A stretch of 64,000 bases of DNA from Devosia rhizoryzae (GTDB lineage: Bacteria; Pseudomonadota; Alphaproteobacteria; Rhizobiales; Devosiaceae): positions 1,922,001 through 1,986,000 of the forward strand of contig NZ_CP068046.1 in assembly GCF_016698665.1 (NCBI RefSeq), read 5' to 3'. A model generated the notes under the pieces. The model was not told where the DNA came from. It did not search any database and was given only the letters and a program-made list of their open reading frames with translations. Below, one piece after another: positions 1 to 64,000 of the stretch. A program made the translations under genes and the position numbers. Position 1 is the first letter of the stretch, and each line of letters begins with the position of its first letter.

Positions 1-1
1 G

Positions 2-298
2 GTGGCGGCCGGGTGGTCGCCCAGCGTCCGGCTGTTCGAGGCGGGTGCCTGCGGCACGCCGCTCATCAGCGATATTTGGACGGGACTAGACCAGATGTTC
101 CCGGCGGACTCGATCGTTCTGGCCCGGACATCGGACGACGTGGTTCGCACGCTGGAGCAAACCACGGCATCCGAGCGCAACGCCATGGCGGCTTCGGCAC
201 GGCGCTATGTGCTGGCGGAGCATACTGGGACAGCGCGTGCGGGTGAGCTTTTGTCCATGCTCGGTCATGAACGATCGACCATCCGCCCCTCGGCCTGA
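2..298 (+). CDS. Glycosyltransferase C-terminus (partial, runs off left edge)
   Basis: Only the last ~98 codons are visible and the gene enters from outside the window, so the true start is not seen. The stretch [13 protein letters not shown] followed by GLDQMFP resembles the nucleotide-sugar-binding segment near the C-terminus of GT-B/CgeB-like glycosyltransferases (E-x-x-A-x-G-T-P). The next gene, 11 bp downstream, is a nucleotide-sugar epimerase/decarboxylase, which fits a polysaccharide or glycoconjugate synthesis operon. Family is a motif-level call; acceptor and donor sugars cannot be judged. Confidence 0.6.
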
Positions 299-309
299 AA
301 GGCGAACGC

Positions 310-1323
310 ATGAGTGCAGAACGAAAGACGGTCTTGGTGGCGGGTGGCGCCGGCTTTGTGGGCTCGCATCTTTGCGATGCACTGCTGGCGGACGGGCACC
401 GGGTCATCTGCGTCGACAATTTCCAGACCGGTTCGGCGCGCAATGTCGAGGCATTAGAAAACCATCCGGCGTTCAGCCTGATCGAGGCGGATATCTGTGA
501 GGTCTTCGCGGTCGAGGGGAAGATCGATCAGGTCTACAACCTCGCCTGCCCGGCTTCGCCGCCGCAATATCAGGCGGATCCGATCCACACGATGATGACC
601 AGCGTCGTGGGCACGGCTAATCTGCTCAAGCTTGCCGAGCAGCATGGCGCGAGTTTCCTCCAGGCGTCGACCAGCGAGGTCTATGGCGATCCCGAGCAGC
701 ATCCGCAGCAGGAGGATTACTGGGGCAACGTCAATTGCACAGGTCCGCGTGCCTGCTATGACGAGGGCAAACGGGCGGCGGAGACGCTGTGCTTCGATAT
801 GCTGCGCATGGGCCGCGTCGATGCGCGGGTGGTGCGGATTTTCAATACGTACGGTCCGCGCATGAGCCCGGATGACGGACGCATTGTTTCCAACCTGATC
901 GTCCAGGCGCTGCGTGGGGACGACCTCACGATCTATGGCACAGGCGAGCAGACGCGTTCCTTCTGCTATGTCAGCGATCTTGTGGCGGGGCTCGTGGCGC
1001 TGATGAATGTTGCGCCCAATCCGGGCAAGCCGGTCAATGTCGGCAATCCGGGCGAGTTCACCATAGCCGAGCTTGCCGACCTGGTTCTGGAAATGACGGA
1101 GAGCCGTTCGAAGCTCATCCATCTCCCCCTGCCCGTGGACGATCCGCAGCGTCGCCGCCCGGATATCAGCCGGGCCAAGGAGGTGCTGGGCTGGGAGCCG
1201 CGCGTGCCGCTTTCCGAGGGCTTGGCAATGACTATCCCCTGGTTTGCCGGTCAGTTGCGAAGCAATCCGGCGGTAAAAGGCAGGTCGCAGCACGCTTCGG
1301 CGGTGGTCGCGGCGCCGGCATAA
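310..1323 (+). CDS. UDP-glucuronate decarboxylase-like NAD-dependent epimerase
   Basis: 337-residue extended short-chain dehydrogenase. The N-terminus carries the NAD-binding [15 protein letters not shown] motif and the catalytic YDEGK motif (Tyr-x-x-x-Lys) lies near the middle. The pattern [12 protein letters not shown] and the [10 protein letters not shown] segment are characteristic of UDP-xylose synthase/UDP-glucuronate decarboxylases (UDP-glucuronate to UDP-xylose), and the length is as expected for the bacterial enzyme. It follows the partial glycosyltransferase and probably feeds it a pentose nucleotide sugar. dTDP-glucose dehydratase or UDP-glucose 4-epimerase is less likely from the motifs. 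Confidence 0.85.
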
Positions 1324-1337
1324 TTCTTTGGCATTCG

Positions 1338-1361
1338 TTAACGCCGGTTAATTGACGTTAA
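1338..1361. promoter_or_regulatory. Three TTAA boxes at exact 10-bp spacing
   Basis: TTAA occurs at 1338, 1348 and 1358, each separated by six bases (one helical turn apart), just upstream of the small gene at 1406. The alphaproteobacterial master regulator CtrA recognises TTAA-N7-TTAA; here the spacer is six, so this is only a near match. A TTGACG at 1352-1357 could serve as a -35 element. No function is shown. Confidence 0.3.
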
Positions 1362-1405
1362 AGCTTTCCGCTTCCATGCTGTGTGCGCGGCGGAGGACTT
1401 CAACA

Positions 1406-1636
1406 ATGGAACGAGTATCCCAAGTTCTGGACGTTACGATCGAGCAGGACGGACAACGTCATCACGCGAGTTATTACGTTGAGCGTGACGTTATTCATGC
1501 ACAGATCGAGGGCAAGGTGATGGAGATGCCACTTGGCCGGAAACCCGCGGCCGAGACGGTCAAAGGTCTTCTATCCGGCTTCTGGATTCAGCGTACCCGT
1601 CAGCTTCGGCACGTGAGTGCCTGGGCCGGCAAGTAG
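1406..1636 (+). CDS. Small hypothetical protein (76 aa)
   Basis: The reading frame is open from 1352, but the ATG at 1406 is preceded by GGAGG at 1392-1396, an ideal ribosome site, so the start is placed there. The product begins MERVSQVLDVTIEQDG, is predicted soluble and ends shortly after a basic stretch (FWIQRTRQLRH). No family recognised. It stands alone between the epimerase and another small protein, with TTAA-rich DNA upstream. Confidence 0.6.
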   Translation: MERVSQVLDVTIEQDGQRHHASYYVERDVIHAQIEGKVMEMPLGRKPAAETVKGLLSGFWIQRTRQLRHVSAWAGK

Positions 1637-1705
1637 CGAACGAACTGGGCGCCAGCGCATTATCCTGCGACAGGCACCACAGAGTGCCGCAACAGGAGCG
1701 CACAT

Positions 1706-1966
1706 ATGGCCAAAGTCACCTACGAGATCGTCGAGCATGATGGCGGCTTCGCCTACAAGGTCGGCGATGTGTTTTCTGAGACTTTTGCCAGCCATGACGA
1801 AGCGCACCAAGCGGCGGAAAGCGCGGCGCAGCGCCAGCAGCTGAGCGGCGAGGACGAGCAAATCCTTTACGAGGAAGCCGACGGCACCTGGAAGGAAGAA
1901 TTTGCTTCTGGCGGCGACCGTCCAGATGCTGTGGTCGAGGATGAGCTGGAAGACGACACCAACTAG
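1706..1966 (+). CDS. Small acidic protein, DUF2188-like
   Basis: 86 residues starting MAKVTYEIVEHDGGFAYK, with an AGGAG ribosome site about 10 bases upstream. The pattern of a short beta-hairpin (YEIVEHDGGFAYKVGD), a helix rich in Ala/Glu (SHDEAHQAAESAAQRQ) and a further hairpin resembles DUF2188-type small proteins, which have a similar W/Y-x-V...A-x-x-A layout. The C-terminus is strongly acidic (VVEDELEDDTN). Function unknown. Confidence 0.6.
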   Translation: MAKVTYEIVEHDGGFAYKVGDVFSETFASHDEAHQAAESAAQRQQLSGEDEQILYEEADGTWKEEFASGGDRPDAVVEDELEDDTN

Positions 1967-1973
1967 GGGCGGT

Positions 1974-3326
1974 TTAGGCTGCCAAGTGTTGCACCCGGTC
2001 TAGGCCTTGCACCAGGGCGTCGAAGCAGCGGCGATCAATGGCGGTGTCCAGGTCCTGCCGCATGATGTCGAGCGCCGCCGAAACGGACATCGCTTTGCGA
2101 TATGGCCGGTCGGCGGTGAGGGCATCGAAGATATCGGCCGTCGTGACGATGCGGGTTTCGACGTTGATGGCGCCGGCATGGATGCCAAAAGGATAGCCTT
2201 TGCCATCCAGCCGCTCGTGGTGATTGCCCGCTATCGCTGCGGTGTCCTTGAGCGCCGCAATCTTTGAGAGAATGTTGCGGCCCATTTCCGGATGCCGCTT
2301 GATCTCGGCCCATTCATCGGGTTCGGGACGTCCAGCCTTGTCGAGAATGGAGTTTGAGACGCCGAGCTTGCCGATATCATGCAGGAGAGCTGCGCGCCGC
2401 AAGGTGCGCCGGCTGGGCGCGTCGTAGCCGAGCTGTTCGGCGATCAGGTCGGCAAAAAGCGCAACCCGGTCGCTATGACCTGCGGTGAACGGGCTCTTCG
2501 CGTCGACAACCTTTGCGAAACCTGCGGCGATGTCGTCTAGGTAAGACTCATCGATCTCTCGCACCAAGCTTTGCGGCTCAAGCCTTACGACACGTTCGGC
2601 CAGATCATTGCTGCGCATGGCGGCCCAGATGTGCTGCTGACCGGCAAGGCCTTCAAGGGCCTCGACCAGCTTGGGATCGAACCAGCGGCCTGACCGGGCC
2701 CGGGCTTCAGCGATAGCGGCCGTCGCACCACCGCGCATAAAGAAGACGTCCACCACTTGGCTCAGGAGCGCGATGCGGGAGAAAATCGAGATCTCCTCGC
2801 CCACGCGCCGCAGGGGCTGACCGGTGCCGTCCCAATGTTCATCAAGATCGAGGATGCCGTCGGCGACAGCGCCGGAAAACCGCATGGACCTAGCGATGTC
2901 GGCGCCGCGCTGGCAGCGGGTCTCGACCAGTTCGCGGGCAATTTCGCCGCCATTGCGCGCGATGTTGACCATGGCTTGCAGGCGCTCGATCATGCCTGAA
3001 CTGCGTCCGGTATGAGCCACGAGGAACCGCATGACTTCGGGAAGGCGCGTATCCACGAACTTATAGGCGCTTTTGAAGCTCAGATCATCGGTGAGATAGA
3101 GCCGACAGATGCGGGCGGCGTTGGAACTGCAGCCAATGTCCTTGAGCAGAAGCGTGTAATAAAGGTCGGAAAGCTCCTCGGGCGAGAGGCCGATGCGTTC
3201 GCCCAGATGCATGCCGATCCAGCAGCAGCGCAGGCCATGGCCTACCGGCTGCCCCTCGGTGATATCGAGAGCCAGGCTCAGCGCGCCGACGACGTCCGAC
3301 AGGTGAATGGCCTCGATAGCTTGCAT
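1974..3326 (-). CDS. HD-GYP domain protein with degenerate first HD domain
   Basis: Numbered from the ATG at 3326 (450 aa; a TTG six codons upstream is possible). The C-terminal half is a canonical HD-GYP domain: LLHDIGKLG with His316-Asp317, then HHERLDGKGYP with the GYP at 377-379, the signature of cyclic-di-GMP phosphodiesterases. The N-terminal half looks like a second, decayed copy: LLLKDIG replaces the HD with Lys62-Asp63, and DEHWDGTGQP keeps the frame of the GYP loop with GQP. That half is probably regulatory. It is convergent with the small gene before it and divergent from the ArsR gene. Cyclic-di-GMP hydrolysis is inferred from the motif only. Confidence 0.88.
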   Translation of the reverse strand: MQAIEAIHLSDVVGALSLALDITEGQPVGHGLRCCWIGMHLGERIGLSPEELSDLYYTLLLKDIGCSSNAARICRLYLTDDLSFKSAYKFVDTRLPEVMRFLVAHTGRSSGMIERLQAMVNIARNGGEIARELVETRCQRGADIARSMRFSGAVADGILDLDEHWDGTGQPLRRVGEEISIFSRIALLSQVVDVFFMRGGATAAIAEARARSGRWFDPKLVEALEGLAGQQHIWAAMRSNDLAERVVRLEPQSLVREIDESYLDDIAAGFAKVVDAKSPFTAGHSDRVALFADLIAEQLGYDAPSRRTLRRAALLHDIGKLGVSNSILDKAGRPEPDEWAEIKRHPEMGRNILSKIAALKDTAAIAGNHHERLDGKGYPFGIHAGAINVETRIVTTADIFDALTADRPYRKAMSVSAALDIMRQDLDTAIDRRCFDALVQGLDRVQHLAA

Positions 3327-3425
3327 ATTCGTTCCGCTCCGCAAGCCAGCATAAGTAGAAGCCGCTAATATTTCCTTCGATCGCTTTTTGCTTGCCTCTC
3401 AGGTCACTGCACGATACTGAACTAT

Positions 3426-3776
3426 ATGGTTCAGTTTCTGCAAGTCCAGTTCAACACCTCGTTTGCCGCCCTGTCCGATGCCACAAGACGTGGTGTGCTC
3501 GAACAGCTAGGGCGTTCCGACGCTTCCGTCAGCGACCTTGCCGACAGGTTCGGCATGACGCTGACGGGCATGAAGAAGCATATCGGCGTGCTTGAACAGG
3601 CTGGACTGGTCACCACGGAAAAGGTCGGGCGGGTGCGCACATGCCGGCTCGGCAGCAGCCGCCTCGAACGGGAAGTGGAATGGATCGAGCGGTATCGCCA
3701 GCTGTGGGATGCCCGTTTCGACCGGCTGGACAAGGTTGTCGAAGAACTCAAACGCATGGAGCAGACGAATGAATGA
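3426..3776 (+). CDS. ArsR-family transcriptional regulator
   Basis: 116-residue winged-helix protein. The segment FAALSDATRRGVLEQLGR followed by SVSDLADRFGMTLTGMKKHIGVLEQAGLV is the classic ArsR/SmtB N-terminal helix and recognition helix. No metal-binding Cys cluster (ELCVC) is present, as usual for the ArsR subgroup paired with SRPBCC proteins. The last codons overlap the start of the downstream SRPBCC gene by 8 bp, so the two are translationally coupled and the regulator probably controls this pair. Confidence 0.9.
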   Translation: MVQFLQVQFNTSFAALSDATRRGVLEQLGRSDASVSDLADRFGMTLTGMKKHIGVLEQAGLVTTEKVGRVRTCRLGSSRLEREVEWIERYRQLWDARFDRLDKVVEELKRMEQTNE

Positions 3777-4248
3777 TCGACCAGTCGAGGAGCGCACATC
3801 GGTCAAGCGCGTGTCGGACACCGAGGTTGCCGTGACGCGCACCTTCGATGCTCCGGCCCGGATCGTGTTCAAGGCATGGAGCACTGCGGAGCTTTTCGCC
3901 AAGTGGTGGGTGCCCCAATCGCTTGGCGCGCAGTTGCGCTCCTGCCAGATGGATGTGCGCACCGGTGGCACCTACCGCCTTGAATTCGGCGCCGATGCCG
4001 AGAACAGCTTCGCCTTTTTCGGCACCTATACCGACGTTGTCCCATCCGAGCGGATGGTCTGGACCAATGAAGAGGGCGAAAACGGCGCGATCTCCACTGT
4101 GACTTTCGTGGAACGAGACGGCAAGACGCATGTGACCTTCAGCGAAACCTATCCCAGCAAGGAAGCGCTTGAGGCAAATCAGGGCGGGCTCGACGGAGCG
4201 GCAGAACAGTTCGCGCAACTGGACGAGTTGCTGAAGACGCTTTCCTGA
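3769..4248 (+). CDS. SRPBCC (AHSA1-like) domain protein
   Basis: The start at 3769 (ATG inside the end of the ArsR gene) gives 159 residues; the open frame extends upstream but that part has no protein character. The VTRTFDAPARIVFKAWS opening, FAKWWVP motif and GGTYRLEF strand are typical of the START/AHSA1 fold, a hydrophobic-cavity domain often encoded beside an ArsR regulator. Many such proteins are annotated as activators of Hsp90 ATPase homologues, but function is not established for bacterial members. Confidence 0.88.
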   Translation: MNDRPVEERTSVKRVSDTEVAVTRTFDAPARIVFKAWSTAELFAKWWVPQSLGAQLRSCQMDVRTGGTYRLEFGADAENSFAFFGTYTDVVPSERMVWTNEEGENGAISTVTFVERDGKTHVTFSETYPSKEALEANQGGLDGAAEQFAQLDELLKTLS

Positions 4249-4302
4249 CGATTTCGGCAAACCGCGGTTGTGCTCAGCCGCGGTTCGCCCCCTCCCCTCG
4301 CA

Positions 4303-6354
4303 TTACACCGAAGACCTGAGGGCCGCGTTGATGCCGTCCGTCAGCTGTTGTTGATTGAAGGGCTTTGCGAGACGGCCGACGCCGCTCAGATCGATATCCT
4401 CGGGAAATTCGGCATAGCCGCTGGCAAGGATGATCGGCAGCTCGGGCTTGATCAGGCGCACCTTCTGGATCAGCTCGGCACCAGACATGCGAGGCATGGA
4501 GAAGTCGGTGATCATCAGGTCGATGCTCTGGTCGGAGCCAATGATGTCAAGAGCGGCTTTGCCGGACATGGCTTCGATCACTGTATGGCCGAGATCTTCG
4601 ATCATGCCCGCCGTGCTCATGGCGATCAGCGCATCGTCGTCCACAACAAGGATGCGCGCCGCGGCGGCGGCTGCCGGCATTTGGGGAACAACCGGTTCAT
4701 CCAGGTTCATCGCGGGGTGATCCGCCTCGGCTATCGGTAGCAGGATGGTTGCCGTCGTGCCGGTACCAACTTTGCTTTCGAGGGTAAAGGCACCGCCCAG
4801 CTGCAGCACAAGACCGTGGATCATCGAGAGGCCAAGGCCTGTGCCCTTGCCGAGGCCCTTGGTGGAAAAGAACGGCTCGACAGCCCGCCGCAAGGTTTCC
4901 GCATCCATGCCGTTGCCGGTATCGGTGACCCGGAGCCGGGCATAGCCACCGGCAGGCAGATCGGCCTCGCCTGCCTCAAGCTCCACGCGCGCAATATCGA
5001 TGGTGATGGCGCCGCCGTCCGGCATGGCATCACGCGCATTGACCACGAGGTTGAGGATGGCCAGCTCAAACTGGTTGCTGTCGACATCGACAAAGATCGA
5101 GGAGGGGACTGGCTCGATCATGATCTCGACATTTGCAGCGGCGGATTGCTGCATGAGGGGCGAGAGGCCCTGGATCAACTGTCCCAGATCGTGCCGGCTG
5201 ACTGCCAAGTCCTGACGGCGGGCGAAGGCGAGCAGCCGCTGCGTCAATGTCGCGCCGCGCTTCGCGCCTTCGAGCGCGCCCTCGATCAGGCGGGTGGCAC
5301 GCGCATCGTCGCCGACGTGGCGACGCAAGACCTCGAGATTGCCCAGCACCGCCATCAGCAGATTGTTGAAATCATGCGCGACGCCGCCGGTCAGCTGGCC
5401 GATGGACTCGACCTTTTGCGCCTGCAGCAGTTGAGCTTCGGCCTTTTCGCGCTGCTCGACTTCCTTGATCGCGAGTTGATGGGCCTCCTGCAGCGCGGCC
5501 GTGCGTTCCGTGACGCGCCGCTCGAGGCTCTCGTTGACGGCCAATAGCTGCTGCTCGAGAGCCTTCCGATTGGTGATGTCGGAGGAGACGCCGACGATTC
5601 GATGGGGCCGGCCAGAAGTATCCAGCAGGCGGCGACCATGGATCTCGGCCCAGTGATGGGTGCCATCAGGCCAGATGGTGCGATACTCGATGCGATAATC
5701 TTCCCCCTGCTCCACAGTCCGCTGGACGGCCGCTTGCATGCGGCCGGTGTCATCGGGATGAATGCTGGAGATCAGATCGTGGTACTCGAACGGGTCATCG
5801 GGGCTACGGCCAAACGTGGCCTTGCAGGTGGGCGATGCATCAAGCTGCATCCGTTCAAGATCGAGCTCCCAGGTGCCCAGATTGCCAGCGAGCAGGGCAG
5901 TCTTCAGGCGTTCCTGGCTTTCGGCCAGCTCGTTCATGCGTGATCGTGCATCGTATTGCCGGCGGCGCGCGGCATTGGCTGCGCCGGTGATGCTGGCAAA
6001 AGTTGTCGGCCTGAACGGGCGTTCGAGGAAGGTGACGTTGCCCAGCACTTCCAGCAGGCGGGCGGCGAGCGGATTGCGCTCGGGACCCATGCCGGCATGG
6101 GTCAAGACGACGATCGGCAAGTCCGACCAGGCCGGCTGGCTCTTGAGCCATGTCGAGAAGGGACGAAGATCGGTGGTCGCCAACTCTTCTTCGGTGACCA
6201 CGACCATGCTGATATCGTCGCCAAGGCGGGAGACGAGCGTGCCGAGATCGGGCACGGCCAGACAGTCGATACCGGCACCGGCCAGCAGCGACGTCGCAAC
6301 GGACGCGTCTCGGCCGCGCGGGGCGAGGATAAGGGCGTGCGGCGACCGGGTCAC
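4303..6354 (-). CDS. Hybrid histidine kinase (pseudo-receiver, PAS, HisKA, ATPase, receiver)
   Basis: 683 residues. Domain order: residues ~5-125, a receiver-like fold whose phospho-acceptor position reads TEEEL (no Asp) and whose switch Lys is Arg in ERPF; ~148-262, PAS with PAC; a coiled linker ~265-310; HisKA with GGVAHDFNNLL (His327); HATPase with NLVVNARDAMPDGG, DTGNGM and GKGTGLGLS; and C-terminal receiver ~567-680 with Asp617 in MITDFSMP and KPF. It starts at a GTG that overlaps the stop of the upstream KaiC-like gene (GTGA), so the two are made together. The kinase probably reads out the state of the KaiC-like ATPase; the final output is unknown. Confidence 0.92.
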   Translation of the reverse strand: MTRSPHALILAPRGRDASVATSLLAGAGIDCLAVPDLGTLVSRLGDDISMVVVTEEELATTDLRPFSTWLKSQPAWSDLPIVVLTHAGMGPERNPLAARLLEVLGNVTFLERPFRPTTFASITGAANAARRRQYDARSRMNELAESQERLKTALLAGNLGTWELDLERMQLDASPTCKATFGRSPDDPFEYHDLISSIHPDDTGRMQAAVQRTVEQGEDYRIEYRTIWPDGTHHWAEIHGRRLLDTSGRPHRIVGVSSDITNRKALEQQLLAVNESLERRVTERTAALQEAHQLAIKEVEQREKAEAQLLQAQKVESIGQLTGGVAHDFNNLLMAVLGNLEVLRRHVGDDARATRLIEGALEGAKRGATLTQRLLAFARRQDLAVSRHDLGQLIQGLSPLMQQSAAANVEIMIEPVPSSIFVDVDSNQFELAILNLVVNARDAMPDGGAITIDIARVELEAGEADLPAGGYARLRVTDTGNGMDAETLRRAVEPFFSTKGLGKGTGLGLSMIHGLVLQLGGAFTLESKVGTGTTATILLPIAEADHPAMNLDEPVVPQMPAAAAAARILVVDDDALIAMSTAGMIEDLGHTVIEAMSGKAALDIIGSDQSIDLMITDFSMPRMSGAELIQKVRLIKPELPIILASGYAEFPEDIDLSGVGRLAKPFNQQQLTDGINAALRSSV

Positions 6355-7859
6355 AGCGTTAGGTTTGCTCCAGCACCGATCTGAGCCTCTTCGCCCACAA
6401 AGGTCGGCACGCCCCGCAGCACGCCTTGGAAAGCGGTGAGCGGCTGGCCAACGACGAGGCCCCCCTTGCCCATCCAGAATTCACGGATGGTTTCCTCATG
6501 GGCGCTGGTGCGCTTCTTGATGACCGAAACGGCGCGCCGCACCTTGCCCAAAGCTTCGAAGTAGCGGAGGACGATCACCGTGTCGGCGAGATAGGTCACG
6601 TCAACGGGGGATTTCATATCGCCTACCAGGCCATGCTGGGCAACTGTCAGGATCGTCGTTGCGCCCTGACGGTTGAGATACTGCAGGAGTTCATGGATGT
6701 GCAGAATTAGGGCGTTCTCTTGCGGCATGGCGGCCTGGTAGCCGTTGAGGCTGTCGATCATGACGATCTTTGCGCCAAGCCGATCGACGGCCAAACGAAC
6801 CCGGTGGGAGAATTCTCCAGGCGAAAGCTCGGCAGCATCGACCGTTTCGATATGCAGCAGGCCCGAATCCATCATGGCACGAGCATTGATGCCCATTGCC
6901 GCCAACCGTTCCTCGAGGAGCCCAAGCTCTTCGTCGAAGATGAAGGCAACCGCCTTTTCGCCCCGCGCTACTGCGGCGTCGATATATTGGAAGCCGATCG
7001 TGCTCTTGCCGGTACCGGCCGGGCCGATGATCAGGGCGCTGGAGCCAGTTTCAAGGCCGCCGCCGAGGAGCGAGTCGAGTTCGCCCGAGCCGCTGGATAG
7101 GGGTGACCGGCTGAAGGTGGTTTTGTGCTCGGCCGAGATAAGGCGTGGAAAAACTTCGACACCGCCGGTGGCGATGGTGAAATCGTGAAAACCGCTGCGG
7201 AAATGCTGCGCACGATACTTGGCGACCTTGAGCCGCCGACGATCGCCGCCGTATTCAGGCGTGATCTGCTCAAGACGGAGGACGCCGTGAGCAACGCTAT
7301 GCACTGTCTTGTCGCTCGCTTCCGACGTCAGGTCGTCCAATAGAATGACCGTAGCCCCGTTGCGGGCGAAATAGTGTTTGAGGGCTAGGATTTGCCGCCG
7401 GTAACGCAGCGAGCTCTGTGCCAGGAGGCGGATCTCGGAAAGGCTATCGAGCACGACCCGCTTGGGTTTGAGCCGTTCGACTTCGGCGAAGATGGCCTGC
7501 GTCGCTTCCACCAGTTCTAGGTCCGACGAATAGAGAAGCGTCTGTGCCTGTTCGGAGTTAAGCAGCGATTCAGGGGGTACCAGTTCGAATATCTTGATCA
7601 GTGGGCCAAGGTCCCAGCCATGGGACGCTGCGCCGTTGCGCAGCTCATTTTCGGTCTCGGAAAGGGTAATGTAAAGGCCCAACTCGCCGCGCTGCTCGCC
7701 CGCCAGGAGAAATTGCATGGCCACCGTGGTCTTGCCGGTGCCCGGCGTGCCCTCGAGCAAAAACAGGTGCCCTTCACTGAGGCCACCGGCGGTGATGTCA
7801 TCTAGCCCGGCAATACCGAAATTGGCTTTGCCGGACGCGGGGGCGGAAGTGGCGGTCAT
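6351..7859 (-). CDS. kaiC: KaiC-like double RecA-fold ATPase
   Basis: 502 residues with two tandem KaiC domains. Walker A motifs are GTPGTGKTT (37-45) in the first and GPAGTGKST (279-287) in the second. In the first domain the paired catalytic glutamates are Ser67-Glu68 (TLSETENEL); in the second they read Asp309-Glu310. The region that carries the phosphorylated Ser-Thr pair in cyanobacterial KaiC reads VDVTYLADT here, giving Thr422-Tyr423 by eye alignment. No kaiA or kaiB lies nearby. It is the first gene of a two-gene unit with a hybrid kinase. Likely role: ATP-driven timing or signalling scaffold; a true clock function is not implied. Confidence 0.9.
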   Translation of the reverse strand: MTATSAPASGKANFGIAGLDDITAGGLSEGHLFLLEGTPGTGKTTVAMQFLLAGEQRGELGLYITLSETENELRNGAASHGWDLGPLIKIFELVPPESLLNSEQAQTLLYSSDLELVEATQAIFAEVERLKPKRVVLDSLSEIRLLAQSSLRYRRQILALKHYFARNGATVILLDDLTSEASDKTVHSVAHGVLRLEQITPEYGGDRRRLKVAKYRAQHFRSGFHDFTIATGGVEVFPRLISAEHKTTFSRSPLSSGSGELDSLLGGGLETGSSALIIGPAGTGKSTIGFQYIDAAVARGEKAVAFIFDEELGLLEERLAAMGINARAMMDSGLLHIETVDAAELSPGEFSHRVRLAVDRLGAKIVMIDSLNGYQAAMPQENALILHIHELLQYLNRQGATTILTVAQHGLVGDMKSPVDVTYLADTVIVLRYFEALGKVRRAVSVIKKRTSAHEETIREFWMGKGGLVVGQPLTAFQGVLRGVPTFVGEEAQIGAGANLTL

Positions 7860-7952
7860 GTGAGCTCGAAAAGAGGCAGAAAGGCACGGGGGCCTGGTGC
7901 TGCCGCAAGGCTATCTGACCGTTCGCGGGCCGTCCAGCGCAACACTCGTCGA

Positions 7953-10181
7953 TCACCCGATGATCTTGTCGATGGTGAAAGGCAGATGCCGCAGCCGCTT
8001 ACCCGTGGCATGGTAGATGGCGTTGCCGATTGCCGCCGCCACGCCGACGATGCCGATTTCGCCCAGACCCTTGACGCCGATCGGGTTGACCTTATCGTCG
8101 TGCTCATCGACGAAGATCACGTCGATGTCCTCGATATCAGCGTTGGCGGGCACGTGATACTCGGCAAGGTTGTGGTTCATGATCCGGCCGGTGCCGTGAT
8201 CGAACAACCCTTCTTCATGCATTGCCATGCCGACGCCCATGACCACACCGCCTAGAATTTGGCTGCGCGCGGTCTTGGGATTAAGGATCTTGCCGGCGGC
8301 AATGGCGCTGACGATGCGCTTGACGCGGGCGACGCCCAATTGCTCATCGACCCGCACTTCCACGAAGACCGCCGAGTGCGTGTAGCTGATATATTTTTGC
8401 ATCTGCAGCATGTCGGGGCCAGCCTTGCCGGTTTCCTCGACAGCGTCCCAACCGGCTGACTGCATGAGTTCGGCAACGGAGATGGTGGGGCCGGTGCCAT
8501 CGATTTTTTTCACCATGCCTGCTTCGACGCAGAGGTCTGCCGAGGCGATGGGGAGGAAAGCCTCGTGGTGGCGATTGGCGCGATGTATCAGCTTGGTCTT
8601 GATGGCTTCGGCCGCCATGTGGACGGCACTGCCGACGGAAGCTGCCATCCAAGACCCGCCTTCGACCGGTGAGGTCGGAAGGTCCGAGGCGCCGATGCTG
8701 ACTTTTACCCGGTCGATTGGAACGTCGAAGGCTTCAGCGGCGATTTGTGCCAGGATCGTATAGGTTCCAGTGCCGATGTCGGTTGCGGCTGTCAACACTT
8801 CGACCGAACCATCGGCAAGGAGGCGAACCTTGGCTTCGGCCTTGTTGACCTGGGCGTCCCAGAAGCCGGTGGCCATGCCATAGCCGACCAGTTCCTTGCC
8901 CTCGCGCATGGAGCGTGGCGCCGCCTGGCGGGCGGACCAGCCGAAGCGTTCGGCGCCTTCTGCATAGCATTCGCGCAGCGCCTTGCTGGTAAATTGCTTG
9001 TCCATGTTCTGGTCGCGATCGGCATAGTTGCGCAGGCGCAGCTCGAGCGGATCGATGCCGACGGCGTAGGCGAGCTCGTCCATGGCCGTTTCCAGCGCGA
9101 AGACGCCGGTGGTGGCGCCGGGTGCGCGCATGTCGCCGGGCGTGTCGGTATTGACCTGAGACAACGCGTAGGAAAACTCGGCATTGTCGCACTGGTAAGC
9201 GAGGCCCGACCAGTTGACGACGACCTCCTGGTAGTCCTCGAACATCGATGTCGCCTGCACGGCATGGTGTTTCAGCGCCAGGAGCTTGCCGGTGCTGTCC
9301 GCGCCCAGCGAGAGCTTTTGCAGCGTGATCGGGCGGTAGCTTAGGTAGAACATTTCCCGCCGCGACAGTTCAACCCGTACCGAGCGCTTGAGCTTGAGCG
9401 CTGCCATGACGGCGAGGAAAAGCTGGTGGCGCGGGCGAAGGCCGGAGCCGAAGGCGCCGCCGACATAGGCGTTCACGACCTTGACGTCCTTGAGGCCGAA
9501 AATGGCCGAGACGAACTGCTGGGCGTTCTGTGAGCCCTGCGTCTTGTCGTAGATGGTGAGCTTGTCACCCTCTTCGAAGATCACCGTGGACGCAAAAAGC
9601 TCCATGGGATTGTGGTGTTCGCTGGGCTGCTCATATTCGGCATCCACGCGGAAAGGCGCTTCGGCTAGGGCCCGATCAAGGTCGCCGCGCGGCTCGGGCG
9701 GTGGCGGCACGTTCTGGCGCTTCTTGGGCGGCACGTACTGGTCCGGCTCGGCGACGCGGAGATTGGTCTGATGTTTCTCCACCTCGTAAAGCACGTGGAC
9801 AACTGCCGCAGCGTTGCGGGCGGCTTCAAAGCTTTCAGCGATCACAAGAGCGATGGGCTGTCCGTCGAAGAGGATGCGATCGGAATGGAGCGGGCGGAAG
9901 GGGTGGCCCGGAGGGGCCGTTTCGTCCTGCCAGTCGCGATCCCACCAGGAGACGCCTTGGCGATCGAGGTGGGTGAAGATTTCGACGACGCCGGGCATGG
10001 CTCGGGCTTCGCGCGTGTCGATGGCAACGATGCGGCCCGCGGCGATGGTGCTGATCACGACAAAGCCGTGCAGAAGCTCGTCAGCCTGGTATTCGGCGGC
10101 ATATTTGGCGGCGCCGGTGACCTTGAGCTTGCCGTCGACGCGGCTGCGGGGTTGGCCGATGTGAGAAAGCGAGGGGGCCAT
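7953..10181 (-). CDS. paoC: Aldehyde oxidoreductase, molybdenum-cofactor-binding subunit
   Basis: 742 residues, xanthine-oxidase-family large subunit. N-terminal a/b hammerhead domain (GAAKYAAEYQADELLHG), the GGAFGSGLRPRHQ molybdopterin loop in the middle, and the catalytic glutamate in GVKGLGEIGIVG near the C-terminus. Its start overlaps the stop of the FAD subunit (TGATG), so the three subunits are coupled in the order 2Fe-2S, FAD, Mo. Length and partner subunits match the PaoABC/YagRST branch rather than the fused xanthine dehydrogenases. The substrate is probably an aldehyde, not determined. Confidence 0.9.
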   Translation of the reverse strand: MAPSLSHIGQPRSRVDGKLKVTGAAKYAAEYQADELLHGFVVISTIAAGRIVAIDTREARAMPGVVEIFTHLDRQGVSWWDRDWQDETAPPGHPFRPLHSDRILFDGQPIALVIAESFEAARNAAAVVHVLYEVEKHQTNLRVAEPDQYVPPKKRQNVPPPPEPRGDLDRALAEAPFRVDAEYEQPSEHHNPMELFASTVIFEEGDKLTIYDKTQGSQNAQQFVSAIFGLKDVKVVNAYVGGAFGSGLRPRHQLFLAVMAALKLKRSVRVELSRREMFYLSYRPITLQKLSLGADSTGKLLALKHHAVQATSMFEDYQEVVVNWSGLAYQCDNAEFSYALSQVNTDTPGDMRAPGATTGVFALETAMDELAYAVGIDPLELRLRNYADRDQNMDKQFTSKALRECYAEGAERFGWSARQAAPRSMREGKELVGYGMATGFWDAQVNKAEAKVRLLADGSVEVLTAATDIGTGTYTILAQIAAEAFDVPIDRVKVSIGASDLPTSPVEGGSWMAASVGSAVHMAAEAIKTKLIHRANRHHEAFLPIASADLCVEAGMVKKIDGTGPTISVAELMQSAGWDAVEETGKAGPDMLQMQKYISYTHSAVFVEVRVDEQLGVARVKRIVSAIAAGKILNPKTARSQILGGVVMGVGMAMHEEGLFDHGTGRIMNHNLAEYHVPANADIEDIDVIFVDEHDDKVNPIGVKGLGEIGIVGVAAAIGNAIYHATGKRLRHLPFTIDKIIG

Positions 10182-11197
10182 CAGAACACCACCTTTACTG
10201 CTTGATTCTGCGGGGTGCCAGCATGGGCCTGCTCCAGCGCACGGACGATGGCACGGGGGGCCAGATCGAGCTTGAAGTCGTTGTGGCCATGGCCGGTCGC
10301 GCCTTCCATCAAGGCTTGGGCAAAGGCTTCAAAGGTCGGCCGGTTGGCGGGGCGGCCAATGAACTCAGCTTCGACATCCTTGCGGCGCCATGGCTTGTGG
10401 GCGACACCGCCGAGAGCGACGCGCAGTTCGGCGATTGTTTCGCCCTCGAGGCGGATCGCGGCCGCGACGGACACCAGCGCGAAAGCATAGGACTGGCGGT
10501 CGCGGAGCTTGAGATAGGTGTGGTGAGAGCCAAAGCCATTGGCTGGCACGGAGATGGCGGTGACGATCTCGCCACGTTCCATGGTATTGTCCAAGTCCGG
10601 CCGGTCACCGGGGAGGCGGTGGAAGTCGTCAAAGGGGATCTGCCGTTCTCCGGCCGGACCTTCGACCGTCACGACGGCATCGAGCGCGGCGAGAGCCACC
10701 GCCATGTCGGAAGGGTGCACCGCGATGCAATTGGCGCTTTCGCCCAAGATGGCATGGATGCGATTGACGCCGTGAAGCGCCCCGCAGCCGGAGCCCGGGC
10801 GGCGTTTGTTGCACGGGGTTGATGGATCATAAAAGTAATAGCAGCGGGTGCGCTGAAGAATGTTGCCGCCGTTGGTTGCGGCATTGCGCAGCTGCGGCGA
10901 GGCAGCAGCGAGCATGGCGCTGGAAAGAAGCGGCCAGCCGGATTGCACCTCGGGGTGGTAGGCAGTGTCGGCATTGGTGGCCAAGGCGCCAAGCTGGAGG
11001 GTGCCCTCCCCGTCCACACGGATATCGCGCAGGTCGAGACCGTTGATGTCGATGACCGTGCCCGGGCGGGTCACGTCGTATTTCATCAGGTCGACGAGAT
11101 TTGTGCCGCCCGCGATGATCTGCGCAGAAGGATCGGCCACAAGCGAGGCTGCAGCTTGGGCAACGGTTTGCGGGCGCGAATAGCTGAAACGCATCAT
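10181..11197 (-). CDS. paoB: Aldehyde oxidoreductase, FAD-binding subunit with extra Cys cluster
   Basis: 338 residues. FAD-binding PCMH fold with AGGTNLVDLMKYDV and NGGNILQRTRC motifs, then the CO-dehydrogenase-type C-terminal domain. Residues after NGGNILQRTR contain four cysteines: RCYYFYDPSTPCNKRRPGS, then GCGAL, then ANCIAV. The E. coli PaoB subunit has an additional 4Fe-4S cluster in this region, so these four are good candidates for the same cluster. It overlaps both neighbours by 1-4 bp. Transfers electrons between the Fe-S subunit and acceptors through FAD. Confidence 0.9.
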   Translation of the reverse strand: MMRFSYSRPQTVAQAAASLVADPSAQIIAGGTNLVDLMKYDVTRPGTVIDINGLDLRDIRVDGEGTLQLGALATNADTAYHPEVQSGWPLLSSAMLAAASPQLRNAATNGGNILQRTRCYYFYDPSTPCNKRRPGSGCGALHGVNRIHAILGESANCIAVHPSDMAVALAALDAVVTVEGPAGERQIPFDDFHRLPGDRPDLDNTMERGEIVTAISVPANGFGSHHTYLKLRDRQSYAFALVSVAAAIRLEGETIAELRVALGGVAHKPWRRKDVEAEFIGRPANRPTFEAFAQALMEGATGHGHNDFKLDLAPRAIVRALEQAHAGTPQNQAVKVVF

Positions 11198-11703
11198 GGC
11201 GTGGGCGCCTTCTGGTTCTCGCCGAGGACGCTCTGGACGGCATCGACGATGTTGGTATAGGCGCCGCAGCGGCAGATATTGCCGCTCATGAGCTCACGAA
11301 TTTCGTGACGCGAATGGGCGTGCCCTTCGTTGACGAGCCCCACCGCCGAGCAGATTTGTCCGGGCGTGCAATAGCCGCACTGGAAGGCGTCGTGCTCGAT
11401 GAAGGCTTCCTGCATCGGGTGGAGGTCGTCGCCGGTTGCCAGACCCTCAATCGTCGTGATCTCGGCACCGTCCTTCAACACGGCGAGTGTCAGACACGAA
11501 TTGATGCGCTTGCCGTCGATCAGCACCGTGCAGGCACCGCACTGGCCATGATCGCAGCCCTTCTTGGTTCCGGTCTTGCCCAAGGGGCCGCGCAGCAGAT
11601 CAAGCAGGGTGGTCCATGGATCGATCGTAACGGAGCGTTGCGCTCCATCGATGGTCAGTGAAATGGTGTGCGTGCCCGCTCTGGGGGCTGCGGCTTCGGG
11701 CAT
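11194..11703 (-). CDS. paoA: Aldehyde oxidoreductase, 2Fe-2S subunit
   Basis: The frame is open from a TTG at 11733, but the ATG at 11703 has AAGGA eight bases upstream and gives 169 residues. Two 2Fe-2S sites: CDHGQCGACTV with a later Cys in NSC (plant ferredoxin type), and QCGYCTPGQ with NICRCGAY (helical type). Unlike E. coli PaoA there is no twin-arginine signal, so the enzyme is predicted to be cytoplasmic. No XdhC/PaoD-type maturation gene is visible beside the cluster. Confidence 0.9.
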   Translation of the reverse strand: MPEAAAPRAGTHTISLTIDGAQRSVTIDPWTTLLDLLRGPLGKTGTKKGCDHGQCGACTVLIDGKRINSCLTLAVLKDGAEITTIEGLATGDDLHPMQEAFIEHDAFQCGYCTPGQICSAVGLVNEGHAHSRHEIRELMSGNICRCGAYTNIVDAVQSVLGENQKAPTP

Positions 11704-11820
11704 AGCGGAATGTCCTTGCGTGGCGCGTTTCAAAGCGAACGATCACTTAACGGCTTTGTTCCGCTGCACCGGGCTGGTTGCTTTCGCTGGTGCGCCGCCT
11801 TGGAGTGGAACACGAATTTC

Positions 11821-11846
11821 TTTTCTCCATGCCTCTTCGGAGAAAA
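11821..11846. repeat. Inverted repeat upstream of metY
   Basis: TTTTCTCC (11821-11828) and GGAGAAAA (11839-11846) form a perfect 8-bp stem with a 10-base loop, 74 bp before the sulfhydrylase start and between two divergent operons. It could be an operator or a leader hairpin. It does not match the SAM-II riboswitch layout that often precedes methionine genes in alphaproteobacteria. Confidence 0.35.
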
Positions 11847-11919
11847 CCAATTCGCCAGCCGGCCCTATCCCGGCAGCGTTCGCGCGGTAACATGAGCAAG
11901 AAACAACAAGGGAGCGATC

Positions 11920-13194
11920 ATGAAACTGGATTCCATTGCCCTCCATCACGGCTATACGTCTGAGGCGACCACCAAGGCGGCGGCTGTCCCGATCTACCAG
12001 ACGACCTCCTATACGTTCGACGACACCCAGCATGGTGCCGATCTCTTCAACCTGGCCGTGCCAGGCAACATCTACACCCGCATCATGAACCCGACCACGG
12101 CGGTGCTGGAAGCACGCGTCGCCGAGATGGAAGGCGGCATAGGCGGGCTGTGCGTCGCCTCGGGCATGGCCGCAATCACTTATGCCATCCAGGCTATTGC
12201 GGGTGTCGGCGACAACATCGTCTCGGTCAGCCAGCTTTATGGCGGCACTTATAACCTCTTCATGCACTCGTTTCCGCGGCAGGGCATCGAGGTCCGCCTT
12301 GCGGACCAGGGCGATTTTGATGGGCTTGACCGGCTGATCGACGAAAACACCAAGGCCGTGTTCTGCGAATCCATCGGCAATCCCGCCGGTAATGTCGTCG
12401 ATATCCCGCGCCTGGCCGAGATCGCGCACAAGCATGGCGTGCCGCTGATCGTCGACAACACGGTCGCCACGCCCTATCTCTGCCGCCCGTTCGACTTCGG
12501 TGCCGATATCGTGGTGCATGCGCTGACCAAGTATATTGGCGGCCACGGCAATTCGATCGGCGGCATTATCGTCGATAGCGGCAAGTTCGATTGGAAGGCA
12601 AACAAGGATAGCTTCAAGATCCTCAACGAGCCCGATCCGTCCTATCATGGCGTCGTCTACACCGAGGCGCTCGGGCCTGCGGCCTATATCGGGCGCTGCC
12701 GCGTCGTGCCGCTGCGAAATACCGGCGCCGCGCTTTCCCCGCACAATGCCTTCCTGTTCCTGATGGGCTTGGAAACGCTTGGCCTGCGCATGGAGCGCCA
12801 CTGCCAGAACGCGGAGGCTCTGGCCAGCTGGCTCAAGAACCATCCCAAGATTTCCTGGGTCAACTACGCCGCCCTGCCCGACAGCAAGTACAATGCCACG
12901 GCCCAGAAGATCACCAAGGGCAAGGCGTCGGGTATTGTCAGCTTCGGCATCAAGGGCGGCGCGGCTGCAGGCGCGCAATTTATCGACGGGCTCCAGATGA
13001 TCCTGCGCCTGGTCAATATCGGCGACGCCAAGTCGCTGGCCTGCCACCCGGCCTCCACGACCCACCGCCAGCTCGGCCCGGACGAGCTGGCCAAGGCCGG
13101 TGTTTCCGAAGACCTGGTTCGCATCTCCGTCGGCATCGAACATATCGATGACATCATTGCCGACGTGGAACAGGCGCTGGCCGGCGTGAACTGA
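11920..13194 (+). CDS. metY: O-acetylhomoserine sulfhydrylase (aminocarboxypropyltransferase)
   Basis: 424 residues, PLP-dependent Cys/Met metabolism family. The start ATG is preceded by GGGAG. Family signatures include IYQTTSYTFDDTQHGADLF near the start, the substrate-loop Tyr and Arg in YTRIMNPT, the SGMAA phosphate loop, and the PLP lysine in ALTKYIGGHGNSIGG; CHPASTTHRQL near the C-terminus is typical. The VPSxG-type and length (~425) favour the O-acetylhomoserine/sulfide enzyme (MetY) over cystathionine synthase (~385). Cytoplasmic, methionine biosynthesis. Confidence 0.92.
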   Translation: MKLDSIALHHGYTSEATTKAAAVPIYQTTSYTFDDTQHGADLFNLAVPGNIYTRIMNPTTAVLEARVAEMEGGIGGLCVASGMAAITYAIQAIAGVGDNIVSVSQLYGGTYNLFMHSFPRQGIEVRLADQGDFDGLDRLIDENTKAVFCESIGNPAGNVVDIPRLAEIAHKHGVPLIVDNTVATPYLCRPFDFGADIVVHALTKYIGGHGNSIGGIIVDSGKFDWKANKDSFKILNEPDPSYHGVVYTEALGPAAYIGRCRVVPLRNTGAALSPHNAFLFLMGLETLGLRMERHCQNAEALASWLKNHPKISWVNYAALPDSKYNATAQKITKGKASGIVSFGIKGGAAAGAQFIDGLQMILRLVNIGDAKSLACHPASTTHRQLGPDELAKAGVSEDLVRISVGIEHIDDIIADVEQALAGVN

Positions 13195-13206
13195 TCCGCC
13201 GTTACC

Positions 13207-13232
13207 CTGGCCGCACTTGACGGTGCGGCCAG
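13207..13232 (+). terminator. Strong hairpin after metY
   Basis: CTGGCCGCAC and GTGCGGCCAG form a perfect 10-bp stem with a six-base loop 12 bp after the stop. There is no T-tract (CCCCTCCCC follows), so it may be a weak or Rho-assisted terminator or an RNA-stabilising stem. Confidence 0.5.
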
Positions 13233-13295
13233 CCCCTCCCCAGTTAGCAACCGCAGGCACTCCGGAGCGTTGGCGCACGATCAGGAGGATTTTCC

Positions 13296-14321
13296 ATGCA
13301 GTATCGCAGGCTCGGCAATAGCGGGGCGGTCGTTTCGGCCTATTGCCTCGGCACCATGACGTTTGGGGACGAAGCGGACGAGGCGACGTCGTTTCGCTTG
13401 ATGGACCAATATGTCGAGGCGGGCGGAAATTTCCTCGACACCGCCAATGTCTACAGCGCCGGCATCTCGGAGGAGATCGTCGGGCGCTGGCTCAAGACCA
13501 AGCAGCTGCGCGACCTGGTGATCACCACCAAGGGCCGGTTCCCCATGGGCGACGGGCCCAACCACGTCGGCCTTTCCCGCAAGAACCTGCGCGAAGCGCT
13601 CGATGCGTCGCTGAAGCGTCTTGGGGTCGAGCATATCGATCTCTACCAGATGCACGCCTACGACGCGCTGACGCCGCTCGATGAAACACTGCGCTTTCTC
13701 GATGACGCGATTGCGAGCGGCAAGATAGGCTATTACGGCTTTTCGAACTTTCTGGGCTGGCAGCTGACCAAGGCGGTGTGGACGGCCAAGGCACAGGGCT
13801 ACCAGCCGCCGGTGACGCTGCAGCCGCAGTACAATCTGCTGGTGCGGGACATCGAGCACGAGGTCGTGCCAGCAGCGCTCGACGCCGATGTGGGTCTCTT
13901 GCCGTGGTCGCCGTTGGGTGGCGGCTGGCTTAGCGGCAAGTACAAGCGGGACCAGATGCCGACCGGCGCCACGCGTCTGGGCGAGAACCCCAAGCGCGGC
14001 ATGGAGGCGTTCGAAAAGCGCAACAACAATGCGGCGACTTGGGAGGTCATTGGCGCGGTGCAGGATCTATCCGAAGCCCGCGGCGCCAGCATGGCGCAAG
14101 TGGCGCTTGCCTGGGTCGCGGCGCAGCCTGCCGTCACTTCGGTGATCCTGGGCGCGCGAACAACGGAACAGCTTGCGGACAATCTTGGTGCGGCGTCGCT
14201 GACGTTGAGCCAGGATGAACTCTCCGAGCTCAGCGCCGTCAGCAAGCCGCAGATGGCTGACTATCCTTATGGCGAGGGCGGTATCAAACAGCGCCATCGC
14301 AAGCTTGAGGGCGGACGATAG
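13296..14321 (+). CDS. Aldo/keto reductase
   Basis: 341 residues with a strong AGGAGG site upstream. TIM-barrel NADPH-dependent reductase: GNSGAVVSAYCLGTMTFG opening, FLDTANVY with the catalytic Asp and Tyr, a Lys in VITTKGRF, the HIDLYQMHAYD strand with the catalytic-site His, and a C-terminal cofactor loop SVILGARTTEQL. It resembles the YajO/YccK-like and general-stress aldo/keto reductases. The next gene, an SDR, begins 3 bp downstream, so both are in one operon. Substrate unknown; probably a sugar or small aldehyde given the epimerase that follows. Confidence 0.88.
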   Translation: MQYRRLGNSGAVVSAYCLGTMTFGDEADEATSFRLMDQYVEAGGNFLDTANVYSAGISEEIVGRWLKTKQLRDLVITTKGRFPMGDGPNHVGLSRKNLREALDASLKRLGVEHIDLYQMHAYDALTPLDETLRFLDDAIASGKIGYYGFSNFLGWQLTKAVWTAKAQGYQPPVTLQPQYNLLVRDIEHEVVPAALDADVGLLPWSPLGGGWLSGKYKRDQMPTGATRLGENPKRGMEAFEKRNNNAATWEVIGAVQDLSEARGASMAQVALAWVAAQPAVTSVILGARTTEQLADNLGAASLTLSQDELSELSAVSKPQMADYPYGEGGIKQRHRKLEGGR

Positions 14322-14323
14322 AT

Positions 14324-15100
14324 ATGGCTGAACTTGTTATTCCCGACCTTGCCGGCAAGGTCGTGCTGATCACCGGCGCATCGACTGGTATCGGGGCGGC
14401 TTTGGCACAGGCTTTTGCCGCGCAGGGCGCCAAGGTGGGCGTGCACTACAATTCCAGCGCGGATGCTGCCGAGCAGGTGGCGGCTTCGATCCGCGATTCT
14501 GGCGGCGAGGCGGTGACCATCCGGGCCGATGCCAACCAATCGTCGGCGATGAAGCAGGCCGTGGAGGACACCGTTGCGGCCTTCGGGCGGCTCGATGGCC
14601 TGATCAACAATGCCGGCGGCATGGTCGCCCGCGTCACCTATGCCGATATGAGCGACGAGCATTATGATGCGGTGATGGACCTCAATGGCCGCTCGGTGCT
14701 GGCGGCAACGGCGGCGGCCGTGCCGCATCTGAAGCAGGCGGGCGATGGCTTCGTTATCAATACGACGTCGATCGCGGCCCGGAACGGGGCCAGCAATGGG
14801 GCGGGCATCTATGGCTCGTCCAAAGCCTTCATCGCCAATGTAACGCGCGGAATGGCCAAGGAGCTCATCGCTTTCGGCATCCGCGTCAACGCGGTGGCGC
14901 CGGGCGTGATCAGCACGCCATTCCATGAGCGCTATTCGACCGACGAGCAGCTCAAAGCCGCGCTCGCCACGATCCCGCAGGGTCGCCTCGGGACGGTCGA
15001 GGACGTGGTCGGGACCTATCTGTTTTTGGCGTCGAAGGCGCTATCCGGGTACATCATTGGCCAAGAGATCGAGGTCAATGGCGGCCAGTTGATGCCCTAA
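14324..15100 (+). CDS. Short-chain dehydrogenase/reductase
   Basis: 258 residues, classical SDR: cofactor motif TGASTGIGAALA, NNAGG after the fourth strand, catalytic Ser in NTTSIAA and Tyr-x-x-x-Lys in YGSSK, and a C-terminal GYIIGQEIEVNGGQLM typical of 3-oxoacyl reductase-like SDRs. It lies between an aldo/keto reductase and an NAD-dependent epimerase, with spacing of 3 and 12 bp, so the three probably act on related carbohydrate-like metabolites. Substrate cannot be named. Confidence 0.88.
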   Translation: MAELVIPDLAGKVVLITGASTGIGAALAQAFAAQGAKVGVHYNSSADAAEQVAASIRDSGGEAVTIRADANQSSAMKQAVEDTVAAFGRLDGLINNAGGMVARVTYADMSDEHYDAVMDLNGRSVLAATAAAVPHLKQAGDGFVINTTSIAARNGASNGAGIYGSSKAFIANVTRGMAKELIAFGIRVNAVAPGVISTPFHERYSTDEQLKAALATIPQGRLGTVEDVVGTYLFLASKALSGYIIGQEIEVNGGQLMP

Positions 15101-15112
15101 GAGGAAGAATTC

Positions 15113-16009
15113 ATGAGCAAACGCATCGTTTTCACCGGCGGCAGCGGCAAGGCCGGGCAGCACGCTGTCGCCTATCTCGTGGCGCAGGGGCACGAGGTGT
15201 TCAACCTCGATCTCAAGCCGCTCGAGATGGAAGGCGTCAACACGCTGATCACCGACCTGACCGATAGCGGTCAGGTGTTCAATGCGCTTTCGATGCATTT
15301 CGGTTTCGGTGGCTTTGCCACAGGGAGTGGTCCCAAGCCGATCGATGCGGTGGTGCATTTTGCGGCAGTCCCGCGCGTGCTGATCCAGCCGGACAACGAG
15401 ACATTCAAGGCCAATGTGGTCTCGACCTATAATGTCATCGAGGCGGCGACCAAGCTTGGCATTCGCAAGATCGTCATTGCCTCGAGCGAGACGACCTATG
15501 GGGTGTGCTTTGCCGAGGGCGACAAGGACTTTCACGCCTTTCCGCTCGAAGAGGATTACGACAGCGACCCGATGGACAGCTATGGGCTCTCCAAGGTGGT
15601 CAACGAAAAAACGGCGCGAGCCTTCGCCCTGCGCTACGGCGCCGACATCTATGCCTTGCGCATCGGCAATGTGATCTCGCCGGAAGACTATGCGAACTTC
15701 CCGGCTTTCCTGGCCGATCCGCCATCGCGCAAGCGCAATGCGTGGAGCTATATCGACGCGCGCGACTTGGGGCAGATCGTCGATCTTTGCGTCGGCAAGG
15801 ACGGACTGGGGTTCCAGGTGTTCAACGCCACCAATGACGAGATCACCGCCTACGAGCCGACGGAAGCGTTCTTGCGCAAGTGGGCGCCAGGCTCGCCGAT
15901 CACAAGGCCCATGGGCGAATGGGAGGCGCCGCTCTCCAACCGCAAGGCGCGCGAAGTGCTGGGGTTTCAGGAAAACCACAGCTGGCGAAATTACGTCAAA
16001 GCCCCGTAA
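15113..16009 (+). CDS. NAD-dependent epimerase/dehydratase family protein
   Basis: 298 residues, extended SDR: TGGSGKAGQHAVAYL near the N-terminus, ASSETTYGV with the catalytic Thr/Ser region, and YGLSK for Tyr-x-x-x-Lys. It has a GAEGG-like ribosome site (GAGGAAGAATTC before ATG). The sequence SYIDARDLGQIVDLC is common in uronate dehydrogenase-like and UDP-sugar epimerase relatives. Last gene of a three-gene redox operon. Exact substrate unknown. Confidence 0.85.
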   Translation: MSKRIVFTGGSGKAGQHAVAYLVAQGHEVFNLDLKPLEMEGVNTLITDLTDSGQVFNALSMHFGFGGFATGSGPKPIDAVVHFAAVPRVLIQPDNETFKANVVSTYNVIEAATKLGIRKIVIASSETTYGVCFAEGDKDFHAFPLEEDYDSDPMDSYGLSKVVNEKTARAFALRYGADIYALRIGNVISPEDYANFPAFLADPPSRKRNAWSYIDARDLGQIVDLCVGKDGLGFQVFNATNDEITAYEPTEAFLRKWAPGSPITRPMGEWEAPLSNRKAREVLGFQENHSWRNYVKAP

Positions 16010-16080
16010 CGCAGAGGATTGCCAAACCGTCTATCGCGGATCAATGTCCCGCCATTGAATGCGCCGGGGAGTGAGCCGCG

Positions 16081-16746
16081 ATGATTGCAGAGGGTAAGCA
16101 GGCTGTTGGGCTCAACAGAAGATCCTTTCTGGTGGGCCTCGCCGCTGTCGGAGCCTTGGGCTTGGCCGGATGCGCGACCACCGGCGGCGGCATGAGCGAT
16201 GCGGACGCAGCACGCATCTACGGCCCGCTGCCCAATGAGCGCTTCCCCATTCCTGCGGTCAATCTCAGCAAGCTTGATCCGAAGTATCGGCGGCAGCGAG
16301 TGCGCTACGACTCCAAGGAAGCGGTTGGGACGATCATCGTCGATCCGCGCAACTATTATGTCTACCGCATCGAGGGTGACGGCTACGCAACGCGCTATGG
16401 CGCCAATGTCGGACGCGCGGGCTTCTTGTGGAGCGGCGAGGCTTATATCGGCCGCAAGGCGGAATGGCCGATCTGGACACCGCCCAAGGAGATGATCGCG
16501 CGCCAGCCGGAAGCGGCACCCTATGCCAATGGCATGGCACCGGGCCTCAACAATCCGCTCGGCGCGCGCACGCTCTACCTCTACCAGGACGGCGTTTATA
16601 CGCTTTTCACGATCTACAGCACGATCATGCCGGAAACGATCGGACGCGGCGTCACCAGCGGCTGCGTGGGGCTGCTGACGCAGGACATGCTCGACCTTTA
16701 TGACAAGACACCGGTCAACACCAAGGTCATCGTCATCAAGGCCTAA
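16081..16746 (+). CDS. L,D-transpeptidase-fold TAT lipoprotein lacking the catalytic His
   Basis: 221 residues. N-terminus has NRRSFLVGL (twin arginine) and the lipobox LAGC with Cys31, so it should be exported folded and lipid-anchored. The rest is a YkuD domain: VDPRNYYVY, a long central region, and GVTSGCVGLL with Cys195 at the catalytic position. In standard enzymes a His-Gly-Thr precedes the SGC motif by ~15 residues; here that place reads TIYSTIMPETIG (Tyr179-Ser-Thr), and the Arg normally two after the Cys is Gly197. Either the enzyme uses another residue or it is a peptidoglycan-binding non-enzyme. Confidence 0.85.
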   Translation: MIAEGKQAVGLNRRSFLVGLAAVGALGLAGCATTGGGMSDADAARIYGPLPNERFPIPAVNLSKLDPKYRRQRVRYDSKEAVGTIIVDPRNYYVYRIEGDGYATRYGANVGRAGFLWSGEAYIGRKAEWPIWTPPKEMIARQPEAAPYANGMAPGLNNPLGARTLYLYQDGVYTLFTIYSTIMPETIGRGVTSGCVGLLTQDMLDLYDKTPVNTKVIVIKA

Positions 16747-16851
16747 GCGCCTGATCCTGGTTGCGGATCGCGATCGTGCGGCGGCAAGCAACCAATGTGC
16801 TGAGTTACCGATTTGGGTGAGGCTTCTTCCTCTCCCAACCATTCGGACGCA

Positions 16852-19800
16852 ATGACCAGCAAGCAATCGAGCACTCCTGCACCGGCGCGCATGGAGCCTG
16901 TCGGCCTGCCCTCGCAAGACATCAGGAGTGCCCAGCAAAGCGAGCAGCCGCCTTCGGCAGGCGTTGCGTTTCGGCTGTTGCAGACCTTGCGTGACGAGGC
17001 GGATGGCTGGATCTATCTCACCACAAGCGAACGCCGGGCGGAGGAGACAGCACGCGCTCTGGCAAGCTTCCTCCCGCGCCGAACGGTTCTGCATCTGCCG
17101 GCCTGGGATTGCCTCCCCTATGATCGGGCACCGGCAAGCAGAGAAATCATGGGCAAGCGCTTGCGCACGCTCCGGGAGTGTCTCGAGGCAGAGATCGCTC
17201 CCATCCTGGTGCTGTCGGCCGAAGCCGCTGTTCAGAAACTACCGCCCACCGGCATTGTGAGAGAAACCGTTTTTTCCCTCGCCACCGGCGAAAAGCTCGA
17301 TCGCGAGGCGCTTGAGCGCTTTGCCCACCAGACTGGCTATGCCGTCGATGACCGGGTCGATGAACCGGGCGAGATCGCCTTCTATGGCAATGTGGTCGAC
17401 ATCTTTCCGGCCGATGCCGAAGACCCGGTGCGCATCACCGACATAGATGGGGTCATCCAGGCCATCATGCGTTACGATCCGCGCACACAACGCACATCGG
17501 ACGAGTTGGAAAGCCTCAACCTGGGCCCCGCCTCCGAGGTGATCAAGGCTTTGGAAGATCGCCAGCCCGGCCAGGAGCACCGGCTCTCCGAGCACTATGA
17601 AGACCTCGCCAGCGTCTTTGACTACCTGCCCAAGGCAAAGATGGTGTTTGCCGGTCCGGTCAGCGAACGCCTGACCCGCGTCCTGGAACAGATCACCGAA
17701 GCGCATGCCTCGGCAGACCAGTTCGGCGACATGCACCCGGTCAGCGTGACCGGGCTCTACCTCGACGAGAAAGGCTGGAAGGCGCAGACAGGAAAGCGCG
17801 AGCCGCTTGAAGCTGACCTCTCCGATCTTGCCCCCATGCAGGCCTTTTCAGCCGAGCGTTTTTCAGGTCGTGCGCTGGCAAAATACATCCGCGAGCACGA
17901 GTCGGAGCCGGTCGTGCTGTGCGGCAGCGAGGCTGAACGCAAGAGACTGCTCGCCATTCTCAAGCGCAGCGCGCTTGAAGCGACCGAGATGCCGGACACG
18001 CTTGCCGAACTTGGCGCAGAACCAGGATTGTGGCTGGCCGGCATGGATCTTGATGCCGGGTTTGTGGATACCCAGAGCGGGCTTTCGGTCATCGCCGCCA
18101 CCGATGTCCTGGGCAGCCGCCTCCATGTCGAGCAGGTGGATCTTCAAACCCTTATTGCGCCGCTCGAACTGCGGGTCGGCGATGTTGTCGTCCATGAAGA
18201 ACACGGCGTCGGCATTCTGCGGGATCTCGCCCAGGTCAAGACCGGCGACGTTGAGGAAGACACGATCCAGCTCGAGTATCAGGGCGAGACCAAGGTGATG
18301 GTCCCGGTGACCGACTTCGGCAAGCTCTGGCGCTATGGCGCAGAAGCGGACGCGGTAACGCTGGACCGGCTCAACACAGATGCCTGGGACAAGAAGCGCG
18401 CCTCGGTCAGCCTCGAAATCGAGGAAGCCGCTCAGCACCTTGCCGAGCTGGCAAAGCAGAGGCTGGCTGCGACGGCGGAGCCGCTGAAGCCACCGAAGAA
18501 AGACTTCGACCTTCTTGCTCAGCGCTTCCCCTATGTCGAAACCGCCGATCAAACCGCAGCCATCAAGGCGGTGCTCGACGATCTCGCTTCCGGGCACCCA
18601 ATGAACCGGCTGATCTGCGGCGATGTCGGGTTCGGCAAGACTGAGATCGCTTTGCGCGCGGCGGCCGCGGCAGCCCTGGCCGGCCGGCAGGTGGCCATGA
18701 TCGCGCCGACAACCGTGCTGGTGCGCCAGCACCTTGAAAGCTTCGAGCGCCGCTTCGCCGGTACGGATATCAAGGTCGGCACGCTCTCCCGGCTCAACAG
18801 CGCCGCTGAAGCGACCGCAACCAGGGACGCCCTGCGGAACGGCAACATCCGCATCGTGGTCGCTACCCATGCCATCGCCGGCAAGGACGTCGAATTGCCC
18901 GAGCTCGGCCTCGTCATCATCGACGAGGAGCAGCGCTTTGGCGCCAAGCTCAAGCGGCAGCTGCAGGACATGGCTGCCAATGTGCATCTGCTTTCCATGA
19001 CGGCAACGCCGATCCCTCGGTCGCTCCAGGCGGCCATGGTGGGTCTTCAGGACGTCAGCATCCTTGCAACGCCCCCTGCCCGCCGTCGGCCAATCCGCAC
19101 CTTTGTCGCCCCTTTCGACGCCGCCACTGCTCGCACTGCCCTGCTGCGCGAGATGCGGCGCGGCGGACAAAGCTTTGTCGTTGTTCCGCGCATCGAGGAC
19201 ATCGAACACGTTCAGGCAGAGCTCACGCGGATCGTGCCCGACCTTGAAGTTACCGTGGCCCACGGCGGGCTCAAGCCGCAGGAGATCGACGAGGCGCTGA
19301 TGGGCTTCGCCAATGGCCGGGGCCATGTGCTGCTTGCCACCAATATCATCGAAAGCGGCCTCGATGTGCCCCGAGCCAACACCATGCTGGTCTGGCGCGC
19401 CGACCGCTTTGGCCTGTCGCAATTGCACCAGTTGCGCGGGCGTGTCGGACGGGGGCGCAGCCAGGGCGTGGCCTACCTGTTCCTTGATCCCGAACAGGAG
19501 GTCGCCGAAAATACAAGGGCTCGGCTTTCGACGCTCGAAGCCTTCGACCGGCTCGGTTCGGGGTTCCAGATCAGTGCCCGCGATCTTGAACTGCGCGGGG
19601 CCGGTGACCTTTTGGGTGAAGACCAGGCCGGCCATGTGCACCTGATCGGCTCTGCGCTCTACCAGCAGTTGCTTGAACGCGCCCTCGCCCAGGCCAAGAA
19701 CGAGAAGGCCGAAAACATAAGGCCCGCAGAACTCAACATCGGCAGCCTGGGCAGCATTCCGCCGGACTACGTGCCCGAAGCGGTGGTGCGCATCAACCTT

Positions 19801-20124
19801 TACGCCCGCCTCCAGCGCATCACCAAATCCGACGACCTCGACGCATTCGCCGAAGAGCTGGAAGACCGTTTCGGACCGCTGCCGGAAGCCACCGAGCAGT
19901 TGATCGCCGTCTCCCGCCTTGCCATCGCTGCCGGCACGATCGGCATCGACCGCATCGACGCAGGACCCCTGGGAATCGCGCTGACCGCGGCGCGAGACTT
20001 CGATCCGGTACAGATCGCCAAGAACCTAGCCTCAGAGTCCAAGATCAAGGAAAGGCGCATCATCGTCGAACGCAAAGCGGACCTGACGGCAACGGCGCAG
20101 CTGAGCCAGCTGCTGAGGACATAA
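16852..20124 (+). CDS. mfd: Mfd-like transcription-repair coupling helicase
   Basis: About 1,090 residues from the ATG at 16852 (a TTG at 16813 and an ATG at 16891 are alternatives). Order: UvrB-like N-terminal modules, the RNA-polymerase-interacting CarD-like domain (LRVGDVVVHEEHGVGILRDL), a superfamily-2 translocase with GDVGFGKTEIALR (Walker A), DEEQRFG (motif II) and SMTATPIPRSL, and the C-terminal TRCF domain. Mfd removes stalled RNA polymerase and recruits UvrA. It is somewhat shorter than usual Mfd (~1,150-1,170) and its N-terminus and C-terminus look divergent, so it could be a second, specialised copy. Confidence 0.85.
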   Translation: MTSKQSSTPAPARMEPVGLPSQDIRSAQQSEQPPSAGVAFRLLQTLRDEADGWIYLTTSERRAEETARALASFLPRRTVLHLPAWDCLPYDRAPASREIMGKRLRTLRECLEAEIAPILVLSAEAAVQKLPPTGIVRETVFSLATGEKLDREALERFAHQTGYAVDDRVDEPGEIAFYGNVVDIFPADAEDPVRITDIDGVIQAIMRYDPRTQRTSDELESLNLGPASEVIKALEDRQPGQEHRLSEHYEDLASVFDYLPKAKMVFAGPVSERLTRVLEQITEAHASADQFGDMHPVSVTGLYLDEKGWKAQTGKREPLEADLSDLAPMQAFSAERFSGRALAKYIREHESEPVVLCGSEAERKRLLAILKRSALEATEMPDTLAELGAEPGLWLAGMDLDAGFVDTQSGLSVIAATDVLGSRLHVEQVDLQTLIAPLELRVGDVVVHEEHGVGILRDLAQVKTGDVEEDTIQLEYQGETKVMVPVTDFGKLWRYGAEADAVTLDRLNTDAWDKKRASVSLEIEEAAQHLAELAKQRLAATAEPLKPPKKDFDLLAQRFPYVETADQTAAIKAVLDDLASGHPMNRLICGDVGFGKTEIALRAAAAAALAGRQVAMIAPTTVLVRQHLESFERRFAGTDIKVGTLSRLNSAAEATATRDALRNGNIRIVVATHAIAGKDVELPELGLVIIDEEQRFGAKLKRQLQDMAANVHLLSMTATPIPRSLQAAMVGLQDVSILATPPARRRPIRTFVAPFDAATARTALLREMRRGGQSFVVVPRIEDIEHVQAELTRIVPDLEVTVAHGGLKPQEIDEALMGFANGRGHVLLATNIIESGLDVPRANTMLVWRADRFGLSQLHQLRGRVGRGRSQGVAYLFLDPEQEVAENTRARLSTLEAFDRLGSGFQISARDLELRGAGDLLGEDQAGHVHLIGSALYQQLLERALAQAKNEKAENIRPAELNIGSLGSIPPDYVPEAVVRINLYARLQRITKSDDLDAFAEELEDRFGPLPEATEQLIAVSRLAIAAGTIGIDRIDAGPLGIALTAARDFDPVQIAKNLASESKIKERRIIVERKADLTATAQLSQLLRT

Positions 20125-20621
20125 GAGCTCGCCGAAAGCATGAAGCAATCCAGCGCCTCGTCCGGGCGCCAGACGAAGCCTCGCGTCTGTTTGCCGATGA
20201 CGCGTCAAGGACTAAGGCCTAAAGCTGTTGGGCGGCGGTGCTTGCCAACCGGGCACCGGCCTGCTTTGTCTGGGCGCTTGCGGAACACTTTTGGACACGG
20301 AGTGGCTCTTGGCCCGCCCCAGCACACCAGCGCCTGGCCTTTTCAGCACCGGCGACGTTGCAGCGGCGTGCAACTCAGCCTAGGCAAGCGGGGCTTTCCG
20401 CCGCACGACGAAGGAGTACCGCAAGGCAGCGACCCGGTGAGCCTTGCCTTCTTCAGTCTATCGCTGGCCATCCGGAACGCTTTCGACCGCATCGCGGCGG
20501 CGCGCGCACAGCAGCGTTCAGCCGGCTAGCGGGTGAACGGTGCCTTCGACGCGCACCTCTGCACGCGTACCCTGACCCAGGGGTTCTCCACCCGCCACAT
20601 CGAGTCCCGGCCAACAAGGGG
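20125..20621 (+). other. About 500 bp without a recognisable intact gene
   Basis: Open frames exist here in all phases (for example 20140-20529) but none reads as a convincing protein: the residues are proline/arginine-rich with no repeat or family signature. The following 330 bp encode the C-terminus of an imelysin-like protein, so this stretch probably holds its scrambled N-terminal half, with the frame lost more than once. No tRNA or clear terminator was seen. Confidence 0.5.
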
Positions 20622-20951
20622 TTTCAGCCGTCGCCCTTCAGCGACACCTCGGAGCAGGACAACCAGCTCTCGTTTGCCGGGGCGCGCGACGTCTATTTCG
20701 GGACCGGGCTCGACCAGCTCGTCCAGGTCACCGATGCAGCGCTCGCTGTAAAGATCGTGACGGGGTTCGATCAGGCCGAAGCGGCGCTTGCGTCCATGGA
20801 TGGGCCATATGCGCGCTTCCTTGCGCCGGCAAGCGACAGCAATGAGCGCGCCACCGGAGAGGCTGCGGCGCGTGCCCTGACCGACCTCGCACGCGACCTG
20901 CGTCAAGCCGCCAACCAGCTGGGCCTGCTGGTGGTCGTGCCGGGCATGTAG
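20622..20951 (+). pseudogene. Imelysin-like protein, C-terminal remnant
   Basis: The 109 codons before the stop read SPFSDTSEQDNQLSFAGARD and continue to a helix ending TDLARDLRQAANQL. This matches the C-terminal half of imelysin (insulin-cleaving, iron-regulated IrpA-like) proteins: a C/PFSDNT motif, a VYFG strand, a DLV helix, then a long helical end. The N-terminal part, which should carry the GxHxxE motif, is not readable in any frame upstream, so the gene is broken. The next two genes are also frame-broken. Imelysins are periplasmic and often sit with cytochrome c and peroxidase genes. Confidence 0.6.
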
Positions 20952-21057
20952 CCCACCAACTAAGTTTCGGCCGGCAGGCCAAGGCTCTGCCGGGGAAAAA
21001 CACGGGACTGGGCAAGGCGAGCTTGCCTCTGCCAGGCTTCAACATGAGGGACTTTCA

Positions 21058-22499
21058 ATGCTTTCTCGCAGCATCATCGTTCTCGGCGCGGCCCTGATGG
21101 TCTCGACCGCGATGGCTCAGGACATCACCAGCTCGGTCGACTACACGACCGACCAGGCCAACGACTTCCGCGGCCTCGCCTATGCCGCCGACGGCAAGAT
21201 CTATGTGTCGGGCCATGCCGGCAATCCGAGCGCCGAAACCGATCCGCAGTCCCATGTCGTGGTTGGCCGCTTCAACGCTGACGGCACGCCGGACACGAGC
21301 TTTGGCGAAGACGGAATGGTTGATGTGGACCTGCCGGGCGGCACCATCGAGCAGTCGCTCGCCGTGGCGCCGCTCGCCAATGGCGACGTGGTTGCCGCCA
21401 TCAACGCCACCGAGGAAGACGGCGGCATCTCGGTTTACCTGGTGCGCTTCGATAGCACGGGCAAGCAGATCACCGGCGATGCCTGGGGCGGCGAAACCGG
21501 TGCCCTCGAGGTGGTGTTCGGCTGGGCCAACAGCAACAATGACAGTTTCCCCGGCGTCGAAAACCCGCCGCAGGGTACCGCTTGGGACCTCAAGGTCGAC
21601 AATTCGAGCGGCGAAGAAAAGCTCGTGGTTGCCGGCCATGGCTCGGCTGCCGAAGGGTCGGGCCGCACCGATGCCGACCGCTATGTGGTGCGTTTGCTTG
21701 CCAGCGACGGCTCGGTCGATCCCTCGTTCAATGGCGGCACCCCTTCACTTATCAGTCGGCACAGACCTTCAACGAAGGTGGCCGCCGCGTTACCATCGGC
21801 GAAGACGGCTCGATCATGAGCGCCGGCTACACCAATCTCGGCGAAACCCTGCGCAACCACATCATCCTGATCCATCTCAACGAAGACGGCTCGCTCGATG
21901 AGGATTTCGGTGGCTTCGTGTCGCCCCAGTCTTCGGCCGATGCCGTTGGCCTTGTCGCGACGCCCGGCGTTGCCGTGTTCAACCCGCTCGTTGCCGATGG
22001 CGGCTTTGCCGAAGGTTATGCCGCCGTGCAGCTGTCGGACGGCAGCTGGGTCACGACCGGCTATGGTGGCGCCACTGCCGAGGCGACCCCCTCGACCCTG
22101 GGCTTCAAGACCACCGAAGCGCCGGACCTGGTCAGCTTCCGCGTCCATGGCAAGGAGCTCGACACCAGCTGGGGCAGCAACGGATCTGCCGTGGTCCAGT
22201 CCGAAGGCCTGTCCGGCCTTGCTTCCGCCGAGGAACGCGGCCGCCTGCTGGTGGCCCTGCCCAACGACCGCACGCTCCATGTTGGCTATTTTGGCGGCAT
22301 TCCGTCGGTCGTGGTGCTCGACAGCAAGGGCCAGCTCGACACCAGCGTCAGCGAAGATGGCATCCTGGCCCTGCCCAATGACACGGTCAGCGCGCAGTTC
22401 TTTGGTGCCGCCGTGTCGCCTGATGGCCAGCATGTGGCGCTGACCACCAACAACAACGAAGGTGGCGCGCGCCTCGTCGTGCTCGACCTCGTCGAGTAA
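21058..22499 (+). pseudogene. Delta-60 repeat secreted protein, frameshifted
   Basis: An ATG at 21058 opens a signal peptide (SRSIIVLGAALMVSTAMAQ) and beta-propeller-like delta-60 repeats (GRFNADGTPDTSFGEDG). At the short C-run 21740-21743 the frame stops making sense; reading resumes one frame over as TPFTYQSAQTFNEGG and runs cleanly through further repeats (LIHLNEDGSLDEDFGG) to the stop at 22499. One missing C in the run would restore a single ~480-residue protein. The remaining sequence is not otherwise degraded, so either a recent mutation or a sequencing error. Likely periplasmic; role unknown. Confidence 0.8.
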
Positions 22500-22571
22500 T
22501 CCCTTCTGTCACAGCCATCGGCGGGCAGTCTCCCTGGCTGCCCGCCGTCTCGTTTGCAACAGGTTTCCCAA

Positions 22572-22945
22572 GTGACCAGTTACCTGCCGGCCATCTTTGC
22601 CTTTGCCGCCCTGGCACTGTCCGTCGCCTTCCTGCCGATTGGGGGCGGAAGCGCAGGCACCGGCCGCCGAGCCAGTATCGGCCGAGCTGCTTTCGCAGGG
22701 AGAAGCGCTGTTCGCCGGCAATTGCAAGAGCTGCCATGGCAGCACGGGCGGCGGCTTTGTCGGTCCCAAGCTCGTGGGCAACCAGCGCCTTGCCAATGCC
22801 GAGTTCGTGCTGCGCCAGATCACCAAGGGTTAGCGCCGACATGCCCGCATTCGGCAAGCGGCTAAGCGAAGCAGAGATCGAAGCGGTCGGCACCTTTATC
22901 CGCAACAGCTGGGGCAACAGCTTCGGCCCCTTTCCGGCGCCTTAA
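22572..22945 (+). pseudogene. Small c-type cytochrome with two frameshifts
   Basis: A GTG at 22572 begins a signal peptide (SYLPAIFAFAALALSVAF). The frame shifts at the five-G run 22641-22645, continues as EAQAPAAEPVSAELLSQGEA with the haem site CKSCH at 22723-22737, meets a stop at 22831 (GGT-TAG), and the remaining part SADMPAFGKRLSEAEIEAV lies in a third frame, giving the axial-methionine segment. Removing one G and one T would restore a ~122-residue class I cytochrome c. It follows the delta-60 gene by 72 bp and probably belonged to the same operon. Confidence 0.8.
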
Positions 22946-23036
22946 GCCGCGACGTCCAGCCACCCACGTCTGAGCGATACAATTTGGTGAGCCGCCGCGC
23001 CTTAAAGGCCAAGCGCGGCGGCAGGATAACAATGCC

Positions 23037-23693
23037 CTATGCGAGGAACGGAGTCGCTGCGGCCAGCACGGCACTCTTGCTCATCGGCTTGTCAAAGGCG
23101 CTGTCCCAGCCGAATTTAAGCCCGATCCGGCGTACTTCGGAGGCGTGACGAGCTTCGACCGAGTGGATTTGGAGAGCGACCGTCAGGATGTTCTTGGAAC
23201 CCATCAGATTGCCCGCCTGGCCCTTGTATGCTGCGACGCCGAGGTCTTCGAAAGTCTGGCTGAGGAGCCGGAAGGTTTCAAAGTTTTCGAAGACGTCCGC
23301 ATATTTGCCGCCGGCGGTGAAGTCCACGGCAGGAGCGGCAACGGCCGCGGAGCCCAGGACCGACTTCAAGAGCTTGACGTGTGCGTCTTCGTGATCGCCG
23401 ATGGTGCGGAACACGGCACGATATTGGCTCGGCACGACGCCGGACTTGTTGCCCTGGTCGTAGAAGGCGGCCTCTAGATATTCGAGCGTCAGCGCGAAAT
23501 TGAGGACATCGACGACCTGGCTCGGCAGCGACTGGCCGAATGCCTGGTTGGACGCGAGGGCCAGTACCAGCGGCGCGCTGGCGACGATGCCGCCCATCTT
23601 GGCATAGCGCGAAAACATCTCGCGACGGCCAAGCGCAATACGATCGACGACTTCGGGCTCGATGGTGGAGAGGATGGAATTTTCAGTGGTCAT
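23037..23693 (-). CDS. Ferritin-like domain protein, exported
   Basis: 218 residues. Four-helix ferritin-like (Ferritin_2/PF13668 type): FALTLEYLEAAFYDQG, GDHEDAHVKLL, FEDLGVAAYKG and SVEARHASEVRRIG supply Glu and His metal ligands. The N-terminus has GRREMFSR and then a hydrophobic stretch ending in NQAFGQS, consistent with a TAT-type signal. It lies 12 bp after its paralogue at 23706-24362 and shares its layout. Probably a periplasmic iron- or oxidant-handling protein; activity not known for this family. Confidence 0.85.
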   Translation of the reverse strand: MTTENSILSTIEPEVVDRIALGRREMFSRYAKMGGIVASAPLVLALASNQAFGQSLPSQVVDVLNFALTLEYLEAAFYDQGNKSGVVPSQYRAVFRTIGDHEDAHVKLLKSVLGSAAVAAPAVDFTAGGKYADVFENFETFRLLSQTFEDLGVAAYKGQAGNLMGSKNILTVALQIHSVEARHASEVRRIGLKFGWDSAFDKPMSKSAVLAAATPFLA

Positions 23694-23705
23694 GTCAAAC
23701 TCTCC

Positions 23706-24362
23706 TTATGGCAGGGTTGCAGCAGTGACGGGCGTTGCGATGAACGGTCCGGCGGCCTTGAGCACGGTGGACGGGAACAGCGCCTTGTCGAGACCCTTGC
23801 GGTCCACTTCGCCACGGCCGACGGCTTCGGCGCTGAACGGGCGCAAGAGATCGGAGATTGCAGCAGCGTGGCGGGCTTCGACCGATACGATCGAGCCGGC
23901 AGCGACAAGGTAATCCGGGTTGGAAATCAGCTGGCCGGCGCCGTTATAGGCGGCAACGCCAAGGTTTTCGAAGACTTCGGCAGTGCCGAGGACGCTGGCG
24001 CGCGAAGCGAAGTTGACCGCCGAGAAATCAACTTCCAGCGCTGGTATGGCCTGGCGGCCGAGGGCACCTTTCAGGAAATCGCGGTGGGCGATTTCGTGGT
24101 CGCGAATCTGGGTCAGGATGCGCTGGTCATTGACCTGCATTTCACCGAACGGGTTGTCCAGCACGGTGGTGTAGAACGCCGCTTCGAGCTGCTCGAGCGC
24201 ATAGGCGTAATTGAGGACGCCGATATCGCCATCCCCAAGCTCGGCGGAAAGGGCGGCAGTGATGCCGAAATTGGGGAGCAAGGCGCCGGCCACTGCGACG
24301 GTTCCGGCAGCGCCGGTCCATTTTAGCAGGTGACGCCGGGATAGGCGGGAAGTGCTGTCCAT
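23706..24362 (-). CDS. Ferritin-like domain protein with TAT signal
   Basis: 218 residues. N-terminus LSRRHLLKWTGAAGTVAVAG is a good twin-arginine signal. The helices carry LEQLEAAFYTTVL, IRDHEIAHRDFLK, FENLGVAAYNG and SVEARHAAAI, the same ligand pattern as the gene downstream of it, which it precedes in a probable operon. The two are paralogues of similar length. A relic of a third copy lies just upstream at 24512-24617. Confidence 0.88.
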   Translation of the reverse strand: MDSTSRLSRRHLLKWTGAAGTVAVAGALLPNFGITAALSAELGDGDIGVLNYAYALEQLEAAFYTTVLDNPFGEMQVNDQRILTQIRDHEIAHRDFLKGALGRQAIPALEVDFSAVNFASRASVLGTAEVFENLGVAAYNGAGQLISNPDYLVAAGSIVSVEARHAAAISDLLRPFSAEAVGRGEVDRKGLDKALFPSTVLKAAGPFIATPVTAATLP

Positions 24363-24511
24363 TTATTGTTTCTCCGGGTGGGCAGGTTCAATCCGAGCAC
24401 GCAACCGACAGGAGCTACGGCAGCAGGGACGAATGAGTTTCGGAGGAGGAAAGACGGGCAACAAAGCCGCCGCGCTGCAGCGCGAAGCACCTCGGCAGGA
24501 CGTCGAGTGCT

Positions 24512-24617
24512 TTAGACGAGGAACGGCGTAGCTGCAGTCAGCACTTCTTCTTTCGTCATCGGTACTTCGAAAGCGCCATCCCGGCTCTTCGTGTCACCAA
24601 TTTTGCGTGCAGTCAGC
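24512..24617 (-). pseudogene. 3' relic of a third ferritin-like gene
   Basis: Reading the minus strand from ~24617 to the TAA at 24512 gives ALTARKIGD, then a stretch ending DGAFEVPMTKEEVL and TAATPFLV before the stop. This lines up with the C-terminus of the ferritin-like protein at 23037-23693, which ends EVRRIGLKFGW, DSAFDKPMSKSAVL, AAATPFLA. The upstream part of the gene is gone: the 3' end of an unrelated secreted-protein gene lies there instead. It is too short to have been called as a gene. Confidence 0.75.
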
Positions 24618-24622
24618 GCCCA

Positions 24623-24937
24623 TCAGAGACCGAGGCGCTTCACCGCTGCAACTGCAGTTGGATGCCCACCGGCGGCGCGGCTGCGAAGGATATTCGCAAA
24701 AGGCTCGAAGCTGATGCCAGCACTCTGCGCCAGGGCATAGGCTCGGTCGTAATCGACCTCGACGCATGGCTCACCAAAGAATGTGCCGTGAAAGTAAGTA
24801 CCGATGGCGATCTGCGTTTCGGCGCCACCCTTTGCAGCGTTCGCGATGATGGAAGCGCAACTCATGCCGGCCGCTTCCTGGCTGTGTGCGGTTGAGATAG
24901 CGAGCGTCATCAGGAGAACGGCGAATAGTGGGCGCAT
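24623..24937 (-). CDS. Small secreted hypothetical protein
   Basis: 104 residues with a signal peptide (MRPLFAVLLMTLAISTAHSQ). The mature part has two Cys (SCASI, EPCVEV) and a short Sel1-like feel (AYALAQSAG, ILRSRAAGGHPTAVAAVKRL), but no family can be named with confidence. Its 3' end abuts the relic of a ferritin-like gene. Confidence 0.55.
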   Translation of the reverse strand: MRPLFAVLLMTLAISTAHSQEAAGMSCASIIANAAKGGAETQIAIGTYFHGTFFGEPCVEVDYDRAYALAQSAGISFEPFANILRSRAAGGHPTAVAAVKRLGL

Positions 24938-25148
24938 CTAGTGGCTCCGTCCGGAAGGTCCTCGACAGTGCTACGGCATAGCGGGTGATGCAAGCCGCTC
25001 CCGATGCCTTCGGCACTGCACCGGGCACGCGAAAACAGCCTCTTGTCTGTCAGCTTCCCAACACTGCGGTTCAGGCCGGGTTCATCCTGGAAAGCGCCTT
25101 ATGGGGTCAACGGACCAAGACTGGTCCAACCCGAGTGAGGAAGCTGAA

Positions 25149-25652
25149 ATGCAGATCAAGAAAAACGTCATCAAGGCAACAATCGCCGGTGCTGTGATGC
25201 TGGCTTCGGCTGGCGCCGCTTTTGCTGCGCAGGCAACTGCCACCACGACCGTCAACGTCCGTTCCGGTCCGGGAGGCGGGTACGGCATCGTCGATAGCCT
25301 CCGCCGTGGTGATCGCGTCGAGGTTCAGGAATGCCAGGCGGGCTGGTGCTATGTTCAAAAGCGCGGTCCGGACGGGTGGGTGTCATCCCGATACCTTCAG
25401 CTCCGCGGAAATGGCAGCGGCGGCAACTACGGCGGCGGTTACAACGCAAACCCGAGTTTCAGCTTCGAGTTCAACTTTGGTGACGCGCCTGCTCCTCGTC
25501 CTCAGCCCCCGCGTCCTCCGCGCCCAGACTATGGTGGCTGGAACGGGAATGGCGGTTGGAACGGCGGCCATCATGGTGGCGGCAGGGACAATGACTGGGA
25601 TCGTGGCGGTTGGGACAACGGCCCGCGCGGCGGTCGCGACTGGAACAACTAA
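25149..25652 (+). CDS. SH3-domain secreted protein with Gly/Trp/Asp-rich tail
   Basis: The ATG at 25149 follows a GAGGAAG ribosome site and gives 167 residues; the open frame continues upstream without protein character. A signal peptide (KATIAGAVMLASAGAAFA) is followed by an SH3_3 domain: TVNVRSGPGGGYGIVDSL, WCYVQKRGPDGWVSSRYL. The tail is low-complexity with N-G-G-W repeats. Bacterial SH3 domains of this kind bind cell-wall peptides or metal; role here unknown. Similar to the SH3 protein at 44014-44691. Confidence 0.75.
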   Translation: MQIKKNVIKATIAGAVMLASAGAAFAAQATATTTVNVRSGPGGGYGIVDSLRRGDRVEVQECQAGWCYVQKRGPDGWVSSRYLQLRGNGSGGNYGGGYNANPSFSFEFNFGDAPAPRPQPPRPPRPDYGGWNGNGGWNGGHHGGGRDNDWDRGGWDNGPRGGRDWNN

Positions 25653-25673
25653 GCAGTGGTGAGCTGAAGCGAG

Positions 25674-25705
25674 AAAGCGGCCTGGGTCAATCAGAGCCGC
25701 TTTTT
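25674..25705 (+). terminator. Rho-independent terminator after the SH3 gene
   Basis: AAAGCGGC (25674-25681) pairs with GCCGCTTT (25696-25703) and is followed by T residues. Confidence 0.6.
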
Positions 25706-25752
25706 CATGCCGGCCCGGTTGAATCCAGATTGTCGAGGCTTGCCGATCCTCG

Positions 25753-26130
25753 CTAAAGCCGCGTCTTGCTAAGCCAATCTTCCAAAAAGCGCCCCAGCAT
25801 GACGGCTTCATCCGGGTGCAAAGCGTTCGTTTCCGCGAAGGCTGACCTTTGAACGGATGCGTCCTGGTGAACCTCCTGACCCTTTTGGGTCGTCACCAGG
25901 CCAACAACCATGCCCTCTCCATTGGTGCCCTCGGATAGGCTGTGATAGCGAACGAGGCCTTCTGCGCTCATCCAGACCAAGGCTTCGGTGAAGGCTTTGT
26001 CGAAATCGGTGAAGTCGTCGAATGTTGAGGCGAAGACCACCCAGATCTGTTCCGAAGACAGGGTCAAGGGCCCCTCGGCGTTTGCAGCCACATGCAACAG
26101 ATAACCGCGTAGAGCGTCGCGTTTCGACAT
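25753..26130 (-). CDS. Hypothetical protein (125 aa), possible winged-helix
   Basis: 125 residues starting MSKRDALRGYLLHVAANAEG. Helical, with VFASTFDDFTDFDKAFTEAL and LVWMSAEGLVRYHSL, a layout loosely like a winged-helix regulator or an antitoxin-type fold, but no family is recognised. A GGAACACC-type site precedes the start. It is alone, convergent with the SH3 gene and divergent from the next. Confidence 0.5.
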   Translation of the reverse strand: MSKRDALRGYLLHVAANAEGPLTLSSEQIWVVFASTFDDFTDFDKAFTEALVWMSAEGLVRYHSLSEGTNGEGMVVGLVTTQKGQEVHQDASVQRSAFAETNALHPDEAVMLGRFLEDWLSKTRL

Positions 26131-26285
26131 TTAGGTGTTCCCAAATCTTGCTCGTCAGCAGCATGCACCGAAGCCTCGTCAAAGAGCAAACGGCGAGGAT
26201 GTCGGACCGCAGACGGAACAAGTGATCTCGGTGCGTGCAACTTAAATTAATCTGCTGCTTTCCCCGTACCTGAAAGGGGGATGCA

Positions 26286-26549
26286 ATGGCAGAGTTTGAA
26301 CGGCTGATGCACGGCGCGCGGACCCCTTGGGATGCTGTGGTTGTGGAGGTTACTCAGATCTTCGGACGCAGCGTGGCGGACGTAGCAGCCGTGGATCACA
26401 TCGCGTGCTTACCGGTTCCAGTTCGTCAAGCCCTGGATGAAGCAGAGGTTTTGCGAGACAAGCTGGGGCTCAAGCGCATCGTGGTGCGCATAGGCGACGA
26501 GAACCTTTGGAACCCCGCATGGGGTAAGCTCGTCGAGCCGGTGCGCTAG
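26286..26549 (+). CDS. Small hypothetical protein (87 aa)
   Basis: 87 residues with a clear GGGGG ribosome site before ATG. Sequence MAEFERLMHGARTPW, then a helical middle and LKRIVVRIGDENLWNPAWG. No family recognised. Convergent with the haem operon. Confidence 0.5.
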   Translation: MAEFERLMHGARTPWDAVVVEVTQIFGRSVADVAAVDHIACLPVPVRQALDEAEVLRDKLGLKRIVVRIGDENLWNPAWGKLVEPVR

Positions 26550-26624
26550 TCGCACTCGATCTAGCGGTCTGCCAAGCCCGAAGCCCGGCCGGCGGCAAGT
26601 TGCAGAAGGTGCAGGAAGTGCCCT

Positions 26625-27647
26625 CTAACCGCCAAAAGCTAGGGGCACGTCAAAGGTCCAGCTGTTGCGGGCTGCTGCGGCGGGGATCGGCGGGAATGGC
26701 GCGGCGCGCTGCACCAGGGCCGTACCTGCCGCATCGACTGAGGGATTGCCGGAGCTGCGCGCGACGCTGACGCCTTGCAGATCACCCCCTGCCCCGACCG
26801 TAAAACGCACGATCATCTCGCCCCGATCGCCGCCACGGCGCATGGCGTTGCGCAGTTTGCCGATCACCTGGCTCGGATAGCGCGCGACTTCTGCCTCGCC
26901 ACCATTGCCATTATTGGACTGGAGCGGCTGGGCGCCACCGGCCGACGCAGAACTGTCGGCCTGGCTGTTTCCGCCATTACCGGCCGTCTGCGGCGCTGCG
27001 GGCTTGGGCGGCTGCGACTTGGCTTCTCGTGGCGTTTCGCGCGGAACCTCTCGCGGTTTCGGCTGGTCCGGCGGGCGCTGTGATACCGGGGTCGGCATCG
27101 CGGGTGGAGTAACCAGGGTCTGGGTTTCTACCGGTTCAAGGCTTTGCGGCGGCGTGGACGAAGCAAGACTTGCTACTTCGAGGGCATCCTGAGGCGCCAC
27201 TTGCACGGGGGTCACCGGCTGGATCGACAACGCGCTTTCCGCCGTAGTGCTGAGTTCAACGGCATCGATAGGCTCGGCTTCGATCGGCTCGACCGTCGAA
27301 GCTTGTTCTGGCGCGACGCTTTGCTCCTCGACTGGCTCCAAGAGCTCCTGCGCCAGCGGCTCGACCGGTTCAGCTTCTTGTGGCTCCACCTGTTCCGTCA
27401 TCGGATCGAGGGTTTCGGGCGGCGTCTCTTCGATTGTCTCCTGGCCACCGGCTGAAAGGCTCGACACGGTGTTGTTGGCGGTCAGAACTTCGGTGGCATT
27501 GCTGGCGACCGTGGAGAGCGGGATGATGTTGACCGTCACGGGTGCAGGCGCCGCGGCGTCGTCGGCTTTTGGCCAGACAAACCCAACAAAGAGCAGAGAC
27601 ACGGCCCCGGCATGCACCAGCGCCGACCCGGGCAGAGCCAAACGCAT
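26625..27647 (-). CDS. tonB: TonB energy transducer
   Basis: 340 residues. N-terminal membrane anchor (GSALVHAGAVSLLFVGFVW), a long acidic Pro/Glu-rich spacer for crossing the periplasm, and a C-terminal TonB_C domain (GEMIVRFTVGAGGDLQGVSV ... WTFDVPLAF). It starts directly at the stop of exbD. It is the last gene of the haem operon and should deliver proton-motive-force energy to the HmuR receptor. Confidence 0.88.
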   Translation of the reverse strand: MRLALPGSALVHAGAVSLLFVGFVWPKADDAAAPAPVTVNIIPLSTVASNATEVLTANNTVSSLSAGGQETIEETPPETLDPMTEQVEPQEAEPVEPLAQELLEPVEEQSVAPEQASTVEPIEAEPIDAVELSTTAESALSIQPVTPVQVAPQDALEVASLASSTPPQSLEPVETQTLVTPPAMPTPVSQRPPDQPKPREVPRETPREAKSQPPKPAAPQTAGNGGNSQADSSASAGGAQPLQSNNGNGGEAEVARYPSQVIGKLRNAMRRGGDRGEMIVRFTVGAGGDLQGVSVARSSGNPSVDAAGTALVQRAAPFPPIPAAAARNSWTFDVPLAFGG

Positions 27648-28096
27648 TAATTGCTCTCTTTGCGGTCGGTAATGAGACCGATCTGGCTGTAACCAGCAGC
27701 CGACAGTGCGCCCATCACCTCCATGATCGCACCGTAAGCGGCGGTCGCATCGCCACGCACATAAAGCCGCTCGTCGGTGCCGTCGACGGCGAGCGCATTG
27801 ACCGAGGTGACCAGCGCCTCCAGGCCGACGGGGTCGCCATCTATGGAAAGGGCGCCATCGGGTGCCACAGTGACGGTGATCGGCTTGCGCTCAATGGGCA
27901 TGGCCTGCGCATCGGTCTTGGGCAGAGTGATCGGCACACCCATGGTCATCAGGGGCGCTGCGACCATGAAGACGATCAACAGCACCAGCATGACGTCGAC
28001 CATGGGAGTGACGTTGATCTCACTGATCGGCGGCGCCCCGGTGCGGCCGCGGCCGCGCCCGTTCCTTGCGCCTCCCGGCATTGCCCCCATGCCCAT
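27647..28096 (-). CDS. exbD: ExbD proton-channel subunit of the Ton system
   Basis: 149 residues with one transmembrane helix (VDVMLVLLIVFMVAAPLMTM) carrying the essential Asp at its start, preceded by INVTPM, then a periplasmic domain (VTVAPDGALSIDGDPVGLE). It overlaps the stop of exbB and the start of tonB. Works with ExbB to power TonB. Confidence 0.9.
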   Translation of the reverse strand: MGMGAMPGGARNGRGRGRTGAPPISEINVTPMVDVMLVLLIVFMVAAPLMTMGVPITLPKTDAQAMPIERKPITVTVAPDGALSIDGDPVGLEALVTSVNALAVDGTDERLYVRGDATAAYGAIMEVMGALSAAGYSQIGLITDRKESN

Positions 28097-28785
28097 CAGA
28101 CGGCCCTGCCGCTATCGAGCTGGCGCGACAACAGCGCCGAGAGCCGGTCGGCAAAGGCGCCCAGCCGGAAGGTCAGCTTGCCGGCGTCGGCGCTCAGCTT
28201 GTTATAGGCGATCACCGCGGGAATGGCGGCAAGAAGGCCAAGTGCGGTGGCGAGCAGCGCTTCGGCAATGCCCGGTGCCACGACGGCAAGGCTCGTGTTT
28301 TCGGCAGTGGCGATAGCGGTAAAGGCATTCATGATGCCCCAAACGGTGCCGAACAGTCCGATGAACGGGCCCGCGCTGCCGACGGTCGCAAGAATCCCTA
28401 GCCGCTTTTCCAGCGCCGAGGCCTGTTCGGACACGGCAAGATCGAGCGCGATCTCCAGCCGTCCCTTGAGGCCCTCGGGCGTCGCAGCATGGGCGGCGTG
28501 GCTGCGGTCCCATTCGTCGAGCCCGGCGCCCAGGACGGCGGCCAGCCCACCCTCATGGTTGCCTCCAAAACGCTGGTGCAGTTCTTCAAGCGACTGGCCT
28601 TGCGCGAAGGCGCGGTCGAACTCGCCCATCTGCTTTCTGGCGCGGGCGAAGGCTGCGGTGCGGTTGGCAATAATGGCCCAGCACCAGACCGAAGCCAGAA
28701 GCAGCCCGATCATGATGGATTTGACCACCCAGTCGGCCTGCATGAAGAGACCGAGGATAGAAAAGTCGTGTGCTGCCGTTTCCAT
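28096..28785 (-). CDS. exbB: ExbB/TolQ proton-channel subunit
   Basis: 229 residues, three predicted transmembrane helices. The first is WVVKSIMIGLLLASVWCWAI; the family core GPFIGLFGTVWGIMNAF and the last membrane helix near ATALGLLAAIPAVIAYN are typical of MotA/TolQ/ExbB proteins. It is next to exbD and tonB in the haem operon, which favours ExbB over TolQ. Confidence 0.9.
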   Translation of the reverse strand: METAAHDFSILGLFMQADWVVKSIMIGLLLASVWCWAIIANRTAAFARARKQMGEFDRAFAQGQSLEELHQRFGGNHEGGLAAVLGAGLDEWDRSHAAHAATPEGLKGRLEIALDLAVSEQASALEKRLGILATVGSAGPFIGLFGTVWGIMNAFTAIATAENTSLAVVAPGIAEALLATALGLLAAIPAVIAYNKLSADAGKLTFRLGAFADRLSALLSRQLDSGRAV

Positions 28786-28788
28786 GTT

Positions 28789-29211
28789 CTAAACCCCGAA
28801 GTCGATGTCGGTGCGCGAACTTGTGGTGAGACCGGTCAGGCAGGTGGCGGCATCGAGACCTTCGCCGTCACAGGCAGTAATGTCGTTGATCAGCACGCGG
28901 CCGAGATTGGCGCAGTCGAGCCCGGCGAGCTCGAACTGCAGCACCTTGGTCTTGCCGGGGCTCAGTGCCTTGAAATCGAGGGTGACGATGCGATCGATCG
29001 CACCACCGCCGTCGAACAGCGCGGTTTCGACCGATGCACGATCGAGGTTCGTGTCAAAGCCGTTGACCGCAAGAAAGGTGACGCGACACCCGGCATCTGC
29101 CGGCTGGACGGCATTGAGCTCGATCGAGAGACCCGCTTGCGCAGCCTCCTGGGCCTGGACTGGGAGAAAGCTGGTCGCAGCGGCGACGGCAAGAGCGAAA
29201 AGAGGGCGCAT
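28789..29211 (-). CDS. Uncharacterised secreted protein inside the haem operon
   Basis: 140 residues. Signal peptide (MRPLFALAVAAATSFLPVQA) then a beta-rich domain with four Cys: GCRVTF, GLDCANLG, ITACDGEG and ATCLTGL. These could form two disulfides. It sits 3 bp before exbB and directly after hmuV, so it should be co-expressed with them. No known family. A periplasmic accessory of haem uptake or TonB function is a guess. Confidence 0.6.
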   Translation of the reverse strand: MRPLFALAVAAATSFLPVQAQEAAQAGLSIELNAVQPADAGCRVTFLAVNGFDTNLDRASVETALFDGGGAIDRIVTLDFKALSPGKTKVLQFELAGLDCANLGRVLINDITACDGEGLDAATCLTGLTTSSRTDIDFGV

Positions 29212-30030
29212 TCAGGCTACCTGGGCAGGAGAAAGTTGGGACAGTTCCGCCGATTGCGGCAGGACGAAAGGTTGGCCGGCACGTGGCGTCACGCCGACGC
29301 GAAGCGGGGCGTCAAACACGGTGCGGATGGTGGCGTCGGTCAAGACCGCCGCCGGCGTGCCACTGGCAACGAGCCGGCCGCCGGAGAGGGCGATGATGGT
29401 GTCGGCATACATCGAGGCCAGGTTGAGATCGTGCAGCACGGCGATGACGCCGCCACCGGCATCGGCAAAGCGGCGCGCCACATCCATGACGATCAGCTGG
29501 TGCTTGACGTCGAGGCTCGATACCGGCTCGTCCAGGAACAAAAAGCGCGGAATGCCGTCGAGCACCGGCTGCCAGACCTGGCAGAGGACGCGCGCCAGCT
29601 GCACGCGCTGCTGCTCGCCGCCCGAGAGATCGCCGTAATAGCGGGCCCCGAAGCCGGAGAGGTCGACGGCCTGGAGCGCCCGCTCCGGCAGGGTGCGCAA
29701 GCTCTCACCCACAGGGCCGGGACGGCCGGCGGTGATGCCCATGGCGACCACCTCGCGGACGGTGAAGGGAAACGGCAATGTGCTCGATTGCGGCAGCACG
29801 GCGCGGATCGCGGCTGCTTCCAGGCTGCTCATGTTCTGCAGATCGCGCCCGTCGAAGCGCACGCTGCCTGAATAGGCATGGTCGCGGCACATGGCTTTCA
29901 GCAGGGTGGATTTGCCCGAGCCATTGGGGCCGATAATGGCGGTGAAACTGCCATCTCGTGCCGCGAAGCTGATGCCGGACAAGATCGTGCGGCCGTTAAG
30001 GGTCACGCCCAGTTGGTCGATTTCGATCAT
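29212..30030 (-). CDS. hmuV: Haem ABC transporter ATPase
   Basis: The ATG at 30030 gives 272 residues; the frame extends upstream into hmuU but without protein character. Walker A GPNGSGKSTLLKA, ABC signature LSGGEQQRVQLARVL, Walker B FLFLDEPVSSLD, then the H-loop His in VLHDLNLA. Same family as FecE/BtuD/HmuV. It begins 4 bp after the permease stop. It powers haem uptake with HmuU and HmuT. Confidence 0.92.
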   Translation of the reverse strand: MIEIDQLGVTLNGRTILSGISFAARDGSFTAIIGPNGSGKSTLLKAMCRDHAYSGSVRFDGRDLQNMSSLEAAAIRAVLPQSSTLPFPFTVREVVAMGITAGRPGPVGESLRTLPERALQAVDLSGFGARYYGDLSGGEQQRVQLARVLCQVWQPVLDGIPRFLFLDEPVSSLDVKHQLIVMDVARRFADAGGGVIAVLHDLNLASMYADTIIALSGGRLVASGTPAAVLTDATIRTVFDAPLRVGVTPRAGQPFVLPQSAELSQLSPAQVA

Positions 30031-30034
30031 GGCG

Positions 30035-31135
30035 TTACCACGCAAAGGCGGCGCGGCGCCGCAGCAGGATCCAGAGGAAAAACGGGCCGCCAAAGGCCGC
30101 GGTAACGATGCCGATCGGCAGCTCGGCCGGGGCGACGATGGTGCGGCTCAAGGCGTCAGCCAGCAGCAGAAAGCTTGCGCCCAGAAGCGCTGTCGCCGGG
30201 AGGAGGAAGCGGTGATCGGGCCCGATCACGAGACGCAAGAGGTGGGGCACGACGATGCCGACGAAGCCGATGCCGCCGCTGACCGCCACCGATGCGCCGG
30301 TTGCTGCTGCCACTGCGAGGATGGTGATGCGCTTGAAGCGCTGCACCGGCACGCCCAGATGGGCCGCCGTGGCCTCGCCCAGGGTCAAGGCGTTAAGACC
30401 CTTGGCGAGAAAAGATGAGGCGACCAGGGCCAGGACGATAATGGGGCCGGCGGCCAGGATCTTGATCCAGGTGGCGCCGGCCAGCGAGCCCATGCCCCAG
30501 AATGTGAGGTCACGCAGTTGGGCGTCGCTCGCAACATAAACCAGCACGCCGGAGATGGCGCCGGCCAGCGCGCCGAGCGCAATACCGGCAAGCAGCATGG
30601 TGGCCACCGCGGTCTGTCCGCCGCGCGTCGCGACGCGATAGAGAATGGCCGTCGTCAGCAGCCCGCCCAGAAACGCTGCAGCCGGCAAGGTGAAGATGCC
30701 GAATACTTGGGTCAGCGGTGCAAAGATCGTAGTGCCGAGGACGATGACGCTGACCGCCCCCAGCGCCGAGCCGCTCGACACCCCGACCAGCCCCGGATCG
30801 GCCAGCGGATTGCGGAACAGCCCCTGCATCAAAAGACCCGAAACCGCGAGCCCGGCGCCGATCAGCATGCCCAGGAGCATGCGCGGCAGGCGAATATTGA
30901 TGACCACGGCATGGTCGCGCATCAGCTGGGCGGCATCGCCACTGCCAAAGCCCAGCCAATGGCCGAACAGCGACCAGGCCGAGGCCCCGGAGGCGCCCGT
31001 GGTCATGGACAAGGCCATGGCCACGAGCAGCACGAAAACCAGCACGACGATGGACAGGCGGCCAAGATGAGAGCGGTCTCCGGCGGCGCGCGCCGGTGCT
31101 TTTCCCGCAAGTGCCTCTGTGATTTCGGCCACCAT
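30035..31135 (-). CDS. hmuU: Haem ABC transporter permease
   Basis: 366 residues, FecCD/BtuC-type permease with about ten hydrophobic helices. Landmarks: RLPRMLLGMLIGAGLAVSG, GMGSLAGATW, and GGIGFVGIVVPHLLRL. It lies between hmuT (11 bp after its stop) and hmuV. Confidence 0.92.
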   Translation of the reverse strand: MVAEITEALAGKAPARAAGDRSHLGRLSIVVLVFVLLVAMALSMTTGASGASAWSLFGHWLGFGSGDAAQLMRDHAVVINIRLPRMLLGMLIGAGLAVSGLLMQGLFRNPLADPGLVGVSSGSALGAVSVIVLGTTIFAPLTQVFGIFTLPAAAFLGGLLTTAILYRVATRGGQTAVATMLLAGIALGALAGAISGVLVYVASDAQLRDLTFWGMGSLAGATWIKILAAGPIIVLALVASSFLAKGLNALTLGEATAAHLGVPVQRFKRITILAVAAATGASVAVSGGIGFVGIVVPHLLRLVIGPDHRFLLPATALLGASFLLLADALSRTIVAPAELPIGIVTAAFGGPFFLWILLRRRAAFAW

Positions 31136-31146
31136 CGCCCTGCCCC

Positions 31147-32022
31147 TCAGTGTTCGCCGTAGATCAGGCCGGACAGCTCGGTGGCCGCATCTGCGGTGCG
31201 CGGGCCGAAGCCCAGGAGATAGGCACCATCGAGACGGTAGATCGCCTTGTTCTGGCCAGCAGGGGTCAAGGCGATCGCCGGGTGTTCGAGCAATTCGCTA
31301 TCGGAAGCGCCATGGTCGCCGCCCCGGTCCATCATGACGATGACGTCGGGCGCCGCCTCGGTGATCGCTTCTTCGGACAGCGCCTTGTAGCCGGGATATT
31401 CGGTGACGGCGTTGACGGCGCCGGCGAGGGCAATGATGCCATCGGCTGCGGTGCCAGTGCCCGAAGCCTGAATCTGCCCGCCTTGGTTGGAGAGGATGAA
31501 CAGAACGCGCTTGGGCTCGGTGATGGCGGCGTTATGGTCCTTGAGGGCGGCAAATTCGGTTTCGAGTTCAGCGGCCAGGGTTTCGGCCTTGTCGGCAACG
31601 CCCAGCACTTCACCGACGGCGCGCACCTTGGCGACGACACCTTCGGCCGAATAGCTTTCGGGCACGGTCTGGTAGGCGACGCCGGCATGGGAAAGGACGT
31701 CGAGCGCATCCGGCGGGCCGCTGCCTTCGAGCACCAGCAGCGCCGTGGGGCTGACCGAAAGCACGCCTTCAGGCGCCAGCTGGCGCATATAGCCGACGTC
31801 GGGCAGCGCATTAACGGCTTCGGGATAGGTGGCGGTCTGGTCGCGTGCGACCAGACGACCCTCTTCACCCAAGGCATAGATGATTTCGGTCAACGAACCG
31901 CCAATAGATACAAGCCGCGACGTATCGGCAAAAGCGGTCAGCTCCTGCGCGGACGCGGCATGGGGAAGCGAGAAGACGGCGGCGAGCGCCAGGGGGGCGA
32001 GGAAAAAGCGCATGGGTCTCAT
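31147..32022 (-). CDS. hmuT: Periplasmic haem-binding protein
   Basis: The ATG at 32022 overlaps the hmuS stop as TGATG, giving 291 residues with a signal peptide (FFLAPLALAAVFSLPHAASA). Class III binding-protein fold: RLVSIGGSLTEIIYALGEEG at the start of the first lobe, a long helix, and IVMMDRGGDHGA in the second. In this family a Tyr in the first lobe binds haem iron. It passes haem from the receptor to HmuU. Confidence 0.9.
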   Translation of the reverse strand: MRPMRFFLAPLALAAVFSLPHAASAQELTAFADTSRLVSIGGSLTEIIYALGEEGRLVARDQTATYPEAVNALPDVGYMRQLAPEGVLSVSPTALLVLEGSGPPDALDVLSHAGVAYQTVPESYSAEGVVAKVRAVGEVLGVADKAETLAAELETEFAALKDHNAAITEPKRVLFILSNQGGQIQASGTGTAADGIIALAGAVNAVTEYPGYKALSEEAITEAAPDVIVMMDRGGDHGASDSELLEHPAIALTPAGQNKAIYRLDGAYLLGFGPRTADAATELSGLIYGEH

Positions 32023-33065
32023 CAGGCAGCGTTGGAGGTGGAATGGAGCGGCAGCGTTTCGACAAGGCTCCGCCATGCCGTGCGTTCATCGGTGCCCTCC
32101 TGGCGCTGGCCGAAGAACTGGATGATCAGCTCGCGATTGGCGTCATAGAGTTCGACCGAGGTCACATGGCCACCGGCGGTCGGCTTGCGCACGGCCCAGG
32201 CATTGACCACCTGGTCGAGCCGCAGGTGGAGATGGAAGGTCTCATCCATGACATTGAGCCAGGGACCCATTGGCGCGACCTTGGTGATCGGGCCGGCATG
32301 GATCTGAATGCAGGCATTGTTGCCGACAAAGACCATGATCGGCAGCTGATCGGCAGCGGACTGGTCGAACATGGTTTTGATGGCGGCGTGGTCGAGCTGC
32401 CAGGCATAATCCTCACCCACCATCTCCAGCGCATCGAGGCGGGGAAGGTTGAGCTTGCGCAGCATGGGGAAGAACTGGTGCGTGTCGGTCATCGCCGCCC
32501 AGCTTTCGCGCAGCGCGGCAAGGCTGGCCGGCTCGCCCAGCGCCTCGACCGGCGCCGGTTCCGCAACGGTCAAAGTATCGGTCTGCTCGGGATGGCGCAG
32601 GTTTTCGACCAGCAAGGCCCAGGCCTCGAGGTCGGTCGCCGGACGTGCATGCACCTTGTGCGCAGCCATGCCCTGGGCATCGAAAAACTGCAGCGAGCGG
32701 CGAACGCTGCCGTCATCATTGGCCTTTTCCACGGCATAGCCATGAGCCCAGCGCTTGGGGAAGATGCGGAGGTCGATCTGCTCACCCAAGACCATCGAGG
32801 CCATCGGCCCGATCACGACCTTCTCGTAAGGTCCGATCTTTTCGTGCACAGCGCTTTCGTTGCGCGTCAGTGCCATCACCTCGCCTACGGCGGTCAGGCC
32901 ATTTAGCAGGACTTCGACGTTGGGCTTGAGACGGATCACCGTGCGTCCCACGTCGGCTGCGACCAGTTCGGCTTCGGAGATGGAATGGATGCGCGCAAAA
33001 TCGCGCTCACGCATTTCCGGGTGCTTGGCCCGCAGGTCGCGGATGTCTTGAGGGGTTTTGCGCAT
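32022..33065 (-). CDS. hmuS: Haemin-degrading/haem-trafficking protein
   Basis: 347 residues, two-repeat HmuS/ChuS/HemS fold. N-terminus RDFARIHSISEAELVAADVG, central and C-terminal tandem repeats, with IQIHAGPITKVAPMGPW and DETFHLHLRLD in the second half as typical of the family. Cytoplasmic; related proteins bind haem or release iron from it. First large gene of the operon, 17 bp after hmuP. Confidence 0.9.
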   Translation of the reverse strand: MRKTPQDIRDLRAKHPEMRERDFARIHSISEAELVAADVGRTVIRLKPNVEVLLNGLTAVGEVMALTRNESAVHEKIGPYEKVVIGPMASMVLGEQIDLRIFPKRWAHGYAVEKANDDGSVRRSLQFFDAQGMAAHKVHARPATDLEAWALLVENLRHPEQTDTLTVAEPAPVEALGEPASLAALRESWAAMTDTHQFFPMLRKLNLPRLDALEMVGEDYAWQLDHAAIKTMFDQSAADQLPIMVFVGNNACIQIHAGPITKVAPMGPWLNVMDETFHLHLRLDQVVNAWAVRKPTAGGHVTSVELYDANRELIIQFFGQRQEGTDERTAWRSLVETLPLHSTSNAA

Positions 33066-33082
33066 GATGGATCAGGTGACGC

Positions 33083-33232
33083 CTATTTGGTGAGAATGAG
33101 CTTGTCGTTGCGGGTCACCCGCAACCGGTAAGGCACGCCGGCATGCCAGACGATGACTTCTGTCGCCCCCTGAAACAGGTCTTCCGCAGGGATAGAGCGC
33201 GGCTGTGCATGGTCGTTTCGGGAGTCGGACAT
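33083..33232 (-). CDS. hmuP: Haemin uptake protein HemP/HmuP (49 aa)
   Basis: A short gene, 49 codons, read on the minus strand from ATG (33230-33232) to TAG. The sequence has the HemP signature: [19 protein letters not shown], then [15 protein letters not shown]. Rhizobial HmuP is a regulator that co-activates haem-uptake genes. It lies just upstream of hmuS in the same direction. No strong ribosome site is seen before the ATG. Confidence 0.88.
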
Positions 33233-33351
33233 AAGACAGGAGGCAGCTTTTTAGCGTTTGATGACAATGGCTTGCTGAACTGCGGCTTTTTCGACGCCGT
33301 GTTTCAGAAAACTTGACTCCAATAGCCATGTTATGTAGCAGACGCAATAGG

Positions 33352-33366
33352 TGATTTACGTTGTCA
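33352..33366. promoter_or_regulatory. Candidate iron-responsive (RirA-type) operator
   Basis: The sequence is TGA-N9-TCA, embedded in GGTGA-N9-TCACC. TGA-N9-TCA is the core of the IRO box bound by the rhizobial iron regulator RirA. It sits 56 bp before the receptor start and in the intergenic region shared with hmuP. The motif is short, so chance is possible, but the setting (haem locus) supports it. Confidence 0.5.
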
Positions 33367-33422
33367 CCTTTAGCCAGCCAGCCGACGCCAGCCAGCCAAC
33401 TCAAAAACAATTGGAGACTAAA

Positions 33423-35576
33423 ATGGGGCTGGTTAGGTCGCGTCGCGCTGCACTCATGTGCGGCGTAGCGCTTGGAATGGTTGTGGCGCAGGGGGCTGCG
33501 GCACAGCAAAACGTCAATGCGACGAACATAACGCTGCTCGAGCGTCTGGTGATCGGCCTCGGCATGCCCAAGGTCGCGATCGACACGCCGCAGGCGGTGA
33601 CGGTGGTCAATCAGGCCGATATCGACCAGATCCAGGCAACGACCACGGGCGAGATTTTCAAGAGCGTTCCCGGTGTCACCATTGTCGGCAGCGAGCGCCA
33701 GTTCGGTGAAGCTTTCAACATCCGCGGCATCGGCACGACCGAGAACTCGTCAGACGGCAGCCGCGTTGTCGTTAATGTCGACGGCACGCCCAAGTTCAAC
33801 GAGCAGTACCGCATGGGCTCGTTCTTCTCCGACCCCGAGCTTTACAAGCAGGTCGAAGTGCTGCGCGGACCAGCGTCCTCGACGCTCTATGGCGCCGGTG
33901 CTCTGGGCGGGGTCATCAACTTCACCACCAAGGACGCGTCCGACTTTATCAAGGACGGCTATACCGGCGCGCTCAACGTCAAGACCGGCTTCTCCAGCAA
34001 TGGCCTGGGCACGCTGACCTCGGCGGTTTTGGCGCAGCAGATCAGCGATACGTTCGAAGTTCTAGCCGCCGGCAACTGGCGCCGCCAGGAAGACCTGACC
34101 CAGGCCAAGGGCACGACGCTTCCGGGTTCGGGCTTTGACACGCTCTCCGGCCTGATCAAGGGTACCGCCCTCATCGGCGAACAAAAGCTCACCGCCTCCT
34201 ACCAGCACTGGACCAGTGACGCCAAAGACCAGGCCTATGCCCAGACCAGCACGCAGGCCGCTTTCGGCGTGACTGATCGCGCTGTGCTCGACCAGACGGC
34301 CGTGCTGCGCTGGGAGAACCCGGCCACAGACAATCCCTGGGTGGATCTCAATGTCCAGCTGAGCTATTCCAACACCACCAACAACCAGACCAATCACCGC
34401 TATGCGCTTGGCGCACCGCGCACCGTGATCGGTTCCAATCTTCCAAACTTGGGGGTCGTCACGCCTGATGGACAGTTGGGCATCCTGCTGGACACCACGT
34501 ATGGTTACAAGACTTGGCAGCTACAAGCCGATAACACCGTGGAATGGATCGGCGAAGACTTTGAGAACTACTTCACGTTCGGCGCACAGGGCTCGACCCA
34601 GGATCGCACCGCGGTGCGGCCGGGAACGTCGATCACCCTACCTGCCCACCCACAGGGAACGGAAAACAAGCTCGGCATTTTTGCGCAGAACGAGTTCGTT
34701 TGGAACGACAAGCTGACGCTGATCGCCGGCGCACGCAGTGACAGCCATTGGGTAACATCCACGAATGGTTTTGCCAGCGCTGCCGACACCGCCTTTTCCC
34801 CCAAGCTTTCAGCACTTTATCAGATCGACGATACCTTTGGCGTCTTCGGCTCTGTGGCGCATACCGAACGCCTACCCACGATCGACGAGCTCTACTCAGT
34901 TGCCCTACCTTCTGCTCGCAGTGCCGCAAAGACCACTAGCCTTAACCTGCGTAAGGAACAGGCCAATACGGTCGAAGGCGGCTTGACAATCTCGACTCAA
35001 GACCTCTTCAGCTCGGGCGATGTGGCCAGCGTCAAGACCACCGCGTTTTATAGCGACCTCACCGATCTTATCGTCTCCAACACCGCACTCCCTGCCGTGC
35101 CGGTCACCTATTACGGCAATGTGGGAAAGGCGCGTATCTATGGCCTAGAGATCGAAGGCGCTTATGACAACGAGTGGATGTACGCCAATCTCGCCTACTC
35201 CGCGACGATCGGCGACAATCTCGTCACCAACACGCCACTCACCACCGTGCCGCAGAGCAAGGTCGTAGCGACGCTTGGCTTCAAGCATGAAGAGTTCGGT
35301 CTCAACTATGGGGCGCGTGTGACCTTGGCTGACCTTGGCCGTTATTTTGTTCCTGCGGCCACACCACAGGGTCAAACCGCCGACGGTCCGGCCGAGGCCG
35401 TCGGCACGCTCGATCTTTTCGCCAGCTGGAAGCCGCAGACCGGCCCCCTCGCCGGCACGCAGATCCAGGGCGGGATCGACAATGTCTTCAATGCCGACTA
35501 CCGCGAGAACCTCTCCTCGGATCGCTCCACCGGCCGAACCTTCAAGATCAGCCTATCCAAGCAGTTCGACTACTAG
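33423..35576 (+). CDS. hmuR: TonB-dependent haem receptor
   Basis: The ATG at 33423 has GGAG upstream and gives 717 residues. Signal peptide ends AQGAAA; a TonB-box-like ITLLERLVI follows. Plug domain: PQAVTVVNQADIDQIQATT, NIRGIGTTENSSDGSR, VEVLRGPASSTLYGAGA. The barrel ends with NVFNADYRENLSS and a terminal aromatic (QFDY), the usual outer-membrane signal. It is divergent from hmuPSTUV, so it likely takes up haem or haem-protein; the FRAP/NPNL motif of other haem receptors is only partly present (TERLPTIDELY). Confidence 0.88.
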   Translation: MGLVRSRRAALMCGVALGMVVAQGAAAQQNVNATNITLLERLVIGLGMPKVAIDTPQAVTVVNQADIDQIQATTTGEIFKSVPGVTIVGSERQFGEAFNIRGIGTTENSSDGSRVVVNVDGTPKFNEQYRMGSFFSDPELYKQVEVLRGPASSTLYGAGALGGVINFTTKDASDFIKDGYTGALNVKTGFSSNGLGTLTSAVLAQQISDTFEVLAAGNWRRQEDLTQAKGTTLPGSGFDTLSGLIKGTALIGEQKLTASYQHWTSDAKDQAYAQTSTQAAFGVTDRAVLDQTAVLRWENPATDNPWVDLNVQLSYSNTTNNQTNHRYALGAPRTVIGSNLPNLGVVTPDGQLGILLDTTYGYKTWQLQADNTVEWIGEDFENYFTFGAQGSTQDRTAVRPGTSITLPAHPQGTENKLGIFAQNEFVWNDKLTLIAGARSDSHWVTSTNGFASAADTAFSPKLSALYQIDDTFGVFGSVAHTERLPTIDELYSVALPSARSAAKTTSLNLRKEQANTVEGGLTISTQDLFSSGDVASVKTTAFYSDLTDLIVSNTALPAVPVTYYGNVGKARIYGLEIEGAYDNEWMYANLAYSATIGDNLVTNTPLTTVPQSKVVATLGFKHEEFGLNYGARVTLADLGRYFVPAATPQGQTADGPAEAVGTLDLFASWKPQTGPLAGTQIQGGIDNVFNADYRENLSSDRSTGRTFKISLSKQFDY

Positions 35577-35631
35577 CGTGCAAAGCGGCCTTCCCACGAG
35601 GGTCGCCAAGCACAGGCCGTAAACCCTTCGG

Positions 35632-35666
35632 AGCGGACGCGTCCAACGACCCGTCCGCTTCTTTTT
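35632..35666 (+). terminator. Rho-independent terminator after hmuR
   Basis: AGCGGACG (35632-35639) pairs with CGTCCGCT (35652-35659), followed by TCTTTTT. Confidence 0.7.
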
Positions 35667-35770
35667 CCGCGGCTCAACTGCTGCGTCACTGCGAATCCGC
35701 GTTTCAGCTCGGCGCGCCCAAGGGGCGCAAAGGCCGGAAACGCTCTGGCAACGTCCGGGAGCGGCATTTC

Positions 35771-35845
35771 TGGCTGGGGTGCTAGGATTCGAACCTAGGA
35801 ATGCCGGTACCAAAAACCGGTGCCTTACCACTTGGCGACACCCCA
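35771..35845 (-). tRNA. tRNA-Gln (TTG)
   Basis: Cloverleaf on the minus strand, 75 nt including encoded CCA. Acceptor stem TGGGGTG pairs with CACCCCA; the anticodon stem CCGGT/ACCGG encloses TTTTGGT, so the anticodon is TTG (reads CAA). The T-arm has GGTTCGAATCC. Confidence 0.95.
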
Positions 35846-36009
35846 ACTGGCGCGGTTCCTACACGGTTTGTTTTGCCTTCGCAACACGGCCTGACTGCTC
35901 CACGAAAAGGTTGTGACAGCGCTTGAACCGGGCCCGGACCGCAGCTATAAAGCCGCCACATCGCGACCGCGCCGGCCAACCCCGCGCTCCCCGAATGTCG
36001 CATGCCTGA

Positions 36010-36086
36010 CGGAGTATAGCGCAGCCTGGTAGCGCACCTGCTTCGGGAGCAGGGGGTCGAGTGTTCGAATCACTCTACTCCGACCA
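36010..36086 (+). tRNA. tRNA-Pro (CGG)
   Basis: 77-nt cloverleaf with encoded CCA. Acceptor CGGAGTA pairs with TACTCCG; the anticodon stem CCTGC/GCAGG encloses TTCGGGA, so the anticodon is CGG. T-arm GTTCGAATC present. Confidence 0.95.
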
Positions 36087-36091
36087 ATCAA

Positions 36092-36120
36092 CCCCGGTCT
36101 CGCAAGAGGCCGGGGTTTTT
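36092..36120 (+). terminator. Rho-independent terminator after tRNA-Pro
   Basis: CCCCGGTCTC and GAGGCCGGGG form a 10-bp stem (one G-T pair) with a GCAA loop, followed by five T. Confidence 0.85.
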
Positions 36121-36150
36121 GCTTGGGCGGTTTGCCAGGCGCATCGCCCT

Positions 36151-36166
36151 ATGTTCATCTGAACAT
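36151..36166. promoter_or_regulatory. Perfect palindrome, candidate operator for the DeoR-type regulator
   Basis: ATGTTCA, two bases, then TGAACAT, an exact 16-bp palindrome 48 bp before the regulator start. DeoR-family repressors bind inverted repeats near their own promoter. No other gene lies between the tRNA terminator and the operon. Confidence 0.55.
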
Positions 36167-36213
36167 CAGCGAACTGTCATTGAGCTTTCACATGAGGCCC
36201 TTACTTGGGCTGC

Positions 36214-37029
36214 ATGACCGATGAGACACTCACCCTTCGCCAGATCGCCATAGCCGACCTTCTGCGGGAAGAACGCTATCTGCCGATCAGCGACCTGGCT
36301 AACCGGTTTACCGTCACGACGCAGACCATCCGGCGGGACGCGGCGGTTCTGTGTGATTTGGGCCTGGCGCGGCGCCTGCACAAAGGCATCAAGGCCATGG
36401 ATTTTCCCGGCACGGAAAATCTCGCCTATGCCAAGCGCAGCATGCTCAATGCCATCGCAAAACGGGACATTGCCGAGCTTGTTGCCGAGCTCGTTCCCGT
36501 AGACCAGGATGTGTCGGTGTCACTGGGCATCGGCACGACGCCCGAACAGATCGCCGTCGCGCTGGCCCGGCGCGAGCGGCTGATGGTCGCCACCAACAAT
36601 CTCAATGTCGCCTTCGCGCTCAGCGGCAAGCCCAATATCCGCGTGCATGTGAGCGGCGGCCAGATGCGTCCGCTGGACCGTGATTTCGTCGGCATCGAGC
36701 CGATCGGCTTTTTTTCGCAGTACCGCGTCGATTTCGGCATCACCGGGGTCGGTGGCATCGATGAGAACGGCGACTTCTACGATTTCAGCGCCGAGGAAGT
36801 GGCGATCCGCCAGGCGATCCTGGGCAATTGCCGGCAGCGCGTCGTCGTTGCCGATACCTCCAAGTTCGGCCGCTCCGCCCCGGTGCGTGGCGGCTCCCTA
36901 GACTCGGTGGACATTCTGGTCACCGATCTGCCACCCCCGCCAAGCGTCCAGGCGGCGGCCCGGCAGGTAGGCGTGCGTCTGGTTTATCGCCAGAAGCGCA
37001 ATCTCAACCTCCTCCCCAGCAAGGACTAG
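36214..37029 (+). CDS. DeoR/GlpR-family regulator (AccR-like position)
   Basis: 271 residues from the ATG at 36214. N-terminal DeoR helix-turn-helix with FTVTTQTIRRDAAVL, then the DeoR sugar-phosphate sensor domain: SLGIGTTPEQIAVAL, GGQMRPLDRDFVGIEP and TGVGGIDENGDFYDF. Members typically sense phosphorylated sugars. It lies 10 bp before an ABC importer and at the head of an eight-gene unit whose content matches accR-accA-G of the agrocinopine locus. It probably represses the unit through the palindrome at 36151. Confidence 0.9.
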   Translation: MTDETLTLRQIAIADLLREERYLPISDLANRFTVTTQTIRRDAAVLCDLGLARRLHKGIKAMDFPGTENLAYAKRSMLNAIAKRDIAELVAELVPVDQDVSVSLGIGTTPEQIAVALARRERLMVATNNLNVAFALSGKPNIRVHVSGGQMRPLDRDFVGIEPIGFFSQYRVDFGITGVGGIDENGDFYDFSAEEVAIRQAILGNCRQRVVVADTSKFGRSAPVRGGSLDSVDILVTDLPPPPSVQAAARQVGVRLVYRQKRNLNLLPSKD

Positions 37030-37039
37030 CTAAACCATC

Positions 37040-38578
37040 ATGACCATTCTCAAATCACTTGGCGGCCTTGCCGCTGGGGTGGCTGTTGTCGCCCTTATGG
37101 CTGGCGCAACGCTTGCCCAGGATCGCCCCACATTGCGCATTGCGGTGCAGTCCAATCCGCCGACCGCCGAGGTCATCGATGCCGAAAGCAATGTCGGCTA
37201 TCGCTCCAACTATTCGATCCACGATACGCTGATCCAGTTCAATTATGCCGGCGACATGTCGCTGCAGCCGCACCTGGCGACCAGCTGGGAATGGATCGAC
37301 CCGACGACGCTTGAAGTGAAACTGCGCGAAGGCGTGATCTTCCACGACGGCCGCGAGATGACCTCCGAAGATGTCGTCTTCTCCTTCGGCCCCGAACGCC
37401 TAACCGGCGAGGAAGCCCCCGGCAAGCCGATGGTGCGCCGCTATTGGGTGAGCCTTGAGGGCGTCGAGGCGGTCGACAAGTATACCGTCCGCTTCACCAC
37501 GACTTACGAAGATCCCATCTTCCTGCAGCGCCTCACCGCCTGGACATCGCAGATCATCTCCAAGCAGGCCTATCTCGAAGCGGAAAGCTACGATGCCTGG
37601 CGCATCAAGCCGGTGGGTGCAGGTCCCTTCAAGGTCGACCACATCACGCCCAATGATGAAACGGTGTTCGTCGCCCATGACCAGTATTGGGGCGGCAAGC
37701 CGAATGCGGAAAAGGTGATCTTCACGGTTGTGCCGGAAGTATCCTCGCGCGTCGCCGGGCTTTTGGCCGGCGATTACGACATCGCGACCGATCTGCCACC
37801 AGACCAACTCGATGCCGTGGAGGCCGGTGACGGCGTTTCGGTGGTCGGCGGCCCGGTCAACAACAACCGCATCATCTTCTTCGACAAGACCAATCCGGTT
37901 CTTGAAAATCCGCTGGTGCGCCAGGCCATCAGCGTCGCCATCGATCGCCAACTGATCGTCGACACCATCTGGGGCGGACGCACGCAGGTGCCCAATGGCC
38001 TGCAGTATGATTTCTTCGGCGACATGTATCTCGAGGACTTCCCGGCCTACGAATATAACCCGGAAAAGGCCAAGCAATTGCTGGCCGAAGCGGGCTATGA
38101 CGGCACCGAAATCAGCTTCCGCAGCAACAACAATTACTACACCGCCGAACTTGCCACGAGCCAGGCCCTGGTCGCTATGTGGCAGGCAGTGGGGCTCAAT
38201 GTCGTGCTTGAAGTGGGCGTCGACAACTTCACCCGAGAGGATGGCCGCGCCTTCGGCAACTGGTCCAACTCCGCACTTCTTCCCGATCCGCTGTTCTCGC
38301 TGTGGAGCCAGCACGGCCCGGCAAGCGTCCAGGCTTCTCTGGGCATCTGGAGCAATGACGAGTTCTACGCCCTGGGCGAAAAGCTCGAGCGCTCCACCGC
38401 GCTCGAAGATCGCCGCGACGCCTTCCGCGCCATGCTCGACATCAACGAGTGGACCGATCCGGGCGTGCTGACCCTGCACCAGAACGCTGTCTTTTACGGC
38501 ATCTCCGATGAGGTCGACTGGAACCCCTACGTGTTCCTCTACATGGACCTCGGTCCCGACCGCCTGAAGTTCAACTGA
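37040..38578 (+). CDS. Oligopeptide-type ABC transporter binding protein (AccA-like)
   Basis: 512 residues. Signal peptide (GGLAAGVAVVALMAGATLAQ) then a cluster-C solute-binding fold (SBP_bac_5): LQPHLATSWEWIDPTTLEVK, LREGVIFHDGREMTSEDVVF, NNRIIFFDKTNPVLENPLVR, AISVAIDRQLIVDTIWGG. This is the usual family for peptides, but also for opines and agrocinopine (AccA). The genes after it encode a phosphodiesterase and a phosphatase rather than peptidases, so a phosphodiester sugar is more likely than a peptide. Confidence 0.88.
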   Translation: MTILKSLGGLAAGVAVVALMAGATLAQDRPTLRIAVQSNPPTAEVIDAESNVGYRSNYSIHDTLIQFNYAGDMSLQPHLATSWEWIDPTTLEVKLREGVIFHDGREMTSEDVVFSFGPERLTGEEAPGKPMVRRYWVSLEGVEAVDKYTVRFTTTYEDPIFLQRLTAWTSQIISKQAYLEAESYDAWRIKPVGAGPFKVDHITPNDETVFVAHDQYWGGKPNAEKVIFTVVPEVSSRVAGLLAGDYDIATDLPPDQLDAVEAGDGVSVVGGPVNNNRIIFFDKTNPVLENPLVRQAISVAIDRQLIVDTIWGGRTQVPNGLQYDFFGDMYLEDFPAYEYNPEKAKQLLAEAGYDGTEISFRSNNNYYTAELATSQALVAMWQAVGLNVVLEVGVDNFTREDGRAFGNWSNSALLPDPLFSLWSQHGPASVQASLGIWSNDEFYALGEKLERSTALEDRRDAFRAMLDINEWTDPGVLTLHQNAVFYGISDEVDWNPYVFLYMDLGPDRLKFN

Positions 38579-38596
38579 TCCTATCCCTGAAACTTG

Positions 38597-38620
38597 GCTC
38601 CGGCGGTTCGCTGCCGGAGC
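38597..38620 (+). promoter_or_regulatory. Intercistronic hairpin after the binding-protein gene
   Basis: GCTCCGGC and GCCGGAGC form an 8-bp stem with an 8-base loop, in the only sizeable gap (59 bp) of the operon. Without a T-tract it is more likely an mRNA-stabilising stem that favours the binding protein. Confidence 0.5.
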
Positions 38621-38637
38621 GCTTTGACGAGGTCATC

Positions 38638-39492
38638 ATGCCCCTGCTCGCGCTCGAAAACCTGTCCATCGCCTTTCCTTCGCGCAACGGCTTCCATTGG
38701 GCCGTCGAGGACGTGTCCTTTTCCCTAGGCAAGGGCGAAATCCTGGGCATCGTCGGCGAAAGCGGGTCGGGCAAGAGTGTCACATGCCTGTCGCTCGTGG
38801 GTCTTCTGGGTCATGGCAGCCAGGTGAGCGGCACCATGCGGTTCGATGGCCAAGTCCATGCTATTGCGGACCTGCCGCGCCTCAGCGTCGATCAGCGCCC
38901 CTCGATCGGCATGATCTTTCAGGACCCGGCGGCAAGCCTTAATCCCGTGCGCACCGTGGGCTCGCAGATCACCGAAGTGCTGCGTTTCGGGCGCGGCATG
39001 GATCGCCGCGCTGCCCAGGCGGAAGCAGCCGCCTTGCTGGATCGCGTCGGCATCCGCGAACCCGAAGCAAGGCTTCGCTCCTATCCGCACCAAATGAGCG
39101 GCGGCATGAACCAGCGCGTCATGATTGCCATGGCCCTGGCCGGCCAGCACCGCCTCCTCGTGGCCGACGAGCCGACCACGGCGTTGGACGTGACCATTCA
39201 GGCGCAGATCTGCAAGCTGCTGCGCAATCTCGTGCGCGAAACGGGCCTCTCCATCATCTTCATCTCGCACGACCTCGACCTTGTGGCCCAGCTCTGCGAC
39301 CGCGTCGCTGTAATGTTCGGCGGGCATCTGCTCGAAACCCAGTCCGCCAGCGACATCGTCGTCGCCCCACGACACGCCTATACCAAGGCACTGCTTGCAG
39401 CCATTCCCGGCCATCAACCAGCCCGCTCCCGGCTGGGGGTCATCACCGACGAGATGCGTTCGAGCTTTCTCGATCAAGGAGAAGCCGCATGA
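38638..39492 (+). CDS. ABC transporter ATPase (OppD-type)
   Basis: 284 residues. Walker [12 protein letters not shown], then [17 protein letters not shown], signature [15 protein letters not shown], Walker [15 protein letters not shown], and HDLDLVAQL. OppD/DppD-type with a C-terminal extension that is shorter than in full OppD proteins. It overlaps the next ATPase gene by 4 bp (ATGA). Confidence 0.9.
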
Positions 39493-40328
39493 GTGCTCCG
39501 GCCCTCCGCCTCGACGGCGTCCGTTACCTCCATCGTCAAGCCAAGAGCCTTTTGCCCTGGCGCCGCTCCATCGCCCGCTCGGGCGGCGTGGAAGAGGTTT
39601 CCATCACGGTCGCCTCCGGCACGACGCTTGGCCTTATCGGTGAAAGCGGGTGCGGCAAGTCAACGCTTGCCAGCCTCATCATGGGCGATCGCGTGCCGCA
39701 GGCGGGCACGATCGACCTCTTCGGCAGGCCGCTTGCCCAGCGCCTGGGGCGGGGGCGCAAGGCTTTGGCGAGAGAGCTCCAGATGGTGGCGCAAGACCCC
39801 TTCGGCTCCATGGACCCGCGTCAGGCGATCGGCCCGCAACTGGTGGAAACGCTTGATGTGCATGACGAGGGCAGCTCGGCTGGCGAGCGGCGGGATCGCG
39901 CCCTTGCCATGCTGGTGCAGGTCGGTCTTTCGGAAATCAACTACGCTCGCCTGCCCCATCAGCTTTCGGGCGGACAACGCCAGCGCGTCTCGATCGCCCG
40001 CGCACTGATCCTCAAGCCGCGCATGCTTGTTTGCGACGAGCCCGTTTCCGCCCTCGATGTCTCGGTGCAGGCACAGGTGCTCAACCTCCTGCTCGATCTG
40101 CAAGAGCAGATGAACCTCACCATGGTGTTCATCAGCCACGACATCCGGGTCGTCGGCCACATGTCCCACGCCATCGCAGTCATGCAGGCGGGCCGTATCG
40201 TCGAGCAGGGCGCTGCCGAAACCGTTCTGGCCAACCCGCGCCACGAGTATAGCCGAACACTTTTCGCCGCCGTGCCGGGGCGCGTAACCGTCGCAAAGCC
40301 TGCCCGGCTTCTGGAGTCCGCATTGTGA
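39489..40328 (+). CDS. ABC transporter ATPase (OppF-type)
   Basis: 279 residues. Walker A GESGCGKSTLAS, MVAQDPFGSMDPRQAIG, signature LSGGQRQRVSIARAL, Walker B MLVCDEPVSALDVS. It pairs with the preceding ATPase. Overlaps the first permease gene as GTGA. Confidence 0.9.
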   Translation: MSAPALRLDGVRYLHRQAKSLLPWRRSIARSGGVEEVSITVASGTTLGLIGESGCGKSTLASLIMGDRVPQAGTIDLFGRPLAQRLGRGRKALARELQMVAQDPFGSMDPRQAIGPQLVETLDVHDEGSSAGERRDRALAMLVQVGLSEINYARLPHQLSGGQRQRVSIARALILKPRMLVCDEPVSALDVSVQAQVLNLLLDLQEQMNLTMVFISHDIRVVGHMSHAIAVMQAGRIVEQGAAETVLANPRHEYSRTLFAAVPGRVTVAKPARLLESAL

Positions 40329-41251
40329 TCCGCACCCTTTTCGCCAATCTGGCCCGCGGCCTCCTCGCTATTATTCTCACCGTGACCTTCGTCTTCGTCA
40401 TCCTGCGCGTCGCTGGTGATCCGATGACCATGATCCTGCCGCTCGAGGCCAGTCCCGAGCAGATAGAGGCCACCCGCATCGAGTGGGGATTGGATCAGCC
40501 GCTCCATGTCCAATACGGCAACTACGTCGCCAAGCTCCTGCAAGGCGATTTCGGGCGCTCCAATGCCGATGGCCGCCCCGCCCTTGCCGTTGTCATGGAA
40601 AAAGCTCCGGCCACCATGCTGCTGATGTTGACGGGGATGAGCCTCGCCTTGGTCCTGGGCATCAGCATGGGCATTCTTGCCGCTTTCTTTCGCGGCGGCA
40701 TCGTGGATCGGGCGGTGATGGGTGGCGCGGTGCTCGTGCATGCCATGCCAGGATTTTTGCTCTGCATCTTCGCCGTGCTGCTGTTTGCGGTGCAACTGGG
40801 CTGGTTGCCGAGCGGCGGCGGCAGTTCGCCGCTGCATCTGATCATGCCATCGCTGGTCATCGGCCTGTCCGCCGCCGGCGTCATCGCGCGCTTCGTTCGC
40901 TCCAGCGCGCTCGAAGTCCTGGGGCAGAACTACATCCGAGTTGCTTCCATCAAGCCCTTGCCGCGCTGGTATCTGTTCGCCTTTCACGTCATGCCCAACG
41001 CTTCCCTGCCCTTGCTGACGCTGGTGGGCTTTCTGCTCGGCGGCATGATCGGTGGCGCCGCAATCGTTGAATCGGTCTTTGCCTGGCCCGGCATCGGCCG
41101 CTTCCTTGTCACCGCCGTGACCAAGCGGGATCTGGCGACTGTCCAGGCCATCGTGATCCTGGTTTCGGTGACAATGGTCACCGCGAACCTCCTCGCCGAC
41201 ATCCTTTACACCGTCGTCGATCCACGCCTGCGCAACCGCCGGGAGGCTTGA
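40325..41251 (+). CDS. ABC transporter permease (OppB-type)
   Basis: 308 residues, starts GTG overlapping the ATPase stop. Six hydrophobic segments, with the N-terminal LARGLLAIILTVTFVFVILR and the BPD-type EAA loop reading YIRVASIKPLPRWYLF, then ESVFAWPGIGRF near the end, typical of DppB/OppB permeases. Confidence 0.9.
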   Translation: MIRTLFANLARGLLAIILTVTFVFVILRVAGDPMTMILPLEASPEQIEATRIEWGLDQPLHVQYGNYVAKLLQGDFGRSNADGRPALAVVMEKAPATMLLMLTGMSLALVLGISMGILAAFFRGGIVDRAVMGGAVLVHAMPGFLLCIFAVLLFAVQLGWLPSGGGSSPLHLIMPSLVIGLSAAGVIARFVRSSALEVLGQNYIRVASIKPLPRWYLFAFHVMPNASLPLLTLVGFLLGGMIGGAAIVESVFAWPGIGRFLVTAVTKRDLATVQAIVILVSVTMVTANLLADILYTVVDPRLRNRREA

Positions 41252-41254
41252 GTC

Positions 41255-42139
41255 ATGACCATTCTTGCGCCCCCTGCCCTTCCCGTCCGCAGCCGCCCCG
41301 GCTGGATCGCCCGGCAAGGCTGGCCGGTCGTCCTCGCCATGGCCGTGATCGCCCTCTACATCGTGGTCGCCATTGGTGCGCCATGGCTAGCGCCCTATGA
41401 TTTCGCGGGCATCGACCTGGTCGCGCGCAATGCGCCGCCGGTTGGCTTCGGCGGCACCTGGGCACACCCCATGGGCACCGACGATCTGGGCCGCGATGTG
41501 CTCAGCCGCACCATGAGTTCGGTGCGCACCAGCCTGTCGGTGGCGCTGATCGCCAGCATGGTGAGCCTGGTGATCGGCGTTGGCCTCGGGCTCCTGTCCG
41601 CCCGCCGCCGCGGCTTTGCCGATGGTGCCATTCGCGTTGCCGTCGACGTCAATGCCGCCCTGCCCTTCATGATCCTTGCGCTCTCGGTTCTGGCCTTTTT
41701 CGGCAAAAACATGGTGCTGTTCGTCTGCCTTCTCGGCCTTTACGGCTTGGAGCGATACACCCGCCTCGTGCGGGCAGTCGCCATGGCGGAATACGAGAAG
41801 GGCTATGTCGCAGCGCTTCGCCGGATCGGAGCGTCCGAGCGCCGCATCGCCCTCAGCCATGTGCTGCGCAATGTGTTGCCGGTGGTCATCGTCAACTGGA
41901 CGATATCGCTCCCCGAAGTGATCCTGCTCGAATCGAGCCTCAGCTTTCTCGGTCTCGGCATCCAGCCGCCCAATGCCAGCCTTGGCAATATGGTGGGGCT
42001 GGGACGAGACTCGGTGGTCACCGCCTGGTGGATCGCTACCATGCCCGGCATCACCATTTTCATCCTCACCTTTGCCGTCAGCGTCCTCGGGGACTGGCTG
42101 CGCGACTATACCGATCCCAGCCTTTCCAAAGGAAATTGA
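41255..42139 (+). CDS. ABC transporter permease (OppC-type)
   Basis: 294 residues. Starts 3 bp after the first permease. HPMGTDDLGRDVLSRTMS is the hallmark of DppC/OppC permeases; the EAA loop reads EKGYVAALRRIGASERRI, and ESSLSFLGLGIQPPNASLG closes the membrane core. Confidence 0.9.
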   Translation: MTILAPPALPVRSRPGWIARQGWPVVLAMAVIALYIVVAIGAPWLAPYDFAGIDLVARNAPPVGFGGTWAHPMGTDDLGRDVLSRTMSSVRTSLSVALIASMVSLVIGVGLGLLSARRRGFADGAIRVAVDVNAALPFMILALSVLAFFGKNMVLFVCLLGLYGLERYTRLVRAVAMAEYEKGYVAALRRIGASERRIALSHVLRNVLPVVIVNWTISLPEVILLESSLSFLGLGIQPPNASLGNMVGLGRDSVVTAWWIATMPGITIFILTFAVSVLGDWLRDYTDPSLSKGN

Positions 42140-42141
42140 CC

Positions 42142-42864
42142 ATGACCCCTCCCCAAATCGTTGCTCACCGCGGCAGCGCGACCGATCGTCCCGAGAATGC
42201 GCTCTCCTCGTTTATTGCTGCGGCAGGAAGTGGCGTGGAGCAGATCGAGCTCGACGTGCATATGAGTTCGGATGGCCAGCTCGTGGTCATGCATGACGCC
42301 ATGCTGGAGCAGACCAGTCTCGGCCATGGCGCGATCGCTTCTCACACCCTGGCCGAACTGCAGCAGATTAAGCTGCGCGGCATGGACGAGACCATTCCCA
42401 CGCTCGCCCAGGTGCTCGACGCCGTTGGCCAATCGATCCACACCCGCATCGAGATCAAGAAGGGCCCGGTCGAATATGCCGGACTGACGGAAGCGATCAT
42501 GGAGGCCGTCGAAAGCCGCTCGCTCAAGGACCGCGTCACCATCATGTGCTTCCAGCTCGCCTCGATCCAGCCATTTGCCAAGGCCGGATACGAGACCAGT
42601 CTCTCCTTTTCCAAGAGCTTTGGGTCCGAACGAGACCTATCAACCCTCGTCAAGCGCCTAGCCGACGATGGCGTCGCCGATATCGGCTATTTCTTTCACG
42701 AGCTCGACGCGGAAGCGATCGAGACGATCACGGCTGCAGGCCTCACCGTCGGCGCCTGGACCGTCAATGGAATGCCGCGGCTCGATTACTGGCTGCGCCA
42801 GCCGATCAGCTACATCCTCACCGATCAGGCTGACCTCGCCCTCTCTATCCGCGCCGGCCTCTGA
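42142..42864 (+). CDS. Glycerophosphodiester phosphodiesterase family protein (AccF-like)
   Basis: The ATG at 42142, two bases after the permease stop, gives 240 residues; the open frame upstream is the permease's shadow. GDPD TIM barrel with the catalytic set intact: His9-Arg10 (VAHRGS), Glu36 and Asp38 (IELDVH) and His51 (VVMHD); Glu92-area EIKKG strand present. No signal peptide, so cytoplasmic, UgpQ-like. In the acc locus the homologous AccF cleaves the agrocinopine phosphodiester after import. The natural substrate here could be a sugar phosphodiester or a glycerophosphodiester. Confidence 0.92.
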   Translation: MTPPQIVAHRGSATDRPENALSSFIAAAGSGVEQIELDVHMSSDGQLVVMHDAMLEQTSLGHGAIASHTLAELQQIKLRGMDETIPTLAQVLDAVGQSIHTRIEIKKGPVEYAGLTEAIMEAVESRSLKDRVTIMCFQLASIQPFAKAGYETSLSFSKSFGSERDLSTLVKRLADDGVADIGYFFHELDAEAIETITAAGLTVGAWTVNGMPRLDYWLRQPISYILTDQADLALSIRAGL

Positions 42865-42882
42865 CGCCAAGAAAAGCCCTTC

Positions 42883-43725
42883 ATGACCGAGACCACATCC
42901 AGCGCCGTGGCGGAACGTGCCACGGTGGCAACCCGAATTATCCGCGATGCCGGCCAGCTCGCCCTGGCCTACTTCCGGCGCTATCGGAGCCTTGCCGTCG
43001 AGACCAAATCGGGTCAGCAGGACATAGTCAGCGAGGCCGACCGGCAGGTCGAGACGCTGATCCGGGAAGCCCTGATCACCAGTTTCCCCGAGGACGGGCT
43101 CGTCGGCGAAGAGCACGGCGTCCAGAAGGGCACTTCCGGTTTCACCTGGCTGATCGATCCGATCGATGGCACTTCGCCCTTTCTTCACGGCCTTCGGACC
43201 TGGTGCGTGGTGCTCGCCTTGATTGAGAAGAATCGCCCCGTCGCCGGATTGATCTATGATCCGTCCGCAGACGAGCTCTTTGTCGCCGTACTGGGGCAAG
43301 GCGCTACCATGAATGGAGCTCCGATCACGGTCGACCAAAGCTCCACGCTGCAGCAGGGGCTGACGGCGATCAGCGCTGTGGTGGAGGTGCCGGGGGCACA
43401 GATCGCCGGCATGATCGAACGCCTGCACGATCTTGGTGGCGCCTATATTCGCCTGGGATCCGCCGCTCTCACCCTCGCCTATGTCGCGGCCGGGCGCCTT
43501 GTCGGCTATTTCGAGCGCCAACTGCATTCCTGGGATTGCGTTGCCGGCCTGCTTATCGTCAAGGAGGCTGGGGGCACCGTCTCGGTGTTCCCGCTCGCCG
43601 ATGGTCCCCTGGAGATCGGCCCAGCCTATGCCGCCAGTCCCACTGTTCACAATCCCCTGGCCAATTTGATCCAGGCACAAGTGTTCGAACTGGCCCCTTT
43701 GGAGGTTAGCTCAAGCGGGTATTAA
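42883..43725 (+). CDS. Inositol-monophosphatase-family phosphatase (AccG-like)
   Basis: 280 residues. Metal-binding motifs are intact: GEEHG, WLIDPIDGTSPFLHG and the C-terminal WDCVAGLLIVKEAGG. This family removes phosphate from inositol, histidinol and sugars. Coming directly after the phosphodiesterase, it probably dephosphorylates the phospho-product of that enzyme, as AccG does in the agrocinopine pathway. Glycerophosphoinositol breakdown (phosphodiesterase then inositol phosphatase) is an alternative that fits the two enzymes equally. Confidence 0.9.
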   Translation: MTETTSSAVAERATVATRIIRDAGQLALAYFRRYRSLAVETKSGQQDIVSEADRQVETLIREALITSFPEDGLVGEEHGVQKGTSGFTWLIDPIDGTSPFLHGLRTWCVVLALIEKNRPVAGLIYDPSADELFVAVLGQGATMNGAPITVDQSSTLQQGLTAISAVVEVPGAQIAGMIERLHDLGGAYIRLGSAALTLAYVAAGRLVGYFERQLHSWDCVAGLLIVKEAGGTVSVFPLADGPLEIGPAYAASPTVHNPLANLIQAQVFELAPLEVSSSGY

Positions 43726-43782
43726 TCGGCGTGAAGCGGGAGAGTTGAACAATCTGGCGCGCCAGTGTTCTTGGGGCGAATG

Positions 43783-43971
43783 GATTTCATGCTATTCGCC
43801 TTTGCCGTCGACCTCGCGCTCTGGACGTTTGCCGGTTACGGCGCCTTTCGCCTTGCCCGGCGGCTCTGGCCCAACCGCGCCTTTGATCCGCAACTCATCA
43901 TGCTGGGCTTTTTCATCGTGGGCGCCCTGGTCATCATGGCGACCTTCACCCACTGGCTGATCTACAAGTAA
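43783..43971 (+). CDS. Small two-helix membrane protein
   Basis: 62 residues from the ATG at 43783 (a GTG at 43765 would add six). Two hydrophobic segments: FMLFAFAVDLALWTFAGYGA and IMLGFFIVGALVIMATFTHW, joined by a basic loop. No family recognised. A strong terminator follows. Confidence 0.5.
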   Translation, partial: DFMLFAFAVDLALWTFAGYGAFRLARRLWPNRAFDPQLIMLGFFIVGALVIMATFTHWLIYK

Positions 43972-43973
43972 GA

Positions 43974-44008
43974 AAAGTCCAGCCGATCGAAATGACCGGC
44001 TGGACTTT
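43974..44008. terminator. Bidirectional terminator
   Basis: AAAGTCCAGCCG (43974-43985) and CGGCTGGACTTT (43997-44008) form a perfect 12-bp stem between convergent genes, so it can end transcripts from both sides. Confidence 0.8.
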
Positions 44009-44013
44009 GCGCT

Positions 44014-44691
44014 CTAGCGAAGGACGTAGACGATCTGGCGGGTGCCTGGGTCGACAAGAACCGGCTGACCGTTGATGTAGACGTACTGGTATTGATAATC
44101 GGGAATGGCCTGGAGCGTCACGTTGTCGGGCACACCGGCGCCGATCACCACTTCCCCGTCGAGGTAAACGGGGTCGATCGGGTTGGCTGTGACATAGGTG
44201 CGGGCCACTTCAGGCGGATCGATCACGGCGCCCGTGGTGGCGCCCGTGCCAGCACCGATAGCGCCGCCGACGACAGCGCCGATCGGCCCGCCGACCAGGG
44301 CACCCACGACCGCCCCGGTGGCAGCACCGGCTGCGCCGCCCGCAGCAGCGCCGCTCTCATCATAGGTCACGGTGGCGAGGCCAACATCGGGGTAGCGTTC
44401 GGTCAAGACCACCACCTCGCCGGAAAGGTCGGCAGTGAGGTAGTCGGAATAGGCCCAGCCGCTGACACCGTTATACTCGACGCGGCACCACTTGCTGCCC
44501 TGAAGGCAACCGTCCACATCGGCGGAATCGCCCACGGCGATGAAGCCGATCGAGGAATATTGCGGGCCCGGGCCGGAACGGATGTTGAGATCGGCAGTGG
44601 CCGTAGCCGAGGCGCTCTGGGCAAAAGCCGAGCCCACAAGAGCGGTGGATGCCAGTGCGGCAACAGCGGTGAAAGTCAGAAGCTTGTTCAT
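44014..44691 (-). CDS. SH3-domain, DUF1236-type envelope protein
   Basis: The ATG at 44691 gives 225 residues with a signal peptide (FTAVAALASTALVGSAFA). An SH3_3 domain follows: TADLNIRSGPGPQYSSIGFI, WCRVEYNGVSGWAYSDYL. Then a Gly/Ala-rich glycine-zipper-like membrane segment (GALVGGPIGAVVGGAIGAG), and a C-terminal DUF1236-like part ending PVLVDPGTRQIVYVLR. Typical of Rhizobiales envelope proteins; function unknown. Confidence 0.75.
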   Translation of the reverse strand: MNKLLTFTAVAALASTALVGSAFAQSASATATADLNIRSGPGPQYSSIGFIAVGDSADVDGCLQGSKWCRVEYNGVSGWAYSDYLTADLSGEVVVLTERYPDVGLATVTYDESGAAAGGAAGAATGAVVGALVGGPIGAVVGGAIGAGTGATTGAVIDPPEVARTYVTANPIDPVYLDGEVVIGAGVPDNVTLQAIPDYQYQYVYINGQPVLVDPGTRQIVYVLR

Positions 44692-44755
44692 GATGGTCTC
44701 CTGGTGAAGGCGTTCGGCTATGCCGGAGGCGCTACCCTGTCTGGTGTTCTTGGGA

Positions 44756-44962
44756 TCAGTCGGTGACGGTGACAGCCGGCAGATCGACATTGACCGCATC
44801 GCCGTTGCTGGTGATGCCGCCGTTCACGACCCACATGATAAGAAGCACGGCGACGATCACGGCGATGATCACGCCGATGATGCCGAATGGGCTGCCACCG
44901 CTCACCACGGTGGTTTCCGAGGGGGCCGGGCGTTCGATAATGGTTTCTCGCTCGATTGGCAT
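44756..44962 (-). CDS. Small single-helix membrane protein
   Basis: 68 residues with GGAGG seven bases before the ATG. One transmembrane helix (IIGVIIAVIVAVLLIMWVV) between a short cytoplasmic and a periplasmic part (NVDLPAVTVTD). Lies upstream of the SH3 protein and shares its direction; probably one transcript. Confidence 0.55.
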   Translation of the reverse strand: MPIERETIIERPAPSETTVVSGGSPFGIIGVIIAVIVAVLLIMWVVNGGITSNGDAVNVDLPAVTVTD

Positions 44963-45044
44963 TCTCGCCTCCAGATTGTGTGATGGAAAGAACGCGCTGC
45001 CCGGCGATTGTTTCCCCTAACTATCTGATTTTATTATTATATTT

Positions 45045-45065
45045 AGCTTACGTGAGCCGTAAGCT
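45045..45065. promoter_or_regulatory. 21-bp palindrome overlapping a likely promoter
   Basis: AGCTTACG and CGTAAGCT flank TGAGC. On the minus strand it is followed by ATATAATAA, a good -10 sequence; TTACGG within the palindrome lies 17 bases before TAATAA and could be the -35. It sits between the small membrane protein and the divergent outer-membrane gene, so it may be the operator for either or both. Confidence 0.45.
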
Positions 45066-45112
45066 TTGCGTCAGTCGGCGTGTGTTACCGAACACTGCTT
45101 CGGAGCCCGCTG

Positions 45113-45718
45113 ATGCGCCTAGACACCAGAACCAGCCTTATCTTTTCGACTCTTGCCGCAGCTTTCGTGACTGCGGTGCCGCAGTCGCTTGCTCAGGAAG
45201 CGCCGGATCAAAGCGTCTTTTTCTTTGGCGGGCGCTACAGCAGCGACTACTTCGAGTTCGCGCTGAACCCGTTCACCACTACGTACGAAAACAATTTCGT
45301 GGGCGGGGTGGGCTATCAAAGCTTCTTCTGGGGAGAGGACGGGGGCTTCAAGCTCGGTGCCGAAGCCGGTGCGGCCTTTCGCACTGGCAACCAGTCATCG
45401 GCCGAGCTTTGGGGTGGCGCCGTGGCGCGGGCCGATCGCTTCATCCAAACCGACCAATTCGCCGTTTCGGCCAGTCTGACCCTGGGCCTGTCGGTCACCA
45501 CCGACACGATCGGCATCGAGGCACAGCGCGAACGGGACGAAGGCGGCAACAGCACCCTTCTCTACTACTTGGGCCCGGAGATCAGCCTATCCTTGCCCGG
45601 CGCATCGAACACTGAAGTGTTCTGGCGTCTCCACCACCGCTCCGGCGGGTGGAAGACTCTTGGCAATATGCGCGATGGAGCCAACGCAACAGCGATCGGC
45701 ATTCGCTGGTCGTTCTGA
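45113..45718 (+). CDS. Outer-membrane beta-barrel protein, acyloxyacyl-hydrolase/PagL-like
   Basis: 201 residues from the ATG at 45113. Signal peptide (TSLIFSTLAAAFVTAVPQSL) then alternating strands ending in Phe (GIRWSF), the mark of outer-membrane barrels. The C-terminal FWRLHHRSGGWKTLG has the His-x-Ser arrangement seen in PagL-type lipid A 3-O-deacylases and acyloxyacyl-hydrolase-like proteins. Lipid A editing is possible but not shown. Confidence 0.6.
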   Translation: MRLDTRTSLIFSTLAAAFVTAVPQSLAQEAPDQSVFFFGGRYSSDYFEFALNPFTTTYENNFVGGVGYQSFFWGEDGGFKLGAEAGAAFRTGNQSSAELWGGAVARADRFIQTDQFAVSASLTLGLSVTTDTIGIEAQRERDEGGNSTLLYYLGPEISLSLPGASNTEVFWRLHHRSGGWKTLGNMRDGANATAIGIRWSF

Positions 45719-45734
45719 GCGCGTCTCGAAAAGA

Positions 45735-45753
45735 CCCCGGCGCAGAGCCGGGG
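45735..45753 (+). terminator. GC-rich hairpin after the outer-membrane gene
   Basis: CCCCGGC (45735-45741) and GCCGGGG (45747-45753) with a five-base loop; followed by a weak AAGTTT. Confidence 0.45.
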
Positions 45754-45868
45754 CAAGTTTCTCAGTCCCTGCCGCTTAGCAGGGACCGCCATAGCGCGCG
45801 TTGCCGCGTGATGAGTCAACTCCCCTCTTGCCGGACGCGGCACGGGGCCAAGGTATAGGTCGCGAGGA

Positions 45869-46624
45869 TCAGAGGCTGGGCTGCGCAGTGAGCGTGGCAA
45901 CAAAGCGCTTGGTGCGCTCGTCCCGCGGCGTGCGAAACACTTCGCTTGCCGGCCCGGACTCGACCACGTGGCCGCCTTCCAAAAACACCACGTTGGTGGC
46001 GATGGTCGCGGCAAGACGCAGGTCGTGCGTGGCCATCAGCATGGTCGTGCCTTCGCGGGCGAGCTGGGCCAGAACCTCCACCACTTCGATTGCGAGTTGT
46101 GGATCGAGCGCCGAAGTCGGCTCGTCGCAGAGCAGCACCTTTGGCGCCGGCGCCAGCGCCCGCGCGATGGCCACGCGTTGCTGCTGGCCGCCGGAAAGGC
46201 TCGAGGGCCAGGCATCGGCCTTTTCGCGCATGCCGACCTTGTCGAGCAGTTCGAGCGCCCTGCCCCGAGCCCGCTCGCGATCCCATCCAAGGACCGTCAC
46301 GAGGCCTTCCATGACGTTCTCCAGCGCCGTCTGGTGCGGAAAAAGCTGGAAGTTCTGGAACACCATGCCAGTCTTGCGGCGCAGCGCCAGCACCGCGTCC
46401 TGCCGCGGCTTGCTGCCGGGTGAAAGATGCACATGGGCATCGTCGATGCGCACATCGCCCGATTGCGGTGTTTCGAGCAGGTTGACGCAGCGCAACAGCG
46501 TGCTCTTGCCGCTGCCCGAAGCCCCGATCAGCGCGGTGACGCCGCCCTCCGGCACCTCGATGCTGACGCCCCTCAGCACATGGTTGGCGCCGAAACTCTT
46601 CTCGATCTTGTCCAGCCGGATCAT
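45869..46624 (-). CDS. Polar amino-acid ABC transporter ATPase
   Basis: 251 residues, GlnQ/HisP family. Walker A GASGSGKSTLLRC, LFPHQTALENV loop, signature LSGGQQQRVAIARAL, Walker B VLLCDEPTSALDP, H-loop THDLRLA. Start overlaps the permease stop by 4 bp. Encoded with a permease and family 3 binding protein. Confidence 0.92.
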   Translation of the reverse strand: MIRLDKIEKSFGANHVLRGVSIEVPEGGVTALIGASGSGKSTLLRCVNLLETPQSGDVRIDDAHVHLSPGSKPRQDAVLALRRKTGMVFQNFQLFPHQTALENVMEGLVTVLGWDRERARGRALELLDKVGMREKADAWPSSLSGGQQQRVAIARALAPAPKVLLCDEPTSALDPQLAIEVVEVLAQLAREGTTMLMATHDLRLAATIATNVVFLEGGHVVESGPASEVFRTPRDERTKRFVATLTAQPSL

Positions 46625-47307
46625 GACGCGGCCTCGATGCTGCCGCCGTAGCGGGACAGGCGTTTTTCGAGGCGCCCCTGCAGGCTCGACAGGACGGAGC
46701 TCAGCACCAGGTAAATCAGCGCCACCTCGACATAAAGGATCAGCGGCTCATAGCTCGTGGCAACGATGCGCTGCCCCGCACGGAAGAGCTCCGGCACCGT
46801 GATGGCGGCGGCAAGCGAAGTGTCCTTCACGAGCGAAATGAAGGTGTTGGAGAGCGGCGGCACGGCGATGCGGGTGGCCTGCGGCAGGATGGTGCGGCGC
46901 ATGGCTTGCGACCAGGTCATGCCGATCGAAAATGCCGCCTCCCACTGGCCCTTGGGTACGGCGAGCAAAACGGCCCGGATGATTTCGGACGTATAGGCGC
47001 CGACATTGAGGGTGAAGCCGATCAGCGCGGCGGGGAAAGCATCAAGCGTGACGCCGACGCTGGGCAAGCCGTAAAAGATCAAAAAGAGCTGCACCAGAAG
47101 CGGCGTGCCGCGGATGATCCAGACATAGAAACGAACGATCCAGGCGATCGGCGCCGGGGCGAAAAGGCGGAGCACCGCCGCAAAGAAGCCGACCGTCAAA
47201 CCGAACACGAAGCTCAGCAAGGTCAGCGGCACGGTGAACAACACGCCAGCCCACAAGAGCGAGGGCAGCGAGTCGAGCATCAGGGACAGCCAATGCGGCA
47301 TGGGCAC
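46621..47307 (-). CDS. Polar amino-acid ABC transporter permease
   Basis: 228 residues, HisM/YecS-type. FYVWIIRGTPLLVQLFLIFY and the EAA loop GMTWSQAMRRTILPQATRIA are diagnostic. Pairs with the ATPase and the binding protein before it. Confidence 0.92.
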   Translation of the reverse strand: MPMPHWLSLMLDSLPSLLWAGVLFTVPLTLLSFVFGLTVGFFAAVLRLFAPAPIAWIVRFYVWIIRGTPLLVQLFLIFYGLPSVGVTLDAFPAALIGFTLNVGAYTSEIIRAVLLAVPKGQWEAAFSIGMTWSQAMRRTILPQATRIAVPPLSNTFISLVKDTSLAAAITVPELFRAGQRIVATSYEPLILYVEVALIYLVLSSVLSSLQGRLEKRLSRYGGSIEAAS

Positions 47308-47315
47308 TTTCCACG

Positions 47316-47348
47316 AAAAAAGGGACCGGCCGATTCTCAGCCGATCCC
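47316..47348 (-). terminator. Hairpin with T-tract between binding protein and permease
   Basis: On the minus strand GGGATCGGC pairs with GCCGGTCCC (one G-T pair) and is followed by TTTTTT. Lying between genes of one transporter, it is likely a partial terminator that makes more binding protein than membrane parts. Confidence 0.7.
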
Positions 47349-47373
47349 CAAGGATGTTATCCGGTTAAGCCGC

Positions 47374-48141
47374 TTACTGCGACACGTTCTCGCCGAAGTA
47401 CTTTTCGGAGATCTCGGCATAGGTGCCGTCGGCCTTGATGGCTTCCAGCGCTTCGTTGATCGCCGCCAGGAGTTCCGGCTTGTTCTTGGCAAGGATAACG
47501 CCCGAATAGTCGGCGTCCTCGGCCGTGGCCACGACCTTGACCGGCGCATCGGGCTGCTGCGTCTTGAAGTCGAAAAAGGAGAGGCTGTCGTTGATTGTGG
47601 CGTCGGCGCGGCCCTGGATCACCAGGGCGATCGACTGGTCGAAGCCTTCGGTGCCGACGAGTTCGGCACCATAGCTCTGGGCGAGCTTGCCGAAGTTGGA
47701 GGTCAGCGACTGGGCCGAGGTCTTGCCGGACAGCGATTCAAAGCTCGTGATGTCGGTATTGTCGTCCTTGACCACGAGCGCAGCCTTGGAGGCGATATAG
47801 GGCTCGGAGAAATCGTACTTGGCTTGGCGCTCTTCATTGATGCCGACCTGGTTGATGACGACGTCATAGCGGTTGGCGTCGATGCCGGCGATCAAGCCGT
47901 CCCATGGCCCTTCGACGAACTGGGCTTCGACGCCCAGCTGTTCGGCGATAGCACGGCCGATCTCGACGTCGAAGCCGACCAGTTCACCGCTGGCATCATG
48001 GAAGGTGAAGGGCGCATAGGTGCCTTCGGTGCCGATGCGCAGGGCGCCGGCGGACTGAACCTGTTCAAGCGCGGTCTGAGCGAATGCGGGAGTCGAGAGG
48101 GCCATCAAACCGACGGCAAAAAGCACTTTCGAAAGTTTCAT
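47374..48141 (-). CDS. Family 3 amino-acid binding protein, cystine-like
   Basis: The ATG at 48141 has GGAG upstream and gives 255 residues with a signal peptide (VLFAVGLMALSTPAFA). Fold of SBP family 3: IGTEGTYAPFTFHDASGELV, GFDVEIGRAIAEQLG, NRYDVVINQVGINEERQAKY. The close match of the TEGTYAPF/FHD segment to FliY/TcyJ suggests L-cystine or a related polar amino acid. Substrate not proven. Confidence 0.85.
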   Translation of the reverse strand: MKLSKVLFAVGLMALSTPAFAQTALEQVQSAGALRIGTEGTYAPFTFHDASGELVGFDVEIGRAIAEQLGVEAQFVEGPWDGLIAGIDANRYDVVINQVGINEERQAKYDFSEPYIASKAALVVKDDNTDITSFESLSGKTSAQSLTSNFGKLAQSYGAELVGTEGFDQSIALVIQGRADATINDSLSFFDFKTQQPDAPVKVVATAEDADYSGVILAKNKPELLAAINEALEAIKADGTYAEISEKYFGENVSQ

Positions 48142-48337
48142 TTTCAATTCTCCAGGAGCCGGATCATCGCTGAGGGCCGGCGCTTCTGGCGGGAAGATGC
48201 CCCCGCCAGCAGGCGGTTTCAACAGGTTGGACGGATGTTTTTCTTCTGCACTCGCACGTAAAGAGACATGCTCACAAGAACGACAGTCGGAGCCGATTGT
48301 TGCGCGTTTGTGCAACGCAGGAGTTGATCAACCGGGA

Positions 48338-50929
48338 TCACCCCGACACCGCCTTCAGCATCTTTGCCGTAAGCTTTTGCTTGAGCTTGAAATAGTCGGG
48401 CCAGGCATTGTCGCCCTGCGCCCGTTCGGCAGCGGCTTCGAGCGAAAAGATGTTGGCGCCCTTGAGCCTTGGCACCTCGTCCCAGGTCACCGGCACGGCC
48501 ACCGGCGCGCCTTCGCGGGAGCGTACCGACCAGGGCGCGATGGCGGTCGAGCCGCGCTCGTTGCGCAGATAGTCGATGAACAGCCGTCCCTTGCGCTTGG
48601 CTTTGCTGAGGTTAGCTGTGAACCGATCGGGTTCATCACTTTCGAGCTTCTTTGCAAAGTCGCGGCAGAAGGTCTTGGCCTCGGCCCAATCCATTTCCGG
48701 CTTGAGCGGCACGATGACGTGCACACCCTTGCCGCCCGACACCATGGGCACGCTCTTGAGGCCCAGATCGGCGAGCCGGTCGCGAATGTCTGTTGCGGCG
48801 CTGATGATGTGGGAGAAGTCGAGCCCTTCATCGGGGTCGATATCGAAAACCAGGCGATCTGGCTTGTCGACGTCGTCGAAATGGCTGCCCCAGATATGCC
48901 ATTCGAGCACGTTCATCTGCGTGCCCGCAACGAGGCCGGCCAAGTCCTTGATGAAGAAGTAGTTCTGCCTGTCGCCGTCTTTTTCGGTGATGGTCTGCGA
49001 ATAAATCTGCTCGGGGAAGCTGCCGGTATCGTGCTTCTGGAAGAAGCAGTGCTTGGCCCTGCCCTGCGGACACCGCACCAGGCTCAGCGGCCTATTGGCG
49101 ATGTGGGGCAGCATGGCTTCGGCGACTTCGGAATAATAGTCGACCAGCTGCGCCTTGGTCGTGCCCTGGTCGGGGTAGACGACGCGATGCGGCGAGGTCA
49201 GCCGAACGCCAAGCCGCTCGGCGACTTCCTCGCCCTCTTCGTCCTTGAGCTCGATGCCCTGGGGTGGCTCGAAGGCGTCGAGAGCCTGCGCCTTTTCCAT
49301 ATGCACTTCCTCCGCTGCCTTATCGCCGCGCAGGGCAATAAAGCTCGGGTGGCGCAGGATGTCTTCGCTGGTCAGTTCGGTATAGGCGATCTCGGCCACG
49401 AGCTGCGGCTCGACCCAGTGAACGCCGCGGGCACGCTCGCGCGGCACAGCCTCAAAGGGATTGTCCTTGCGCGCCAGCTTGGCCAGTTTCTCATCCATTT
49501 GCCCCAGGAGCTCCTGGCTGAAGCCCGTGCCGACTCGCCCGCGATAGAGCAGCTTGCCGTTTTCCCAGGTGCCCAGCAGCAGCGAAGCAAAACCCTTGCG
49601 CTTGGTGGAAGGCGACCAGCCGCCGATGACGAATTCCTGGCGCTTGAGACATTTGATTTTGAGCCAGGATTTGGTGCGGTCGCCGCGATAGGGCGCCTTG
49701 GCGCTTTTGGCGATGACGCCTTCATGGCCATCTCGGCACAGCGCATCGAGGACCTTTTGCCCGTGTCCGGCGACATGCGACGAATATTGGATCGGCGAGC
49801 CCTTGGCCAATTTGCCCAACATCTTTTCCAGACGTTCCTTGCGCTCGATCAGCGGTAGCTTGGTGACGTCTTCACCATCTGCCTCCAGCAGGTCGAAGGC
49901 GAAGAACTCGAGCCGTCTGCCTTCGGACAGCACCTTCTGCAGCGTCGAAAAGTCGGTGCGGCCCTTGTCGTCGAAGGCGCAGATTTCTCCGTCGATCAGC
50001 GCCGAGCCGATCTTAAGCTTCTGCAACGGCTCAACGAGAGCCGCAAACTTGTCAGTCCAGTCGAGCCCAGAGCGGGTGTAAAGCTGCACGCTGTTGCCAG
50101 CCACCGCGGCGAGGCACCGGTAGCCGTCATATTTCATCTCGAAGAGCCAGTCCTCGCCGGACGGCACGGTATCCACCAGGGTTGCGAGCTGCACCGGGCG
50201 GAAGCCGGGCCCCTCGCCCTTTTTGGCACTGGCCAGAATGCGCGTGGTCTGGTCCGCCTGCTCGGCCTCGTCGGCATCGGAATGCCAGACGGCGTCGGCC
50301 TTGACCTTGCTGGTCTTGATCGGCTTGGCGCCCGCCGCGATCTGTTTGAGATCACGCCCGGTGTCGACCGAGCGGGTGAAGCGGGTGGTCAGCGTGTCCT
50401 TGTCGCGCGCGTAAGCATCCTTATGCTTGATCAGCAGCCAATTTTCACGCGGCGGGCCGGACTTCCGCTTTGTGTCGCGGCCCTTCATGTGGACCAGCAC
50501 CCACTCGCCCTTGAGCCGTTCGCCATAAAGGCGGAATTTGAGGTCACCCTTTTCCAGGCCCTCATGCGGATCGCCCACCGGCTCCCAGGTGCCGCGGTCC
50601 CACAGCATCACCGTGCCGCCGCCATACTCGCCTTCTGGGATGGTGCCCTCGAAGCCGCCATATTCGAGCGGGTGATCTTCCACATGGACGGCCAGCCGCT
50701 TGTCACCGGGGAAATTGGATGGCCCCTTTGCCACCGCCCAGCTTAACAGCACACCATCGAGCTCGAGGCGGAAGTCATAGTGGAGACGAGTCGCATCGTG
50801 CTTTTGCACCACGAACGAGCCCCTGCCCTCCTTGCTGACCGGCTCGGCGCCGGCCGGCTCCTGGGTTTTGGCGAAGTCGCGCTTGGCCTTATACTCCTTG
50901 AGGAGATCGGCCCCCGATGCTCGAGCCAT
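48338..50929 (-). CDS. ligD: Multidomain NHEJ DNA ligase LigD
   Basis: 863 residues in the order phosphoesterase, ligase, polymerase. N-terminal PE module: FVVQKHDATRLHYDFRLELD. Ligase module with the adenylated lysine Lys266 in FEMKYDGYR, and an OB fold ending GGWSPSTKRKGFASLLLG. Polymerase/primase module with the metal Asp pair in LVFDIDPDEGLDF near residue 695. It lies 3 bp after ku in the same direction. Acts in end processing and joining of double-strand breaks. Confidence 0.95.
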   Translation of the reverse strand: MARASGADLLKEYKAKRDFAKTQEPAGAEPVSKEGRGSFVVQKHDATRLHYDFRLELDGVLLSWAVAKGPSNFPGDKRLAVHVEDHPLEYGGFEGTIPEGEYGGGTVMLWDRGTWEPVGDPHEGLEKGDLKFRLYGERLKGEWVLVHMKGRDTKRKSGPPRENWLLIKHKDAYARDKDTLTTRFTRSVDTGRDLKQIAAGAKPIKTSKVKADAVWHSDADEAEQADQTTRILASAKKGEGPGFRPVQLATLVDTVPSGEDWLFEMKYDGYRCLAAVAGNSVQLYTRSGLDWTDKFAALVEPLQKLKIGSALIDGEICAFDDKGRTDFSTLQKVLSEGRRLEFFAFDLLEADGEDVTKLPLIERKERLEKMLGKLAKGSPIQYSSHVAGHGQKVLDALCRDGHEGVIAKSAKAPYRGDRTKSWLKIKCLKRQEFVIGGWSPSTKRKGFASLLLGTWENGKLLYRGRVGTGFSQELLGQMDEKLAKLARKDNPFEAVPRERARGVHWVEPQLVAEIAYTELTSEDILRHPSFIALRGDKAAEEVHMEKAQALDAFEPPQGIELKDEEGEEVAERLGVRLTSPHRVVYPDQGTTKAQLVDYYSEVAEAMLPHIANRPLSLVRCPQGRAKHCFFQKHDTGSFPEQIYSQTITEKDGDRQNYFFIKDLAGLVAGTQMNVLEWHIWGSHFDDVDKPDRLVFDIDPDEGLDFSHIISAATDIRDRLADLGLKSVPMVSGGKGVHVIVPLKPEMDWAEAKTFCRDFAKKLESDEPDRFTANLSKAKRKGRLFIDYLRNERGSTAIAPWSVRSREGAPVAVPVTWDEVPRLKGANIFSLEAAAERAQGDNAWPDYFKLKQKLTAKMLKAVSG

Positions 50930-50932
50930 GGC

Positions 50933-51913
50933 CTAGCTCGCTTTCTTTCGCGTTGTGGCGGTCGATTTCGCTGCCGTCTTCGAAGGCGCCTTGGCAGCCG
51001 TCGTCTTAGCGGCAGCTGTCTTGGCCGCCGGCTTGCGTGCCGTGCTGCGGCGAGCGGGCGGCGCTTCGTCATTGGCCGCTGCAGGCTTTTTGGCAGATGG
51101 AGTCGGCTTCTTGCTGCTGCCGCCTTCGAGGCTTTCCTTGAGCGCTGCCATCAGGTCGACGACGTTGGCCCCGCTCGGGCGCGCCGGACCGTCATCCTTG
51201 TCCGCCGTGATCTTCTTGCCCTTGGACTTGACCTTGCGCGCGATCAGCTCGTGCAGTGCATTCTGGTAATGATCCTTGAAGACCCCGGCATCGAATGGCG
51301 CGGTCTTTTTCTCGATCAGCGCCGTGGCGACCTCGAGCAGGTCAGGCTCGGCCTTTTTGCTCGAAATGGTCGAAAAGAAGCTGTCCGATTTGCGGATCTC
51401 GTCTTCATAATGGAGCGTCTCGAGCATCAGCCCGGTGCCGCTCGGCTTGATGGCCGCAAGGTATTCCTTGCCGCGCATCGAGAGCTGGCCCAGCCCCACT
51501 TTTTGGCTGTTGCGCAACGCGTCACGGATGACGCGGAAAGCGTCTTCCGCCAGCTCGTCGGTTGGCACGACGAAATAGGATTTGTCGAAATAGATCGGGT
51601 CGATCTCGCAGGCGCCAACGAACTGCGTCAGCTCCATGGTCTTGCGCGTTTCGAGCCGCACGGCGTCGATTTCGTCATCGGTAAGAAGGACGTACTCGCC
51701 CTTTTCATATTCGAACCCCTTGATGATCTCGTCGGCATCGACCGGACCGACGCCTTCGACCACTTTCTCATAGTGGACGCGCTTGCCGGTCGGCTCGTGG
51801 ATCTGGTTGAAGCTCGGCTTGGCGCCGGTTTTGGCAGCGCTGAACAACTCGACGGGGATGGACACCAGCGACAGGCGGAGCTGGCCTTTCCAGATGGGAC
51901 GCGAAGCAGGCAT
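50933..51913 (-). CDS. ku: DNA end-binding protein Ku
   Basis: 326 residues. Ku core with IWKGQLRLSLVSIPVELFSA at the start, RVHYEKVVEGVG and FVVPTDELAEDAFRVIRDA, then the bridge and arm regions. After ~residue 255 it changes to a Lys/Ala/Pro-rich tail (KPAAKTAAAKTTAAK), which in bacterial Ku adds DNA affinity. Recruits LigD, whose gene follows in one operon. Starts 41 bp from the divergent topoisomerase gene. Confidence 0.95.
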   Translation of the reverse strand: MPASRPIWKGQLRLSLVSIPVELFSAAKTGAKPSFNQIHEPTGKRVHYEKVVEGVGPVDADEIIKGFEYEKGEYVLLTDDEIDAVRLETRKTMELTQFVGACEIDPIYFDKSYFVVPTDELAEDAFRVIRDALRNSQKVGLGQLSMRGKEYLAAIKPSGTGLMLETLHYEDEIRKSDSFFSTISSKKAEPDLLEVATALIEKKTAPFDAGVFKDHYQNALHELIARKVKSKGKKITADKDDGPARPSGANVVDLMAALKESLEGGSSKKPTPSAKKPAAANDEAPPARRSTARKPAAKTAAAKTTAAKAPSKTAAKSTATTRKKAS

Positions 51914-51954
51914 GGCCGATCCTCAGGGGTGCGGAATTTGCGACTCAACGCCGG

Positions 51955-53085
51955 ATGTTCGCCCGCGTTCCGAGTCACGTTTTCGAGGTTGAGGAACGCT
52001 TGGCGCCGCCAATCATTCTGCGCCCGAATGAGGCTCATGCCATGAGATTTGCGCACCAGGTGTTTGATCGTATGCGGGCCGACGAAATTGGTCCTGCCCC
52101 AACCCTTGCCTTTTCCTCCGACGACAGCCCCGGCTGGCATCGGGTCAAGCGCGGCAAAGGGGTGAGCTATGTCGATGAAGACGGCAACAAGCCCGAAGAG
52201 CATGATCTTGCCCGCATCCGGGCCCTCGCCATTCCCCCCGCCTGGTCCGACGTCTGGATCTGCAAGGATCAGTGCGGGCATATCCAGGCCACCGGCCGCG
52301 ATGAAAAAGGCCGCAAGCAGTACCGCTACCATGCCGAATGGACGCAGCTGCGCTCGACCAACAAGTTCGAGACGCTGCCCGCCTTCGCCAAGGTGCTGCC
52401 GAGCCTCCGCGCCCAGGTCGAGAGCGACCTCCGCCGCCGCAGCCTCTGCTTCGAACGCGTCGTCGCCTCGGTGGTCTGGCTGCTCGATCATAGCTTGATC
52501 CGCGTCGGCAACGCCGCCTATGCCCGGCAGAACAAGAGCTTTGGCCTAACGACCCTGCGCACCAAGCATGTCGACATCACCGGCCACAAGCTGCACTTCC
52601 AGTTCAAGGGCAAGTCGGGCAAGCAGTGGAACCTCCATCTTGCCGATCGCCGCATTGCCAATACGCTGAAGTCGCTGCAGGACATTCCGGGCCAGCACCT
52701 TTTCACCTACGAATGCGACACCGGCTACTCGACGATCTCTTCGCGCGACGTCAACGACTACCTTGCCGCCTTTGCCGGCCCCGACTTTACGGCCAAGCAT
52801 TTCCGCACCTGGGCGGGCACGGTGCGCGCCTTCGGGCTTTTTGCCGATACCGGGGTGCCGGAGACCAAGACGGCGCAGAACCGCGCGATGAACGCCATCA
52901 TCGACCAGGTGGCGGCGCGGCTTGGCAATACGAGAGCAGTGTGCCGCTCGGCCTATATTCACCCGGCGCTTGGCGAGACCTGGCTCAAGGGCGAGCTGCA
53001 CCGATCCGGCCGGTTGAAGCCGATCGAGGGTCTCGACGAAGACGAAGTCGAAACCGCCGCCTTCCTGCGCAAGCTCGACAAATAG
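51955..53085 (+). CDS. DNA topoisomerase IB
   Basis: 376 residues, poxvirus-like type IB topoisomerase. N-terminal GWHRVKRGKGVSYVDEDG module, the catalytic core with WLLDHSLIRVGNAAYARQN, RTWAGTVRAF, and the active tyrosine Tyr334 in CRSAYIHP. Relaxes supercoils by single-strand nicking. Head-to-head with ku with only 41 bp between, so the two units share a promoter region. An in-frame ATG at 52042 is a possible later start. Confidence 0.92.
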   Translation: MFARVPSHVFEVEERLAPPIILRPNEAHAMRFAHQVFDRMRADEIGPAPTLAFSSDDSPGWHRVKRGKGVSYVDEDGNKPEEHDLARIRALAIPPAWSDVWICKDQCGHIQATGRDEKGRKQYRYHAEWTQLRSTNKFETLPAFAKVLPSLRAQVESDLRRRSLCFERVVASVVWLLDHSLIRVGNAAYARQNKSFGLTTLRTKHVDITGHKLHFQFKGKSGKQWNLHLADRRIANTLKSLQDIPGQHLFTYECDTGYSTISSRDVNDYLAAFAGPDFTAKHFRTWAGTVRAFGLFADTGVPETKTAQNRAMNAIIDQVAARLGNTRAVCRSAYIHPALGETWLKGELHRSGRLKPIEGLDEDEVETAAFLRKLDK

Positions 53086-53094
53086 GCAAAAGAA

Positions 53095-53120
53095 AAAGGC
53101 CGGTGTTTCCACCGGCCTTT
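53095..53120. terminator. Bidirectional terminator between topoisomerase and bioY
   Basis: AAAGGCCGGTG and CACCGGCCTTT form an 11-bp stem with a TTTC loop. On the minus strand a TTTTTCTTTT tract follows, so it ends the bioY transcript well; on the plus strand T-rich bases also follow. Confidence 0.85.
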
Positions 53121-53140
53121 GTTTGTTAGCGAGGCGAAGC

Positions 53141-53749
53141 TTAGCGCTTCAGCGCAGCCCAGAGACCGGTCACGGTCAGCGTGGCGAACGCCATCTTGAG
53201 CGCATCCCAGACCAGGAATGGCTGCACGGCTTTGGAGAAGGCGGAGGCGACGATATTGGTCTGGTCGACCCATGCGGCCTGGCCGGCCATGGCCACGAGC
53301 CAGGCAAAGCCGAAGGCGTAAAGCACGGCGGTCGCAACCAGCATGGCGCCGAACAGAGTAAATGGACGCCCCAGCGCGCCGCGATCGGCGGCATAGCCGG
53401 TGATGGCGGCCTGGGCGAGGAAGCCGAGGAGGAAGCCACCGGTCGGGCCGACAAGGTAGGCCGCGCCGCCACCCGCTGCAAAGACCGGCAGGCCCATCGC
53501 GCCTTCAAGAAGATAAGCGGCAACAGTCGCCACAGCCATGCGCATGCCGAAGGCCGCGGCAATCGCCGCAATGGCAAAGCTCTGCAGCGTGACAGGGACC
53601 GGCCATACCGGCACGTTGATCTTGGCGGCAGCGGTGATGAGCAGCGTGCCCAGCAAAACGGTTGCGGCATTGATCGCCAGCTTGGCGGCGTCGCCCTTGG
53701 GCTGGAACACGCCGAGCAGCGTGTTGGGCGTGGTCAAAGTGACGGCCAT
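53141..53749 (-). CDS. bioY: Biotin transporter BioY (S component)
   Basis: The ATG at 53749 has GGAAGG upstream and gives 202 residues. Six hydrophobic helices; the BioY signature PVPVTLQSFAIAAIAAAFG and GAMGLPVFAAGGGAAYL, then GPTGGFLLGFLAQA. Substrate-binding subunit of an ECF biotin importer; no bioM or bioN genes are adjacent, as often with BioY that acts alone or with shared ATPases. No BioR-type TTATCTATAA operator was found upstream. Confidence 0.9.
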   Translation of the reverse strand: MAVTLTTPNTLLGVFQPKGDAAKLAINAATVLLGTLLITAAAKINVPVWPVPVTLQSFAIAAIAAAFGMRMAVATVAAYLLEGAMGLPVFAAGGGAAYLVGPTGGFLLGFLAQAAITGYAADRGALGRPFTLFGAMLVATAVLYAFGFAWLVAMAGQAAWVDQTNIVASAFSKAVQPFLVWDALKMAFATLTVTGLWAALKR

Positions 53750-53838
53750 TTCATAACCTTCCATGCGAAAGATGCTCCGGCTCCCATCGGCGCCGGTTCG
53801 GTTCATCACGTTCATACTTTCTCGTTATCGTCGGCGCA

Positions 53839-54747
53839 ATGGCAAGCACTCTCCAGTTCAACACGAGCTTCGATCCGCAAACTGGAACCCCGGTCCCCGT
53901 CGCGCCAGGCCTCGTCCGCATCACCGCCCCCAACGCGTCGCCCTATACTTTCACCGGCACCAACAGTTTCCTCCTCGGCCACGAGCGCCTGGCTCTGCTC
54001 GATCCGGGGCCCTCGGACCCTGCGCACATGTCGGCCCTTCTCGCCGCAATCGGCGGACGTGACGTTGCCGCCGTGATCCTCACCCACACCCATCGCGACC
54101 ACTCGGCATCCGCCGCGGCGTGGAGCAAGGCGCTCAAGGCCCCGCTCTGGTTCGGCGGCCAGCATCGCCTCTCGCGACCCTTGCGCCGATTCGAAATCAA
54201 CCCGATCCGCAGGTCCTGCGAGTGGGATCTGATCCCCGATCGCGTGCTGCTCGACGGTGAAACCTTTAAGGCTGGCGACCTCACCCTCACCGCCCACACG
54301 ACGCCCGGCCACTGTGCCAATCACCTCGCCTTCGGCCTCACCGGCACCGATTTGTTGCTCACTGGCGACCATGTCATGGGCTGGAACTCCACGCTTGTTC
54401 CGGTGCCGGACGGCTCGATGGCCGATTACCTTGCCTCCCTGGACAAAGTCATCGCCCTCCCCTACCGCCGCTACGTGCCCGCACATGGAGGCGAGATCGA
54501 AGACGGGGTGGACTATGCCCAGGCGCTCAAGGCGCATCGGGAGTTGCGAAACCGGCAAGTGGTGGAAGCCGTAAGGGGCGGCGCCCGAACCATCGGCGCC
54601 GTGGTCAAGGCGATCTATCCGACGCAACCGCCGAAGGTCAGGATGGCAGCGCGCATGACCATCGCCGCGCATGTCGAGTATTTGGAAGAGCTGGGTAGTC
54701 TGCGGGTAAAGCGCGGTCTCCTGGGCACGCGACTGGAGCTCGTGTGA
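53839..54747 (+). CDS. Metallo-beta-lactamase-fold hydrolase
   Basis: 302 residues. Metal-binding motif THTHRDHSASAAA, then a His in TTPGHCANH and an Asp in LTGDHVMGW, as in LACTB2-like and glyoxalase II-like proteins. A C-terminal winged-helix-like region (HVEYLEELGSLRVKRG) is also present, as in the LACTB2 group. Substrate unknown; hydrolase or ribonuclease activity is seen in relatives. Confidence 0.85.
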   Translation: MASTLQFNTSFDPQTGTPVPVAPGLVRITAPNASPYTFTGTNSFLLGHERLALLDPGPSDPAHMSALLAAIGGRDVAAVILTHTHRDHSASAAAWSKALKAPLWFGGQHRLSRPLRRFEINPIRRSCEWDLIPDRVLLDGETFKAGDLTLTAHTTPGHCANHLAFGLTGTDLLLTGDHVMGWNSTLVPVPDGSMADYLASLDKVIALPYRRYVPAHGGEIEDGVDYAQALKAHRELRNRQVVEAVRGGARTIGAVVKAIYPTQPPKVRMAARMTIAAHVEYLEELGSLRVKRGLLGTRLELV

Positions 54748-54753
54748 TGCACC

Positions 54754-54882
54754 CACCTCTCCCTCTGGGGGAGAGGTCGACGCGCAGCGGCGGGTGAGGG
54801 GGCCTACCTGCACTACGGGGCTTCTAAAGGCCCCCTCACCCGTCTTGCTGCGCAAGCCGACCTCTCCCCCGAGGGAGAGGTG
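54754..54882. repeat. Large palindromic intergenic element (REP/BIME-like)
   Basis: Starts CACCTCTCCCTCTGGGGGAG and ends with its near-perfect complement (54858-54882); each arm is a hairpin in itself. An inner pair GGGTGAGGGGGCC and GGCCCCCTCACCC adds a second stem. The whole can fold into a cruciform of two outer hairpins and a central stem. It fills the gap between the hydrolase and aroC, convergent genes, and may also end both transcripts. Confidence 0.8.
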
Positions 54883-54888
54883 AAGAAC

Positions 54889-56004
54889 TCAGTTCCGCTG
54901 GAACCCCACCCCACCCTCGCGCCCCGTCTGCCCTCTATGCCGCAGCATATGATCCGCCAAAACCAGCGCCATCATCGCCTCGCCAACCGGCACGGCCCTG
55001 ATCCCAACGCACGGATCATGCCGTCCCTTGGTGATGATATCGGTATCCTCGTTGGCGCTGGTGACAGTCTGCCGCGAGGTCAGGATCGAGCTCGTCGGCT
55101 TGACCGCAAAGCGGCAAACGATGGGGTCGCCATTGGACACCCCGCCCAGAATACCGCCCGCATGGTTGGAGAGGAAATACGGCCGCTCCCCCCCCGCCCG
55201 CATCTGGTCGGCATTTTCGACGCCGGTGAGGCTCGCCGCTTCGAAACCCGTGCCAATCTCGACGCCCTTGACCGCATTGATGCTCATCATCGCCGAAGCC
55301 AAATCGGCGCTGAGCTTGCCATAGATCGGTGCGCCCCAGCCTGCCGGCACCCCTTCCGCCACCACCTCGATCACCGCGCCGACCGAATTGCCGTCTTTGC
55401 GCAGACCATCCAGATAATCGGCCCAAAGCTCGGCCGCCTTCGGGTCGGCGCAGAACATCGGGTTCTGGTCGACCTGGTCCCAGTCGAAATTATTGTAGTC
55501 GATCTTGTGCGGCCCCATCTGCACGAGGCTGGCGCGGATGTTCACGCCGGCCAGCACCTGCCGCGCCACAGCCCCCGCCGCCACGCGTGCCGCCGTTTCG
55601 CGCGCCGAGGTGCGGCCGCCGCCGCGATAATCGCGAATGCCGTATTTCTGGTCATAGGTGTAGTCGGCATGGCCGGGGCGATACTTGTCGCGAATATCGC
55701 CATAGTCTTTGGAGCGCTGATCGGTGTTCTCGATCATCAGCGAGATCGGCGTACCCGTCGTGCGCGGCCCGCCGGTGCGCTCGTCCTCGAAGACGCCGGA
55801 AAGAATCTTGACCTCGTCGGCCTCGCGGCGCTGCGTCGTATATCTGCTCTGGCCCGGCTTGCGGCGATCGAGGTCGCGCTGGATCATTTCGGGCGTCAGC
55901 AGGAGGCCCGGCGGGCAACCATCGACGACGACGCCCAGCGCGGGCCCATGACTTTCGCCCCAGGTGGTGAAGCGGAAAAGATGCCCGAACGTATTGAAAG
56001 ACAT
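54889..56004 (-). CDS. aroC: Chorismate synthase
   Basis: 371 residues from the ATG at 56004 ([20 protein letters not shown]); the frame runs 14 codons further upstream, unlikely to be used. Signatures: TTWGESHG at the start, [32 protein letters not shown], and [15 protein letters not shown] near the end. Converts EPSP to chorismate using reduced FMN. Length and motifs are standard. Confidence 0.95.
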
Positions 56005-56133
56005 GGCGCGGCCCCAGTTATGCGGCGGTTTTAGGGGGCCCGCCAATCGGGGTCAATGTTCCCTCACATTGATGTTTGGCAGGCGGCGCAACCTGACTAG
56101 GCCAATTCCATTAGCCGCAGCAGGAGGAACGCC

Positions 56134-56979
56134 ATGACCGTCCAAATCGCCCTGCCGGACAGCGCTCTGGCATCGAGCCACGAAGGTGGCGGAGCAGCGC
56201 ACGAAGTCACCCCCGACCTTGCCTACTTGCGCACCATGCTCGTCAACGTCGTCTTTCTAGGCGTGCGCAATGCCGGCCCCGGTGCCTGGGTGCTGATCGA
56301 TGCCGGCATTATCGGCTCAGCCGGCGCCATCCGCAGCGCTGCGGAAGCGCGCTTCGGCAAGCATGCACCACCCGCTGCTATCTTCATGACGCATGGGCAC
56401 TTCGATCATGTCGGCGCCTTGGAAGAGCTCAGCGACTATTGGGACGTACCGATCTACGCCCATGCCCTCGAGGCGCCTTATCTTACCGGCAAGGCCTCAT
56501 ACCCGCCCCCGGACACCAAGGCCGATGGCGGCATCATGCCAAAGCTTGCGCCGCTCTTTCCGCGCACGCCGATCGACGTTTCCGCGCGCCTGCGCGAACT
56601 GCCGCTGGACCACAGCCTGCCCTATGTGTCGGATTGGAAGTGGGTGCACACGCCGGGTCACACGCCGGGCCATGTGTCCTTCTGGAACGAGCGAACGCGC
56701 TGCATGATCGTGGGCGATGCCTTCATCACCACCGGCCAGGAATCGGCCTATGAAGTGGCGCGGCAGACGCTCGAAATGCACGGTCCCCCGCGCTATTTCA
56801 CGCCCAACTGGCAGGCGGCAGCCCTGTCGGTGCGAACGCTCGCCGCTCTGCAGCCGGATCTCGTGATCACCGGCCATGGGCGTCCCGCGGCTGGGCCGCA
56901 GATGCGGACCGCACTTGAGCAGCTCGCAACCGAGTTCGAGACGATCGCGCTGCCCGAGCATCTGCAAGCTACCGAGTAG
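56134..56979 (+). CDS. Metallo-beta-lactamase-fold hydrolase
   Basis: 281 residues with a GGAGGA site before ATG. FMTHGHFDHVGALEEL supplies the zinc ligands, then HTPGHTPGHVSFW and MIVGDAFITTGQ. Similar to glyoxalase II/YcbL-type proteins. Independent of the other hydrolase at 53839 in sequence. Substrate unknown. Confidence 0.85.
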   Translation: MTVQIALPDSALASSHEGGGAAHEVTPDLAYLRTMLVNVVFLGVRNAGPGAWVLIDAGIIGSAGAIRSAAEARFGKHAPPAAIFMTHGHFDHVGALEELSDYWDVPIYAHALEAPYLTGKASYPPPDTKADGGIMPKLAPLFPRTPIDVSARLRELPLDHSLPYVSDWKWVHTPGHTPGHVSFWNERTRCMIVGDAFITTGQESAYEVARQTLEMHGPPRYFTPNWQAAALSVRTLAALQPDLVITGHGRPAAGPQMRTALEQLATEFETIALPEHLQATE

Positions 56980-57001
56980 ACCTCATCCTGAGCCCGTCGA
57001 A

Positions 57002-57042
57002 GCACGAGGTCGTGGCACGAATTAGGTGCCCGACCTCGTGGC
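57002..57042. repeat. Intergenic inverted repeat
   Basis: GCACGAGGTCGTGGCAC and GTGCCCGACCTCGTGGC are arms of a stem with one mismatch and a short loop, between the hydrolase and the phosphatase gene, which converge. Preceded by CCTCATCCTGAGCCCGTCGA, a sequence type common between genes in Rhizobiales. Different from the other two elements in the window. Confidence 0.6.
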
Positions 57043-57054
57043 ACCACCAGTTCT

Positions 57055-57687
57055 CTAAAGTAGCTCGTCCCAAGTATTGGTCGCCGAGTGCAGCGTCATG
57101 CGGCCGCGGGTGAAATGCGCGATCACGCCCTGCGGCGGCGGCCAGTTGAGGACGTCGCCGCGCGGCGCGCCTTCCACCAGGTGCCGCAAGACGCGCAACA
57201 CGCCGCCATGCGCGACAACCACGGAGTGGAGGGTGAGGACGCGCGCAAAGTCGATCAGGCGCTCTGACACATCCTCGTAATTCTCGCCGCCATCCGGGCG
57301 AAAACCCCAATAGCTCTCGTCGCGCTGACCCGGTGCCAGAGCCTGCGCATGCACCTCGGAATGGAGCTTGCCTTCGAGCGCGCCGAACGAAATCTCGATC
57401 AGCCGCTTGTCATGGATCACCGGCGGCAGTTCGACATCGAAGGCGGCCCGCATGCGATCCATGGTTTCGCTTGCGCGGCTCAGAGGCGACGCAAACCAGT
57501 TCAGCGAGCGGGGATCGACGCCATCGCGCTCCAGCAGATCGCGCAGCAGCACGCCGTTCGCATCGGCTTGCAGCTGCCCGGTGCGGTTGAGCGGAATGTC
57601 GCGGCTGCCCTGGTAGCGCTGTTCGCGGTTCCAGTCGGTCTCGCCGTGCCGGGCGAAATAGAAGTCCGGCCACTCGATGGCAGTCAT
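57055..57687 (-). CDS. Histidine phosphatase family protein
   Basis: 210 residues. FYFARHGETDWNREQRYQGS contains the phospho-accepting His in RHGE; SPLSRASETMDRMRA and the later VVAHGGVLR complete the phosphoglycerate-mutase-like active site. Such proteins act on many phosphoesters; no specific substrate can be inferred. Confidence 0.9.
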   Translation of the reverse strand: MTAIEWPDFYFARHGETDWNREQRYQGSRDIPLNRTGQLQADANGVLLRDLLERDGVDPRSLNWFASPLSRASETMDRMRAAFDVELPPVIHDKRLIEISFGALEGKLHSEVHAQALAPGQRDESYWGFRPDGGENYEDVSERLIDFARVLTLHSVVVAHGGVLRVLRHLVEGAPRGDVLNWPPPQGVIAHFTRGRMTLHSATNTWDELL

Positions 57688-57700
57688 ATGCTCTAAAACC

Positions 57701-58507
57701 TTATTCGGAGGCGTCGCCGGTGTTGTCGAGCAGCTTCATGCCGACGACGTTGAAGCCGGCGTCGACATAGTGGATTTCGCCGGTCACCCCGCCCGCTAAG
57801 GGCGAGAGCAGGTAAGTGGCGGCGCCGCCGACATCGTCGATATCGACATTCTTGCGCATGGCCGAATTGGCTTCCTGCCAATGGAGCATGTCACGCAGGC
57901 CGGAAATGCCCGACGCGGCCAGCGTCTTGATGGCGCCGGCGGAGATGGCGTTGACGCGGATGCCCTTCTTGCCGAGGTCGACGGCGAGATAGCGCACCGA
58001 CGCTTCGAGCGCGGCCTTGGCGACGCCCATGACATTGTAGTTCGGCACGTATTTGACGGCGCCATAATAGGTCAGCGTCAGGAGCGCCCCGCCTTCGTTC
58101 ATCAGCGGCTCGGCGCGCTTGGCGACGGCGGTGAAGGAATAAACGGAGATATCCATGGTCAGCGCGAAGTTGTCGCGGCTGGTGTCGAGGTAGCGGCCTT
58201 CGAGCTCGTCCTTGTTGGAGAAGCCGATGGCGTGGACTACGAAATCGAGCGAGCCCCACTTGTCCTTGATCTGGCGGAAGGTTTCATCCATCGCCGCTTC
58301 GTCGGACACGTCGCATTCGACCAGGAAGTCGGAGCCGACTTCGGCCGCCAGCGGTTCGACGCGGCGCTTCAGCGCTTCGCCCTGATAGGAGAAGGCCAGC
58401 TCGGCGCCCTGCTCGCGCAATTGCTTGGCAATGCCCCAGGCGATCGAACGATTGTTGGCGAGGCCCATGATCAGCCCGCGCTTGCCTTGCATCAATCCAG
58501 TGGCCAT
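57701..58507 (-). CDS. fabI: Enoyl-ACP reductase FabI
   Basis: The ATG at 58507 gives 268 residues. GLIMGLANNRSIAWGIAKQL is the FabI cofactor motif; the catalytic Tyr and Lys lie in YVPNYNVMGVAKAALE, the FabI Y-x6-K arrangement. Reduces enoyl-ACP in fatty acid elongation. It starts 103 bp from the divergent dehydrogenase. Confidence 0.95.
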   Translation of the reverse strand: MATGLMQGKRGLIMGLANNRSIAWGIAKQLREQGAELAFSYQGEALKRRVEPLAAEVGSDFLVECDVSDEAAMDETFRQIKDKWGSLDFVVHAIGFSNKDELEGRYLDTSRDNFALTMDISVYSFTAVAKRAEPLMNEGGALLTLTYYGAVKYVPNYNVMGVAKAALEASVRYLAVDLGKKGIRVNAISAGAIKTLAASGISGLRDMLHWQEANSAMRKNVDIDDVGGAATYLLSPLAGGVTGEIHYVDAGFNVVGMKLLDNTGDASE

Positions 58508-58610
58508 TCTTCTTATCCGTTGCTGGAGTCGTTTCGCCGGTTGTGGCATATGGCGGGCCTGTCGGGCAAGTTCGCCGCCCCGTAAGAGGCAGCCAAACTC
58601 TGGTTTTCCC

Positions 58611-60026
58611 ATGACCCTTTCCGCCGCCGAGATCGTCACCCAGCTTTCGAGCCTCGTCGGCGCCAATGCCGTCATCGGCGAGCCAAGCCGCATGACCACC
58701 TATCTCAGCGAACCACGCAAGCGCTTCACCACGGGCGCCGCCGCCATCGTCACCCCCGGCTCGGTAGCCGAGGTGCAGGCCGTGCTGCGCTGGGCCAATA
58801 CCAACGATGTCGGGATCATTCCGCAGGGCGGCAATACCGGTCTCGTCGGCGGCCAGGTGCCCCGCCGTGGCGACGAGGTCATCCTCAGCCTCGCCCGCCT
58901 CGATAAGATCCGCGGCATTGACACCGCATCGGGCACTATGACCGTCGAGTCGGGCGTCATCCTCTCCAAGGCCCATGATGCGGCCGAAGCCGAGGGCGTG
59001 ATCCTGCCGCTCTGGCTCGCCTCGCAGGGCTCGGCCCGCATCGGCGGCGTTCTTTCCACCAATGCCGGCGGCGTCAACGTCCTCGCCTATGGCAATGCCC
59101 GCGACCTCACCATGGGCATCGAGGCGGTGCTCGCCGACGGGCGGCTGTACCAGGGCCTCAATTCACTTAAGAAAGACAATACCGGCTACGACCTTAAAAA
59201 CCTGCTGGTCGGCGCCGAAGGCACGCTCGGGATCATCACCGCGGCAACGCTCAAGGTCTTCCCCAAGCCCGAGGACTACGAAACCGCCATCGTCAGCCTC
59301 CGCGATCTCGATTGCGCCCTCGCCTTTTTCGATCTGCTGCGCTCCCGCGCCCGCCGCCGCCTCAGCGCCTATGAAATCGTGCCCCAGCTTGGCCTAGACC
59401 TCCAGCTCAAGCACGGCATGCTCGATCGCGACCCCACGCCCGGCCCCTCCCCCTGGTATGCGCTGGTCGAGGTCTCGCGCCTCTCCAAAGGCGCCTCAGA
59501 CACGCTTATCCGCGCCGTCGAAGCGGCCTTCGGCGAAGGCCTCCTCGACAATGCCGTCTTTGCCGAGTCCCTCGCCGACCGCACCCGCATGTGGGCCTTC
59601 CGCGAACAGATGAGCGAAGTGCAGTCGCGCGAAGGCGCCTCGATCAAGCACGACGTTTCCGTGCCGATCCACGCCGTGCCGCAACTCATCACCGAAGGCA
59701 TTGCCGCGGCCGAACGCGTCGCCCCCGGTATCCGCGCTGTGCCCTTCGGCCATCTCGGCGACGGCAACATTCACTTCAACTTCAGCCAGCCCGTCGGCGC
59801 CGATCCCAAGAGCTTCATGGCCGATTACGAAGACAAGGTGCACGAAGCGATCTACGAGGTCGTCCTGCGCCTTGGGGGCTCCGTTTCCGCCGAACACGGC
59901 ATCGGCCAGCTCAAGGTCGACCTCCTGCGCCAGGTCAAGGACCCGATCGCGCTTGAAATGATGCGCGCCATCAAAACCGCCCTCGATCCCAAGGGCATCC
60001 TCAACCCGGGCAAGATGCTGGGCTGA
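58611..60026 (+). CDS. FAD-linked D-2-hydroxyacid dehydrogenase (GlcD/D2HGDH-like)
   Basis: The ATG at 58611 gives 471 residues. FAD-binding PCMH domain with PQGGNTGLVGGQVP and GGVLSTNAGGVNVLAYGNA, and the FAD-linked oxidase C-terminal domain with FGHLGDGNIHFNFSQP and AEHGIGQLKVD, ending KGILNPGKML. The pattern fits D-2-hydroxyglutarate or D-lactate dehydrogenases. Substrate not fixed. Confidence 0.9.
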   Translation: MTLSAAEIVTQLSSLVGANAVIGEPSRMTTYLSEPRKRFTTGAAAIVTPGSVAEVQAVLRWANTNDVGIIPQGGNTGLVGGQVPRRGDEVILSLARLDKIRGIDTASGTMTVESGVILSKAHDAAEAEGVILPLWLASQGSARIGGVLSTNAGGVNVLAYGNARDLTMGIEAVLADGRLYQGLNSLKKDNTGYDLKNLLVGAEGTLGIITAATLKVFPKPEDYETAIVSLRDLDCALAFFDLLRSRARRRLSAYEIVPQLGLDLQLKHGMLDRDPTPGPSPWYALVEVSRLSKGASDTLIRAVEAAFGEGLLDNAVFAESLADRTRMWAFREQMSEVQSREGASIKHDVSVPIHAVPQLITEGIAAAERVAPGIRAVPFGHLGDGNIHFNFSQPVGADPKSFMADYEDKVHEAIYEVVLRLGGSVSAEHGIGQLKVDLLRQVKDPIALEMMRAIKTALDPKGILNPGKMLG

Positions 60027-60099
60027 TCGACACGGCGGCAAGAAGGTCACCCCCATGTGCCTTCTTGATCCTCGCACGCCCCCAACCCATCTACCGCCC

Positions 60100-60663
60100 A
60101 TGCTGCTCAAAGACATTCAGTTCTTCGACGACGCCACGCGTCCGCCGATCCCCGCCCTGCCCGGTATCACCGAAAGGCAGAAGCTGCCTGGTCAGCACCT
60201 CAAGATGATCCACGATCATCTGCGCGACAACATGGTGACGCTTGGCCGCCTGATCGAACGGGCCGCCGAGGGCAAGGCCAGTGCGGAAGAGGTCAAGGCC
60301 GAGACCGCCGACCTCGTCATGGTCACCAATTACCGCCGCTTCGGCACGCTCTGCGGGCAATATTGCCAGTTTGTCCACGGCCATCATTCGATCGAAGACC
60401 AGGCGCTGTTTCCCTCCATTCGCGCGCAAAGCCCGGCCTTCAAGGCCATTGCCGACCGGCTTGAGGCCGAACACGTGGTCGTGCATCAGCTGCTCGAACG
60501 GCTGATCGACACGCTGATCGCGCTTGCCGACGCGCCCTCGCGCCCAAAGTTCGACGATGCGGTGGAAGTCTATCGCGCCCTCGAGCGCGTGCTTCTCAGT
60601 CACCTCGGCTATGAAGAAGAAGCCATCGGCGACGCGCTCGGATACTTTGACATTGGAGTCTAG
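60100..60663 (+). CDS. Hemerythrin (HHE) domain protein
   Basis: The ATG at 60100 gives 187 residues. Four-helix HHE fold with iron-type ligands: LKMIHDHLRDNM, FVHGHHSIEDQALFPSI, EAEHVVVHQLLERL, and SHLGYEEEAIG. Hemerythrin-like proteins bind di-iron and oxygen or NO. It follows the dehydrogenase by 73 bp, possibly the same transcript. Confidence 0.88.
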   Translation: MLLKDIQFFDDATRPPIPALPGITERQKLPGQHLKMIHDHLRDNMVTLGRLIERAAEGKASAEEVKAETADLVMVTNYRRFGTLCGQYCQFVHGHHSIEDQALFPSIRAQSPAFKAIADRLEAEHVVVHQLLERLIDTLIALADAPSRPKFDDAVEVYRALERVLLSHLGYEEEAIGDALGYFDIGV

Positions 60664-60753
60664 CTCCAAAGTTGATGTGTTAACCTTAGCAACCGGTGCA
60701 ATACTTGCTCGTTGGCTCCCCTGGGCAGATGCCCGTGAGAAGAGGAGTCTCAG

Positions 60754-61383
60754 ATGAACGCGAAAATTTTGGCCACGTCGCTGGCCGCCCTTGGCCTGGC
60801 GATCGCCAGCCCGAGCTTTGCCCAGGACTATACGCTGAACGGCACCGCCGTGCCGGAGGACCAGGTTGCCCGTATCCAGGCCCATTGCGATACGCTGGGC
60901 GGTTCCGATAGCGACATGAACGCCAATGCCGAACCGGGCGCACCGACCGCCGACGCCACCGGAACGGAAGAAGCAGCGCAAGCAGAAGCCAATATGGAAG
61001 CGGCCGGTGCGGCCACCACCGAAGCCGGCGCGGCTGCTGGCGGTGACGCCGGCAACATGGCTGCCGGTGCTGGCGCTGCCGCTGGCGCAGAAGCCGCGGC
61101 AACTGGCACGGACATGTCGACCGACAGCACCGCAGGTGCAGGCGCAACGGGTGGCGCTGCCGGCACCATCGATTTCGCGACGCTGGACGTCAACAACATC
61201 GATCAAGCAGCCTGCGCGGCGGGCGGCTTCATGGTTGATGGCGCGGTTGGTGCCGGAGCGAACGGCGCCGCCACGACGGGTACCGACGCTGGTGCAACGA
61301 CCGGCACCGACGCCGGCGCAACCACTGGCACGGATGCCGGTGCCGGGGCGACCAGCACCACCACGACCACAACCACGAACTAA
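60754..61383 (+). CDS. Low-complexity secreted Ala/Gly/Thr-rich protein
   Basis: 209 residues with a signal peptide (KILATSLAALGLAIASPSFA). A short conserved part YTLNGTAVPEDQVARIQAHC follows, then mostly Ala, Gly, Thr and Asp. Near the end a unit TTGTDAGA is repeated three times, then Thr-only residues. Two Cys. Structure probably extended; role unknown. Confidence 0.6.
   Translation: MNAKILATSLAALGLAIASPSFAQDYTLNGTAVPEDQVARIQAHCDTLGGSDSDMNANAEPGAPTADATGTEEAAQAEANMEAAGAATTEAGAAAGGDAGNMAAGAGAAAGAEAAATGTDMSTDSTAGAGATGGAAGTIDFATLDVNNIDQAACAAGGFMVDGAVGAGANGAATTGTDAGATTGTDAGATTGTDAGAGATSTTTTTTTN
61273..61344 (+). repeat. Three 24-bp direct repeats in the low-complexity gene
   Basis: Three head-to-tail units at 61273, 61297 and 61321 each encode TTGTDAGA with silent differences, so the protein repeat is selected or recently expanded. 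In phase with the codons. Confidence 0.8.
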
Positions 61384-61390
61384 TGCGCCT

Positions 61391-61418
61391 CGGCATCCGC
61401 CTTTCCGGGCGGATGCCG
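61391..61418 (+). terminator. Hairpin after the low-complexity gene
   Basis: CGGCATCCGC and GCGGATGCCG form a 10-bp stem; no strong T-tract follows. Lies between convergent genes. Confidence 0.5.
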
Positions 61419-61425
61419 GCTCATC

Positions 61426-62169
61426 TCAAAACAAGTCCAGTTGTCCGCCGCCGCCAGCGGCCTTTTTCATTTTGACCGGCACTGGCTCGGACGGCTCCAG
61501 CGCCACCGGCTCGATCAGCCCCTCGTCATCGTCTCGCGCCGAATTGACCCGCATCGAGACGGGGTGAAATTTCAGCACGCCATCCTCGAGCGGCAGCGCC
61601 ATCTGCGCCGCTTCCTTTGCCCGAACCTCGCGCACATTCAGCCAATTGTCCTGCGCCTCTTCATCCATCAGGATCGCCGGCATGCGGTCATGGATCACCG
61701 ATAGCTGCGGATTGGCCGCCACGGTAATGGTGGCAAGGCTATCGACTTCTTCCCCGTTCGGCCCCGACCAGGTGGCATAAAGCCCCGCCAGCGCCATCGG
61801 CTTTTCGTCGGCGCGGGTAATATAATAGGGCTGCTTCCGCTTGTCCGGTCCGGTGTGCCATTCGTAATAGCCACTTGCCGGAACGATGCAGCGCCCGTGC
61901 TTGAGAGCGTCGCGAAAAGCCGGTTTGCTTTCCATGCCCTCGGCGCGCGCATTGACCAGAAGCGGGAACTCGCGCGGATCCTTGACCCAGCCGGGCACCA
62001 GGCCCCAGCGCGCAAAATGCGGTTCGCGCCTGCCCTCGGATTCCCATATGCCGACCACCGGCTGCGTTGGCGCAATGTTGAAGCGCGGCACGACGTCGAT
62101 GCTCTTCAAGAGCTTGAAGAGCTCAACCATCATTTCGGGCGGCAATGTCGAGGCGTAGCGGCCGCACAT
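61426..62169 (-). CDS. SOS response-associated peptidase (SRAP/YedK)
   Basis: 247 residues. Starts MCGRYAS, so Cys2 becomes N-terminal after Met removal and can link to abasic DNA. NARAEGMESKPAF, GYYEWH and IHDRMPAIL supply the other conserved residues. Shields abasic sites in single-stranded DNA. Alone on the minus strand, divergent from the NUDIX gene. Confidence 0.92.
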   Translation of the reverse strand: MCGRYASTLPPEMMVELFKLLKSIDVVPRFNIAPTQPVVGIWESEGRREPHFARWGLVPGWVKDPREFPLLVNARAEGMESKPAFRDALKHGRCIVPASGYYEWHTGPDKRKQPYYITRADEKPMALAGLYATWSGPNGEEVDSLATITVAANPQLSVIHDRMPAILMDEEAQDNWLNVREVRAKEAAQMALPLEDGVLKFHPVSMRVNSARDDDEGLIEPVALEPSEPVPVKMKKAAGGGGQLDLF

Positions 62170-62233
62170 GGCATGTCTCCTTCACTCTTGGACAGGTAAT
62201 GTCTTGAGACACGAATCGCAAATCGGCGCCCCA

Positions 62234-62635
62234 ATGACCGACCTCCCCAATGCTGCCAGCGTCGGCCTCGTCCGCGAGGGCAAGATCCTGCTGATCAAGC
62301 GGGCCTTTGCGCCCTACCAGAACCTCTGGACATTTCCGGGCGGGCGGCTGGAGCCGGGCGAAACCATCGAGCAATGCGCCACGCGCGAACTCCAGGAAGA
62401 GCTCGCGATCACGATCCGCAATCCAAAGCTCGTCATGCAGCAGGCGCTCGGCCGAGACGGCGAATACCGCCTCGCCGTCTTCGTCAGCACCGATTTTTCC
62501 GGCGTCATGCGTCCATCCGAGGAGATCTCCGCCCATATGTGGGCCGATCCGGGCATGGTCCACGCCCTGCGCACCACCTCCCGCCTCGACGACGTGATCA
62601 GAGAATGCTTCAAGGTTCTGGGCCAAAGCTGGTAG
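62234..62635 (+). CDS. NUDIX hydrolase
   Basis: The ATG at 62234 gives 133 residues. NUDIX box reads GGRLEPGETIEQCATRELQE, continuing EL. Typical of ADP-ribose pyrophosphatase or nucleotide-cleaning enzymes. The next gene starts 10 bp downstream. Substrate unknown. Confidence 0.9.
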   Translation: MTDLPNAASVGLVREGKILLIKRAFAPYQNLWTFPGGRLEPGETIEQCATRELQEELAITIRNPKLVMQQALGRDGEYRLAVFVSTDFSGVMRPSEEISAHMWADPGMVHALRTTSRLDDVIRECFKVLGQSW

Positions 62636-62645
62636 AGAGCGGGTC

Positions 62646-63176
62646 ATGAAATTTCCTCGACCCCTCTTGCCCAAAGACTTGATTCTCGGCTCCTGCGCCT
62701 CCCTCCCCCTTGAGGGGAGGGACCGAGGGTGGGGGTCCCTCGGCGATACACCGGACTACCCCCCACCCCAACCCTCCCCCTCAAGGGGGGAGGGAGCAAA
62801 AAGAGCGCACGGCTGGAAACAGTCCTTCACCGCTCTTGCCGTAGCGCTCTCCCTCACAGCCCCCACCCTTGCCATCGACCCGCCCTACCAGCGGCAGATG
62901 GAGCGGCTCGCCGAGATTATGGGCAGCCTTTATTACCTGCAGCCGCTTTGCGAAGCGGGCGACGAGGACTGGCGCGAACAGATGAGCGAACTCATTGCCC
63001 TCGACGAGCCCGACGACGATCGCCGTCAACGCCTGGCCGGAGCTTTCAACGGCGGCTATACGGCCTTTGCCCGCTTTCACAAGCAGTGCACCCCAGCTTC
63101 GCGCGAAGCGCTAACCCGTCTTTTGGGCGAAGCACAAAAGTTGGCGCGGGACATCCACACCCGTTTCGCAGAATAG
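62646..63176 (+). CDS. TIGR02301-type secreted protein with REP-derived N-terminal segment
   Basis: 176 residues as annotated. The conserved part starts near PPYQRQMERLAEIMGSLYYL and runs to the end, as in TIGR02301 proteins of Rhizobiales. It is preceded by a hydrophobic signal-like stretch (FTALAVALSLTAPTLA). Before that, about residues 18-51 (SLPLEGRDRGWG ... PPQPSPSRGEG) are encoded by a palindromic element at 62699-62796, so the original 5' end was replaced or extended. The signal stretch is now internal, which may block export. There is no start codon between element and signal stretch. Confidence 0.75.
   Translation: MKFPRPLLPKDLILGSCASLPLEGRDRGWGSLGDTPDYPPPQPSPSRGEGAKRAHGWKQSFTALAVALSLTAPTLAIDPPYQRQMERLAEIMGSLYYLQPLCEAGDEDWREQMSELIALDEPDDDRRQRLAGAFNGGYTAFARFHKQCTPASREALTRLLGEAQKLARDIHTRFAE
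62699..62796. repeat. Palindromic element inside the 5' end of a gene
   Basis: Arm CTCCCTCCCCCTTGAGGGGA (62699-62721) and its near complement at 62772-62796 enclose a second stem (GGGTGGGGGT against ACCCCCACCC type). The layout matches the elements at 54754 and 63536: two outer hairpins, central stem. It contributes ~34 codons to the gene at 62646. Confidence 0.8.
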
Positions 63177-63254
63177 CCGCAATTGCTGATGCGGCATTAA
63201 CCTTCGGGTTACTTCTCGCGCGCGGCGGCCATTATCCCATGTTATGCCCTTCCC

Positions 63255-63533
63255 ATGAGCACGACCAAATCCCTCTTCTCGCCAGCCTCCGGGCAAGGAC
63301 CGCTTGATCTCGGCCAGGCCGAGCGCCAGCTAGCGCTCGAATACCTCGCCGAAGCCTGGAACGAAGCCGAAGAAGACGGCGTCGAAACCGCAGCGCTCGC
63401 CCACGCCTCGCTTTTTGTCGCCCTCGCCACCTTCGTGCGCCAGCACGGCGACGAAGCAACGGCCGACCTCGTCGCCCAACTCCCCGACCGCATCCGCAGC
63501 GGGGAATACAACCTCGACCGGATTTTGCAGTAG
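63255..63533 (+). CDS. Small hypothetical protein (92 aa)
   Basis: 92 residues, mainly helical: LGQAERQLALEYLAEAWNEA, EEDGVETAALAHASLFVALA, FVRQHGDEATADLVAQLPDR. Soluble, no signal peptide. Such proteins occur in Rhizobiales but no function is recognised. Followed by a large palindromic element. Confidence 0.6.
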   Translation: MSTTKSLFSPASGQGPLDLGQAERQLALEYLAEAWNEAEEDGVETAALAHASLFVALATFVRQHGDEATADLVAQLPDRIRSGEYNLDRILQ

Positions 63534-63535
63534 GC

Positions 63536-63668
63536 CCCCTCATCCGCCCTTCGGGCACCTTCTCCCGCGAAGGGGAGAAGGGGGCAGGGCGTTCGTTTAG
63601 CCACCGCACCTACCCTTCTCCCCTCGCGGGAGAAGGTGGCTCGCGCAACGCGCGAGACGGATGAGGGG
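63536..63668. repeat. Large palindromic intergenic element (REP/BIME-like)
   Basis: Outer arms CCCCTCATCCG (63536-63546) and CGGATGAGGGG (63658-63668); inner hairpins with CACCTTCTCCCGCGAAGGGG and its mirrored partner CCCTTCTCCCCTCGCGGGAG. Fills the gap between convergent genes. Same architecture as the element at 54754 with a different sequence. Confidence 0.8.
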
Positions 63669-63673
63669 TCTTC

Positions 63674-64000
63674 CTAAGCCAATGCCTCCAAAAACCGCAT
63701 CGGCTGCCCCTGCCCCGCCGTCACCAACTCCCCCTGCCACATCACCGTCTTGCCACGCACCACCGTGCCCACCGGCCAGCCGGTAACCGTCACCCCATCA
63801 TAGGGCGTCCACCCTGCCCGGCTCTTGATCCACTCAGTGGTGATCGTCTCCCGGCGTTTTAGATCCACCACCGTCAAATCAGCATCATAGCCCACTGCGA
63901 TCCGCCCCTTGCCGGCAATGCCGAACAGCCGGTTGGGCCCCGCACTGGTCATATCCACGAACCGCTGCAGCGACAGCCGCCCGGCGTTGACGTGGTCCAG
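63674..64000 (-). CDS. Dihydroorotase C-terminus (partial, runs off right edge)
   Basis: 109 codons of the 3' end are visible and the frame stays open to the last base. DHVNAGRLSLQRF, then SAGPNRLFGIAGKGRIAVGY, DADLTVVDLKRRETI and YDGVTVTGWPVGTVVRGKTV are typical of dihydroorotases of the allantoinase/hydantoinase-like group. Pyrimidine synthesis is likely, but the zinc-binding half is outside the window. Confidence 0.8.
   Translation of the reverse strand: MDHVNAGRLSLQRFVDMTSAGPNRLFGIAGKGRIAVGYDADLTVVDLKRRETITTEWIKSRAGWTPYDGVTVTGWPVGTVVRGKTVMWQGELVTAGQGQPMRFLEALA

What the first reader, a model, noticed from the sequence alone, without database searches (positions are those of the whole stretch)
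36151..43725. Complete acc-type operon: importer, phosphodiesterase, phosphatase and DeoR regulator
The eight genes match, one for one in kind, the agrocinopine locus of Ti plasmid pTiC58: accR (repressor), accA-E (oligopeptide-type ABC importer), accF (related to UgpQ glycerophosphodiesterase) and accG (related to inositol monophosphatase). Genes are tightly coupled (ATGA, GTGA, 2-20 bp gaps). The catalytic residues of both enzymes are intact. It sits right after two tRNA genes and is surrounded by ordinary housekeeping genes, with no plasmid transfer genes. This suggests a chromosomal system that imports a phosphodiester sugar (or glycerophosphoinositol), cleaves it in the cytoplasm and removes the phosphate. 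The substrate is unknown. If the binding protein accepts pyranose-2-phosphate ligands, it could also admit agrocin 84.
Basis: partly seen in the sequence, partly recalled or inferred. Interest (0 to 1): 0.82.

Follow-up and report, generated by a model that had tools for sequence, protein, structure and literature searches.

The report
Acc-like phosphodiester import operon
This bacterial chromosome carries an operon built like the tumour-sugar (agrocinopine) system of crown-gall plasmids; it probably imports an unknown sugar phosphodiester, cuts it and strips off the phosphate, but it uses differently descended enzymes, so the crown-gall version may be one branch of a wider nutrient-uptake theme.

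Summary
The eight-gene operon is real: DeoR regulator, family-5 binding protein, OppD/OppF-type ATPases, two permeases, GDPD phosphodiesterase, inositol-monophosphatase-family phosphatase, in the gene order of the pTiBo542 acc operon. By sequence and fold, the binding protein's closest solved relatives are AccA proteins. In a tree it is sister to a clade with the pAtK84b and A. vitis CG412/CG118 acc proteins and plain Rhizobium loci; C58/Bo542 AccA lie elsewhere. The AccA phosphate contacts are kept, but sugar-clamping E510 is lost. The core residues are not specific to agrocinopine: 37 of 45 binding proteins with all five have a phosphodiesterase gene nearby, against 2 of 15 with fewer than three. 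The enzymes are not AccF and AccG: the phosphodiesterase is 19% identical to AccF and in another clade; the phosphatase is 48% identical to one in an Afu-type sugar-phosphate importer operon, 33% to AccG. Best reading: an AccA-type importer with separately recruited enzymes for an unidentified sugar or polyol phosphodiester. Agrocin 84 uptake is untested. Glycerophosphoinositol as carbon source is disfavoured: two standard inositol-catabolism markers were not found.

The parts
36151..36166 (.). perfect palindrome ATGTTCATCTGAACAT, candidate operator of the DeoR-type regulator
   Evidence: inner 14-mer pattern found at one place in the whole genome. Role inferred.
36090..36117 (+). intrinsic terminator of tRNA-Pro, separating it from the operon
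   Evidence: 1 found, shuffles mean 0.1
36214..37029 (+). DeoR/GlpR-family regulator (alternative TTG start at 36205)
   Evidence: 29-30% to AccR
37040..38578 (+). AccA-type periplasmic binding protein (family-5 SBP, 512 aa)
38638..39492 (+). OppD-type ATPase
39489..40328 (+). OppF-type ATPase
40325..41251 (+). OppB-type permease
41255..42139 (+). OppC-type permease
42142..42864 (+). GDPD-family phosphodiesterase of a small clade of its own, not the AccF clade
42883..43725 (+). inositol-monophosphatase-family phosphatase, related to phosphatases of Afu-type sugar-phosphate importer operons, not the AccG clade

Best explanation
The operon encodes a chromosomal uptake and breakdown route for a sugar (or sugar-like polyol) phosphodiester. 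Inferred steps: the AccA-type binding protein grips the ligand by its phosphate and ring; the Opp-type ABC transporter brings it in intact; the GDPD enzyme cuts the diester into a sugar monophosphate and an alcohol; the IMPase-family enzyme removes the phosphate; the monophosphate probably releases the DeoR-type repressor from the 36151-36166 palindrome. It works like the agrocinopine acc operon but is not an orthologous copy of it: the importer is a sister lineage of the clade that holds the pAtK84b-type AccA, and the two enzymes were recruited separately. Shown here: gene content, family assignments, residue conservation, phylogeny, association of this binding-protein type with phosphodiesterase genes. 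Not shown: the ligand, transport, catalysis, regulation.
For: The best solved relatives of the binding protein are AccA chains, 280-294 bits against 123 for the next kind; the top 11 Foldseek rows are AccA structures. It is identical at 11 of 17 AccA ligand-contact positions against 33% overall (positions from PMC4526662, results). Loci whose binding protein keeps N54, N284, Y375, Y376 and S419 carry a GDPD or alkaline-phosphatase-superfamily gene on the same strand within 9 kb in 37 of 45 cases, against 3 of 6 with three or four of these residues and 2 of 15 with fewer; with the Rhizobium LacI lineage collapsed, 22 of 30 against 2 of 15, Fisher p 3e-4. The genome's only other GDPD match is not near any of its 12 other family-5 loci found. 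The phosphatase is 48% identical (246 bits) to one in a LacI-Afu-type importer-phosphatase operon, whose binding protein matches AfuA chains 4r72-4r75 at 305 bits; AfuABC imports glucose-6-, fructose-6- and sedoheptulose-7-phosphate (PMC4546632, passages). Homologues of the GDPD, phosphatase and binding protein are listed with the same longest-contig length, 256,523 (P0002, P0129, P0250), which suggests that the unit is conserved in a relative.
Against: E510, one of four side chains that hold the pyranose OH1 in AccA, is L500 here; positions 52, 372, 421, 430 and 434 and gate residue W423 also differ, so the sugar part may not be a pyranose-2-phosphate. 8 of 45 proteins with all five core residues have no phosphodiesterase nearby; in 5 of these (L065, L066 twice, L071, L074) a sugar isomerase/epimerase-like gene is found instead, so the residues do not prove a phosphodiester ligand. 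The tally used reference proteins taken partly from the same annotated loci, many loci are related, and 11 of the 15 control proteins come from the window's own genome. No experiment bears on this operon.
Confidence: 0.72

Rival explanations
1. It is a functional agrocinopine-type system: the natural ligand carries a pyranose-2-phosphate (agrocinopine-like), and agrocin 84 could enter.
For: Y145, W178, N54, N284, Y375, Y376, S419 equivalents are all kept; the pocket is nearer to C58 AccA (11 of 17) than that of the pAtK84b AccA Arad_14130 (8 of 17), whose plasmid is reported to confer agrocinopine A+B catabolism (PMC6546132, passages and section 22).
Against: E510 and the W423 gate are lost; the enzymes are not AccF/AccG; no LuxR-type autoinducer-binding domain in the genome; the core residues occur in loci with other partner enzymes. 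Which of the three pAtK84b binding proteins takes agrocinopine is not known from what I read.
Confidence: 0.15
2. It salvages glycerophosphodiesters from phospholipids, such as glycerophosphoinositol, by import, GDPD cleavage and (for the inositol case) dephosphorylation of inositol-1-phosphate.
For: GDPD and inositol-monophosphatase families fit this by name; the best curated model for the GDPD is the glycerophosphodiesterase PRK09454, though at 96 bits against a cut-off of 264; one related phosphatase locus adjoins ugp and iol genes.
Against: No IolB found (the only PF04962 hit scores as 5-dehydro-4-deoxy-D-glucuronate isomerase) and only a sub-threshold IolD match (189 against 715 bits); other iol genes were not searched. 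GDPDs are described as giving glycerol 3-phosphate and alcohol (PMC12807533, passage), which needs no phosphatase for the alcohol. The genome's second GDPD is nearer to PRK09454 (201 bits, also under its cut-off).
Confidence: 0.15
3. It is an ordinary peptide or nickel importer with two unrelated phosphoesterase genes caught in the same transcript.
For: Family-5 binding protein and Opp-type ABC genes are usually annotated as peptide/nickel transport.
Against: Binding-protein similarity to AccA far exceeds that to DppA or NikA; 2 and 18 bp spacing of the enzyme genes and recurrence of phosphodiesterase genes with this importer type.
Confidence: 0.06

Closest known systems
acc operon of pTiBo542 (and, from the literature, pTiC58): accR-accABCDEFG
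   Same: gene kinds and order; AccA-type binding protein; GDPD plus IMPase-family enzymes; DeoR-family regulator
   Different: binding protein 33-34% identical; phosphodiesterase 19% to AccF and outside its clade; phosphatase 33% to AccG and outside its clade; chromosomal; the NUDIX and aldose epimerase genes that follow accG in pTiBo542 have no counterpart among the ORFs
acc region of opine-catabolic plasmid pAtK84b and of A. vitis CG412 and CG118
   Same: closest binding proteins in a named acc locus, 54-56% identical; DeoR regulator in front
   Different: three accA and two accF copies on pAtK84b; enzymes of the AccF/AccG clades; pAtK84b and pAvCG412 are typed conjugative
LacI-regulated SBP-ABC-GDPD loci of Rhizobium tropici-type genomes
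   Same: importer genes 51-62% identical, GDPD at the end
   Different: LacI regulator, no IMPase-family gene seen, GDPD on the AccF side of the tree
Afu-type sugar-phosphate importer operons with an IMPase-family gene
   Same: the phosphatase, 48% identical
   Different: import a phosphomonoester through an unrelated binding protein; no phosphodiesterase annotated in them
Xanthomonas xanthosan system (AvrBs2-XanT-XanP), PMC12807533, abstract and passages
   Same: dedicated uptake and hydrolysis of a sugar phosphodiester as nutrient
   Different: TonB-dependent outer-membrane transporter and a 2H-phosphoesterase; the ligand is a cyclic galactose-phosphate dimer made in the host

Membership tests
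Ti-plasmid acc operon | gene order accR-A-B-C-D-E-F-G | tested here: met
Ti-plasmid acc operon | AccA-type binding protein | tested here: met
   (a different lineage from C58/Bo542 AccA)
Ti-plasmid acc operon | full pyranose-2-phosphate pocket, including the OH1 clamp N54/N284/S419/E510 | tested here: not met
   three of the four clamp residues, 11 of 17 contact positions
Ti-plasmid acc operon | AccF-clade phosphodiesterase | tested here: not met
   19% identity over the alignment, separate clade; local matches of 32-34% over 82-94 aa only
Ti-plasmid acc operon | AccG-clade phosphatase | tested here: not met
   33% identity, separate branch; local match 38% over 228 aa; AccG branch is long
Ti-plasmid acc operon | plasmid location and link to TraR quorum sensing | tested here: not met
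   single 3.52 Mb contig; no PF03472 match in the genome, control found it in E. coli
Ti-plasmid acc operon | binds agrocinopine or agrocin 84 | not testable with these tools
   needs purified protein
AccA-type phosphodiester importers (grouping proposed here) | N54, N284, Y375, Y376, S419 equivalents | tested here: met
   N51, N275, Y366, Y367, S409
AccA-type phosphodiester importers (grouping proposed here) | phosphodiesterase gene in the same gene run | tested here: met
peptide/nickel importers (DppA, OppA, NikA) | binding protein closest to these | tested here: not met
   best chain outside the AccA group scores 123 bits against 280-294
glycerophosphoinositol-to-inositol catabolism | standard inositol pathway genes in the genome | tested here: not met
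   IolB and IolD only; other iol genes not tested

The most novel reading that the evidence does not exclude
AccA-type binding proteins form a broad family of importers for phosphodiesters that circulate in soil and plant habitats and are not yet described; each lineage has recruited its own phosphodiesterase (at least four GDPD clades and alkaline-phosphatase-superfamily enzymes), and the crown-gall agrocinopine system, present in two separate AccA lineages, was assembled from this pool. The window operon is one such independent assembly for an unknown natural sugar phosphodiester.
Probability: 0.4. Interest if true: 0.75.

Novelty: new variant of a known kind. Interest (0 to 1): 0.5.

Why it matters
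Glucose-2-phosphate diesters are reported from only a few natural compounds (PMC7356202, passages), yet binding proteins with the AccA core residues recur in many Alphaproteobacteria and often sit beside phosphodiesterase genes. If they import phosphodiesters, there is an unrecognised class of natural ligands, and the Ti-plasmid system becomes a special case whose origin can be traced. The separate enzyme recruitment gives ready targets for ligand discovery: a binding protein and its own phosphodiesterase.

Tried and rejected
Simple 'acc operon copy': rejected by the GDPD and phosphatase trees. AccA residues as proof of a pyranose-2-phosphate ligand: rejected, because the core residues are widespread. 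Glycerophosphoinositol as carbon source: weakened by missing IolB/IolD. Island insertion at tRNA-Pro: no second copy of the 23 bases at the tRNA 3' end in the window with up to 3 mismatches. The tRNA pair region is found in relatives; in 16 stretches fetched (16 of the 24 same-genus genomes G001-G024) no match to the GDPD, the phosphatase, the heme receptor, the HutX-like, SH3 or 45080-45718 proteins was found; 6 of 16 had only low-identity matches (25-46%) to ABC, family-5 or DeoR proteins. So the operon is absent there, but no clean empty site with the window's own right-hand neighbours was seen. GC content shows no step. Shared operator with pAtK84b, pTiBo542 or A. vitis CG412 acc: no matching palindrome in the stretches given. 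Sigma-70-type promoter scan: none found. Heme receptor at 33351-35576 as an outer-membrane partner: rejected, it scores over the cut-off of the TonB heme receptor family. The host genus was not named by any tool; Devosiaceae is a guess from one homologue's source name (P0257).

Limits: trees were built on chosen subsets (46 GDPD, 58 phosphatase, 71 binding-protein rows) and several branches are flagged as long. Homologue lists are capped at 120 shown (733 and 686 found). PMC4526662 names Glu504 as a contact, but position 504 is Trp in the printed 4ra1 sequence; I used position 504 as it stands.
Full report
WHAT IS THERE. Eight co-directional genes fill 36214-43725: a DeoR-family regulator, a family-5 binding protein, OppD- and OppF-type ATPases, OppB- and OppC-type permeases, a GDPD phosphodiesterase and an inositol-monophosphatase-family phosphatase. 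Start-stop overlaps and gaps of 2 to 18 bp couple them, except for 59 bp after the binding protein. Active-site motifs of both enzymes are intact. The tRNA-Pro gene in front has its own terminator. Between it and the regulator lies a perfect palindrome at 36151-36166, whose inner 14-mer pattern is found at one place in the 3.52 Mb genome; this is the obvious candidate operator, not a shown one.

THE IMPORTER. The best solved relatives of the binding protein are AccA chains (280-294 bits; next kind 123). An AlphaFold model (mean pLDDT 90.7) gives AccA structures in the top 11 Foldseek rows (TMq 0.83-0.90), with other family-5 proteins behind (TMq up to 0.84); since all share the fold, this is weaker evidence than the sequence scores. 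In a tree of 71 rows the window lineage (14 rows, 100/99) and its sister group (26 rows, 100/98) form a clade with 100/100 support. The sister group holds the pAtK84b proteins Arad_14132 and Arad_14130, those of A. vitis CG412 and CG118, LacI-regulated Rhizobium loci, and proteins named from Dickeya, Pectobacterium and Paraburkholderia. C58 and Bo542 AccA, and the third pAtK84b accA, lie in another part. The pAtK84b-type acc region is described as different from that of pTiC58-type plasmids, with under 22% coverage between a plasmid of each type (PMC6546132, section 22).

THE POCKET. Against the contacts listed for C58 AccA (PMC4526662, results), the window protein is identical at 11 of 17 positions: 53, 54, 145, 178, 284, 375, 376, 418, 419, 420, 504. 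It differs at positions 52, 372, 421, 430, 434 and 510, and at gate residue W423. E510 is one of four side chains that hold the pyranose OH1. The phosphate contacts (N54, Y375, Y376, S419) are therefore kept and part of the sugar contacts changed.

THE POCKET CORE IS NOT UNIQUE TO AGROCINOPINE. The five core residues (N54, N284, Y375, Y376, S419) occur in many relatives. In one search I scored 66 binding proteins other than the window's, from 58 loci chosen by binding-protein similarity or as own-genome paralogues. Of 45 with all five, 37 had a GDPD or alkaline-phosphatase-superfamily gene on the same strand within 9 kb, and 42 had either that or a sugar isomerase/epimerase-like gene; the three without are two on a 4.5 kb contig (L019) and one in L055. 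Of 6 with three or four residues, 3 had a phosphodiesterase. Of 15 with fewer than three, 2 had one: L057, and one in L067 that merely neighbours an AccA-type operon. Collapsing the Rhizobium LacI lineage to one row gives 22 of 30 against 2 of 15 (Fisher p 3e-4). Caveats: the reference proteins come partly from these loci, the loci are not independent, and 11 of the 15 control proteins are from the window's genome. There a Pfam search found only two GDPD genes, one in the operon and one at 713 kb, away from the other family-5 loci.

THE ENZYMES ARE NOT ACCF AND ACCG. The window GDPD is 19% identical to AccF of pTiBo542 over the alignment (locally 32-34% over 82-94 aa to the two pAtK84b AccF copies). 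AccF groups with the Rhizobium GDPDs (100/98); the window GDPD groups with 18 close homologues of 67-88% identity, after which the listed hits drop to 44% or less. The window phosphatase is 33% identical to AccG over the alignment (38% over 228 aa locally) but about 50% to other alphaproteobacterial phosphatases. I opened five annotated plasmid loci of such relatives, of 30 listed and 186 records found. Four are importer binding protein, permease, ATPase, phosphatase in a row, with a regulator annotated as LacI in two and as a substrate-binding-domain protein in two; the fifth differs. Three of the four binding proteins were checked: AfuA (4r72) is the best chain for two, and for the third it is within 1 bit of a chain named iron(III)-compound-binding (305-317 bits). 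4R72-4R75 are AfuA alone and with glucose-6-, fructose-6- and sedoheptulose-7-phosphate (PMC4546632, passage). This phosphatase family is thus at home behind importers of phosphomonoesters, which is the product expected from the GDPD step.

SUBSTRATE. I commit to a sugar or polyol phosphodiester; the identity is open. Agrocinopine-like ligands are possible but not favoured. Glycerophosphoinositol as a carbon source is made unlikely by the lack of IolB and of an IolD over its cut-off; other iol genes were not searched. A sugar phosphodiester used as bacterial food outside the agrocinopine system has precedent in xanthosan (PMC12807533, abstract and passages), by quite different proteins.

DISTRIBUTION. 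Among 151 genomes searched, 19 (own included) had a match at E 1e-100 or better, none but the window's own above 47% identity; at E 1e-125, 4 of 397 in the order and 1 of 398 in the phylum, own included (the sets overlap, and at most 3 candidates per genome were scored). A scan of named genome contigs gave 18 loci, the best at 56%. Homologues of 68-92% (13 full-length proteins, P0002-P0014) come from few, mostly unnamed, sources. The longest-contig length 256,523 shared by P0002, P0129 and P0250 suggests one conserved unit. The operon is therefore rare and patchy; how it arrived is unresolved.

LITERATURE. Ten searches were made. Their listings showed no paper that treats AccA-type proteins as a general phosphodiester importer family; the listings are capped and the library lacks most subscription journals, so this is not proof of absence.

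VERDICT. A real, well-formed operon that very probably works like acc, but fails several membership tests of acc. New variant of a known kind, of moderate interest by itself and more if the wider family reading holds.

Noticed in passing
L057:1084-5081, L012:16338-19452, L059:1-3654: AccA-like loci of Nitratireductor, Roseibium and Mesorhizobium lie beside genes for asparagine synthetase, nucleotidyltransferase and, variously, GHMP kinase and CDP-alcohol or phosphatidylcholine-type transferases: perhaps the bacteria make a phosphodiester next to its importer. The Nitratireductor binding protein keeps only one core residue.
   Followed up: no
L009:2401-14485: Plasmid pAtK84b carries three accA genes: one 40% and two 33% identical to C58 AccA, so the name accA covers two lineages.
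   Followed up: partly
L067-L070, L073: Five genomes of the window's genus carry another AccA-type operon with both a GDPD and an alkaline-phosphatase-like gene between the ATPases and the permeases.
   Followed up: partly
window 32022-35576: A TonB-dependent heme receptor gene and a gene with a weak HutX match lie upstream of the tRNA pair.
   Followed up: partly
L100:1315-14762: In Neorhizobium sp. NCHU2750 an Afu-type importer with an IMPase-family gene adjoins ugp and iol genes, a hint that some of these phosphatases act on inositol phosphates; this speaks mildly for an inositol-type product in the window too.
   Followed up: no
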